From Crocinitomicaceae bacterium (GTDB taxonomy: Bacteria > Bacteroidota > Bacteroidia > Flavobacteriales_D > Crocinitomicaceae), in the NCBI GenBank assembly GCA_029238665.1, contig JAQWFQ010000015.1, positions 1-46,965 on the forward strand: a stretch of 46,965 bases of DNA. The letters are read 5' to 3'. Below, in pieces: positions 1-46,965 of the stretch. The notes under the pieces were generated by a model. The model saw only the letters and a program-made list of their open reading frames with translations, ran no database searches and was not told the DNA's origin. The number at the start of each line of letters is the position of its first letter. Position 1 is the first letter of the stretch. Made by a program: the position numbers and the translations under genes.

Positions 1-116
1 CGGATTAAAATTTCTCCTTTCGACACCATTTTTTCTTTGGAAATAGAATAGATATACTCCTCAGCTTGTGAGGAAAGGAAAATGGAATTTTTTATTTTAT
101 TGATTAGGTTTTGCAA
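1..116 (-). CDS. Crp/Fnr-family transcriptional regulator, N-terminal fragment (runs off left edge)
   Basis: Reading the minus strand from 116 down to 1 gives about 38 open codons beginning QNLINKIKNSIFLSS and continuing to VSKGEILIR at the edge. This matches the start of Bacteroidota Crp/Fnr regulators: a short helix, then the first strand of the cyclic-nucleotide-binding-like jelly roll with the K-G-E-x-L motif. An in-frame stop (TAA, 120-122) lies two codons upstream, so the only upstream start is TTG at 116; the first ATG (29) would remove the leading helix. The effector-binding core and the HTH domain lie outside the window, so ligand and targets cannot be judged. The call rests on the short N-terminal pattern only. 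Confidence 0.55.
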   Translation of the reverse strand, partial: MQNLINKIKNSIFLSSQAEEYIYSISKEKMVSKGEILI

Positions 117-147
117 TGGTTATTATCTAATTACTTACAACAAGTCA

Positions 148-171
148 ATAAAGTGCACTAGTGCACTTTAT
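148..171. promoter_or_regulatory. 24-bp perfect palindrome, candidate operator
   Basis: Two 11-base arms, ATAAAGTGCAC and its exact reverse complement, flank a central TA. The core can also be read as AGTGCACT twice in tandem. It lies about 30 bases upstream of the probable start of the partial Crp/Fnr gene. A perfect, self-complementary site next to a dimeric regulator suggests an autoregulatory operator; a terminator is less likely because no T-tract follows on either strand. The rest of 117-252 shows no gene. Confidence 0.45.
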
Positions 172-252
172 CCACACTATAAGTTCACCTAAATATACAA
201 AATATAAGTCCATTGTTTTAATGGTGAATGCACTGAACCAATCTAAATCAAA

Positions 253-284
253 AAAGCTGACCAATGAAACCATTGGTCAGCTTT
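253..284 (-). terminator. Rho-independent terminator of the T9SS adhesin gene
   Basis: A 14-base stem (AAAGCTGACCAATG pairing with 271-284) with a 4-base loop, followed on the minus strand by a T-run. It lies 44 bases past the stop codon of the adhesin gene ending at 328. Confidence 0.8.
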
Positions 285-327
285 AATTAAGAATTAAAAT
301 TCTTTAATAGGTGTCTATATCGCTTAT

Positions 328-2928
328 TTACCTAATAATGGTAACGTGACCGCTATAGGTGTACTTGCCATCGTTTAGAATATCTTTTGTTCTTACAACC
401 CAATTGTACGTTCCTTGGTCTAAAGGTTTTCCTTTATAATTTCCATCCCAAGGAACTGTAATGTCATGAGACTCCCAAATGATTTCTCCCCAACGGTTGA
501 AAATTAATAATTCAAAGTTATAAGGGTCAACTCCCTCCATGTGAATGAGCCAATTTTGATTGAACTCATCTCCATCAGGAGTAAATGTATTGGGTGCGTA
601 AATAATCACCTCAGGAAATACAATCAATTCATAATCCATGGTGTCAACACAACCTAAATCTGAAGTGGTGATCAAGGTAACATTATAAGACCCCGAAACG
701 CCATCAGGAAAACTTACCTCAACATCTTCTTGAGTGGATGATGAAGGGAATCCACCATCAAAATACCATTGATACGTAGACCCATAAAAGGAACTGTTTT
801 GAAAGTTTACTGTTGTATTAAACATAGTTACCGGGTTAGGTGCATGCTTAAAGTCAGCAACTGGCTTAGGCCTTACATTTAATACATCATCAAATGTCAA
901 TGAATCGACACATCCTTCAAATGAAGTGACTAGCATTTGAATGTCATAAAGACCTGCCATTAATACATCCGTTACAATTGTATCTTGGTTAAGAAATTGC
1001 TGATTTCCTGCTACTAACCAATAGTTATATTGATTCATCGTTGGGTCTGTTGTATTCACAATTGTAAATACTGCAGGCTCACATTGATCTGGATTTAAAA
1101 TGGTGTATTGAGGAACAGGCAGTTCAGCTACATTAATATTTGTAGTTAAAATCAATGGCGTAGACTCGCAACCGTCTGTAATTGTAACCGTATAATCTGT
1201 TGTTATGGCAGGGTTAGCTGTAATTGTATGACTTCCTACCCCGTTATGAACATCACCTGAACTCCAAACAAAATCATATGGAGCTCCCAGTCCACCAACA
1301 ACCGTAGCAGTAACAGGTGTTGAATACGTAGGGCAAATTGTATCCCAACCCGTAATTGTCCCTGTTAATGGATCTCGGATTGTAACATCAATAGAAAGCG
1401 GTGTTGAAACACAACCATTTTCATTTTCAGCATAAACTGTATAGGTTGTTGCAATCGATGGGTTTTCAGATTGATCCGCATCTGTGTTTAATGTCTGGTC
1501 CCAATGAAACAAATACGATACTCCACCAGTAGCCGAAGCAGATAGGTAGGCCGTTCCATTTTCACAGATTAAGGTGTCATTGCTCACCGATAAAACAACT
1601 GGTGCAGGGTCAATAACATCAACATCTACACACTTTTGACATCCCAGTGGAGATTTTGCACAAACATTATATGTACCTGCATTAAATACCACTGCAAACG
1701 AATCTGCTTGCCATGTTACCCCCCCGTCAAAACTATACTCATTTGCGCCTAAACTCGTAATGTGAATTTCTCCGTCAAACAAGGCTTCACAAGAAGGTGA
1801 AACTGAAGAAGCACTAATGGATAAGTCTTCAACAACCACAGTCATTGTATCATAAAAGTTACCACACGTTGTATTTCCTTCTCTAAAGTAAAATTCATAT
1901 GTCCCTACCTGATTTACGGAAACAACTGCATTTGGGTCAGACCAGTTTGGCACAAAATTAACCGTTGGTACTGGCACAATTCCAGCTGCTGAATACGACC
2001 ACAATTGTGTATTTGTCACGTCACTAGCAACACCACTTAAATTTATTGGCGAACCTAAACAGAGGACTTGATCAAGGCCAGCATCAGGTACAGGCTCGTC
2101 AACAACCGTAATTGTAAACTCAATGGTATCAACAATTGCGCCTTGATCCCAAACTTCAACTTGATAGTCCGTTGTTACAAGTGGGTCAACTATAACTCCC
2201 GCAACCCCTGTTAAATCAGAGACATTGTTTGTCACCAACCAGTTTACAGTAGCGTTCACCCATCCTGAGCTTAATACTAAGTCTACCGTAGCTGAACTTC
2301 CAGCACAAATTGTTTGGTCAGGTGTTCCTCCAGAACAGCCAATTGAAGCTCCAGAAGGAGGAAATGTTAAGTTAACTACCCCAGAGGCTGCACTATAATT
2401 TGAAAACATTAAAATATAAGCTGTTCCAGCAACTACAGGTATCGCTGGCTGGAAGTTTCCTGCAACACCACCTGCTGGTGTTCCACTAGCAGACATACCT
2501 GTAAACCCTGCAGAAGATGCATTCCAATTACAAGCGGCTGGCGAAACTAAATTATTTTGAATGTCTGAACAACCTGTTACAGGGTCGTATGGCCACAGTT
2601 CCCAATCATAAAAACCACTCCCTCCAGCGGCTCCAATTTCGAACTCTAACAGCCCGGTAGTTGTTACATTTAAAACAAACCAATTTGGGTTCAACTCACC
2701 TGAAAAAAGGCAACCACTATTTACTCCTGCTGGATTTGTATTTGGGTTAGAAATATTTCCAGAAGGGGGCACAACAGGATTTGGGCTAGCTCCAGTAGTT
2801 AAAGGAAAAGGAACAGGTATCGAGTTACAGATATTTTGTGCCTGATTACATGCATTGGACGCTGTTGGCGCCTGAGCCATAGAGACTAAACCGATAATCG
2901 TTAATACGGCCGTTATAATTACTTTCAT
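328..2928 (-). CDS. Large secreted T9SS adhesin-like protein with gliding-type C-terminal domain
   Basis: 866 residues. The signal peptide is residues 1-20 (MKVIITAVLTIIGLVSMAQA). The middle holds Ig/PKD-like beta modules, including a SprB-like repeat near residues 370-445 (features such as GEIHITSLG, EYSFDGG and GTYNVCAKS) and a PKD domain near 690-770. The last ~90 residues are a type B T9SS sorting domain: APNTFTPDGDEFNQNW, then IFNRWGEIIWES, WDGNYKGKPLDQGTYNW and SGHVTIIR. The protein is therefore expected to be exported by Sec, passed through the type IX system and placed on the cell surface or released. The ligand is unknown. It follows the small secreted protein by 8 bases, so the two are probably co-transcribed. 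Confidence 0.85.
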   Translation of the reverse strand: MKVIITAVLTIIGLVSMAQAPTASNACNQAQNICNSIPVPFPLTTGASPNPVVPPSGNISNPNTNPAGVNSGCLFSGELNPNWFVLNVTTTGLLEFEIGAAGGSGFYDWELWPYDPVTGCSDIQNNLVSPAACNWNASSAGFTGMSASGTPAGGVAGNFQPAIPVVAGTAYILMFSNYSAASGVVNLTFPPSGASIGCSGGTPDQTICAGSSATVDLVLSSGWVNATVNWLVTNNVSDLTGVAGVIVDPLVTTDYQVEVWDQGAIVDTIEFTITVVDEPVPDAGLDQVLCLGSPINLSGVASDVTNTQLWSYSAAGIVPVPTVNFVPNWSDPNAVVSVNQVGTYEFYFREGNTTCGNFYDTMTVVVEDLSISASSVSPSCEALFDGEIHITSLGANEYSFDGGVTWQADSFAVVFNAGTYNVCAKSPLGCQKCVDVDVIDPAPVVLSVSNDTLICENGTAYLSASATGGVSYLFHWDQTLNTDADQSENPSIATTYTVYAENENGCVSTPLSIDVTIRDPLTGTITGWDTICPTYSTPVTATVVGGLGAPYDFVWSSGDVHNGVGSHTITANPAITTDYTVTITDGCESTPLILTTNINVAELPVPQYTILNPDQCEPAVFTIVNTTDPTMNQYNYWLVAGNQQFLNQDTIVTDVLMAGLYDIQMLVTSFEGCVDSLTFDDVLNVRPKPVADFKHAPNPVTMFNTTVNFQNSSFYGSTYQWYFDGGFPSSSTQEDVEVSFPDGVSGSYNVTLITTSDLGCVDTMDYELIVFPEVIIYAPNTFTPDGDEFNQNWLIHMEGVDPYNFELLIFNRWGEIIWESHDITVPWDGNYKGKPLDQGTYNWVVRTKDILNDGKYTYSGHVTIIR

Positions 2929-2936
2929 ATCTTCGT

Positions 2937-3290
2937 TTATTGACAGTTAGTAAATGGGTATGGGTTCATTACATCAATACCGTGTACACCTATTTGAACA
3001 CAGTGAATTGTATACGCGTACTCATCAAACCATGAAATGAAATCTGCTCGAGAAAGTGTTTCTAAGTTCGCCGTTATAATTAATGCTCTTTGTGTATGGT
3101 AGTCCAACCGAACCATTTCAATGTTTGGGTTGTTATACATTTCATTTTGCAAAGCTTGCATCTCAGATTGATCTGAAATATCAAACATACACTGAGCAAA
3201 CAGGCGTGTGTCGGTGTAATTTGTGGTTTGCGTCTGCGCATAAGATTGACTTAAACACAAAACAGCAACTAGGGATATTAGTAATTTCAT
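2937..3290 (-). CDS. Small secreted protein, possible HMA-like fold without metal cysteines
   Basis: 117 residues with a signal peptide (MKLLISLVAVLCLSQSYAQ). The mature part alternates as strand (RLFAQCMFDI), helix (SEMQALQNEMYNNPN), two strands (IEMVRLDYHTQRALIIT), helix (SRADFISWFDEYAY) and strand (TIHCVQIGV). This is the beta-alpha-beta-beta-alpha-beta order of heavy-metal-associated (HMA) domains, but the CxxC metal site is absent. I do not recognise a named family. It is the first gene of a two-gene unit with the T9SS adhesin downstream, so it may assist or accompany that protein. Fold assignment is inference from the secondary-structure pattern. Confidence 0.6.
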   Translation of the reverse strand: MKLLISLVAVLCLSQSYAQTQTTNYTDTRLFAQCMFDISDQSEMQALQNEMYNNPNIEMVRLDYHTQRALIITANLETLSRADFISWFDEYAYTIHCVQIGVHGIDVMNPYPFTNCQ

Positions 3291-3418
3291 ATTGAATCTT
3301 TTTTACATTGACGAAACACACATCAAATGGTTGCGTGTTCAATCAATATTCAATGTGAAATATACTCTTTTTTTAGCTAAAAAGTGTACTCATCTTGTTC
3401 TTATAGCGCTACGAAAGA

Positions 3419-5802
<2,384 letters not shown>

Positions 5803-5818
5803 GTTGCAAATATTTGTA

Positions 5819-5826
5819 CAAAAATA
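5819..5826 (-). promoter_or_regulatory. Candidate -7 box of carA-eno
   Basis: On the minus strand this reads TATTTTTG, an exact match to the Bacteroidota -7 consensus TAnnTTTG, 16 bases before the carA ATG. No TTG is found at the expected -33 distance. If used, the mRNA leader would be only about 12 bases. Confidence 0.4.
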
Positions 5827-5865
5827 GCAAATCCAAATTGATATTTTTACTGATTTTTAGATATA

Positions 5866-5895
5866 AAAAAAAGGGCAATGAAACATTGCCCTTTT
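5866..5895 (-). terminator. Terminator of the ribosomal superoperon after rplQ
   Basis: A 12-base stem (5869-5880 AAAAGGGCAATG, pairing with 5884-5895) and a 3-base loop, followed on the minus strand by a run of eight T. It lies 18 bases past the rplQ stop and separates the ribosomal genes from carA. Confidence 0.85.
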
Positions 5896-5913
5896 AAATT
5901 GAAGTTTACCTCC

Positions 5914-6504
5914 TTATTTCTCTTCTTTAGATGCTGAATCATCCGCTTTATCTTCAGACTTTTTGTCTTCAGCTTTCACTTCTGTTTCAGTTTCAACAAC
6001 CTTAGCATCCTCTACTGTTTCAGTAGCTTCAGCAACTGCCTCAACCTCTTCAGTAGTTTCAACTGTTTCAGTAGCCTTAGCACTTGACGAACCACCTCTA
6101 CGTGAACGACGTGTATTCTTCTTAGCCTTTTCATTTGAGTATAACTCATTGAAATCAACTAATTCAATCATACACATTTCTGCGTTATCACCTAATCTGT
6201 ATCCTGTACGGATAATTCTTGTGTATCCACCTGGACGATCAGCAATTTTTGGTGCTACTTCTCTAAACAATTCAGTAACTGCTTCTTTACTTTGTAAGTA
6301 ACTAAAAACAATTCTTCTCGAGTGTGTAGAATCTGTTTTAGCTTTTGTCAATAATGGCTCTGCATAAGCGCGTAACGCTTTTGCTTTTGCCACTGTTGTA
6401 TTAATGCGCTTGTGCTCAATAAGTGAACAAGCCATATTAGCCAACATTGCTTTTCTGTGTGAAGCAGTTCTACCTAAGTGGTTAAATTTCTTTCCGTGTC
6501 TCAT
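5914..6504 (-). CDS. rplQ: 50S ribosomal protein L17 with long acidic C-terminal tail
   Basis: 196 residues. The first ~120 are a standard L17 ([20 protein letters not shown], then [20 protein letters not shown]). L17 lies near the exit tunnel of the large subunit. Residues ~130-196 are an added tail, first basic (NTRRSRRGG), then rich in Glu, Thr, Val, Ala and Lys with repeated ETVE/EVEA-type units, probably disordered. Tailed L17 occurs in other Bacteroidota. Last gene of the superoperon, directly upstream of its terminator. Confidence 0.95.
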
Positions 6505-6598
6505 AACTTTAAATTTCGCAAGTAACGGTTAACTGAGTCTTGTATCGATAGAGTTCAGCCACCTATCACGCCATTTTATTTTTTAATATAATACGATA

Positions 6599-7591
6599 CT
6601 AATCTTTATCTAATTTGTACTTAGAAACATTCATTCCAAATGAAAGACCTTTGTTATCAACTAAGTCTTCTAATTCAGTAAGGGATTTCTTTCCAAAGTT
6701 TCTGAATTTCAATAAATCGTTCTTGTTGTAAGAAACTAAGTCTCCTAATGTTTCTACATCTGCTGCTTTTAGACAGTTTAGAGCACGAACTGAAAGATCC
6801 ATATCTACCAATTTCGTTTTCAACAACTGACGCATGTGCAATGATGTTTCATCAAACTCTTCCGTTTCAGCTTTTACTTCACTATCTAATGTAATTCGCT
6901 CATCAGAGAATAACATAAAGTGGTGAATTAAAATTTTAGCCGCTTCTGTAAGCGCTTCTTTAGGATGAATTGAACCGTCTGTTTTGATATCGAAAATTAA
7001 TTTTTCGTAATCTGTTTTTTGTTCAACTCTAAAGTTCTCAACTGCAAACTTTACATTTTTAATTGGTGTAAAGATTGAATCTACAGCGATTGTACCAAAA
7101 GCAGTATTAGATTCTGTATTTTCTTCAGCAGGTAAATAACCTCTTCCTTTAATGATTGTAAGTTCCATCTCTAATTTAACAGATGGTTCCATGTTACAGA
7201 TTACTAAATCTGGATTAAGTACTTGAAAAGCTGAAGTAAACTTACCTAAGTCACCCGCTGTCAATTTATCTTGTCCAGAAACAGAAATGATAACCGTTTC
7301 ATTATCTGTACCTTCAATTTGTTGCTTGAAGCGAACTTGCTTTAAGTTCAATATGATTTCAGTCATATCTTCAACAACTCCTTTCATTGTAGAAAATTCG
7401 TGATCTACACCTTCTAATTTAACAGAAGAGATTGCGAAACCTTCTAAAGAAGAAAGAAGAATACGTCTTAAAGCATTACCTACAGTAATACCATATCCAG
7501 GTTCTAATGGGCGAAATTCGAATTGTCCTTCGTGCTCATCAGCGTTAATCATTATAACCTTATCTGGTTTTTGAAAATCTAAAATTGCCAT
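6599..7591 (-). CDS. rpoA: RNA polymerase alpha subunit
   Basis: 330 residues. The N-terminal domain (~1-230) dimerises and nucleates polymerase assembly: [20 protein letters not shown], then [11 protein letters not shown] linker precedes the C-terminal domain (~250-320), which binds upstream promoter DNA and activators: [14 protein letters not shown] keeps the arginine equivalent to E. coli R265, followed by [14 protein letters not shown]. It lies between rpsD and rplQ as in other alpha operons. The 96-base spacer before it contains a small hairpin (GTTTGA/TCAAAC) but no promoter I can recognise. Confidence 0.98.
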
Positions 7592-7687
7592 TTTTCTTCT
7601 TTTAATTGTTTTTCAGTTGCGCGGTTTAAAAGTTTGAAGATATTCAATCAAACCCTTTGGCTGAAATTCAATGTGATTATTTAATTA

Positions 7688-8293
7688 TTACTTAGAATAC
7701 AATTCAACGATTAATTGTTCCTTGATATTTTCAGGAATCATTTCTCTTGTAGGAGAACCTACAACTTTCCCTTCCATACCTGATGGATTCCAATCTAACC
7801 AATCAAAGTTCGTAGTTTTCGCTGATAAAGAATTTGAAATTGCTTCCAAAGACTTTGATTTTTCACGAACACCTACAACATCTCCAACTTTACAGCTGTA
7901 AGAAGGAATGTTCACTACTGAACCATTTACAGTAATATGCTTGTGTGAAACTAATTGACGTGCACCTCTACGAGTAGGAGCAACTCCTAAACGAAAGACC
8001 ATGTTGTCAAGACGAGACTCACATAAAAGTAACAAGTTCTCACCTGTAATTCCTTTCATTCTAGAAGCTCTCTCAAACATGTTTGAAAATTGACGCTCTA
8101 GAATACCATAAGTATACTTTGCTTTTTGCTTTTCTGCTAATTGAATAGCGTACTCAGACTGCTTACCTCTACGTTTGTTAGGACCGTGTTGCCCTGGACC
8201 GTAAGCTCTTTTTTCTAACGCTTTATCTGGGCCAAAGATTGGATCTTTGAAACGACGAGCGATTTTTGATTTTGGACCTGTATATCTTGCCAT
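7688..8293 (-). CDS. rpsD: 30S ribosomal protein S4, zinc-free form
   Basis: 201 residues. It is a primary 16S rRNA binder that helps nucleate the 30S subunit, and in several bacteria also the autoregulator of its operon. The N-terminal part ([28 protein letters not shown]) lacks the cysteine knuckle of zinc-binding S4. The S4 RNA-binding domain is near residues 92-155 ([31 protein letters not shown]). A structured spacer lies immediately upstream. Confidence 0.97.
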
Positions 8294-8307
8294 TTTATTT
8301 TTATTTA

Positions 8308-8353
8308 AGAGAGACCATGAATTAAGGCTTTCCTTCGAAGGTCTAGATTCTCT
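8308..8353 (-). promoter_or_regulatory. Structured mRNA element before rpsD, candidate r-protein binding site
   Basis: On the transcript strand, nested pairings can form in the rpsK-rpsD spacer: an outer AGAG/CTCT pair, then AGACC/GGTCT, then an inner AAGG/CCTT hairpin with a 4-base loop, with a 5-base bulge (AATCT) on the 5' side. It ends about 14 bases before the rpsD ATG. S4-type autogenous control is known in other phyla; applying it here is inference. Confidence 0.35.
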
Positions 8354-8368
8354 TTGTTATTTACTAAA

Positions 8369-8755
8369 TTATACTCTTCTTCGTTTCGGTGGACGACATC
8401 CATTATGTGGTAAAGGAGTAACATCAATGATTTCGGTTACTTCAATTCCTGCATTGTGTAATGATCTAATTGCAGACTCACGTCCAGAACCAGGTCCTTT
8501 TACAAATACTTTAACTTTACGTAATCCGAAGTCATGTGCTTCCTTTGCTGCATCTTCTGCTGCAACTTGTGCCGCATAAGGTGTGTTCTTCTTAGAACCT
8601 TTGAAACCCATTTTTCCTGCTGATGACCAAGAAATAACTTGACCAGCATTGTTAGTCAAAGAAATAATAACATTGTTGAAGGTAGCTTGAATATGCGCTT
8701 CACCCAATGCATCTACTTTGACATTTTTCTTCTTCTTTTGATTTGACTTTGCCAT
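8369..8755 (-). CDS. rpsK: 30S ribosomal protein S11
   Basis: 128 residues. Part of the 30S platform near the E site. Typical features are [20 protein letters not shown], the [19 protein letters not shown] helix region, [15 protein letters not shown] and the basic C-terminus [18 protein letters not shown]. Preceded by rpsM (57-base spacer) and followed by rpsD. Confidence 0.97.
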
Positions 8756-8812
8756 TTTAACTTTGCATTATTAGCTTGGGTTGTGAAAATAAATCCACAA
8801 CCCAACTAATTA

Positions 8813-9178
8813 TTATTTTTTCTTATTAGCAACTGTTTTTCTTCTACCTTTTCTAGTACGAGAGTTGTTTTTAGTTCTCTGTCCTCTTAATGGTAAACCA
8901 GCTCTGTGACGAATTCCACGTTGACATCCAATGTCCATCAAACGCTTAATGTTTGTTTGAACTTCAGAACGTAACGATCCTTCTACTTTAACTTCGTTAA
9001 TAGCATTACGGATAGCTGATAATTGATCATCGCTCCAATCTTGAACTTTGATGTTTTCATCTACACCTGAATCTTTAAGGATTCTTTGTGCTCTGCTTCT
9101 TCCGATACCATAGATGTAAGTCAATCCGATTACACCTCTTTTGTTTTTTGGTAAATCAATACCTGCAATACGTGCCAT
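8813..9178 (-). CDS. rpsM: 30S ribosomal protein S13
   Basis: 121 residues. In the 30S head, touching P-site tRNA and forming intersubunit bridges. It starts [20 protein letters not shown], has a helix-hairpin-helix-like stretch ([15 protein letters not shown]) and ends with the basic tRNA-contacting tail [17 protein letters not shown]. Lies 11 bases after rpmJ. Confidence 0.97.
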
Positions 9179-9189
9179 ACTTTTATGTT

Positions 9190-9306
9190 TTATCCTTGTC
9201 TTTGTTTGAATTTAGGATTCTTCTTGTTTATAACATAAACACGTCCTTTTCTTTTCACGATTTTACAATCAACCGATCTCTTTTTAACTGATGCTCTTAC
9301 TTTCAT
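9190..9306 (-). CDS. rpmJ: 50S ribosomal protein L36, zinc-free form
   Basis: 38 residues, from ATG at 9306 to TAA at 9190. It begins [19 protein letters not shown] and ends [12 protein letters not shown]. Compared with zinc-binding L36 (Cys11, Cys14, Cys27, His33), only Cys14 remains; the others are Ser, Asn and Phe. It therefore should not bind zinc. Located between infA and rpmM-type neighbour rpsM, the normal place in bacterial spc/alpha clusters. Confidence 0.95.
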
Positions 9307-9410
9307 CTCTTGTTTAATTAATCTACTTTCAACTTATAGAACTTAAGGTTAATTTTTCCGAAGATTACGCTTCTTGAACCAACCGTTCATTCATACTGAA
9401 AGTTTCGTTG

Positions 9411-9629
9411 TTATTTATATCTAAATGTGATTCTTCCTTTTGTTAAATCATAAGGAGACATTTCTACTTTAACCTTATCCCCTGGAAGAATTTTAATGTA
9501 GTACATTCTCATTTTTCCAGATATATGAGCCGTAATCACGTGACCGTTTTCCAACTCCACACGGAACATCGCATTAGATAATGCTTCAATGATGACTCCG
9601 TCTTGTTCTATAGATGCTTGTTTTGCCAT
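9411..9629 (-). CDS. infA: Translation initiation factor IF-1
   Basis: 72 residues forming one S1-like OB fold: [39 protein letters not shown], then [18 protein letters not shown]-1 occupies the 30S A site during initiation together with IF-2 and IF-3. It begins 2 bases after the secY stop, so coupling is likely. The 104 bases between infA and rpmJ hold no gene or clear promoter. Confidence 0.97.
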
Positions 9630-9631
9630 AA

Positions 9632-10972
9632 TTACATTCCAGACATTTCGTTAGCTGTTCTTCTACCCTTCACACGCGTTCCTTCCATTAACCCGTCCAT
9701 GTGACGATTTAAAAGGTAAGACTCAACTTGTTGAAGTGTGTCCAAAACAACACCAACCATAATCAATAATGAAGTACCACCAAAGAACATTGCAAATGAA
9801 GCGTTAACGCCAGCCATTGAAGCAAATGCAGGTATAATTGCAATAAATGCTAAAAACACAGATCCTGGCAGTGTAATTCTTGAAACCAATGAATCGATGT
9901 AGCTAGCAGTATCTTCTCCCGGGCGAACACCTGGAATAAAACCTCCACTTCGTTTCAATTCGTCTGCAATTTTACGCGGGTTAATCATAATTGCTGTATA
10001 GAAATACGTAAAGACAATAATCAACACGGCTAATAAAGCATTGTATCCTACGCCATAAATATCACTGAAATTACTCGCGATAAAACCACTTTCACCTTCT
10101 CCAGTAAAAATCATCATAGGTACCGTCATAATTGCCTGAGCAAATATAATTGGCATTACTCCAGAAGCGTTCACTTTAATTGGCAAGTAGCTTCTAGCTC
10201 CTTGATTTTCTGCAGATCGAGAACCGACAACACGTTTTGCTGTATTTAACGGAATTTTCCGTACACCCTGAACAATTAAAATTGTTCCAAGTACAACAAC
10301 CATGAATACAAAGATCTCTAATACAATTTTGATCAAGTTTCCAGATTCAACAGCAAAACCAAACTCAGCCATAAAAGCCTCAGGAAGCCTCGCTAAAATA
10401 CCTACTGTAATCAATAATGAAATACCGTTTCCAATACCTTTGTCTGTTATTCTTTCTCCTAACCATACAGCAAACATTGCTCCAGCAACCAATACAATAA
10501 TGGACTGAGCCCACCAAAAAGTACCAACGTCTGTTGGCAACGCTCCCTTATTCGCAACATACAACGTCAAATAAGACGGTGCCTGTAATGCACAAATAAT
10601 GATTGTTAAAATACGCGTGTAATTGTTGATACGTTTTCTACCAGATTCACCTTCCGTTTGCATTTTTTGAACAGCAGGAACCGCCATTCCTAGCAGTTGC
10701 ATGATAATCGACGCACTAATGTAAGGCATAATACCTAAAGCCATTATTGACGCGTTAGAAAAACCACCCCCAGAAAATAATGAAAGAAGTGTTTCTAACA
10801 TATTCTGGTTACCACTCTCTTGCGCTTCTGCAAGTGCAGTATAATCTACACCAGGCAAAATAATGAACGATCCGATACGGTAGATAAGAATTAAACTAAG
10901 TGTTAGAAAAATTCTTTTCCTTAGTTCTTCTACCTTCCAGATATTCTTTAAACTTTTAATAAATCTTTTCAT
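9632..10972 (-). CDS. secY: Preprotein translocase channel subunit SecY
   Basis: 446 residues with about ten membrane segments; the first is near residues 20-40 after a basic N-terminus. SecY forms the Sec channel with SecE and SecG, needed for all the signal-peptide proteins in this window. Recognisable blocks are [12 protein letters not shown], the plug region [39 protein letters not shown], and the cytosolic loop [20 protein letters not shown] followed by [19 protein letters not shown]. Lies between rplO and infA. Confidence 0.97.
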
Positions 10973-10997
10973 CCGTAAAAAATATTGGCAAATTTAG

Positions 10998-11444
10998 TTA
11001 CAATTCTGTACAATTCCCACCTTTCCCTTCAATTGCTGCAACAGCAGTTTCAGAAAACTTATGAGCCGTTACATTAATTGTAGACTTCATCTCACCTCTT
11101 CCAAGTATCTTAACAAGCTCATTTCTAGAAACCAAACCGTTTTCTTGAAGGATTTCTGGAGTGATTTCTTTCACACCTTTTCGTTCAATTAATGATTCGA
11201 TAATATCTAAATTAATCGCTTTATACTCTACTCTATTTATGTTCTTGAAACCAAACTTAGGTACACGTCTTTGAAGTGGCATTTGTCCACCTTCAAATCC
11301 TATTTTTCTTGAATAACCTGATCTTGATTTTGCTCCCTTGTGTCCTCTAGTAGAAGTTCCACCACGACCAGATCCCTGACCACGTGCAATTCTTTTACCA
11401 TTCTTTGTAGAACCTTTTGCAGGAGTTAAATTATTTAAATTCAT
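10998..11444 (-). CDS. rplO: 50S ribosomal protein L15
   Basis: 148 residues. The Gly/Arg-rich N-terminus (GSTKNGKRIARGQGSGRGGT, GHKGAKSRSG) threads into 23S rRNA; the globular part contains GFEGGQMPLQRRVPKFGF and the C-terminal KFSETAVAAIEGKGG signature. Required late in 50S assembly. Precedes secY as usual. Confidence 0.97.
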   Translation of the reverse strand: MNLNNLTPAKGSTKNGKRIARGQGSGRGGTSTRGHKGAKSRSGYSRKIGFEGGQMPLQRRVPKFGFKNINRVEYKAINLDIIESLIERKGVKEITPEILQENGLVSRNELVKILGRGEMKSTINVTAHKFSETAVAAIEGKGGNCTEL

Positions 11445-11463
11445 CTTTCTAATGTTTTAAAGT

Positions 11464-11640
11464 TTAATCAACAACTTCAACTAAGTGTTGAACCTTTTTA
11501 ACCATTCCTAAGATTTGTGGAGTTGCTTCTTTCTCTAAAGTCTGATTCAACTTACTAAATCCTAATGCCTTAATCGTAGCCTTTTGTCTTGCTGGACGAT
11601 TAATAGTGCTTCTTACTTGCTTAATTTTAATTTTCGACAT
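11464..11640 (-). CDS. rpmD: 50S ribosomal protein L30
   Basis: 58 residues, ATG at 11640 to TAA at 11464. It starts MSKIKIKQVRSTINRPARQK, then ALGFSKLNQTL, and ends MVKKVQHLVEVVD, a full L30 ferredoxin-like fold. Located between rpsE (10 bases upstream) and rplO, its standard place. Confidence 0.95.
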   Translation of the reverse strand: MSKIKIKQVRSTINRPARQKATIKALGFSKLNQTLEKEATPQILGMVKKVQHLVEVVD

Positions 11641-11650
11641 GATGCTCTAT

Positions 11651-12166
11651 TTAACCGTTAAATACTTTCTCAAGGTCTACTCCTCTTTGACGTGCAACTT
11701 GTACTGCATCTCTCATTTGAGATAACGCATCAATTGTCGCCTTAACCACATTGTGTGGGTTAGAAGAACCTTGTGATTTTGCCAAGACATTATGAACTCC
11801 AACACTTTCCAACACTGCACGCATCGCACCACCGGCGATAACCCCAGTACCTTCAGAGGCTGGTCTCAAAAGAACTCTTGCTCCACTGAATTTTCCTTTT
11901 TGTAAGTGAGGTACAGTACCGTGTAAGATTGGAACTCTAATTAAGTTCTTCTTAGCATCGTCAATTCCTTTAGAAATTGCTTCTGTTACCTCTTTTGCTT
12001 TACCTAGTCCGTGTCCAACGATACCGTTCTCATCACCTACAACAACAATTGCAGAGAAACTAAACGTACGTCCACCTTTTGTAACCTTAGTTACACGGTT
12101 CACGGCAACAAGCTTATCTTTAAGCTCGATATCTGCAGATTTTACTCTGTTTACTTCTTTTGCCAT
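11651..12166 (-). CDS. rpsE: 30S ribosomal protein S5
   Basis: 171 residues. It has the dsRNA-binding-like N-terminal domain ([30 protein letters not shown]) and the C-terminal domain with [20 protein letters not shown] and [14 protein letters not shown]5 sits at the mRNA entry site and affects decoding accuracy; the KGGRT loop is where spectinomycin-resistance changes occur in other species. It starts 2 bases after rplR. Confidence 0.97.
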
Positions 12167-12168
12167 TC

Positions 12169-12519
12169 TTATAATTTTAGTCCGCCTTCTCTTGCTGAGT
12201 CAGCTAATGATTTAACACGTCCGTGGTATAAATATCCATTACGATCGAATACCGCCTTTTCTATTCCGGCCTTAATTGCCTTTTCTGCTACCTCTTTACC
12301 AACAACCGCCGCTTGTTCAATTTTTGTTCCTTTGGCTGTTTTGTTGTTGAACGATGTTGCTGATATTAATGTTTTACCAGTTGAATCGTCAATAATTTGA
12401 GCGTAAATCTGTTTGTTACTTCTAAAAACAGATAAACGAGGCATCAAAGAAGTACCAGTAATTTTCTTTCTGATTCTTCGTTTGATTTTTGCTCTTCTTG
12501 TTATTTTGCTAAATGCCAT
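12169..12519 (-). CDS. rplR: 50S ribosomal protein L18
   Basis: 116 residues. Binds 5S rRNA with L5 and L25. Typical blocks are [52 protein letters not shown] and the C-terminal [20 protein letters not shown]. Lies between rplF and rpsE. Confidence 0.97.
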
Positions 12520-12538
12520 AATTTATGATATCTAATAA

Positions 12539-13090
12539 TTATTTCGCTGCCGTTTTACCAGCTTTTCTTCTAATTTCTTCACCTAAGAATCGTACTCCTT
12601 TACCTTTGTATGGTTCTGGTTTACGAAGAGATCGAATTTTGGCAGCGACTTGTCCAACTAATTGCTTATCGTGAGATTCCAATGTTATCACTGGCGCCTT
12701 ACCTTTAGCTGAGACTGCAGATACCTTAATTTCTTTAGGAAGTTCGAAAACAAATGGGTGAGAGTATCCTAATGATAACTCTAATGTTTGACCATTAGCA
12801 TTAGCACGGTAACCTACACCTACTATTTCTAATTCCTTCTTGAACCCTTCCGAAACACCAACGATCATGTTAAGAACTAACGCACGGTATAAACCATGTT
12901 TTGCTCTATGATCAGGAGAATCTGATTCGCGGGTGAAAGTTATTGTAGCGTCTTCAATGTTCATTGAGATACAAGAATCCATTTCTTGCGTCAACTCACC
13001 TTTAGACCCCTTGACAGTAACTACGTTATTGTCAACTTTCACTTCTACTCCACTCGGGATTGTTACTGGGGATTTACCTATCCTTGACAT
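12539..13090 (-). CDS. rplF: 50S ribosomal protein L6
   Basis: 183 residues with the two duplicated L6 folds: MSRIGKSPVTIPSGVEVKV in the first, and the C-terminal signature EPYKGKGVRFLGEEIRRKAG in the second. It lies near the factor-binding site of the 50S subunit. Follows rpsH by 20 bases. Confidence 0.97.
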   Translation of the reverse strand: MSRIGKSPVTIPSGVEVKVDNNVVTVKGSKGELTQEMDSCISMNIEDATITFTRESDSPDHRAKHGLYRALVLNMIVGVSEGFKKELEIVGVGYRANANGQTLELSLGYSHPFVFELPKEIKVSAVSAKGKAPVITLESHDKQLVGQVAAKIRSLRKPEPYKGKGVRFLGEEIRRKAGKTAAK

Positions 13091-13110
13091 TATCTTTGTA
13101 CTTAATTTAA

Positions 13111-13509
13111 TTAATAAACGTAAGCAAGAACTTCTCCTCCTACGTTTTGTCTTGTTGCTTGTTTACCTGTAATTACACCTTTTGATGTAGATACAATCGC
13201 AATTCCAAGTCCGTTCAATACACGTGGCATTTCATTAGCCCCACTATATTTTCTTAAACCTGGACGAGAAGCTCTTTGCAATTTCGTAATTGCTGGAACT
13301 TTCGTTGATGGATTGTACTTCAGTGCAATTTTAATAACACCTTGTTTGTCATCGTCTTCAAATTTGAAGTCTGTAACATACCCTTGGTCAAATAAAATTT
13401 GTGTCATTGCACGTTTCACATTTGAACCTGGTATTTCAACCATTTTTAACTTCGCCGCACTTGCGTTACGTATACGAGTTAAAAAATCTGCTATTGGATC
13501 TGTATTCAT
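13111..13509 (-). CDS. rpsH: 30S ribosomal protein S8
   Basis: 132 residues, beginning MNTDPIADFLTRIRNASAA and ending with the S8 signature region ISTSKGVITGKQATRQNVGG then EVLAYVY. It binds helix 21 of 16S rRNA; in E. coli it also represses the spc operon. It follows rpsN with a 57-base spacer, one of the longer gaps in this operon. Confidence 0.97.
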   Translation of the reverse strand: MNTDPIADFLTRIRNASAAKLKMVEIPGSNVKRAMTQILFDQGYVTDFKFEDDDKQGVIKIALKYNPSTKVPAITKLQRASRPGLRKYSGANEMPRVLNGLGIAIVSTSKGVITGKQATRQNVGGEVLAYVY

Positions 13510-13566
13510 ATTTATAAAATTCGGTAACGGTTTTCATTTTTATTGAACCTGAAACCAGTTAATAAT

Positions 13567-13881
13567 TTACCAACTTGCTTTTTTAACACCTGGAATCATA
13601 CCATTCAATGCCATTTCACGGAATGTTACCCTTGAAATACCAAATTGACGCATATATCCTCTTGGTCTACCTGTTAATCCACATCTATTGTGAACACGAA
13701 CCTTTGCAGAATTAGCAGGTAACTTTTGTAATGCAATCATTGCATCCCACTTAGCGTCTACTACTTCATCCGATTGATCCGTAGATTTAAGAATTTTTGT
13801 TAACTCAGCACGCTTTTCAGCATAACGAGCAGCCATCTTAATTCTTTTGCGCTCACGCGCTTTCATTGATTCTTTTGCCAT
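13567..13881 (-). CDS. rpsN: 30S ribosomal protein S14, long zinc-free form
   Basis: 104 residues, the long form of S14. The conserved C-terminal core reads [20 protein letters not shown] then [20 protein letters not shown]. It lacks the CxxC pairs of the short zinc-binding S14, so it is the zinc-independent type. Located in the 30S head between rplE and rpsH. Confidence 0.97.
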
Positions 13882-13887
13882 CTCTAA

Positions 13888-14439
13888 TTATTTTTTAGTA
13901 AAAGGAAATCCAAACTCACTTAGTAAAGCATTTCCTTCCTCATCGCTTTTTGCAGATGTAACGAAGGTAACGTCCATACCCATGATTCGACTTACTTTAT
14001 CAATATCAATTTCTGGAAAGATAATGTGTTCTTTAACACCCATGTTAAAATTACCTCTTCCGTCAAATCCTTTAGCATTAATACCTCTAAAATCTCTAGT
14101 TCGCGGCAAAGCTACTGAAATAAATCGATCTAAAAAATCATACATGCGTTGACCTCTTAAAGTTACTTTAGTTCCAATAGGCATTCCCTTTCTCAACTTG
14201 AAGTTAGAAATATCTTTTTTCGAGATCGTAGCAACGGCTCTTTGACCTGCAATACGAGATAAATCTTCAATTGCATTGTCAATTAACTTCTTGTCACCCA
14301 CTGCATCTCCGATACCTTGGCTAATAATAATTTTCTCTAGTTTCGGTACTTGCATTATAGTCTTGTAACCGAACTTTTCAGTAAGCGCTGACATAATTTC
14401 AGCACTATACTTTTCTTGTAGTCTTGGTGTATAACTCAT
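13888..14439 (-). CDS. rplE: 50S ribosomal protein L5
   Basis: 183 residues. Binds 5S rRNA and contacts P-site tRNA through the central protuberance. Features are [37 protein letters not shown] and the C-terminal [20 protein letters not shown]. The start overlaps the rplX stop by one base. Confidence 0.97.
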
Positions 14440-14756
14440 TACTTAATTACCTTTCCGGATTTTTTTGAATAACGAACCATTTTCCCATCCTTATCTGCTT
14501 TACGTCCTGTACGTGAAGCTTGACCGTCTGAGACAATCATAAGGTTAGAAATATGGATGCTTGACTCTTTCTCCACGATTCCACCTTGTGGATCCGTTGC
14601 ACTAGGTTTCTGGTGTTTCTTCATTAAGTTAACACCCTCAACTATAGCGCGAGATTTCTTTCTATCGATCGTAAGAATTTTTCCTTCTTGACCGTTTGAT
14701 TCACCGCTAATCACTTTAACAGTGTCACCTACTTTAATGTGTAATTTCTGTTGCAT
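14439..14756 (-). CDS. rplX: 50S ribosomal protein L24
   Basis: 105 residues with an N-terminal KOW motif ([38 protein letters not shown]). An early 50S assembly initiator near the tunnel exit. It lies 8 bases after rplN and overlaps rplE by one base. Confidence 0.97.
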
Positions 14757-14764
14757 AACGTTGA

Positions 14765-15133
14765 TTAAAGTACCTCTGGAGCAAGAGACACAACTTTCAT
14801 AAAGTCTGCGTCACGTAACTCACGGGCAACTGGTCCAAAAATACGTGTTCCTCTCATCTCACCTGCTTGATTTAAGATAACGCAAGCGTTATCATCAAAG
14901 CGGATATAAGATCCATCAGCACGTCGTACCTCCTTCTTTGTTCTTACTATTACTGCTGTGGCTACTGTTCCTTTCTTGACAGCGCCAGATGGCATCGCAC
15001 TCTTTACGGTAACAACTATTTTGTCACCTACAGAAGCATATCGACGTTTTGTACCCCCTAAAACACGGATACATAACACCTCTTTTGCTCCAGAGTTGTC
15101 AGCCACTTTAAGTCTTGATTCAGTTTGTATCAT
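14765..15133 (-). CDS. rplN: 50S ribosomal protein L14
   Basis: 122 residues. It starts [20 protein letters not shown], contains the L14 signature with [20 protein letters not shown] and [20 protein letters not shown], and ends [20 protein letters not shown]. It forms a 30S-50S bridge and is the docking site for RsfS in other bacteria. Lies between rpsQ and rplX. Confidence 0.97.
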
Positions 15134-15142
15134 TACTAAAAA

Positions 15143-15400
15143 TTATTTTGCTCGTTCAACAACCTCTACTAACCTCCAGTTCTTTGATTTCGACAAAGGT
15201 CTTGTCTCCATTATTCTAACTGTATCTCCCTCATTGCAATCATTCTTTTCATCATGAGCAACAAATTTTGTAGTGTTCTTAACGAACTTTCCGTACTTGG
15301 GATGTTTTACTTTACGTTCAACTGCAACAACAATAGATTTTTCCATTTTGTTACTAGTTACGATCCCAATACGCTCTTTTCTTAAATTACGCTTTTCCAT
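15143..15400 (-). CDS. rpsQ: 30S ribosomal protein S17
   Basis: 85 residues, an OB-fold protein of the 30S body. It starts [20 protein letters not shown] and contains [20 protein letters not shown] and [20 protein letters not shown]. Lies between rpmC and rplN. Confidence 0.97.
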
Positions 15401-15424
15401 TTCAAGCTAGTTTTTAACAAGCAA

Positions 15425-15619
15425 CTATGCTTGTCCTTCACGTTTTGTTAATTCAGTCTTCAATCTTGCGATTGTTCTTCTCATATGACGGAGTTGTAAT
15501 GGGTTTTCCATTGGTGCAACACTGTGCGTCAATTTCATTTTAACCATTTGCTCAGATAAATTTGAAAGTTGATCTTTCACATCTACATCCGACATTTTTG
15601 CGATTTCTTGCTGCTTCAT
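15425..15619 (-). CDS. rpmC: 50S ribosomal protein L29
   Basis: 64 residues, two helices: MKQQEIAKMSDVDVKDQLSN and then NPLQLRHMRRTIARLKTELT. Sits at the tunnel exit beside L23, near the docking site of trigger factor and SRP. Starts 8 bases after rplP. Confidence 0.96.
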   Translation of the reverse strand: MKQQEIAKMSDVDVKDQLSNLSEQMVKMKLTHSVAPMENPLQLRHMRRTIARLKTELTKREGQA

Positions 15620-15627
15620 ACTAATTA

Positions 15628-16056
15628 CTATTTAGTTGGTATAACAAAATCGTTACGTGTAACGAATTTACATTTTACCGGTAATTTTTGTGCCGCCAAA
15701 CGCATTGCTTCTTTAGCTGTTTCATACGGTACACCGTCAGCTTCGAATAATATACGTCCTGGACGGACAACTGCAACCCAGTGACTAGGTGCTCCTTTTC
15801 CTTTACCCATACGTACCTCAGCTGGTTTAGCTGTAACAGGTTTGTCTGGGAATATACGGATCCACACTTTTCCCTCACGCTTCATGTATCGAGTAACGGC
15901 AATACGAGAAGCTTCAATTTGACGTGAAGTTAGCCAACCTGGCTCAAGTGTTTTTAATCCGAAAGATCCGAAAGCAACAGTGCTACCTCTATGAGCTAAT
16001 CCTCTGTTTCTACCCTTCTGAGCTTTTCTAAATTTGGTTCTTTTTGGCTGTAACAT
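15628..16056 (-). CDS. rplP: 50S ribosomal protein L16
   Basis: 142 residues. It starts [19 protein letters not shown] and contains [20 protein letters not shown] then [20 protein letters not shown], the conserved region around the arginine hydroxylated in E. coli L16. Contacts A-site tRNA elbow and the peptidyl-transferase region. Lies between rpsC and rpmC. Confidence 0.97.
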
Positions 16057-16079
16057 CTTAAATAAATTTTACTGTCCTT

Positions 16080-16790
16080 TTACTTTTTTCTTCTTTTTCC
16101 TCCTGATGGTTTTCTTCCGCCTTTCTGACCAGAAGACATACCGATGTTTGGAGAAAGATCACGCTTACCATATACCTCACCTTTACAGATCCATACCTTG
16201 ATACCAAGACGACCGTATGTAGTGTGAGCTTCTGCTAAAGCATAATCGATGTCAGCTCTGAACGTATGTAACGGAGTACGTCCATCCTTGTACATCTCTG
16301 AACGAGCCATCTCTGCTCCATTCAAACGTCCGGAAATCTTAACTTTGATTCCTTCTGCTCCCATGCGCATTGTACTCGCGATAGACATTTTAATTGCTCT
16401 TCTAAAAGAAATTCTTGCCTCTAATTGACGAGCAATTCCATCCGCAACTAATCGAGCATCCAATTCTGGACGTTTCACCTCGAAAATGTTAATTTGGATG
16501 TCTTTTTTCGTCAACTTCTTCAACTCTTCTTTAAGTTTGTCAACTTCTTGTCCACCTTTTCCAATAATTACACCTGGTCTTGCTGTGTTGATCGTAACGG
16601 TTACCAACTTCAACGTTCTCTCGATGATAATTTTTGAAATGCTTGCTTTAGATAAACGAGCGCGAAGGTATTTACGAACTTTATCGTCTTCAACGATTTT
16701 ATCTCCATAATTACTTCCACCGTACCAGTTAGACTCCCATCCTTGGATGAAACCTAATCTATTTCCAATTGGATTTGTTTTTTGTCCCAT
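16080..16790 (-). CDS. rpsC: 30S ribosomal protein S3
   Basis: 236 residues. An N-terminal KH domain carries the GxxG loop in [17 protein letters not shown]; the C-terminal domain contains [20 protein letters not shown] and [18 protein letters not shown]3 lines the mRNA entry channel and has helicase-related roles. The C-terminus is strongly basic ([13 protein letters not shown]). Follows rplV by 10 bases. Confidence 0.97.
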
Positions 16791-16800
16791 TTATCTAAAA

Positions 16801-17202
16801 TTATTCTGCGTTCTTACCGTCTACGACGATAGTAACATGGTTAGACCTTTTTCTAATTCTGTGCGCACGACCTTGTGGAGCTGGTTGAATTCTCTTCAAC
16901 ATAGCACCTCCACTAACTTCAATCGACTTAACGAATAAAGTTTCTTCTTCGATGTTCTTACCTTCATTCTTTTGCTCCCAATTGGCAATCGCTGAACGTA
17001 ATAACTTCGCAAGGCTTGTAGACGCATCCTTAGCATTGTGTTGCAAAATGTTTAGAGCTTTATTGACCTCAACTCCTCTAATAAGATCTGCAACTAATCT
17101 CATTTTTCGTGGAGCGATTGGAGACTTATTAAGTTTCGCGAATGCGATTGACTTATTTGCCTCTTTTCGTTGCTCTGCTACTAATCTTTTTCTAGCACCC
17201 AT
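16801..17202 (-). CDS. rplV: 50S ribosomal protein L22
   Basis: 133 residues. Lines the exit tunnel with its extended beta hairpin; features are [33 protein letters not shown] and the hairpin/C-terminal region [20 protein letters not shown]. It has a slightly long N-terminus ([18 protein letters not shown]). Lies between rpsS and rpsC. Confidence 0.96.
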
Positions 17203-17213
17203 AATCTGCTATT

Positions 17214-17492
17214 TTATCTTTTCTTATCTTTTCTGTTCCCAGCATGACCACGGAAGTTACGAGTAGGAGAAAATTCTCCTAGCTTGTGACCAACCATGTT
17301 CTCACTAACGAAAACAGGAATAAACTTATTACCATTATGCACAGCGAAAGTTAATCCAACAAAATCAGGAGTAATTGTACTTGCTCTTGACCATGTTTTG
17401 ATTACTGACTTACTACCAGATTCTTGTGCATCATCTACTCGCTTAATTAGCTTGTAGTGTACAAATGGTGGTTTTTTTAATGAACGACTCAT
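17214..17492 (-). CDS. rpsS: 30S ribosomal protein S19
   Basis: 92 residues. It starts [20 protein letters not shown] and has the signature [20 protein letters not shown] followed by [16 protein letters not shown]. Partner of S13 in the 30S head. Starts 7 bases after rplB. Confidence 0.97.
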
Positions 17493-17499
17493 ATCCTAA

Positions 17500-18324
17500 T
17501 TATTTTTTTCTTCTTTCGATGATAAACTTGTCTGAATACTTTTTCTTAGATCTAGTTTTATATCCTTTAGCAGGAATACCATTACGAGATCTAGGGTGGC
17601 CTCCAGAATTCTTCCCTTCACCACCACCCATTGGATGATCGACAGGATTCATTACTACACCACGTACACGTGGACGACGACCTAACCATCTTGTTCTTCC
17701 GGCCTTACCAGAAACAGTCAAGTTGTGTTCAGAATTAGATACTGCTCCGATTGTTGCCAAACAAGTTGTCAAAATCATTCTAGATTCACCAGAAGGAAGT
17801 TTGATAATTGCGTAACGACCATCTCGAGCGTTCAGTTGTGCATAAGTACCAGCTCCACGTGCAATTGCTCCACCCTTACCAGGCTTCATTTCAATGTTGT
17901 GAATAACTGTACCTAGAGGAATGTCCGATAAGAATAATGCATTCCCAACATTTGGAGCTGCTTCTTTTCCGGATACGATTGTATCGCCCACTTTCAATCC
18001 ATCAGGTGCGATAATGTATCGTTTTTCACCATCTGCGTAGAATAACAATGCAATTCTAGCTGTTCGGTTTGGATCGTACTCGATCGACTTTACCGTTGCT
18101 GGAACATCGTGCTTCTCTCTTTTGAAATCAATGATACGATACTTTTGTTTGTGACCACCACCAATATAGCGCATAGTCATTCTACCATCATTGTTTCGAC
18201 CACCAGATTTTTTCTTTCCCGCTACTAAGCTCTTTTCAGGAGCGTTCGTAGTTACTTCAGAATAGTCACTGTTGACCTTGTGTCTTTGCCCTGGAGTGGT
18301 AGGCTTGAATTTCTTAAGACCCAT
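17500..18324 (-). CDS. rplB: 50S ribosomal protein L2
   Basis: 274 residues, the usual length. Needed for subunit association and peptidyl-transferase integrity. The N-terminal OB fold includes [20 protein letters not shown]; the C-terminal part has the catalytically important loop [20 protein letters not shown] with the conserved histidine. Lies between rplW and rpsS. Confidence 0.98.
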
Positions 18325-18335
18325 GTTTAACGTGC

Positions 18336-18632
18336 TTAAAAGTTATTAAATAAATCAATCGCTTCTCCTTCTGCAACAGTAACAACGGCTTTCTTCCATT
18401 TTTTACTTGGTTGCTCAACGATACCTCTATTCGTATATTTCGTAGAGGATTTTCCACCGCCATAATTCATTGTTCGCACTTCAGTTACCTGAACTCCGTA
18501 CAACTTCTCGACAGCATTTTTAATTTCAATTTTATTAGCCATTCTATCAACAGCAAAAGTGAAACGGTTAAACTTCTCACTTAAATCCGTTGCTTTTTCT
18601 GAAATAATAGGCTTCTTAATAATGTTCTTCAT
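18336..18632 (-). CDS. rplW: 50S ribosomal protein L23
   Basis: 98 residues. It starts [20 protein letters not shown], with [20 protein letters not shown] and [14 protein letters not shown]. It forms the tunnel-exit docking site for trigger factor and SRP. Lies 5 bases after rplD. Confidence 0.97.
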
Positions 18633-18637
18633 CTCAA

Positions 18638-19264
18638 TTAGTTTAGAATCTTTTCGATTACTTCAATTGAACTTTCTGCCATAACTACTTTTGTTGCATT
18701 TAATACATCAAATGTATTCACTGAATCAGCTGTTACGACTTTCACTCTCTTAAGGTTACGAGATGATAAGTATACGTTATCATTTTGCTCTCCTAAGATC
18801 ATCAATACTTTGTCATCTTGAAGTTTAAGGTTTGACAATAATGCTTCGAAGTCTTTCGTTTTGATATCATCAAACTTCAAGTCTTTAATTACCATTATGT
18901 CTTTAGAAACTGCTTTGTATGAAAATGCTGACTTACGCGCCAATCTTTTCAACTTCACGTTCAATTTGAAGTGGTAATTTCTTGGACGAGGTCCAAAAAT
19001 ACGACCACCACCTACTCGAGTACCAGACTTGATACTACCAGCACGTGCTCCACCTGTTCCTTTCTGCTTCTTAATTTTTCGAGTAGACCCTGTGATTTCA
19101 GCTCTTTCTTTCGCTTTATGCGTTCCCTGACGACGATTCGCTAGGTGCTGCTTAACATCAAGATAGATAGCGTGATCATTTGGCTCAATACCGAAAACCT
19201 CTTTTGATAAGCTAACTTCCTTAGCAGTAGCTTTTCCTTTTGCGCTAATTACTTTAACTTTCAT
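18638..19264 (-). CDS. rplD: 50S ribosomal protein L4
   Basis: 208 residues. The tunnel loop region reads KQKGTGGARAGSIKSGTRVG then GGRIFGPRPRNYHFKLN; the globular domain ends with VVMAESSIEVIEKILN. In gamma-proteobacteria L4 also represses the S10 operon; whether it does here is unknown. The start overlaps the rplC stop by one base. Confidence 0.97.
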   Translation of the reverse strand: MKVKVISAKGKATAKEVSLSKEVFGIEPNDHAIYLDVKQHLANRRQGTHKAKERAEITGSTRKIKKQKGTGGARAGSIKSGTRVGGGRIFGPRPRNYHFKLNVKLKRLARKSAFSYKAVSKDIMVIKDLKFDDIKTKDFEALLSNLKLQDDKVLMILGEQNDNVYLSSRNLKRVKVVTADSVNTFDVLNATKVVMAESSIEVIEKILN

Positions 19265-19878
19265 TACTTCTCAATTATTACGGTTGAACCTTTAGCTCCA
19301 GGTACAGAACCTTTCACTACGATTAAATTCTTATCTGCAAGAACTTTTAAAACTTGAAGGTTTTCCATTTTCACTCTTTCGTTACCCATTTGTCCGGCCA
19401 TGCGCATTCCTTTGAATACACGAGCTGGATAAGATGCAGCACCAATAGATCCTGGAGCACGTAGTCTATTATGCTGACCGTGTGTTGCTTGACCAACTCC
19501 GGCAAAACCATGACGTTTTACTACCCCTTGAAATCCCTTTCCTTTAGATGTTCCTACTACCCCAACGTACTCACCTTCTTCAAAGATGTCAACGTTGACG
19601 ATATCACCGAGATTTAGATTTTCGAAGCCTTTAAACTCAACTAATTTCGACTTTGGGTCGGTTTTAGCTTTCTTAAAGTGACCTTTCATAGCGCTTGGAG
19701 TATTCTTTTCCTTGCGGTCTCCAAACCCCATTTGAACAGCCTCGTAACCATCTCTGTCTTGTGTTTTAACTTGAGTTACAACACAAGGACCTGCTTCTAT
19801 CACCGTGCATGGCATTGCTTTACCCTCGGCACTGTAGATGCTAGTCATTCCGATTTTTCTACCAATAATTCCTGGCAT
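19264..19878 (-). CDS. rplC: 50S ribosomal protein L3
   Basis: 204 residues. It starts [20 protein letters not shown] and contains [20 protein letters not shown], then [20 protein letters not shown] and [14 protein letters not shown], the long loop reaching the peptidyl-transferase centre. The Gln in VGQATHG corresponds to the position methylated in E. coli L3. Lies 29 bases after rpsJ. Confidence 0.97.
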
Positions 19879-19907
19879 ACTTTAACTATTTATGATTAAA
19901 CTTTTAT

Positions 19908-20213
19908 TTATACTTTAATTTCAACATCAACACCACTTGGAAGCTCCAAACGCATTAATGCGTCAACAGTTTTCGAAGATGAACTGTAGATATCCATCAA
20001 ACGCTTGTAAGCACACAATTCGAATTGCTCACGTGCTTTTTTGTTTACGTGTGGAGATTTCAAAACAGTATAAATTCTTTTGTGAGTTGGTAATGGAATT
20101 GGTCCACTAACTACAGCACCTGTTGATTTTACAGTCTTAACGATCTTTTCAGCTGATTTATCAACTAAATTGTGATCGTATGATTTCAATTTGATTCTAA
20201 TTTTTTGATTCAT
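19908..20213 (-). CDS. rpsJ: 30S ribosomal protein S10
   Basis: 101 residues from the ATG at 20213 ([20 protein letters not shown]); an in-frame ATG eight codons earlier would overlap the end of fusA and adds residues not found in S10. Features are [20 protein letters not shown] and the C-terminus [14 protein letters not shown]10 also serves as NusE in transcription antitermination. It starts 10 bases after fusA, joining the str and S10 parts. Confidence 0.96.
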
Positions 20214-20223
20214 CGCTATATAA

Positions 20224-22326
20224 TTACGCTTTAACACCTTTTACTTTCGCTACTACTTCATCAGCAACACTTCTTGGAGCTTCCGCATAATGTGCGAATT
20301 CCATACTTGAAGTTGCTCTACCTGAAGACATAGTTCTTAATTGAGTAACATATCCAAACATTTCAGATAATGGAACATCAGCCTTAACAACCTTTGCACC
20401 ATTCTTATCATCCATTCCTTTCATGATACCACGACGACGGTTAAGGTCACCTACAATATCACCCATGTTCTCTTCTGGTGTTACCACCTCTAAGTTCATC
20501 ATAGGCTCTAAAAGAACAGGACTTGCTTTTGGTAATGCATTTTTGAACGCCAATTTAGCACACAACTCAAATGATAAAGCATCTGAATCGACAGCGTGGA
20601 AAGAACCATCTTTCAATGTCACTTTCATTGCGTCCATTTCGAAGCCTGCCATTACACCATTCTTCATAGAATCTTTAAATCCTTTTTCAACAGAAGGAAT
20701 AAACTCTCTTGGAATATTACCACCTTTAATGATGTTAACAAACTCCAATCCTGTTTTTTCTGGATCTTCTTGAGGTTCAATAGTAACAACGATATCAGCA
20801 AATTTACCACGTCCACCTGATTGTTTCTTATAAACTTCTCTATGGTCAACTGGTGCTGTAATGTTTTCACGGTAACTTACTTGAGGAGCACCTTGGTTCA
20901 CCTCAACTTTAAATTCACGCTTTAAACGATCAACAATAATCTCTAAGTGTAACTCTCCCATTCCTGAGATAATCGTCTGACCTGAATCCTCATCCGTTTT
21001 CACTTGGAAAGTAGGATCCTCTTCTGCCAACTTAGATAAACCAACACCTAATCTATCAGCATCTGCTTGAGTTTTAGGCTCAATAGCAATACCAATTACC
21101 GGGTCTGGGAAATCCATAGATTCTAATACAATCGGTGACTTCTCATCACACAACGTATCACCTGTCTTAATGTCTTTAAATCCAACGAATGCTCCAATAT
21201 CTCCAGCTCCTAATTCAGGAACTTGATTTTGTTTATCCGCATGCATTTGGAAAATACGAGAAATACGTTCTTTTTTACCAGAACGAGCATTTAACACGTA
21301 TGATCCTGCCTCCAACTTACCTGAGTAAGCACGAGTGAAACACAAACGACCTACGAAAGGATCTGTTGCAATTTTAAATGCTAATGCAGCAAATGGCTCA
21401 TCAAAAGAAGGCTTACGAGACTCTTCTTCATCCGTTTTAGGATTTGTTCCGATAATCGCTTCAACGTCCATTGGTGAAGGAAGAATTTCCATTACCATAT
21501 CCAACATTGCCTGAACACCTTTATTTTTGAATGCAGAACCACACATCATTGGTACAACTTTACCTGAGATAGTAGCCTCACGTAATGCATCTAAGATTTC
21601 TCTTTCTGTTAATGACTCAGGATCTTCGAAATACTTCTCCATCAAGTTGTCATCAAATTCAGCAACAGCTTCTAAAAGTTCTTCTCTCAATTGAGTTGCT
21701 TCTTCTAAGATATCTGCAGGAATTTCAATTTCTTCAAAAGTCATACCTTGGTCTTCTTCATTCCAAGTAATCCCTTTGAAGTTAATTAAATCAACAACCC
21801 CTCTAAAATCATCTTCTGCTCCAATGTTAACCTGTAATGGTAAAGCATGACTTCCTAACATTTCTTTAACCTGCTTACACACGTTAATGAAATCAGCACC
21901 TTGACGGTCCATTTTGTTTACGAAACCAATTCTTGGAACATTGTAGTTATTTGCTAGTCTCCAGTTTGTCTCAGACTGTGGCTCAACACCATCAACTGCA
22001 GAAAACAAGAAAACTAAACCATCCAAAACACGTAGTGAACGATTTACCTCAACAGTAAAATCAACGTGACCTGGTGTATCAATAATATTTACATGGTATT
22101 TTTTTGAACGGTAGTTCCAGTTCAGAGTTGTTGCAGCAGAAGTAATTGTAATACCTCTTTCTTGCTCTTGCTCCATCCAGTCCATTGTAGCACCTCCATC
22201 ATGAACCTCTCCAATTTTGTGGTTTACACCACCATAATAAAGAATACGTTCAGTCGTAGTGGTCTTACCTGCATCAATATGTGCAGCAATACCAATATTT
22301 CTAGTGTATTTAAGATCTCTAGCCAT
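20224..22326 (-). CDS. fusA: Elongation factor G
   Basis: 700 residues, a full-length translocase GTPase. G-domain motifs are [15 protein letters not shown] (P-loop), [20 protein letters not shown] (G3) and [11 protein letters not shown] (G4). Domains II-V follow, with [20 protein letters not shown] in domain III and [19 protein letters not shown] near the C-terminus. It moves tRNA-mRNA after peptide transfer and, with RRF, recycles ribosomes. Lies 5 bases after rpsG. Confidence 0.98.
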
Positions 22327-22331
22327 TTCTA

Positions 22332-22802
22332 TTAAAATCTAAAGTGTGAGAACGCCTTGTTTGCCTCAGCCATTCTTAATGTATCTTCTTTCTTCTTGTA
22401 AGCAGCACCTTCTTCTTTCGAAGCAGCAATAACCTCAGCAGCTAACTTTTGAGCCATTGTTTTCTCATTACGCTTACGTGAATAACCGATTAACCACTTC
22501 ATAGCTAATGATTCTTTTCTTCCTTCACGAACTGGTGTAGGAATCTGGAATGTTGCACCACCTACACGGCGACTACGAACCTCAACCACTGGAGTAATAT
22601 TCTCTAGTGCTTTTTTCCAAGTTTCTAAACCTGTTGCATCTTCTAATTTTGCATCAACCATTTCCATGGCATCATAAAATATCTTAAACGCCAAATTTTT
22701 CTTCCCGTCCAACATCATGTTGTTGACAAACTTTGTCACTTGAACATCTTTAAATATAGGATCCGGAAGGATGGCTATCTTTTTCGCTTTTCTTCTTCTC
22801 AT
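22332..22802 (-). CDS. rpsG: 30S ribosomal protein S7
   Basis: 156 residues, helical, organising the 30S head and binding the 3' domain of 16S rRNA. It contains [40 protein letters not shown] and the C-terminus [13 protein letters not shown]. Lies between rpsL and fusA. Confidence 0.97.
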
Positions 22803-22823
22803 CTTTTATACTTTTAAAAAAGA

Positions 22824-23198
22824 TTATTTCTTAGGTCTCTTTGTTCCATACTTCGAACGACGTTGAGTTCTCCCCTCAACACCAGCTGTATCTTCAGCAC
22901 CACGTACAATGTGGTAACGTACACCTGGTAGATCTTTTACTCTACCACCACGTACTAATACTAAAGAGTGCTCTTGAAGGTTGTGGCCTTCACCTCCGAT
23001 GTATGCATTAACTTCTTTTCCGTTGGTCAAACGAACCCTAGCGACCTTTCGCATAGCCGAATTTGGCTTTTTAGGAGTAGTGGTGTAAACTCTTACACAT
23101 ACCCCTTTACGCTGTGGACAAGAATCAAGTGCAGCTGACTTGCTCTTCTTTACCACTGCTGTTCTCCCTTTGCGAACTAATTGTTGTATAGTTGGCAT
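22824..23198 (-). CDS. rpsL: 30S ribosomal protein S12
   Basis: 124 residues from ATG at 23198 ([20 protein letters not shown]); an upstream in-frame start at 23246 would lie almost at the predicted transcription start and adds 16 residues foreign to S12, so it was not used. The decoding loops are [18 protein letters not shown] and [20 protein letters not shown]; both conserved lysines linked to streptomycin resistance are wild type. First gene of the superoperon. Confidence 0.97.
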
Positions 23199-23233
23199 AA
23201 AAATACTATTACTATTAATTAATAAATAACTCT

Positions 23234-23252
23234 CCTGAAAACACATTTCAGG
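23234..23252 (-). promoter_or_regulatory. 5'-terminal hairpin of the ribosomal superoperon mRNA
   Basis: On the transcript strand CCTGAAA pairs perfectly with TTTCAGG around a 5-base loop. It begins within a few bases of the transcription start expected from the rpsL promoter, so it would cap the 5' end of the mRNA. It may stabilise the message or be a control site; function is inference. Confidence 0.4.
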
Positions 23253-23256
23253 CCTG

Positions 23257-23286
23257 CAAAGATAGCAGTTTTATTTTAGAAACCAA
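23257..23286 (-). promoter_or_regulatory. Promoter of the str-S10-spc-alpha superoperon
   Basis: Minus strand: TTG at 23286-23284, a 19-base spacer, then TATCTTTG at 23264-23257, an exact match to the Bacteroidota sigma-A pattern (TTG and TAnnTTTG). The expected start near 23253 gives a leader of about 54 bases before rpsL. I found no equally good promoter inside the operon. Bases 23287-23466 hold only AT-rich sequence with no gene I can support. Confidence 0.75.
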
Positions 23287-23466
23287 CATGCACACCAAAA
23301 AAAATGCACTTTTTTCACATTCAAGTGTTTACATCTTTTCTTTCTTGGAAAAACACCTTGTTATTTTTCTGACGACCTATTGTTAAATACATGCGTATTA
23401 CTCTAACCACACCTCTTGATATATGGCTTATAAAAGGAAAAAAAGGAAACAAGAAAAGCTCGGGGA

Positions 23467-24447
23467 TTAACCTCTATACAGTGTCGATTTTACAGCCTCC
23501 ATTACTCTACCTACATTTGGTAAAGCTTCATCAATCAATGTTGGAGAAAAAGCGAATGGTGTATCCGTTTGAGTCACACGCATTACAGGAGCATCTAAAT
23601 GATCAAATGCATAGCGTTGCAAATGGTAAGCAATCTCTGAAGATATTGACGCTAACGGCCAAGACTCCTCAAGAACTACACATCTGTTTGTTTTCTTAAT
23701 CGACTCAACAACCGTAGTGTAATCAATTGGCCTAACTGAACGCAAATCAATAACCTCTACAGATATTCCTTCTTTAGCCAATTCAGCTGCAGCTTCAAAC
23801 GCAACCTTCATAACCTTTCCAAACGAAACGATAGTCACATCTGTTCCTTTTTGCTTCACGTCAGCTACACCTATCGGTATTAGATATTCCCCTTCAGGAA
23901 TTTCCCCTTTATCTCCATACATCTTTTCAGACTCAAGAAAAACAACAGGATCGTTGTCGCGAATTGCAGACTTCAATAACCCTTTAGCATCATACGGATT
24001 AGAAGGTGTAACAACCTTTAACCCTGGTACATGAGCATACATCGACTCAAAACTTTGCGAGTGAGTTGCTCCCAACTGACCAGCAGTACCGTTACCACCT
24101 CTAAAAACAATTGGACAATGAAATTGCCCTCCCGACATTTGAAGCATCTTTGCAGCACTGTTAATGATTTGATCTGCGGCTAATATTGCAAAGTTCCATG
24201 TCATAAACTCAACAATAGGTCGCAATCCATTCATTGATGCGCCCACTGCAATACCTGTAAATCCAAGCTCTGCTATCGGAGTGTCTATCACTCTTTTTGG
24301 ACCAAATTCATCAAGCATTCCTTGAGAAACCTTATAGGCCCCATTGTATTCAGCAACTTCCTCTCCCATCAAAAGCACACTTTGATCTAAGCGCATTTCC
24401 TCTGTCATAGCCTCTCTAAGAGCTTCTCTAAACTGTACAGTTTTCAT
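23467..24447 (-). CDS. pdhB: Pyruvate dehydrogenase E1 component, beta subunit
   Basis: 326 residues. With the alpha subunit it decarboxylates pyruvate using thiamine diphosphate and passes acetyl to E2 lipoate. It shows MTEEMRLDQSVLLMGEEVAE, the subunit-interface region VIDTPIAELGFTGIAVGASM, GQLGATHSQSFESMYAHVPG and the C-terminal transketolase domain VSFGKVMKVAFEAAAELAKE then VVLEESWPLASISSEIAYHL. The alpha subunit and E2 are not in the window. A 2-oxoacid dehydrogenase of the branched-chain type is possible, but length and motifs favour pyruvate. Divergent from etfB. Confidence 0.88.
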   Translation of the reverse strand: MKTVQFREALREAMTEEMRLDQSVLLMGEEVAEYNGAYKVSQGMLDEFGPKRVIDTPIAELGFTGIAVGASMNGLRPIVEFMTWNFAILAADQIINSAAKMLQMSGGQFHCPIVFRGGNGTAGQLGATHSQSFESMYAHVPGLKVVTPSNPYDAKGLLKSAIRDNDPVVFLESEKMYGDKGEIPEGEYLIPIGVADVKQKGTDVTIVSFGKVMKVAFEAAAELAKEGISVEVIDLRSVRPIDYTTVVESIKKTNRCVVLEESWPLASISSEIAYHLQRYAFDHLDAPVMRVTQTDTPFAFSPTLIDEALPNVGRVMEAVKSTLYRG

Positions 24448-24479
24448 ACTTTGTATAATTTAATCCGAATTCGGGTGGC

Positions 24480-24487
24480 CAAATGTA
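24480..24487 (-). promoter_or_regulatory. Candidate -7 box of pdhB
   Basis: Minus strand reads TACATTTG, matching TAnnTTTG, about 33 bases before the pdhB ATG. A TTTG lies 22 bases further upstream, slightly beyond the usual spacing. On the plus strand before etfB only imperfect boxes are seen (for example TATTTTCG at 24615-24622). Confidence 0.4.
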
Positions 24488-24649
24488 CTAAATTTCAACT
24501 ATTAGAGAACAAAGAAAAGCGTAAACAAAATCAGTATTCTTTTTTATCCACCCTTTTTTCTCGTTAAATCGATTAATTATGTAGGTAAAGGGCTGAAAAA
24601 GACTAAAATATTTGTATTTTCGCAGTCGATAAAAAAACATCAATATAAC

Positions 24650-25390
24650 ATGAAAATACTTGTTTGTATAAGTAAATCTCCGGACACAACTTCAAAAATT
24701 GCCTTTAAGGATGGTAATTCTAAGTTTGATGAGGATGGAGTACAGTATATCGTTAATCCTTATGACGAATGGTATGCTTTAGTACGTGCGTTAGAGTTAA
24801 AAGAAGCGAACGGAGGTTCTGTTTCTATTATCACCGTAGGGAACGCTTCTGACGAAGCTATAATGAGAAAAGCACTTGCAATTGGAGCTGACGAAGCAAT
24901 TCGAATTGATGCCGAACCAACGGATGCTTACTATGTAGGTATGCAAATTGCAGAATATGCAAAAGCAAATGCATTTGACATGGTCTTGACAGGTAAAGAG
25001 ACAATTAATTATAATGGTTCTCAAGTTGGAGGAATGATTGCTGAAGGTATGGATTTACCATTCATTTCGCTAGCCTCTAAATTAGACGCCAATGGCAACA
25101 CATTAACTTTAGAAACAGAGATTGTAGGTGGACTTCAAATTGTAGAGGTTGAAACTCCTGTTGTTGTTTCTTGTGTTAAAGGTATGGCTGAACAACGAAT
25201 TCCAAACATGCGAGGAATCATGGCTGCTCGAACAAAGCCACTAACTGTTGTTCCTGCTGCAGACATCGCACCGCTTACTGTGTTTGAAAACTACACACTA
25301 CCAGAAGCGAAGTCAGCGTGTAAAATGATTGACCCAGAAAACATGGACGAATTAGTAGCATTATTACATAACGAAGCAAAAGTAATCTAA
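24650..25390 (+). CDS. etfB: Electron transfer flavoprotein, beta subunit
   Basis: 246 residues. With EtfA it accepts electrons from acyl-CoA dehydrogenases and passes them to ETF-quinone oxidoreductase. It starts MKILVCISKSPDTTSKIAF and has the adenine-nucleotide alpha-hydrolase-like fold with VLTGKETINYNGSQVGGMIA and the ETF-beta signature region VETPVVVSCVKGMAEQRIPN followed by MRGIMAARTKPL. Only 3 bases separate it from etfA, so the two are co-translated. Confidence 0.95.
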   Translation: MKILVCISKSPDTTSKIAFKDGNSKFDEDGVQYIVNPYDEWYALVRALELKEANGGSVSIITVGNASDEAIMRKALAIGADEAIRIDAEPTDAYYVGMQIAEYAKANAFDMVLTGKETINYNGSQVGGMIAEGMDLPFISLASKLDANGNTLTLETEIVGGLQIVEVETPVVVSCVKGMAEQRIPNMRGIMAARTKPLTVVPAADIAPLTVFENYTLPEAKSACKMIDPENMDELVALLHNEAKVI

Positions 25391-25393
25391 GAC

Positions 25394-26332
25394 ATGGCAA
25401 CATTAGTATATATAAATAGTGAAAATGGTCTTGCGAAAAGCGCTTATGAAGTCGTTACTTACGCAAAAAAACTAGGAGACGAAGTTGTTGTTGTTACAAC
25501 AGGTTCACAAGATGACTCTACACTGGCTGCATTAGGAAATTATGGTGCATCAAAAGTACTTGTCGAAAAATCAGTGAATGGAAATGACGCGCAACAATTA
25601 ACACGCGTTATTGCTTCAGCGGTTGAGTTAACATCAGCAAACACAATCGTATTCTCTCATGACATTATTGCAAAAGCGGTAGCTCCTAGGCTATCTGTGA
25701 GATTGAAGGCTGGATTAATTTCAGGTGCAATTGAGGCGCCAAACGGAAGTACAATTAAAGTAAATGTTTTTTCAGGAAAAGCATTCGGGAATGTCTCGAT
25801 CTCTTCTGACAAAAAGATTATTTCTTTATTGCCTAACAGCATTCAACCTGAAGAAAATGGATCAGCATGTACCGTTGAAGGGTTTGAAGGAAATGCAGGT
25901 GAGCTCAAAATAAAATTAATCGAAACTAAAAAGCCAGAAGGTGAAATTCCATTACCAGAGGCAGAGCTTGTTGTTTCTGCAGGTAGAGGTCTAAAAGGGC
26001 CTGAAAACTGGGGAATGGTTGAGGATTTAGCTGCCGAACTATCTGCTGCCACTGCTTGCTCAAGACCAGTTGCCGATATTGGATGGAGACCTCATCATGA
26101 ACACGTTGGTCAAACAGGTGTTGCCATTCGTCCAAATCTATATATTGCAGCAGGAATTTCTGGAGCAATTCAGCATTTAGCAGGAGTAAATGGATCTAAA
26201 GTTATTGTTGTAATTAATACAGATCCTGAAGCACCTTTCTTTAAAGCTGCTGATTACGGAATATTAGGTGATGCCTTTGAAGTATTACCGAGACTGACTG
26301 AAGCTGTGAAAAAATTCAAAGCTTCCAACTAA
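25394..26332 (+). CDS. etfA: Electron transfer flavoprotein, alpha subunit
   Basis: 312 residues. The N-terminal domain pairs with EtfB; the C-terminal FAD domain shows SAGRGLKGPENWGMVEDLAA, ACSRPVADIGWRPHHEHVGQ, the signature LYIAAGISGAIQHLAGVNGS and VINTDPEAPFFKAADYGILG. Together with EtfB it carries electrons from fatty-acid oxidation to the respiratory chain. Last gene of the etf pair; a hairpin without T-tract follows. Confidence 0.96.
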   Translation: MATLVYINSENGLAKSAYEVVTYAKKLGDEVVVVTTGSQDDSTLAALGNYGASKVLVEKSVNGNDAQQLTRVIASAVELTSANTIVFSHDIIAKAVAPRLSVRLKAGLISGAIEAPNGSTIKVNVFSGKAFGNVSISSDKKIISLLPNSIQPEENGSACTVEGFEGNAGELKIKLIETKKPEGEIPLPEAELVVSAGRGLKGPENWGMVEDLAAELSAATACSRPVADIGWRPHHEHVGQTGVAIRPNLYIAAGISGAIQHLAGVNGSKVIVVINTDPEAPFFKAADYGILGDAFEVLPRLTEAVKKFKASN

Positions 26333-26370
26333 TAATATTTAGGTAAAACTATTATTTTTATGATACAATC

Positions 26371-26402
26371 ATTTAGGGAGGCAATAACCTGCTTCCCTAA
26401 AT
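26371..26402. other. 13-bp hairpin after etfA, no T-tract
   Basis: ATTTAGGGAGGCA pairs with 26390-26402 through 13 positions (one G-U) around a 6-base loop. No run of T follows on the plus strand. It could be a weak terminator, an mRNA end-protecting structure for etfBA, or an element of the leader of the next gene. Confidence 0.5.
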
Positions 26403-26433
26403 AGTTGAAACCAATTGGCAAGTAATTTAAGCT

Positions 26434-27018
26434 ATGGAGAAAATTAAACTTGAAATCGTGGGGTTATCGTATAGCCAAACTCAATCAGGTGCCTATGCTT
26501 TAGTTTTGTCTGAAGTTAATGGCAACAGAAGATTACCCATAATTATTGGTGCTTTTGAAGCGCAAGCTATCGCCATAGAACTTGAAGATTACTCTCCTAC
26601 CCGACCACTAACTCACGACTTATTTAAAAGCTTTGCGTCAACGTTTAACATTGCGGTAACCCAGGTTATCATTTACAAGTTAGTTGAAGGTATTTTTCAT
26701 GCTAAACTAGTCTGTGAACAGAATGGAGTAGAAATTGAAATTGACGCACGAACTTCTGACGCTATCGCTATTGGAGTTCGATTTGACTGCCCTGTTTATA
26801 CCTATGAACATATTTTGTCTAGCGCTGGAATATTATTAGATCAAGACACGCTCGAAGAAGATCTTCCTTTTACAGGGTCTGTAGAAGAAGAGCCCAAACA
26901 AACTCTTGAAACGATTTCAATTGAGGAATTGGAAAATCAACTTAACCAAGCTATCGATGGAGAAGACTATGAACTTGCTTCAAAAATTAGAGATGAAATC
27001 CAAAAGCGCAACGCTTAA
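26434..27018 (+). CDS. DUF151 (bifunctional nuclease domain) protein with C-terminal UVR motif
   Basis: 194 residues. Residues ~1-145 are the DUF151 domain (LPIIIGAFEAQAIAIELEDY, RPLTHDLFKSFASTFNI, IEIDARTSDAIAIGVRFDCP). Residues ~163-192 form a UVR-type helical hairpin (LENQLNQAIDGEDYELASKI), as found in UvrB/UvrC and Clp regulators. This fused form is common in Bacteroidota. Nuclease activity has been reported for plant and mycobacterial relatives; the role here is unknown. Its last 26 bases overlap the start of the nucleoside transporter gene. Confidence 0.85.
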   Translation: MEKIKLEIVGLSYSQTQSGAYALVLSEVNGNRRLPIIIGAFEAQAIAIELEDYSPTRPLTHDLFKSFASTFNIAVTQVIIYKLVEGIFHAKLVCEQNGVEIEIDARTSDAIAIGVRFDCPVYTYEHILSSAGILLDQDTLEEDLPFTGSVEEEPKQTLETISIEELENQLNQAIDGEDYELASKIRDEIQKRNA

Positions 27019-28618
27019 TTTTCTTCTTTTTTTTCTACTTATTACGTTTTCATCACAAGCTTCTACGAAGTTTGAAGATGTAGCATACTATCGAAAATCG
27101 TTTGTACTTAAGCTAAATAAAAACGGAACTTTCACCAACAACGATACTGTTTTAACGAATCAACTTAAAGGTAAGTGGACCGTTAAAAACAATAATATTA
27201 CATTGTTATCTCAATGCGATTCAACACAGGTTTCAAATCAATTTGACATTCTCTATTCATCAGAGAACAAAATTACATTCAATAAAGACGGAAAGCGTTT
27301 TTCTTACCACGATAAAATTAGTTCAGAAGGGACAGGCATTACATTCACTTCGATTTTCAGAGGAGTTCTTGGTCTTGGCATGTTGTTCTTATTGGGGTTT
27401 CTTTTAAGTAAAAACAGACAAAAGATTGACTGGAGCCTTGTTGCTAGAGGAACAGCTCTGCAAATTGGACTTGCCCTTCTTATACTGAGAGTGCCTTTCG
27501 TGTCAACAGCCTTTGATTGGCTTTCAAAAGCATTTACAAAACTCATTAACTTCTCTCATGATGGTGCAAATTTCCTATTTAGAAGTTTAGGAACTGAACA
27601 AATTGACCCAATGTTCAAGAATTTCATGACGTGGATTTTACCCTCAATAATATTCTTTGCAGCTATTTCTAGCTTACTCTATTACCTTGGGATTCTTCAG
27701 TGGATAGTAAAGCGCCTGGCCTGGGTCATGAACAAAACATTAGGTATATCCGGAGCAGAAAGTATTTCTGCAGCTGCTAATATTTTTATCGGGCAAACTG
27801 AAGCGCCATTATTAGTCAAACCATACTTGCAACGAATGACCAACTCTGAAATTATGTGTCTTATGGTTGGCGGCATGGCAACGATTGCTGGCGGTGTACT
27901 TGCGGCCGTAATCGGGATTTTAGGTGGTGGAGATGAGCTAAAAGAGTTGTTTTATGCTAAGCATCTATTGACGGCATCATTCATGTCAGCACCCGCTGCA
28001 ATTGTATTTGCAAAAATGCTTGTCCCTGAAACCGAAGAAATTGATAAAAACTTAGATGTTCCTAAAGAAAAAATTGGAGCAAATGCCTTAGAAGCAATTA
28101 CAAACGGAACAACTGAAGGGTTAAAGTTAGCCGCAAATGTTGGTGCAATGCTAATCGTATTCATGAGCCTTATTGCTTTAGTTAATTATTCATTAGGTAA
28201 AATTGGTGATTGGACTACTCTTAATGATTTAATCGCCACTGGAGGAATGTACACACAATTAAGCTTCGAAAGTATAGCTGGCTATGTGTTAGCCCCTGTT
28301 TCTTGGATGATGGGTGTAGAATGGCAAGACTGTATGTATTTCGGTCAACTGCTTGGGGAAAAGACTATTTTAAATGAATTTATAGCATATCCACACCTGG
28401 GGGTTATTCAAGACGAGTTATCGCAAAAAACTGTAATCATGAGTACATATGTACTTTGTGGGTTTGCAAATATTGCCTCTATCGGGATTCAAGTTGGTGG
28501 TATCGGAATTTTGGTACCTGAAAAAAGAAGTGTGTTGGCAAAATATGGCGTAACTGCACTTATCGGAGGAACATTAGCATGTATGTCTACAGCTATTCTA
28601 GCAGGGATACTTTTCTAA
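26993..28618 (+). CDS. CNT-family nucleoside transporter with secreted N-terminal domain
   Basis: 541 residues from ATG 26993, chosen because a clean signal peptide follows (KSATLNFLLFFLLITFSSQA); the reading frame is open further upstream inside the DUF151 gene but those residues look unrelated. Residues ~25-110 form an extracytoplasmic lipocalin-like beta domain (LNKNGTFTNNDT, LKGKWTVKNNNITLL). From ~115 on is the concentrative nucleoside transporter (NupC type): VLPS-type gate loops, SGAESISAAANIFIGQTEAP, VGGMATIAGGVLAAVIGILG and FANIASIGIQVGGIGILVPE. It likely imports nucleosides with Na+ or H+. The 26-base overlap suggests translational coupling to the DUF151 gene. Confidence 0.85.
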   Translation: MKSKSATLNFLLFFLLITFSSQASTKFEDVAYYRKSFVLKLNKNGTFTNNDTVLTNQLKGKWTVKNNNITLLSQCDSTQVSNQFDILYSSENKITFNKDGKRFSYHDKISSEGTGITFTSIFRGVLGLGMLFLLGFLLSKNRQKIDWSLVARGTALQIGLALLILRVPFVSTAFDWLSKAFTKLINFSHDGANFLFRSLGTEQIDPMFKNFMTWILPSIIFFAAISSLLYYLGILQWIVKRLAWVMNKTLGISGAESISAAANIFIGQTEAPLLVKPYLQRMTNSEIMCLMVGGMATIAGGVLAAVIGILGGGDELKELFYAKHLLTASFMSAPAAIVFAKMLVPETEEIDKNLDVPKEKIGANALEAITNGTTEGLKLAANVGAMLIVFMSLIALVNYSLGKIGDWTTLNDLIATGGMYTQLSFESIAGYVLAPVSWMMGVEWQDCMYFGQLLGEKTILNEFIAYPHLGVIQDELSQKTVIMSTYVLCGFANIASIGIQVGGIGILVPEKRSVLAKYGVTALIGGTLACMSTAILAGILF

Positions 28619-28625
28619 ATATCCA

Positions 28626-29591
28626 ATGGGTCTTCAAAGCAAAATATTCAATATTCAGAACGAGCAAGAATTCGAAAAGATTACCATGGAAGTCTATAAC
28701 TTTCAGGCTAAAAACAACCCCATTTACAAAGAGTATATTCAACACTTAAACATACCTGAACCTACCTGCATTAGAGAAATCCCTTTTTTACCTATCTCCT
28801 TTTTTAAGACACATACTGTCATTTCAAATACAGAAAAACCAGCCCTTGTTTTTAAAAGTAGTGGTACCGGTGGGCAAAAAAGTAGTCATTCTATTTCAGA
28901 TTTATCCCTATACCTCAAGTCGTTTAATTTAACTTATGACACGCTTATTGGTAATCCAGAAGACCAAGTGATACTAGCTCTTTTACCGAGTTATCAGGAA
29001 CAAGGAGCGTCAAGTCTTGTTTATATGGTAGACCATCTAATTAAACGTACAAATCATAAATTATCTGGTTATTTTCTTTCCAATTTAGACGACTTAATTC
29101 AAGCCTATAACGATGCCATAAAACAAGGCAAGGATGTCGTGATATTTGGCGTTTCTTATGCACTTCTTGACTTAGCAGAGTTAAATCCAGACCTGTCACA
29201 AGCAAGGGTCATTGAAACTGGTGGTATGAAAGGTAGGCGGAAAGAATTGACGAAAAAAGAATTGCATACTATATTAAAGAAAGGCCTCAATACTTCTTTT
29301 ATTTCTTCTGAATACGGCATGACTGAATTATTATCTCAAGCATATAGTTTTGCGAATGGACTCTTCAAAACAGGCACTACAATGCGTGTGCTAATCCGAG
29401 AGGTTAACGACCCTTTTAACTACATTGAAGACGGAAAAACAGGGGGGATTAACGTCATTGATCTTGCAAATGTGAATAGCTGCTCTTTCATTGCAACTCA
29501 AGATTTAGGAAAGATTTTACCTGAAGGATTTGAGTTAATGGGACGCTTTGACAACGCCGATATTCGAGGATGTAATTTATTGGTACACTGA
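28626..29591 (+). CDS. LuxE/PaaK-like acyl-protein synthetase
   Basis: 321 residues of the LuxE family, adenylate-forming enzymes related to PaaK that activate acyl groups. The nucleotide-binding loop is FKSSGTGGQKSSHS (residues 76-89); other conserved blocks are PFLPISFFKTHTV, ALLPSYQEQGASSLVYMVD, IETGGMKGRRKELTK, EYGMTELLSQAYS and the C-terminal GRFDNADIRGCNLLV. The classical partners of LuxE, the reductase LuxC and thioesterase LuxD, are absent here, so bioluminescence is not implied. Its substrate is unknown. It starts 7 bases after the transporter gene. Confidence 0.8.
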   Translation: MGLQSKIFNIQNEQEFEKITMEVYNFQAKNNPIYKEYIQHLNIPEPTCIREIPFLPISFFKTHTVISNTEKPALVFKSSGTGGQKSSHSISDLSLYLKSFNLTYDTLIGNPEDQVILALLPSYQEQGASSLVYMVDHLIKRTNHKLSGYFLSNLDDLIQAYNDAIKQGKDVVIFGVSYALLDLAELNPDLSQARVIETGGMKGRRKELTKKELHTILKKGLNTSFISSEYGMTELLSQAYSFANGLFKTGTTMRVLIREVNDPFNYIEDGKTGGINVIDLANVNSCSFIATQDLGKILPEGFELMGRFDNADIRGCNLLVH

Positions 29592-29621
29592 TTCCGAACG
29601 AATCATTATCTTTACACCATC

Positions 29622-30014
29622 ATGATGTCAACACAAACAGTACTAATTCTTGTATCCATTGGCTTACTCGCCGGAATCCTTAGTGGATTTGTTGGAGTGG
29701 GTGGTGGTATAATCATTGTTCCTGCACTGATGTATTCGCTCGGAATGTCACAGTATGGTGCGCAAGGAACAAGCCTTTTTGTTCTATTGCTTCCGGTTGG
29801 GATTTTAGCCGTAAATAATTACTGGAAAGCTGGAAGTATCAATTGGAAATTTGGAATTATTATCGCAGTTACCTTTGTAATTGGAGGATATATTGGGTCA
29901 AAACTTTCCTTAAAAATATCCCCTTACATCGTAAAGTTGATTTTTGGAATTATTACAGCTTATGTATCGTTTAGATTCATTATGTCTGGGTACAATGGTC
30001 TCACAAATGATTAG
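29622..30014 (+). CDS. Half-length TSUP (TauE/SafE-type) membrane protein
   Basis: 130 residues with about four membrane segments, roughly half of a normal TSUP permease (~250). It carries the family motif GILSGFVGVGGGIIIVPALM near residues 18-37 and ends shortly after the fourth segment (LIFGIITAYVSFRFI). There is no sign of a frameshift: the next gene starts in its last codons in another frame and is unrelated. It probably works as a homodimer or with another half. Substrate unknown; sulfite, sulfonate or organic anions are possible for the family. Confidence 0.75.
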   Translation: MMSTQTVLILVSIGLLAGILSGFVGVGGGIIIVPALMYSLGMSQYGAQGTSLFVLLLPVGILAVNNYWKAGSINWKFGIIIAVTFVIGGYIGSKLSLKISPYIVKLIFGIITAYVSFRFIMSGYNGLTND

Positions 30015-31206
30015 TTCAATTCACGATATAATTTTAAAACGTTCTCAAGAACTTTTCCAAAAGGTAAAGTCTATTCGAGAGCATATTCACGCAAACCCTG
30101 AGCTAAGTTATCAAGAACATAAGACCATGGAGTTTGTAGCCAAACAACTTGAAACTATTGGGCTTAAACCTCAACGAGGTGTTGGGAAAACAGGTGTAAT
30201 TGCATTGATTAAAGGAGATCATCATTCGGGAAATGATGTTGCTATTGGCTTAAGAGCCGATTTAGATGCCTTGCCAATAGTAGAAGAAACATCTGCAGAT
30301 TATAAATCGACGGTAGATGGTGTTATGCACGCTTGTGGGCACGATGTTCACACTGCGATCTTATTAGGTGCAGCAGAAATTCTACATGAATTAAGAAATC
30401 AACTCCCACAGCCCGTCAAGTTAATTTTTCAGCCAGGAGAAGAAAAAAATCCAGGGGGAGCAACCTACATGATTAAAGATGGTGTATTGCAAAACCCTAA
30501 GGTGTCCAGAATGGTTGCTTTACATGTATTTCCAGAAATGAACGTTGGCCATGTCGGATTCAAAGAAGGCCTTTACATGGCCTCTTGTGATGAAGTCTAC
30601 ATTACCATCCATGGTAAAGGTGGGCATGGAGCAATGCCACATCAGTGTATTGACCCTATAATGATTGGCGCAAACATGCTACAATCCATGCAACAAGTTG
30701 TAAGTAGAGCCTGTGACCCTAAAGTACCATGTGTTCTTTCGTTTGGACATTTTGAGGCGCTAGGTGCTACAAACGTTATTCCTTCTCAAGCAATACTGAA
30801 AGGGACCTTTAGAACAATGAATGAATCGTGGAGGGCTGAAGCCTTAAGCCTTATTGAGAATACAGCTCACCAAATAGCAAAGGCTGCAGGTGGAAAAGCT
30901 GAAATAACAATTAGTAAGGGCTACCCATACTTAGAAAATGACCCCAAACTTACTTCATCGTTACGTAGCACTGCTCAAACAGTTCTGGGTGCATCCAAAG
31001 TAGCCGAATTACCCATTCGCTTAACAGCCGAAGACTTCTCTTTTTACGCACAAGAAATTCCAGTTTGTTTTTTCCGATTAGGAGTTCGAAATGAAGAAAA
31101 AGGGATAACCTTTGGTGTCCATCACCCCAAGTTTAATATTGATGATGATGCATTAAAAGTTGGTGTCCAAATGATGGCATTAGCACCGTTTTCGGAATCG
31201 AATTAA
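30007..31206 (+). CDS. M20-family amidohydrolase
   Basis: 399 residues from ATG 30007, overlapping the TSUP gene by 8 bases; ATG at 29995 (403 residues) is an alternative. M20D features are REHIHANPELSYQEHKTMEF, the metal-site motif MHACGHDVHTAILLGAAEIL, FQPGEEKNPGGATYMI, the dimerisation domain GKGGHGAMPHQCIDPIMIGA and the C-terminal LTAEDFSFYAQEIPVCFFRL. Such enzymes cleave N-acyl amino acids, hippurate-like compounds or amino-acid conjugates; no signal peptide is seen, so it acts in the cytoplasm. Exact substrate unknown. Convergent with recQ. Confidence 0.87.
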   Translation: MISSIHDIILKRSQELFQKVKSIREHIHANPELSYQEHKTMEFVAKQLETIGLKPQRGVGKTGVIALIKGDHHSGNDVAIGLRADLDALPIVEETSADYKSTVDGVMHACGHDVHTAILLGAAEILHELRNQLPQPVKLIFQPGEEKNPGGATYMIKDGVLQNPKVSRMVALHVFPEMNVGHVGFKEGLYMASCDEVYITIHGKGGHGAMPHQCIDPIMIGANMLQSMQQVVSRACDPKVPCVLSFGHFEALGATNVIPSQAILKGTFRTMNESWRAEALSLIENTAHQIAKAAGGKAEITISKGYPYLENDPKLTSSLRSTAQTVLGASKVAELPIRLTAEDFSFYAQEIPVCFFRLGVRNEEKGITFGVHHPKFNIDDDALKVGVQMMALAPFSESN

Positions 31207-31226
31207 TACCTGCTAACACGCAGCTC

Positions 31227-33407
31227 TTAATTTGCCATTTCACTCATGAACTTTATCCACATCAAACGTAGCTCTTCTTCTGAGTAATCGCCTTCAAATT
31301 CATTGTGTGCCTCAGTTAAATCATCTGTTTCAGCCTCAGCAAAGTACTCATAAATCTCTTCCTGAGAATCTGAATCCAATACGTCGTCAATATAATAGTT
31401 GATGTTTACCCGTGTGCCAGATGTAACAATGGCTTGAATTTTCTCAATAACTTCATCAACACTTTTCCCTTGCGAGCGACCTATATCTTCTAAGGGTAAT
31501 TTTCTATCAATGTTTTGAATCAGCTGAACCTTAAGTCCCGATTTATTCACCACCGACTTCATTACGACATCTTGAGGTCGCTCAATGTTATTATCCTCAA
31601 CGTAACGACTTATAAGTGCTACAAATGGCACCCCATATCGTTGGGCTTTACCATTCCCCACACCTTGAACATTTGTTAATTCCTCAATGGTAATTGGGTA
31701 TTGAAAACACATGTCTTTTAACGATGGCTCCTGAAAAACAACAAATGGTGGTATGTCTTTTTTCTTCGATAAACTTTTTCGTAAATCAACCAATTGGTCG
31801 TACAGCCCTTGATCAAAGGCAGCTCCTCCTCCATTATTCACAACAATGGAGTCATCATCAATCACTAAGTAGTCACGCTCTTTAGACAAGAGGAATGAGC
31901 TTGGGTTATTTTTGAATTTAACCCCTGCTTCTGTCAACTTTAAGACTCCATAAGACTCAATGTCTTTGGAAAGCAACCCAGAAACAACACTTTGACGAAC
32001 AACTGCATTCCAGAAGTGCTCATCTTTATCCTTACCAATACCAAACAGCGGTAATTCGTTGTGCTTATATGCTTTAATCTCTGAATTAACATTCCCTGAT
32101 AAAAGTGCACAGTAATGTTTTGATTTTTGAGTCTCTTTTAAAAGCTCAACAGCATCCAACAGGTGTTTAACATATGTTTTACCTTCTGTTTTTTCTTTTG
32201 GTTCTTTACAGTTGTCGCACATTGAGTTGCAATTGCGTTCATCGTACTCTTCACCAAAATAATGCAAAATCATTTTACGCCTACAAACAGATGTTTCAGA
32301 GAACGAAGCAATTTCATTCAAAAGCTGTCTTCCGATTTCTTGTTCTGCTACGGGTTTTCCCTGTAAGAATTTTTCTAACTTCTCAATATCCTTATATCTA
32401 TAGAAGGAAATGCATTCACCTTCACCCCCATCTCTACCTGCTCTACCCGTCTCTTGATAATAACTTTCTAATGACTTTGGAATGTCGTGATGAATTACAA
32501 ATCGAACATCTGGTTTATCAATCCCCATACCAAAAGCAATTGTTGCAACAATCACATCCACATCTTCCATTAAAAACATATCCTGATGTCTAGCTCTAGA
32601 ACCCGAATCTAATCCGGCATGGTAAGGCAATGCGTTAATGCCATTAACCTGTAATATCTCAGCAAGCTCTTCTACTTTTTTTCGGCTCAAGCAGTAAATA
32701 ATTCCACTCTTCCCTTTTTGGCCTCTGATGTACTTTATTATTTGTTTCTCTACATCCTTTTTAGGAAGTATTCGATAGAAAAGATTATCTCGATTAAATG
32801 ACGACTTAAATATGGTCGCATCCAACATGTTCAAGTTTTTCTGAATGTCATATTGAACTTTTGGTGTCGCTGTAGCTGTTAAGGCAATGATTGGAACTTC
32901 AGATATTTCTGAGAAAATTTCTCTCAATCGTCTATACTCAGGTCTAAAATCGTGACCCCATTCTGAAATACAGTGTGCTTCGTCTATTGCAAAAAAAGAA
33001 ATCTTAACTGATTTAAAAAATTCAATGTTTTCTTTCTTAGTTAATGATTCTGGGGCAACATATAATAATTTTGATTTCCCAGCAATAATATCACCTTTGA
33101 CACGTGTAATTTCTGTTTTAGTCAGCGATGAATTTAAAAAGTGAGCTACAGATTCGTCATTGCTTATACTGCGAATGGCGTCCACCTGATTTTTCATTAA
33201 AGCAATTAACGGCGAAACGACAATAGCAGTCCCCTCAGAGAGGATGGCTGGCAATTGGTAACACATTGATTTTCCGCCACCAGTAGGCATAATAACAAAG
33301 GTGTTTTTTTTATCCAAAACATTCTGAATAATTTCTTCTTGTGCGCCCTTGAATCCATCAAACCCAAAGTATGATTTTAATGCTTCTTTTAAATTTAAAC
33401 TTGCCAT
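31227..33407 (-). CDS. recQ: ATP-dependent DNA helicase RecQ
   Basis: 726 residues from ATG 33407 (MASLNLKEALKSYFGFDGFK); an upstream in-frame ATG (33443) adds 12 unrelated residues. Helicase motifs: MPTGGGKSMCYQLPAI (I), FFAIDEAHCISEWGHDFRPE (II, DEAH), IALTATATPKVQYDI (III) and QETGRAGRDGGEGECI (VI). The RQC zinc site cysteines lie in CRRKMILHYFGEEYDERNC and MCDNCKE. An HRDC domain follows (~residues 530-605), then a bacteroidotal C-terminal extension ending in an acidic tail. It unwinds DNA 3'-5' in recombination and fork repair. The 20-base gap to the M20 gene has no strong terminator. Confidence 0.94.
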   Translation of the reverse strand: MASLNLKEALKSYFGFDGFKGAQEEIIQNVLDKKNTFVIMPTGGGKSMCYQLPAILSEGTAIVVSPLIALMKNQVDAIRSISNDESVAHFLNSSLTKTEITRVKGDIIAGKSKLLYVAPESLTKKENIEFFKSVKISFFAIDEAHCISEWGHDFRPEYRRLREIFSEISEVPIIALTATATPKVQYDIQKNLNMLDATIFKSSFNRDNLFYRILPKKDVEKQIIKYIRGQKGKSGIIYCLSRKKVEELAEILQVNGINALPYHAGLDSGSRARHQDMFLMEDVDVIVATIAFGMGIDKPDVRFVIHHDIPKSLESYYQETGRAGRDGGEGECISFYRYKDIEKLEKFLQGKPVAEQEIGRQLLNEIASFSETSVCRRKMILHYFGEEYDERNCNSMCDNCKEPKEKTEGKTYVKHLLDAVELLKETQKSKHYCALLSGNVNSEIKAYKHNELPLFGIGKDKDEHFWNAVVRQSVVSGLLSKDIESYGVLKLTEAGVKFKNNPSSFLLSKERDYLVIDDDSIVVNNGGGAAFDQGLYDQLVDLRKSLSKKKDIPPFVVFQEPSLKDMCFQYPITIEELTNVQGVGNGKAQRYGVPFVALISRYVEDNNIERPQDVVMKSVVNKSGLKVQLIQNIDRKLPLEDIGRSQGKSVDEVIEKIQAIVTSGTRVNINYYIDDVLDSDSQEEIYEYFAEAETDDLTEAHNEFEGDYSEEELRLMWIKFMSEMAN

Positions 33408-33557
33408 TGATCTTGAACTGTGATTCCCAACTAAAATACTCAAAATAAATACATCTACAGTTAATAAGTATAAAATAAAGAAGCTTTAAGAGCACTTTCA
33501 GATTAATTCCGCGAATTAAAGTGGCATATAAGGAGGATTAACTATTTTTACGACGTT

Positions 33558-34355
33558 ATGAGTGATGAACAACAAATGACTTTTTTGAATCACCTGGAAG
33601 AGCTGAGGTGGAGGCTTGTTCGAATCGCAATTGCTATCCTGGTTTTTGCTGTTGCCATTTGGGTTTTCCAGGAATGGATTATGGATCACATCTTCTTGTC
33701 CATGAAAGACCCTGATTTCTTTTCATTCAAACTCATGTGTGAACACCTCGGAGTATGTGTGAATGAAATTCCTATTAAGATGCAAAGCATGACTGTTTCT
33801 GGTCAGTTTTCATACGCACTGATGATGAGTATAATGGGTGGGATAATTGTTGCTTTTCCATTTATTTTCTATCAGATTTGGGCCTTTATAAAACCAGGAT
33901 TAAAGCATCAAGAAAAATCGGTAGCAAAAGGAATCGTTTTATATGTTTCTCTCTTGTTTTTCTTAGGTATAGCATTTGGGTACTTCATAGTAGCCCCGTT
34001 AGCTGTTCAGTTCTTTGGGTCGTATAAAATCAGTGCTAAAATTGATAATATTTTCACTATTAGCTCCTACATGAGTACCATTTTATCAACTGTTTTCTTT
34101 TCAGGACTACTCTTTCTTTTACCTGTCATTTCTTACTTATTTACACGACTTGGCGTTTTAAACGCAGCATACTTAAGGAAATACCGTAAGCATGCCATTA
34201 TCGGGATTTTAGTTTTGTCTGCTGTAATCACTCCACCTGACTTAATCAGTCAGGTTATCGTAGGTGTTCCAATCTTACTCTTGTACGAAGTGGGTATTTT
34301 CGTTTCTGCACGCATTGAGAAGAAAATGGCAAACGCAATGACAACAAAACATTAG
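33558..34355 (+). CDS. tatC: Twin-arginine translocase subunit TatC
   Basis: 265 residues with six membrane segments. It starts with the conserved MTFLNHLEELRWRLVRIAIA and shows the family block FPFIFYQIWAFIKPGLKHQE and the late motif VLSAVITPPDLISQVIVGVP. TatC recognises twin-arginine signal peptides and recruits TatA. TatA is not nearby. A strong AAGGAGG lies at 33531-33537, but 20 bases from the ATG, too far to act as a normal ribosome site; a near-match -7 box (TATTTTTA, 33543-33550) sits just before the start. Confidence 0.94.
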   Translation: MSDEQQMTFLNHLEELRWRLVRIAIAILVFAVAIWVFQEWIMDHIFLSMKDPDFFSFKLMCEHLGVCVNEIPIKMQSMTVSGQFSYALMMSIMGGIIVAFPFIFYQIWAFIKPGLKHQEKSVAKGIVLYVSLLFFLGIAFGYFIVAPLAVQFFGSYKISAKIDNIFTISSYMSTILSTVFFSGLLFLLPVISYLFTRLGVLNAAYLRKYRKHAIIGILVLSAVITPPDLISQVIVGVPILLLYEVGIFVSARIEKKMANAMTTKH

Positions 34356-34385
34356 TTTGCTACATTAAATGAGCTATAATGGCCT

Positions 34386-36851
34386 ATGAGAAAACTACTC
34401 ATCTTTATTTTCCTCTCAATTTCAATCACCTCTTTTTCTCAAAAGACAATTGTTGAAGGTGTTGTGCGTGACCAGATCTCTGGTGATCCTATGCCTTTTG
34501 TTACGGTTCGTTTTCAAAACTCAAAAATTGGTATAATTACAGATACACTCGGAGCGTATAGGTTAAACACCTATTATGCAACTGACAGTATCGTGTTTTC
34601 ATTCTCAAGCTATGTCACCGTTAAGCATCACGTAAAGTTAGATGAAGCTCAAACCATTAACGTAGAGATGCCTGTTCTTGTAGCTAACTTTGGAGAGGTA
34701 GTCGTGAAAGCACCGGACGAGCTCCCTTCTACACGACTGCACCGAAAATTAATTGCAAACAAACACATAAACAACAAGCAGAAATTGGCGTCTTATGAGT
34801 ACGAAGTTTACAATAAAGTTCAACTCGATATAAATAATATTGACGAGCAATTTAAAGCGCATGGTATTGTAAAAAAACTTGATGTGATCACGGATTATTT
34901 AGACTCCACAAATCAGGATAAGGATTTTCTGCCAATCATATTAAGCGAGTCTGTTTCAGATTACTACTACAAGAAAAATCCTAAACGGAAAAAAGAGGTC
35001 GTTAAAGCAACTCGAGTGAGTGGCGTTGAAAGTATAGAACTAAATCAATTTTTAGGGGATATGTATCTCGATGTCAACATCTATGATAACAACATTAAGT
35101 TATTCAACAAGTCGTTTATCAGTCCAGCCTCCGATTATGCCCGTAATTTCTATCGATTTTACTTAGAAGATTCTCTCTTTATTAATCAGTATTGGTGTTA
35201 TAAACTCAGCTTTAAACCTAAACGAAAAGGCGAAACAACCTTTGAAGGGGAGCTCTGGATTCACGACACAACGTATGCTGTTAAATCCTTTCATGTGAAT
35301 ATTTCTCCATGGGTAAATATTAATTATGTTCAAGACTTAGCTATAGACCAAGAATTCACTCAAGTTGAGCCCGAAGTTTGGATGTTAACAAATGAAACGA
35401 TGTTTGCTGATTTAAAAATCACACGAAACACCAAAGTCTACGGCATGTTTGGACGAAAACAATCTTCCCGAAGAAATTATGTGATAAATACAGAAAAACC
35501 AGCGGATTTTTATAAATCCAACAGCACTGTTGAAATTGCAGCCAACGCTACAAAACGAGATGATTTATATTGGAAAAAAATAAGGCACGAGCCACTAGCC
35601 CCTCAGGAGCAAGGAATCGATGAGATGCTTGATTCACTTGAAAACCTAACATTCTTCAACACCATGAAGAACACCATTTATTTCCTTACCACTGGATACT
35701 ACCCCGTAAATAAACTAGAGATTGGTAATGCTTTTTCTCTAATCAACATTAATCCTATAGAAAATGTAAGATTAAGCCTCGCTCTTAGAACATCAAATGC
35801 ATTTAGTAAGCGTGTTGAATTTGGTGGGAATTTAGCCTATGGACTTAGAGACGATGCTTTTAAATACGGAGCCTCTATGCGCTTTAAGCTAAGCCCTAAA
35901 AAACGAGGTGTTTTATCCTTATATTATTCCTATAACTTAGAACAAATAGGGCAGTCTTCAACGGCTGTATCATCATTTGGAAACCTACTACAAACAGGAC
36001 CTTTAGATAGATTAACCTTTGTAGAAAAAGTTGGAGTTAACCTGGAAAAAGACATTCTCAAAGACATCATCATATTTGCTGGTTTTGAATGGAAAGAATA
36101 CACCGCAACTGGAACAATAAACTATCTTAAACCAAATAAAACATCAGGTTATAACGATACAATAAATAAAATACACACGACTGAGTTTGTTGCTAAATAT
36201 CGTTGGGCAAAAAATGAAGAGTTTATTTCAGGGTCTTTTGATAGAACATCAATTCGAAGTAAATACCCTATCATTGAGCTTAAAGGGACTTTTGGGGTCA
36301 AAGGACTATTCGGAGGGGATTATAATTATCAAAAAATTGATTTATCGGTCGAACATACAGCAACTATTGGAGTTCTTGGAAGAATTCGATATGGGATAAA
36401 TGCCGGAACAATTTTTGGAAGTGCGGCATATCCTTTTTTAACCGTGCATGAGGGAAATCAATCGTATTGGCTATCTGATAACGCATTCAATAAAATGAAC
36501 TTTTTTGAGTTTATATCAGACAGGTATGCCTCTGTTTTAATTGAAAATCATTGGGAAGGATTTTTCTTTGACAAAATTCCTTGGGTTAGAAAAGCAAAGT
36601 TAAGGCTTGTAACAACAGGGAAAGCTGTATTCGGACAACTGTCCCAACGCCATTTAAATGAAATGATATTGCCTACATTTACAAAACAATTTGAGAATAC
36701 ACCTTATGTTGAAGTAGCGATGGGTATTGAGAATATATTTAAATTAGGCCGTGTTGATGTATTTTGGCGACTTACACATTTAAACCCAGGCGTAAACATT
36801 ACGGATATACAGGCATTTGGTATTCGAACAAAATATGTCATTAACTTTTAA
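34386..36851 (+). CDS. DUF5686 outer-membrane protein with carboxypeptidase-regulatory-like domain
   Basis: 821 residues. Signal peptide 1-19 ([19 protein letters not shown]). Residues ~22-105 form a CarboxypepD_reg-like beta sandwich ([20 protein letters not shown]). The rest is the DUF5686 region, with a periplasmic part and a C-terminal beta barrel of alternating aromatic strands ending TKYVINF, whose last Phe fits BAM recognition. Its function is not established; these proteins are typical of Bacteroidota outer membranes. It lies between tatC and lptB on the same strand; the 10-base gap to lptB suggests co-transcription with the LPS exporter ATPase. Confidence 0.82.
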
Positions 36852-36861
36852 CGATAGCTCT

Positions 36862-37593
36862 ATGAAATTATATACCACCGAAATTCGAAAGTCTTACAAA
36901 GGAAGAGATGTAGTTAAGGGAGTATCTGTTGAGGTTAAGCAAGGTGAAATTGTTGGATTACTTGGGCCAAATGGCGCTGGTAAAACCACTTCATTTTACA
37001 TGATTGTAGGCTTAGTTCAGCCAGATTCAGGAAAAGTATTCTTGAATGACAAGGATATAACTTCGCTGCCAATGTACAAACGATCACAGATGGGACTGGG
37101 ATACCTTCCGCAAGAAGTTTCTGTTTTTCGCAAGCTAACGGTAGAAGATAACATTATGGCTATTCTTGAAATGACTGATCTAAATAAAAAAGAGAGGCAT
37201 GAAAGATTGGAGCAGCTGCTCAATGAATTTAGCTTAACGCATGTGCGTAAAAACTTGGGGAATCGACTCTCTGGAGGTGAAAAACGAAGAACAGAAATAG
37301 CCAGAGCTTTAGCAACTAATCCAAAGTTTGTTCTGCTAGACGAACCTTTTGCTGGCGTTGACCCTATTGCTGTAGAAGATATTCAAAGTATTATTTCAGA
37401 GTTGAAACAACGCAATATAGGTGTGCTAATTACAGACCATAACGTTCAAGAGACCTTGTCAATTACAGATCGCGCCTATTTATTGTTTGAAGGAAATATT
37501 TTAAAATCTGGAACTGCGAAAGAATTAGCCGCAGACGAACAAGTTCGTAAGGTTTATCTCGGTAAAAACTTCGAGTTAAGAGCTAGTAAATAA
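36862..37593 (+). CDS. lptB: LPS export ABC transporter ATP-binding protein LptB
   Basis: 243 residues from ATG 36862 ([20 protein letters not shown]). Earlier in-frame ATGs at 36817 and 36835 overlap the upstream gene and add non-family residues. Motifs: Walker [13 protein letters not shown]-loop [18 protein letters not shown], signature [20 protein letters not shown], Walker [14 protein letters not shown] and switch histidine [10 protein letters not shown]. The VEDN and GVDP stretches are diagnostic of LptB rather than other ABC ATPases. It powers LptFG to move LPS toward the outer membrane. Confidence 0.94.
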
Positions 37594-37595
37594 AA

Positions 37596-37619
37596 AAGGG
37601 TCACCTATCGATGACCCTT
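37596..37619 (-). terminator. Terminator between lptB and the small lipoprotein gene
   Basis: AAGGGTCA pairs with TGACCCTT around an 8-base loop. The minus strand has a T-run directly after the stem, so it best serves the lipoprotein gene; being symmetric it may also stop lptB transcripts. Confidence 0.7.
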
Positions 37620-37639
37620 AAATAAATATTGGTGTACTT

Positions 37640-37780
37640 CTACAAAGAAGCCATATCAGCGTTCTCAATTTGATCTACACTTCCATAAGCATCACAATGC
37701 CCACCTTTAGCTGCTCCACAAGCTGTTAAAACTGCTGTCAGCATCAATCCTGTTAATGTCAAGGCTAAAAATTTTTTCAT
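37640..37780 (-). CDS. Small lipoprotein, 46 residues
   Basis: ATG at 37780, TAG at 37640. It starts MKKFLALTLTGLMLTAVLTA, followed by a lipobox (LTAC, Cys21), so the mature lipoprotein has only 26 residues: Cys-Gly-Ala-Ala-Lys-Gly-Gly-His-Cys, then DAYGSVDQIENADMASL. The His-Cys-Asp-Ala-Tyr-Gly run looks conserved in Bacteroidota as I recall, but the function is unknown. It has its own terminator and a possible -7 box (TAGTTTTG at 37849-37842 on the minus strand), with a leader of about 57 bases, so it appears to be an independent gene. Confidence 0.7.
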   Translation of the reverse strand: MKKFLALTLTGLMLTAVLTACGAAKGGHCDAYGSVDQIENADMASL

Positions 37781-37940
37781 TGTTGTTGTTTTTAACGTTA
37801 AAATACGATTCTCTAGTTTGTTACACTACGCGTGTACACAACAAAACTAAGATAAATTACATGATTCCCTTAATATTGTTTTCCACAATTGATGTTTAAT
37901 AGCGTGAAATAAACTAAATTTCAAATCGTTAATCATTTCA

Positions 37941-39635
37941 ATGTCTAAAGCTCTTCTCTTGCTCTTACTTCTAAATACACTCTATTCTTTAGGGCAAGAT
38001 AATTATGAATTAATATTTTCAAATGAAAGCTATAAACAACTTGTAAAAAGACCAAAAACAACATTCAAAGACAGTTTATCTGTAGTTGATTTTACGCGGA
38101 AGTTACAGTCTAATGCAATCAACAGCGGCTATATTCTTGCCTCTATTGATCAACTTGAATTTAGTGGGAAACAGGCTTCTCTGAATTTTAATCTTGGGGA
38201 TAAATTCTCATCCTGTATTTTAACCATTGACCCCGTAGAACTTTTGTTTTTAAAGCGAAATAGTCGTGTCAATGAAAAGCTAATCAGCCGGGTTGCATTT
38301 ACACCAAATGAACTTAATAAAACCTTGTCTTCTACATTAAACACATACCTTAATCAGGGCTATCCTTTTGCCTCCGTTAAATTAAAAAACCCACTAATTG
38401 AACGCCATCAATTAACATCCGAAATAAACATCATTCGCGGTCCTTACTATACTTGGAGTGCAATAAATGTAAGAGGTGACTCTGCAATATCAACGAAATA
38501 CATTTCAAACTTACTTGACATAAAGGTAGGAGAACCTTATACCGAATATAGTCTAAATGAGGTCTCTAAACGCATTGAACAAGTTCCATTTCTCAACGAA
38601 ACAAAACCTCCCGAATTACTTTTTACAAAACAAGGTGTTGAGTTATTTCTCTATTTAGAATCTATCCCCATCAGCTCTTTCAATGGGGTTGTTGGCTTTC
38701 AGCCTAATCCAAATTCCACAAAAGGAGTGTTTACAGGAGCGTTAAATTTGACACTACACGATGTTTTACATCGAGGAGAGCTCCTTACTATAAAATGGCA
38801 AAGTATTCAAGTACAAACACAAGCATTAGACGCACATTTAAACTACCCATTCTTATTCAACACCTCATTTGGAATTGATGGAACATTTAATTTATACAAA
38901 AGAGACACATCCTTTCTTGAATTAAAATCGACCATCGGAATTCAGTATTTTCTTAGGCACGGAAATTATATAAAAGCATATTATCAAAACATGAAATCAA
39001 ACGCCCTTTCTGGCGGAGAAAATAATCCTTCTTTTTCGAAATTAGGAAATGTTCAGTCCAACAGTTACGGCATCGCTTATTTATTCAAGAATACCGATTA
39101 CGCTCCAAATCCATCACGGGGTATAGACCTACTGTTTGAATCCAACGTTGGTACTCGAAAAGTTCAAACAATAGACACAGTCTCCGAAATTAAATCAGCA
39201 CTCTACCAGATGAAACTAAAGGTTGACTGTTTTATTCCACTGCACAAAAGACATGTGCTTCGTTTAGCAAATTTGACAGAGTTCTATGCTTCAGATGAAA
39301 TTTTTGAAAATGAGGTTTATCGATACGGAGGGCTGACAAATCAACGCGGATTTAATGAAGATGAACTGTACGCAACAACGAAAACAACGGCAACACTCGA
39401 ATACCGTTTTCTCCTAGATAAAAACTCACACGTATTTGTCTTTTACGACCAAAGCTGGTATGAAAATAACAGTAGTTCTTACTATAACGACACGCCTTTT
39501 GGGTTTGGCCTTGGGCTTGCATTTCGCACAAACTTTGGCATATTTTCAATCTCATATGCGCTAGGAAAACAACGCAACAATCCGATACTTTTTAGCAACA
39601 GTAAGGTTCATTTCGGTTATAATGTTTATTTTTAA
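37941..39635 (+). CDS. BamA/TamA-like outer-membrane beta-barrel protein
   Basis: 564 residues. A signal peptide is followed by POTRA-like modules (~20-250; for example NEKLISRVAFTPNELNKTLS, LNTYLNQGYPFASVKL, INVRGDSAISTKYISNLLDI) and a 16-strand-type Omp85 barrel from ~255. Barrel features include YRYGGLTNQRGFNEDELYAT (the loop 6 region with an RGF-type motif), FVFYDQSWYENN and the end VHFGYNVYF with C-terminal Phe. It is shorter than BamA (~800), so a TamA-like or lineage-specific Omp85 is more likely. It probably inserts or exports envelope proteins or lipids; partner unknown. Confidence 0.8.
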   Translation: MSKALLLLLLLNTLYSLGQDNYELIFSNESYKQLVKRPKTTFKDSLSVVDFTRKLQSNAINSGYILASIDQLEFSGKQASLNFNLGDKFSSCILTIDPVELLFLKRNSRVNEKLISRVAFTPNELNKTLSSTLNTYLNQGYPFASVKLKNPLIERHQLTSEINIIRGPYYTWSAINVRGDSAISTKYISNLLDIKVGEPYTEYSLNEVSKRIEQVPFLNETKPPELLFTKQGVELFLYLESIPISSFNGVVGFQPNPNSTKGVFTGALNLTLHDVLHRGELLTIKWQSIQVQTQALDAHLNYPFLFNTSFGIDGTFNLYKRDTSFLELKSTIGIQYFLRHGNYIKAYYQNMKSNALSGGENNPSFSKLGNVQSNSYGIAYLFKNTDYAPNPSRGIDLLFESNVGTRKVQTIDTVSEIKSALYQMKLKVDCFIPLHKRHVLRLANLTEFYASDEIFENEVYRYGGLTNQRGFNEDELYATTKTTATLEYRFLLDKNSHVFVFYDQSWYENNSSSYYNDTPFGFGLGLAFRTNFGIFSISYALGKQRNNPILFSNSKVHFGYNVYF

Positions 39636-39650
39636 TATTCAAACTTTTTT

Positions 39651-40901
39651 ATGCTAATTACCACCCTAACAACCGCTGTTATCATTTCTATTGCCATTGC
39701 TGTTTGGCTCTTTGCAAAACAGGGAAGTCAAAATACTTTGATGAGAAAATTGGAAGCTCAAATTGAATCCTTAAAACAAGATGTAGACCTACATAAGTCT
39801 GTGGGAATAAAAGCTTCTGCTGAAAAGGAAGGTCTGGAGCGTATTCTAGAAATCGAAAAAGCACAAGCCATTACAAAACAGAAAGAACTAACAGTACAGC
39901 TTGAGCTTGTTGGTAAGGATATCGTTGCTCGAGGGAATAAAACACTAAAAGCTGAAAATGAAGAACAGTTAAAACAACTCTTAACGCCGCTACGGGAGAA
40001 ACTAGAAACATTTGAGCTCAAAGTCACTGAAAATAAAGAGCACGACATTGAGCGATTTGCCAACATGGAAACCTTAATTAAAACGCTTTCTGACCAACAT
40101 TCAAAAATGCATAACACAGCACAAAACCTGGTAAATGCATTGAAAGGCGAACAGAAAACACAGGGAGACTGGGGAGAGTTAGCACTCGAACGAATATTGG
40201 AGTTTAGTGGACTTGAAAAAGGTAGAGAATATCATGTTCAACCAACTTATCAAAATGACAACAACGAGCGGTTACGTCCAGACGTAGTGATTAATTTACC
40301 CGAAGAAAAACACATTATAATTGACTCTAAAGTGTCGCTCAAAGCTTTTGAACAGTATGTCAATGAAGAAGACTATGAGCTCAAGAAAACAGCCTTGAGC
40401 AACCATATTATTTCAATAAAAGCACACATTAAAGGATTAGGGGATAAAGATTATGCACACCTCCCAGACCTTACTTCGCCCGATTTTGTCCTCATGTTTA
40501 TGCCAATAGAATCCGCATTTGCTTTAGCCATGAAAGAAGAGCCTATGCTCTACCAGCAGGCATGGAAAAGAAAAGTTGTAATTGTTACGCCCTCTACATT
40601 ATTGGCTACGTTGAAAACCGTTGAAGGCCTTTGGAAACAAGAACGTCAAAACAAACATGCCTTTGAAATTGCAGAACAAGCAGGTAGGTTGTATGATAAA
40701 TTTGTTGGTTTTGTGGGAGATCTTGAAAAAGTTGGGGCAAAACAAAAGGATGCGACTACTGCTTATGAAGATGCAATGTCCAAACTTACGGATGGGCGTG
40801 GTAACTTAACCCGATCTGCTGAAAAATTAAAAGAGTTGGGGGTGAAATCTAAGAAACAATTGGATAAAAAATACCTAAATGACAGCAGTGACTCAGCTTA
40901 A
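39651..40901 (+). CDS. rmuC: DNA recombination protein RmuC homologue
   Basis: 416 residues. An N-terminal membrane segment (ITTLTTAVIISIAIAVWLFA) is followed by a coiled coil (~30-150) and the RmuC domain: GDWGELALERILEFSGLEKG, LRPDVVINLPEEKHIIIDSK, VMFMPIESAFALA-like block FVLMFMPIESAFALAMKEEP, and VVIVTPSTLLATLKTVEGLW. The domain is nuclease-like (PD-(D/E)xK fold) and limits inversions at short repeats in E. coli. Its stop codon overlaps that of mlaF on the other strand by four bases (TTAA). Confidence 0.92.
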   Translation: MLITTLTTAVIISIAIAVWLFAKQGSQNTLMRKLEAQIESLKQDVDLHKSVGIKASAEKEGLERILEIEKAQAITKQKELTVQLELVGKDIVARGNKTLKAENEEQLKQLLTPLREKLETFELKVTENKEHDIERFANMETLIKTLSDQHSKMHNTAQNLVNALKGEQKTQGDWGELALERILEFSGLEKGREYHVQPTYQNDNNERLRPDVVINLPEEKHIIIDSKVSLKAFEQYVNEEDYELKKTALSNHIISIKAHIKGLGDKDYAHLPDLTSPDFVLMFMPIESAFALAMKEEPMLYQQAWKRKVVIVTPSTLLATLKTVEGLWKQERQNKHAFEIAEQAGRLYDKFVGFVGDLEKVGAKQKDATTAYEDAMSKLTDGRGNLTRSAEKLKELGVKSKKQLDKKYLNDSSDSA

Positions 40902-41665
40902 CTACGCTTTTCTTGAATTGACGAGCGTATTTCTTTCATAAAATCTGACGCATAAACAAAGTCAACGACCTCTTGATTTTCTGTCGTAATAATTGATTTT
41001 CTGTCTCCTTGCCACCAATTCCTACCATTGTGAATAAATAAGATTGTATCTCCTATCTCAATAACGGAATTCATATCGTGTGTAATTACAACAGTTGTCA
41101 TATTATACTCATAGGTGATTTCTCGAATCAAATTATCTATAACAATGGCTGTTTTTGGATCTAAGCCCGAATTAGGCTCATCACAAAATAAATAACTAGG
41201 ATTCATTGATATAGCACGTGCAATGGCTATACGTTTTTGCATTCCTCCAGAGCACTCTGCAGGAAACAATCCATTTTTTCCTGTAAGGTTAACACGGTCT
41301 AAGCAAAAATTAACACGGTCCAATTTCTCTTCTCTTGTCATATCAGAGAACATCGTTAAAGGAAACATAATATTTTCCTCTACAGTCATCGAGTCAAACA
41401 ATGCTGAGCTTTGAAAAAGCATTCCAATTTCTTTTCGAATGGACTTTTTATCCTTGCGTGACATTGCTGTAAAGTCCCTATTGTCATAAAATACCGATCC
41501 TGTATCAGGCTCGTGTAGTCCAACAATACACTTCGCGAGCACAGACTTCCCTTGACCAGATTGACCAATAATTAAATTGACCTTTCCCTTCTCAAACCTT
41601 GTACTTACGTCATGTAGAATATGGCTGTCTCCAAATGACTTATTAACTCCCTTAACCTCAATCAT
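40898..41665 (-). CDS. mlaF: MlaF-type ABC transporter ATP-binding protein
   Basis: 255 residues. Walker A IIGQSGQGKSVLAKCIVGLH, signature ECSGGMQKRIAIARAISMNP, Walker B YLFCDEPNSGLDPKTAIVID and switch VVITHDMNSVIEIGDTILFI. The SGGMQKR form and SGLDP are typical of the MCE-linked MlaF family. With MlaE it moves phospholipids between inner and outer membrane. Start overlaps the mlaE stop (ATGA). No MCE (MlaD) gene follows; the gene runs straight into convergent rmuC. Confidence 0.9.
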   Translation of the reverse strand: MIEVKGVNKSFGDSHILHDVSTRFEKGKVNLIIGQSGQGKSVLAKCIVGLHEPDTGSVFYDNRDFTAMSRKDKKSIRKEIGMLFQSSALFDSMTVEENIMFPLTMFSDMTREEKLDRVNFCLDRVNLTGKNGLFPAECSGGMQKRIAIARAISMNPSYLFCDEPNSGLDPKTAIVIDNLIREITYEYNMTTVVITHDMNSVIEIGDTILFIHNGRNWWQGDRKSIITTENQEVVDFVYASDFMKEIRSSIQEKRS

Positions 41666-42405
41666 AGCAATATCATTTGAGTTAATAAGAAGTTTGCGAT
41701 TAGAATAGCGACACTACTGCTCACTACTGCGTGAGTAGCTGATTTACCTACATCTAAAGCTCCACCTTTGGTATAATAGCCATAGAAAGACGCAATAGAA
41801 ACAATTAAGAAGGCAAATACAACTGTTTTTGTCAGTGCATAAAAGATATTACTCAAAACAAAAAATGATCGGATACCTACAATATATGTTTCGGTTGAAG
41901 CTAAGCCTGAGCCAATCAATGACAGCCATCCTCCAACTAAACTGAGCCCCATTGAGAATATGATTAATACAGGAAAAAACAATACGGCCCCAATAATTTT
42001 AGGTAAAACTAAATACGTTAGGCTATTGACCCCCATAATTTCAAGGGCATCAATTTGTTCTGTTGTTTTCATTGTTCCAATTTCTGATGCTATATTAGAA
42101 CCTACTTTTCCCGCTAAAATTAATGATATAATAGTTGGAGAAAACTCTAAAATTGTACTGGAGCGTGTAATGTAACCGATGGTGTACTCAGGTAAAAAAG
42201 GAGAATCCATATTGGAAGCTGTTTGCAACGCAATTACCCCTCCCATAAATGTTGACATTAACGCCACAATTGGAATAGAGTTAATCCCAATTATTTGAAT
42301 TTCATCAAATAATCGTTTTCGAAATACGCCCCATTTTTCTGGAATGGAAAACACTACATAGAGCATCTGAACGAACTTTCCTATATTTTTTAACACCTTT
42401 ATCAC
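41662..42405 (-). CDS. mlaE: MlaE-type ABC transporter permease
   Basis: 247 residues if started at GTG 42405 (then IKVLKNIGKFVQMLYVVFS). The frame is open to a TTG at 42441 (259 residues); the first ATG (42366) would leave few residues before the conserved PEKW. Conserved MlaE blocks: FMGGVIALQTASNM, EFSPTIISLILAGKVGSNIA, SEIGTMKTTEQIDALEIMGV and YGYYTKGGALDVGKSATHAV. Five to six membrane segments. Partner of MlaF, ATGA-overlapped. Start assignment is unsure; family is not. Confidence 0.88.
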   Translation of the reverse strand: MIKVLKNIGKFVQMLYVVFSIPEKWGVFRKRLFDEIQIIGINSIPIVALMSTFMGGVIALQTASNMDSPFLPEYTIGYITRSSTILEFSPTIISLILAGKVGSNIASEIGTMKTTEQIDALEIMGVNSLTYLVLPKIIGAVLFFPVLIIFSMGLSLVGGWLSLIGSGLASTETYIVGIRSFFVLSNIFYALTKTVVFAFLIVSIASFYGYYTKGGALDVGKSATHAVVSSSVAILIANFLLTQMILL

Positions 42406-42462
42406 TAGCAGTAAAGTTAATTGTATTTTTATTGATGACAATCAATTCATCATTTATTCGAA

Positions 42463-42491
42463 TTGAAAATTAAATTAATTTTAAATTTGAA
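42463..42491 (+). promoter_or_regulatory. Candidate promoter of the SprT-like gene
   Basis: TTG at 42463-42465, an 18-base spacer and TAAATTTG at 42484-42491, an exact TAnnTTTG. Transcription would begin around 42495, right at the best TTG start codon, implying a leaderless or very short-leader mRNA, or a start further inside. Confidence 0.4.
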
Positions 42492-42495
42492 TACC

Positions 42496-43125
42496 TTGAA
42501 AACAGAAAAAAGTCAATACGAGTCTATTCTAATAAAATACTTGCCCCCCGAATATATTGATATGGTGGTGGCTTTATTGTTGAAATACCCCGTTACATTT
42601 AAAGTGGTAAAACCACGAAAAACAAAATTAGGCGATTTTAGAGCAAGTGTAAAACAGGAGAAACCACAAATCACTATAAATGGCAACCTAAATCCTTATT
42701 CATTTTTAATCACGACACTCCATGAGTTTGCACATTTAATTAACTTCAATGTAAATGGTCCGTTTGTTGGTGCCCATGGAAAAGAATGGAAAAAAATATA
42801 TGCTGAATTAATTTTGCCAGCGATTGAATTAAAAAAATTACCCTTAGATATTGAGTCAGCATTATTAAACTCATTGGTTAATGTGAAAGCATCGTCTTGT
42901 TCAGACACCAATCTAAATCGCACCCTAATTAAATACGATAAACCGGAAGAAAATCAGGTAACGCTAGAGACCATTGATAAAAATGGTATTTTTGTGCTCA
43001 ACGGAAAAACCTTCCGAAAAGGCACGCTTAGAAGGACCCGTTATTATTGCATTGAAACCAAATCAAACAAAGCGTATTTGGTCAATGGATTAGCACATGT
43101 TAAAGAACTAAAAGATGAAAGATAA
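42496..43125 (+). CDS. SprT-like zinc metalloprotein
   Basis: 209 residues from TTG 42496 (KTEKSQYESILIKYLPPEY). No ATG occurs before codon 23; the frame also offers TTG at 42463. The SprT-like region has RKTKLGDFRASVKQEKPQIT, the zinc motif TTLHEFAHLIN (HExxH at residues 76-80) and a third ligand in GAHGKEWKKIYAEL. The family includes SprT and the DNA-protein crosslink protease SPRTN, but bacterial function is not established. The C-terminal part lacks an obvious zinc ribbon. It overlaps manC by 11 bases. Confidence 0.82.
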   Translation: MKTEKSQYESILIKYLPPEYIDMVVALLLKYPVTFKVVKPRKTKLGDFRASVKQEKPQITINGNLNPYSFLITTLHEFAHLINFNVNGPFVGAHGKEWKKIYAELILPAIELKKLPLDIESALLNSLVNVKASSCSDTNLNRTLIKYDKPEENQVTLETIDKNGIFVLNGKTFRKGTLRRTRYYCIETKSNKAYLVNGLAHVKELKDER

Positions 43126-44176
43126 TTACAGTATAATAATGGCCGGAGGGATAGGAAGTCGATTTTGGCCTATGTCTGTTCCTGAAAGACCCAAACAGTT
43201 TTTAGATGTATTGGGAATTGGCAAGTCATTAATTCAAATGACATACGAGCGTCTACTTCATGTTTCACCTGTAGAAAATATCTATGTTGTTACAAATGCA
43301 CAGTATAAAGAAATGGTTTTGGAGCAGATTCCAACGCTTAAGCCTGAGCAGGTTTTAACAGAACCTGAACGTAAAAATACGGCTCCTTGTATTGCATATG
43401 CAGCAGCAAAAATCCATTCAATAAATGAAAATGCAAACCTGATAATTTCACCTGCAGACCACCTAATAATTCAAGAACAAAACTTTAAAGGGTCTATTGA
43501 AACTGCAATTAATGCTGCCTCAAAAGGAAGGATTGCAACCATTGGAATTCAACCAACACGCCCTGATACAGGCTACGGTTATATTGAAGTCGAAAAAACT
43601 TCAGAAGTAAAGCCCAATGATGTAATGATGGTTAAGCAGTTTCGTGAAAAGCCAAACTTATCCAAGGCCAATGAATTCTTAGCATCTGGAAATTTTTATT
43701 GGAATTCTGGAATTTTCATATGGAAATCAGCAACTGTACTTGATGCCCTTAAATCATTTCAACCTGCATTGTTTGAATTATTTGGTTCAAACTTAGCAAT
43801 GTACAAAGGAGCAGATGAGCAAGATCAGGTTAATCATGCCTTTGCTGTTTGTGAAGACATTTCAATTGATTTTGCCGTAATGGAACATGCTCAAAACATT
43901 GATGTTGTGTTGGCTAATTTTGATTGGTCTGATTTAGGTACGTGGGGTAGTTTAGATCTTCACCTAACTAAAGATGAAAGCAACAATGCCATTGTGGGAG
44001 ATAGCGTTCACACGTTTAACTCCAAAAACTGCATCATCAATATTCCAAATGGAAAAACTACTGTTATTGATGGTTTAGATGGATATATCGTTATACAGTC
44101 AGAAGACAAACTCATGATTCTTCAGAAAGAAAATGAGCAAGAACTAAAACAATACCTTTCAACAATAAAAAAATAA
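43115..44176 (+). CDS. manC: Mannose-1-phosphate guanylyltransferase
   Basis: 353 residues, the single-domain form without the C-terminal phosphomannose isomerase domain. It makes GDP-mannose from mannose-1-phosphate and GTP for surface glycans. The nucleotidyl-transferase signature is IIMAGGIGSRFWPMSVPERP followed by KQFLDVLG; other blocks are EPERKNTAPCIAYAAAKI, ISPADHLI, TRPDTGYGYIEV, FYWNSGIFIWKSATVLDALK and NFDWSDLGTWGSL. It overlaps the SprT-like gene by 11 bases and ends at a bidirectional terminator. Confidence 0.94.
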   Translation: MKDNYSIIMAGGIGSRFWPMSVPERPKQFLDVLGIGKSLIQMTYERLLHVSPVENIYVVTNAQYKEMVLEQIPTLKPEQVLTEPERKNTAPCIAYAAAKIHSINENANLIISPADHLIIQEQNFKGSIETAINAASKGRIATIGIQPTRPDTGYGYIEVEKTSEVKPNDVMMVKQFREKPNLSKANEFLASGNFYWNSGIFIWKSATVLDALKSFQPALFELFGSNLAMYKGADEQDQVNHAFAVCEDISIDFAVMEHAQNIDVVLANFDWSDLGTWGSLDLHLTKDESNNAIVGDSVHTFNSKNCIINIPNGKTTVIDGLDGYIVIQSEDKLMILQKENEQELKQYLSTIKK

Positions 44177-44183
44177 CGTAAAG

Positions 44184-44210
44184 GGGGGAGTAATCACTGA
44201 TTACTCCCCC
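44184..44210. terminator. Bidirectional terminator between manC and the plug-domain gene
   Basis: GGGGGAGTAATCA pairs with TGATTACTCCCCC almost without a loop. It lies 7 bases after the manC stop and 23 bases after the stop of the convergent minus-strand gene. The T-runs are weak on both sides. Confidence 0.7.
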
Positions 44211-44233
44211 TTACTTCTCTAGTTGCTCAAAAC

Positions 44234-44962
44234 TTACTTTCCACTCCGCAATTGTTCTGAACGGTATTTACGGTATAGGTCGAAATAGCTCTTTGATTCC
44301 ATAATTACGACCCCTCCTAATGTATCTCCATATTTTGCAGGAAGCCCTCCTGTATAAACCATCATTCTACCAATAGAACACCCTGGAACGGACCCCACAC
44401 TACTCGTCTTTACACCATCAACTAAGTATAGCATATCCCCTTTTCTTGCACCTCTAAAAACCAACTCACCATCGTCTGTTTGGCGCACATCTGAAGACAT
44501 GGAAGAGATTAAACCCTTCACATCAAACTTTGCTGGAGACTTATCAATTTCCTCAGAGGTCAATGTCGTTACCGGTAAATTACCATCAATGAGTCTAACG
44601 GCGTCTCTATAGTACATGACATTGAGTGTTCCTTTTGTAACTATAGTACTCACAAAAGCAATATCTCCAACCTGATCAAACCCATTCATAGGCACATCAA
44701 CAGGGATGTTTTTCATTGTATCTTCATACTGCTTAATGTTTAACATGTATGCACCTGCTGGAATTGCACTAATTCTAAATTTCCCTTCATAATCTGTTCT
44801 AGACCTATATTTAATGCCATTATCATCAATATATGCCTCCGCTCCGTAAACTGGATCGCCTGTTTTCTTGTCAAGTACTGTTCCTAACACTTCACCTAGC
44901 GAACCTTGGCCAAACAAGATTCCTGTTGTTAAAATTGCCGTCATCATTAGTACATTTTTCAT
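44234..44962 (-). CDS. Secreted carboxypeptidase-regulatory-like plus TonB-plug protein, no barrel
   Basis: 242 residues. Signal peptide (MKNVLMMTAILTTGILFGQ), then a CarboxypepD_reg-like domain (~20-110; GTVLDKKTGDPVYGAEAYID, TDYEGKFRISAIPAGAYMLN), then a TonB-receptor plug-like domain (~125-235; ERDVKGL-type block SPAKFDVKGLISSMSSDVRQ, ELVFRGARKGDMLYLVDGVK, MMVYTGGLPAKYGDTLGGVV). The sequence then ends; there is no 22-strand barrel and the downstream bases hold a terminator, so it is not a truncated receptor by frameshift in view. Probably periplasmic, perhaps attached to another outer-membrane protein. Function unknown. Confidence 0.78.
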   Translation of the reverse strand: MKNVLMMTAILTTGILFGQGSLGEVLGTVLDKKTGDPVYGAEAYIDDNGIKYRSRTDYEGKFRISAIPAGAYMLNIKQYEDTMKNIPVDVPMNGFDQVGDIAFVSTIVTKGTLNVMYYRDAVRLIDGNLPVTTLTSEEIDKSPAKFDVKGLISSMSSDVRQTDDGELVFRGARKGDMLYLVDGVKTSSVGSVPGCSIGRMMVYTGGLPAKYGDTLGGVVIMESKSYFDLYRKYRSEQLRSGK

Positions 44963-45039
44963 AATTTCTCGTTTTAAGTTTGAATGCTTTATAACTAAGA
45001 TGATAGTAAAATTAAATTTCCATAAATAATGGATAAAAA

Positions 45040-45066
45040 AAAGCTCTCAACATGGTTGAGAGCTTT
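45040..45066 (-). terminator. Terminator of fabD
   Basis: AAAGCTCTCAAC pairs with 45055-45066 around a 3-base loop, followed by a T-run on the minus strand, 23 bases after the fabD stop. Confidence 0.8.
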
Positions 45067-45088
45067 AAAAAAAGGGGTAAAATATCTA

Positions 45089-45973
45089 TTATTCCATTCC
45101 TGCACTAGAACATGAAAATTGACGATCTACTTTTTTAAACAAGCCCTGTAACACTTTACCTGGCCCAACTTCAATTACTTCAGTTGCACCCTCTGCAATC
45201 ATTGTTTGCATTGTTTGTGTCCATCTTACTGGCGCTGTTAATTGCGCCATTAAATTCTTTTTAATTTCTGAAGGATCAGAAACGGCACTGGCAACAACGT
45301 TCTGATAAACAGGACAAACTGGCGTGTTAAATTCAGTTCCATCAATTGCTGCTGCTAACTGTTCGCGAGCAGGCTCCATTAATGGAGAATGAAACGCCCC
45401 ACCTACGGGTAAAATCAAGGCTCTTCTTGCACCTGCCTCTGTTAGTTTAGCGCATGCTTCTTCTACTGCTGAAACAGCACCAGAAATCACCAATTGCCCA
45501 GGACAATTATAATTAGCGGCAACAACAATACCATTGACCCCGTCACAAACACCTTCAACTACCTGGTCTTCTAGCCCAATAATAGCTGCCATTGTAGACG
45601 GCTCATTTTCACAAGCATCTTGCATTGCAAGTGCACGCTGTGAAACTAACTTTAACCCATCTTCAAAACTCAAAGTCTTGTTTGCAACCAATGCTGACAA
45701 TTCGCCTAAAGAATGCCCTGCAACCATATCAGGTTGAAATGAATCACCAATGCAAGCAGCAAGGATTGTCGAATGTAAAAAGATAGCAGGTTGCGTTACT
45801 TTTGTTTCTTTTAACTCTTCTGCTGTTCCTTCAAACATGATTTTAGTAATATCAAATCCAAGAATTTCATTTGCCTTATCGAACATTTCTTTGGCAATAG
45901 AAGAATTATCATAAAGGTCTTTACCCATTCCTGAGAATTGAGCTCCTTGACCAGGGAATACATATGCTTTCAT
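45089..45973 (-). CDS. fabD: Malonyl-CoA:ACP transacylase
   Basis: 294 residues from ATG 45973 (MKAYVFPGQGAQFSGMGKDL); an ATG two codons earlier (45979) is also possible. The active serine is Ser88 in VAGHSLGEL; the catalytic histidine lies in GGAFHSPLMEPA, and the oxyanion region in FPGQGAQF. It moves malonyl from CoA to ACP at the start of fatty-acid synthesis. The end EVGPGKVLQGLFKKVDRQFS is typical, with a few extra residues. It stands alone here, between its own promoter and terminator, not in a fab operon. Confidence 0.95.
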   Translation of the reverse strand: MKAYVFPGQGAQFSGMGKDLYDNSSIAKEMFDKANEILGFDITKIMFEGTAEELKETKVTQPAIFLHSTILAACIGDSFQPDMVAGHSLGELSALVANKTLSFEDGLKLVSQRALAMQDACENEPSTMAAIIGLEDQVVEGVCDGVNGIVVAANYNCPGQLVISGAVSAVEEACAKLTEAGARRALILPVGGAFHSPLMEPAREQLAAAIDGTEFNTPVCPVYQNVVASAVSDPSEIKKNLMAQLTAPVRWTQTMQTMIAEGATEVIEVGPGKVLQGLFKKVDRQFSCSSAGME

Positions 45974-45988
45974 TGTCATAATTTTGTA

Positions 45989-46017
45989 CAAATTTAATTA
46001 AAGTTGTCGTTTCGCAA
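45989..46017 (-). promoter_or_regulatory. Promoter of fabD
   Basis: Minus strand: TTG at 46017-46015, an 18-base spacer and TAAATTTG at 45996-45989, an exact TAnnTTTG. The start would be near 45985, giving a leader of about 5-12 bases. The -33 element abuts the terminator of the upstream gene. Confidence 0.6.
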
Positions 46018-46019
46018 TA

Positions 46020-46049
46020 AAAAAAAGGGAGTAGCTAAGCTACTCCCTT
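46020..46049 (-). terminator. Terminator of the T9SS cargo gene
   Basis: AAGGGAGTAGC pairs with GCTACTCCCTT around TAA, followed by a long T-run on the minus strand, about 48 bases after the stop at 46097. Confidence 0.85.
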
Positions 46050-46096
46050 CTATATTTTCGAATATAGTCTATAATGACTAAATCAAAAGAAAATGA

Positions 46097-46965
46097 TTAT
46101 TTAATCACAACTCTTTCAACCATAGATCCGTTATTGTTAGATACTTCAACTAAGTATACTCCTGTACCATTTCCTGATAAATCAAGTGTTGTAGCAGAAG
46201 TAGCTTCTTTCGTTAAAACAACTTGTCCTAACATATCGTAAACAACGATTGTATTAGAAGCATTGTTATTGTTAGAAACATTAACAATTCCTTGAGAAGG
46301 ATTAGGATAGATAGAAACACCTTCTAAAGCATTTTCTTCAATTCCTGCTCCCCAATCGTTACCCATCAATAGACGGATACCAAGTGCTGTACCGTTAGAA
46401 TAAGACTGGTCTCCTGGAATGTAAATAGCAGCTGTTGTGTAAGGCTGATCAACTGTTCTATCATCCAATACACGAATATCAGTACTGTTACCGTTACTAT
46501 ACAACTCAATTGCAGCATAGTACTCACCTGCGCTCAATGTAATTGGAGCATCAAAGTAAACATACATGTATCCGTCTGTAATGTTTTGATCTGTCACCGT
46601 TCCTACTTGTGCATTGTATAATGAACTCATATCATCTGCCCAGAATGTAGCTGTATCTTTTATAGATCCGTAAACTTCTGCACCTGCAACAGTTCCTGAA
46701 GCCAACATGATTTGCATACCTGAAACTTCAGTAGCTGCTTTGATGTGATACATAGAAGCCAATACTAAACCATCTTCACCACCTGTGAATGAATTTGTTC
46801 CAATAGAAGTTAAATCTAAGTCTGCAGCTGGGTAAACATCAATACCATCTGTAGAGTAAACCATTTGTGGCGCTGTTGTTACTTCGAATGTTCTTCCCAA
46901 AACATTGTTTCCAAAAGAAGCTCCAGCAGTTTCTTCATCAGAAACAGTTGTGTAAGTTCCTGTAT
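46097..46965 (-). CDS. T9SS cargo protein with Por-type C-terminal sorting domain, 5' end outside window
   Basis: The frame is open to the right edge (288 visible residues), so the N-terminus and signal peptide are missing; the internal TTG near 46900 is not taken as the start. Residues before the tail form a beta-rich, Asp/Gly/Thr-rich domain (SFTGGEDGLVLASMYHIKAA, ITLSAGEYYAAIELYSNGNS, RVLDDRTVDQPYTTAAIYIP). The last ~70 residues are a type A T9SS signal: GVSIYPNPSQGIVNVSNNN, IVVYDMLGQVVLT, TGVYLVEVSNN and VERVVIK. It is exported through Sec and the type IX system. Catalytic function cannot be seen. Confidence 0.82.
   Translation of the reverse strand, partial: TGTYTTVSDEETAGASFGNNVLGRTFEVTTAPQMVYSTDGIDVYPAADLDLTSIGTNSFTGGEDGLVLASMYHIKAATEVSGMQIMLASGTVAGAEVYGSIKDTATFWADDMSSLYNAQVGTVTDQNITDGYMYVYFDAPITLSAGEYYAAIELYSNGNSTDIRVLDDRTVDQPYTTAAIYIPGDQSYSNGTALGIRLLMGNDWGAGIEENALEGVSIYPNPSQGIVNVSNNNNASNTIVVYDMLGQVVLTKEATSATTLDLSGNGTGVYLVEVSNNNGSMVERVVIK

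Follow-up and report, generated by a model that had tools for sequence, protein, structure and literature searches.

A conserved plug protein without a barrel in the Crocinitomicaceae and related families, a predicted member of an ECF sigma factor circuit

Introduction

Plug domains are usually regarded as the inseparable half of TonB-dependent receptors. What, then, is the role of a gene whose product has a plug and ends where the barrel would begin? Such a gene, here called PLUG, lies on a contig from a Crocinitomicaceae bacterium (assembly GCA_029238665.1, contig JAQWFQ010000015.1), of which the whole stretch analysed, 46,965 nucleotides in length, is referred to as the window. A first-pass annotation made from the sequence alone described the product as a CarboxypepD_reg-like domain joined to a plug-like domain, followed by a terminator. 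It proposed that the product is either a soluble module of the periplasm, with a separate barrel as its partner, or a new use of the plug fold, with decay of a receptor gene as the reading to be preferred if close relatives encoded full-length receptors.

Two known systems frame the question. In Fec signalling, the N-terminal domain of the receptor contacts the periplasmic part of the regulator, a surplus of the separate N-terminal domain blocks induction, and fecIR is transcribed under sigma-70, according to one review (PMC9249621). In the type IX secretion system (T9SS) of Bacteroidota, a protein named Plug closes the outer-membrane barrel of the SprA translocon from the periplasmic side (PMC7463736).

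Domains and fold of PLUG

The 242-residue open reading frame starts with ATG and has exactly the coordinates given in the first-pass annotation (Table 1). Pfam places CarboxypepD_reg (PF13620) at residues 25-83 (E 8.6e-9) and Plug (PF07715) at residues 129-218 (E 1.2e-5), both above the cut-off. The latter match reaches the end of the profile (position 107/107), and the stop codon follows 24 residues further on, leaving no barrel in the chain. Pfam, the fold matches described below and the end of the frame thus agree with the order originally read from the sequence, CarboxypepD_reg, plug and stop. Among the Pfam matches up to E 10 there is no STN family.

The signal peptide is presumed to be cleaved after Q19, and a crude lipobox pattern is absent from all 72 aligned PLUG sequences. 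Because a signal peptide is present and a lipobox is absent, PLUG is likely a soluble periplasmic protein. This part of the initial proposal is supported. As to the pairing with a separate barrel, no plugless barrel was seen beside PLUG.

Table 1. Features of the PLUG locus in the window (positions are those of the window).
Feature	Position	Strand	Basis or detail
PLUG (barrel-less CarboxypepD_reg-plug protein), 242 aa plus stop	44234..44962	(-)	ORF call, Pfam, alignment
Predicted signal peptide, residues 1-19	44906..44962	(-)	Hydrophobic N-terminus; Q19 in 57/72 aligned
CarboxypepD_reg domain (transthyretin-like, SusC NTE-like), residues 20-107	44642..44905	(-)	Pfam; fold match
Low-confidence linker, residues 108-128, at the receptor TonB-box position	44579..44641	(-)	pLDDT <50 at 110-127
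TonB plug domain, residues 129-224	44291..44578	(-)	Pfam; fold; invariant residues
C-terminal helix, SYFDLYR-like motif, residues 225-242, where a barrel would be	44237..44290	(-)	Model, alignment
Putative ECF-type promoter, TTTATGGAA-N15-CATC	44999..45026	(-)	-35 part 45018-45026, -10 part 44999-45002
12-pair terminator-like hairpin, T-poor tail, between PLUG and convergent gene	44184..44210	(-)	
Terminator-like hairpin after upstream gene, parting that gene from the PLUG promoter	45040..45066	(-)	
fabD-like gene (named by eye), conserved upstream neighbour	45089..45991	(-)	Cluster c2, 22/23 loci
manC-like gene (named by eye), conserved convergent neighbour	43115..44176	(+)	Cluster c3, 21/23 loci

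An AlphaFold2 model built with 75 sequences (mean pLDDT 78.5, pTM 0.45) consists of a transthyretin-like domain, a linker at residues 110-127, a plug and a C-terminal helix at residues 226-239. Its plug has a pLDDT of 77-84 as 10-residue block means; in an earlier model with 23 sequences the plug was poor, with a mean of 61. Structure prediction, suggested as a check in the first-pass annotation, aligns the plug with receptor plugs at Z 10-11: residues 125-226 with that of FyuA (Z 11.1, 98 residues, 2.5 A) and residues 127-225 with that of SusC BT1763 (Z 10.3, 98 residues, 2.7 A). Residues 21-108 match the NTE domain of a SusC (9hfj) with a Z of 10.3. A profile search of solved chains returned 41 matches (E up to 10), SusC, RagA and siderophore receptors among them. 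None of the 41 is named as the T9SS Plug, nor is any T9SS Plug or SprA chain named among the fold matches listed, absences that in themselves prove nothing.

Within the plug, residues D182, G183, A209, G212, D213 and G217 are invariant in 72/72 aligned sequences. Conservation extends past the plug into the C-terminal helix (Y226 in 69/72, F227 and D228 each in 68/72), and most aligned sequences end in a GG-V-V-x-x-E-[ST]-K-S-Y-F-D-L-Y-like stretch. In the linker, a crude TonB-box-like pattern occurs in 13 of the 72 sequences.

Genomic surroundings and conservation as a short gene

The neighbour counts in Table 1 refer to 23 loci, namely the window and 22 contigs of metagenome-assembled genomes (Crocinitomicaceae, other Flavobacteriales or Bacteroidetes). 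The terminator of the first-pass annotation corresponds to the hairpin downstream of PLUG. Beyond the fabD-like gene, at 46097-46963 on the minus strand, lies a gene cut by the window end that by eye resembles T9SS-sorted proteins; its relatives (cluster c1, mostly about 600 aa) lie upstream of fabD in 18 of the 23 loci. Allowing up to one mismatch, the window contains the ECF-type motif only once, upstream of PLUG, against an expectation of 0.15; it presumably acts as the PLUG promoter.

A search for homologues of the same length yielded 71 aligned relatives (72 sequences with the window) of 232-263 aa, in an alignment (A3) drawn from frames of 150-330 aa; from the 74 PLUG genes in that length range, A3 omits L049 and L051, near copies of L048. 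When no length filter was applied, the 53 frames with E <1e-40 in the first loci measured 237-294 aa, the sole exception being a frame of 175 aa that a contig end cuts short. The short gene is present in 27 of the 33 other genomes of the window's genus, in 26 of them as an open frame of 245-294 aa and in one truncated by a contig end, and it also occurs in other families of the order. Across the order sample, 165 of 245 genomes carry it, as judged by gaps in E-values. In the phylum sample, the short frames among the matches listed come from the window's own order (its own genome, G100 and G044), except in G334, where a 243-aa frame runs into a contig end.

Four close pairs of PLUG genes, which are not independent since L051 belongs to two of them, have dN/dS of 0.01-0.04, with dN far below dS. 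PLUG is thus under purifying selection at its present length. These observations bear on whether PLUG is a decayed or truncated receptor gene, as an early truncation would leave a plug without a barrel, and the window's genome contains L090, a receptor split over two frames, one with a plug and the other with a barrel. Homologue lengths and dN/dS rule this explanation out as far as sequence can, and the conserved C-terminal motif and promoter motif likewise speak against it, making it exceedingly improbable. The full-length receptors in close relatives that would have pointed to decay were not found; the close matches are short even without a length filter.

As for L090 itself (G000:C13:65500-71500, minus strand), it is split into frame 2499-3518, encoding 340 aa with CarboxypepD_reg and plug, and frame 1109-2413, encoding 435 aa with a barrel family. 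Either a broken gene or a faulty assembly may account for the split.

An operon with an ECF sigma factor and a TPR protein

In other families, PLUG is the first gene of an operon, followed on the same strand by an ECF sigma factor gene and then by a gene for a TPR protein of about 390 aa with one transmembrane segment. Complete PLUG-sigma-TPR loci number 15, the set covering 17 genomes and six families. Among the first 20 distant loci, a sigma gene is near PLUG in 12/12 from other families versus 0/8 from the window's own family. Ten of these 12 are complete operons, L132 breaks off behind sigma, and 3 kb separate the sigma gene from PLUG in L122; the five further complete operons (L167-L171) were picked because both genes had already matched together. 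Sigma70_r2 and r4_2 were confirmed in the three sigma copies scanned, with the remaining copies assigned by a custom profile.

The TPR protein has one strong hydrophobic segment that starts at residues 74-94 in 11/11 aligned sequences (84 in the copy of the window's genome), and its C-terminal end carries TPR-like repeats. No anti-sigma family matched it among Pfam and NCBIfam models, the matches being mostly to TPR-type models, and the copy in the window's genome matched no FecR family, only TPR-type and a few other models. Because of the place of its gene and its predicted topology (a short cytoplasmic N-terminus, one transmembrane segment and a periplasmic TPR end), it is presumed to be the anti-sigma factor of the ECF sigma factor.

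In the window's genome, the sigma/TPR pair is found at G000:C6, unlinked to PLUG. A similarly unlinked pair in L163 (G429:C1:1310000-1321000) has a 16S rRNA gene about 2.4 kb away, and many of the family's draft genomes place the pair about 2 kb from a contig end. An adjoining rRNA operon would fit these contig ends; rRNA was not found near the pair at the other four loci searched.

PLUG and the TPR protein also occur together across genomes. Of 245 genomes, 142 have both, 23 PLUG alone, 6 the TPR protein alone and 74 neither, giving an odds ratio of 76 with 29 discordant genomes; these counts ignore shared ancestry, and some of the discordant genomes are drafts. Within the genus the corresponding numbers are 19, 0, 1 and 3, and outside the family they are 35, 7, 0 and 48, so that 7 of the 23 PLUG-only genomes lie outside the family. 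Presence of PLUG was set by E-value gaps seen beforehand, with only some candidates per genome scored, and 7 genomes with weak matches to the TPR protein (E about 1e-11 to 1e-16) were scored as lacking it.

A few loci show other arrangements. In L119-L122, two or three PLUG genes lie close together in tandem, several with their own motif. In L118, L131 and L133, a NifU-like gene and a plug-bearing receptor recur near PLUG.

A promoter motif shared by PLUG and the sigma factor

Aligning the DNA 5' of the 74 PLUG genes revealed an unusual motif, TATGGAA(T)-N15-CATC. The pattern ATGGAA-N14..18-CATC occurs within 130 bp upstream of 63/74 PLUG genes, compared with 7/7400 mononucleotide shuffles. 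Several of the 11 PLUG genes lacking it have one-base variants, and two extra copies, the second PLUG in L030 and one of three in L121, have no motif.

PLUG and the sigma gene lie apart in the window's genome, yet TATGGAA-N15/16-CATC precedes each of them. Of 14 genomes of the family with an unlinked sigma gene, 11, among them the window's, have the motif upstream of it, and 12 do when one base is relaxed; the exact motif is missing in 3/14. The motif is inferred to be the promoter of the PLUG-linked ECF sigma factor.

Genome-wide in the window's organism, the exact pattern has 14 matches versus 7 for the reversed pattern, and the only two placed as promoters would be are those before PLUG and sigma. 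Allowing up to one mismatch gave 12 matches versus 9 reversed, and one further site is in promoter position, 15 bp upstream of a gene for a secreted 401-aa TPR protein. With reversed patterns matching this often, position alone marks sites in this genome. TPR proteins of two other genomes also have the motif (L252 and L303), and the 401-aa protein resembles that of L252 by eye.

Other plug proteins with the motif

Before the motif was known, four further barrel-less plug genes had been gathered by homology, three encoding VWA/YfbK-plug proteins and one an alpha-2-macroglobulin (A2M)-plug protein. All four have the motif (4/4), versus 0/5 receptors of the window's genome. A second set gave 5/5 VWA-plug genes versus 0/15 orthologues of that genome's 1280-aa receptor, L089, which combines to 9/9 barrel-less plug genes (8 VWA-plug, 1 A2M-plug) versus 0/20 receptors. 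VWA/YfbK and plug domains were confirmed in 8/8 VWA-plug proteins. "Receptor" is used here by length and homology, for five proteins of the window's genome (L089-L093) and for the 15 L089 orthologues without a Pfam scan; among the five, the sole Pfam match to a barrel family is that of the second frame of L090, with CarboxypepD_reg and plug matched in L089 and L092-L093, and CarboxypepD_reg only in L091. The split between barrel-less proteins and receptors is not absolute, because L239, a 663-aa plug protein that by length and sequence is probably a receptor, has the motif. A location of VWA-plug genes beside an ECF sigma gene was considered and rejected for L096-L098, where the neighbours by eye are pgk-like and thioredoxin-like.

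The wider predicted regulon

A stricter pattern gave 91 matches in 60 genomes of the family, versus 5 for the reversed pattern. Seven of these genomes lack both PLUG and a strong match to the TPR protein and together hold 1 motif match; the other 53 hold 90. From the 91 matches, 40 regions were chosen by eye as neither PLUG nor sigma and fetched; L253 showed no match, leaving 39. By an assignment made partly by eye, 32 of them fall into recurring classes, 4 are single (L220, L239, L244, L246) and 3 doubtful (L218, L229, L251). Among the 39 regions, 10 precede proteins with an N-terminal Cys motif and 10 precede secreted proteins of about 440 aa, some with a weak CarboxypepD_reg start. The regions further include 4 VWA-plug proteins, 1 VWA protein without a plug, 1 TPR protein, 2 tiny plug-like proteins and 1 A2M-like protein (L222) in which only MG2 and a weak bMG3 matched.

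In eight genomes of other families, the pattern gave 27 matches versus 8 reversed. Six of the 27 precede PLUG, 10 recurring families (4 Cys-motif proteins, 3 of about 440 aa, 1 TPR protein and 2 DUF4139 proteins with a CarboxypepD_reg insert) and 2 other open reading frames (L294, L307); the remaining 9 lie inside open reading frames, have none close by or are more than 110 bp off. The window's own genome gave no match to YfbK_C, and its predicted regulon is for this reason considered smaller than those of larger relatives.

The proteins of the recurring families have features of their own. The Cys-motif proteins (L217, L225, L228, L232, L234, L235, L240, L245, L250, L255, L298, L300, L310, L312), all motif-linked, share by eye an N-terminal stretch like PCxENWxxMxxxxxGxxCxxC, followed in those scanned by CarboxypepD_reg (L298, L300, L310) or a T9SS tail (L234). 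The tiny secreted proteins right behind the motif (L230 3236-3673, 146 aa; L233 3418-3720, 101 aa; both minus strand) have only plug-like DGxKV and GGLPxxYGD stretches and no Pfam match. The motif-bearing DUF4139 proteins of L308 and L293 have an inserted CarboxypepD_reg domain, followed in L308 by a stretch that by eye resembles the start of a plug.

Comparison with known systems

The PLUG operon resembles FecA-FecR-FecI in grouping an ECF sigma factor, a plug-bearing protein and a membrane protein whose C-terminal part is periplasmic, and in a sigma-type promoter motif upstream of the plug gene. It differs in that PLUG, unlike FecA, has no barrel and has CarboxypepD_reg in place of the N-terminal signalling domain, that the partner membrane protein has TPR repeats rather than a FecR domain, and that the PLUG-linked sigma gene, unlike fecIR, itself has the motif. 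In addition, the PLUG circuit, unlike Fec, has no known substrate. In Flavobacterium psychrophilum, the ECF motif SM6 has a CGT -10 box as opposed to the CATC of the PLUG motif (PMC9723704).

With SusC/RagA receptors and L089 (32% identity), PLUG shares the order of CarboxypepD_reg (NTE) and plug, but it closes with a helix after the plug. It resembles the VWA/YfbK and A2M plug proteins in lacking a barrel and having the same promoter motif, whereas those proteins join the plug to large modules. Searches of open PMC papers listed none that describes plug proteins without a barrel under ECF sigma control; such a regulon is apparently undescribed so far.

Proposed role of PLUG and rival explanations

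The operon, the promoter motif and the co-occurrence tie PLUG to one ECF sigma circuit. PLUG very probably belongs to the sigma regulon, and there is good reason to expect that it acts in the periplasm. That PLUG is a periplasmic member of an ECF envelope-response circuit, in which the plug fold is reused without a barrel, is the reading favoured here with some reserve. Of the two proposals in the first-pass annotation, it is the new use of the plug fold that gains support, from the operon, the promoter, the co-occurrence and the other barrel-less plug proteins. In this circuit, the TPR membrane protein would hold the ECF sigma factor until an envelope signal releases it, and the freed sigma factor would increase the expression of PLUG and of its own operon as well as, in larger genomes, that of other secreted proteins. 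PLUG would stay periplasmic, its plug and C-terminal helix serving to dock or to sense. By analogy with Fec signalling, it might be an unattached partner for the TPR domain in the periplasm; most simply, it would act as a feedback sensor that reports the state of the outer membrane to the anti-sigma factor, with VWA-plug and A2M-plug proteins as effectors recruited to its dock. Direct regulation of the anti-sigma factor by PLUG is tentative, at a little under an even chance, and a role as an effector without regulatory function is credible to a similar degree.

One form of the latter role, in itself rather unlikely, makes PLUG a product of the response, an emergency stopper that would act from the periplasmic side on open, damaged or misassembled barrels, with the same plug bringing VWA and alpha-2-macroglobulin domains to the barrel site. 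The plug fold is kept with its most conserved loops, A2M proteins with the motif exist (L099 with a plug, and L222), and the tandem multiplication of PLUG in L119-L122 suits an effector. Bacterial A2M proteins are linked to protease defence. However, the position of PLUG within the sigma operon in other families fits a regulator equally, and the stopper has no known barrel partner; a plug normally folds within its own barrel. It is very unlikely, in turn, that PLUG completes a plugless barrel in trans and so forms part of an ordinary TonB-dependent transporter. The conserved plug loops would fit such a split receptor, a receptor gene does lie two or more genes from PLUG in 3/20 loci (L118, L131, L133), and in L123 a plug protein of 914 aa is encoded nearby. 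Yet the recurrent receptor has its own plug, with a barrel in the two copies that are long enough, neither these receptors nor the L123 protein have the motif, and the crude TonB-box-like pattern occurs in the linker of only 13 of 72 sequences. The search for a conserved partner barrel proposed in the first-pass annotation thus returned no plugless barrel beside PLUG, only this plug-bearing receptor.

A broader version of the favoured circuit, unlikely but worth stating as conjecture, would be an order-wide response to envelope breach under the ECF sigma factor. Its common tool would be a barrel-free plug, on its own in PLUG and attached to VWA/YfbK or alpha-2-macroglobulin proteins in other cases, that docks on outer-membrane barrels from inside, with one protein reporting their state to the anti-sigma factor and others sealing or guarding the site.

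Significance

In PLUG, a conserved lineage retains the plug and loses the barrel, and its promoter and operon point to control by a dedicated sigma factor. The motif and the sigma/TPR pair provide a concrete handle, with one predicted regulon and one predicted regulator. Through them, secreted proteins without known function gain a candidate sigma factor and a candidate promoter.
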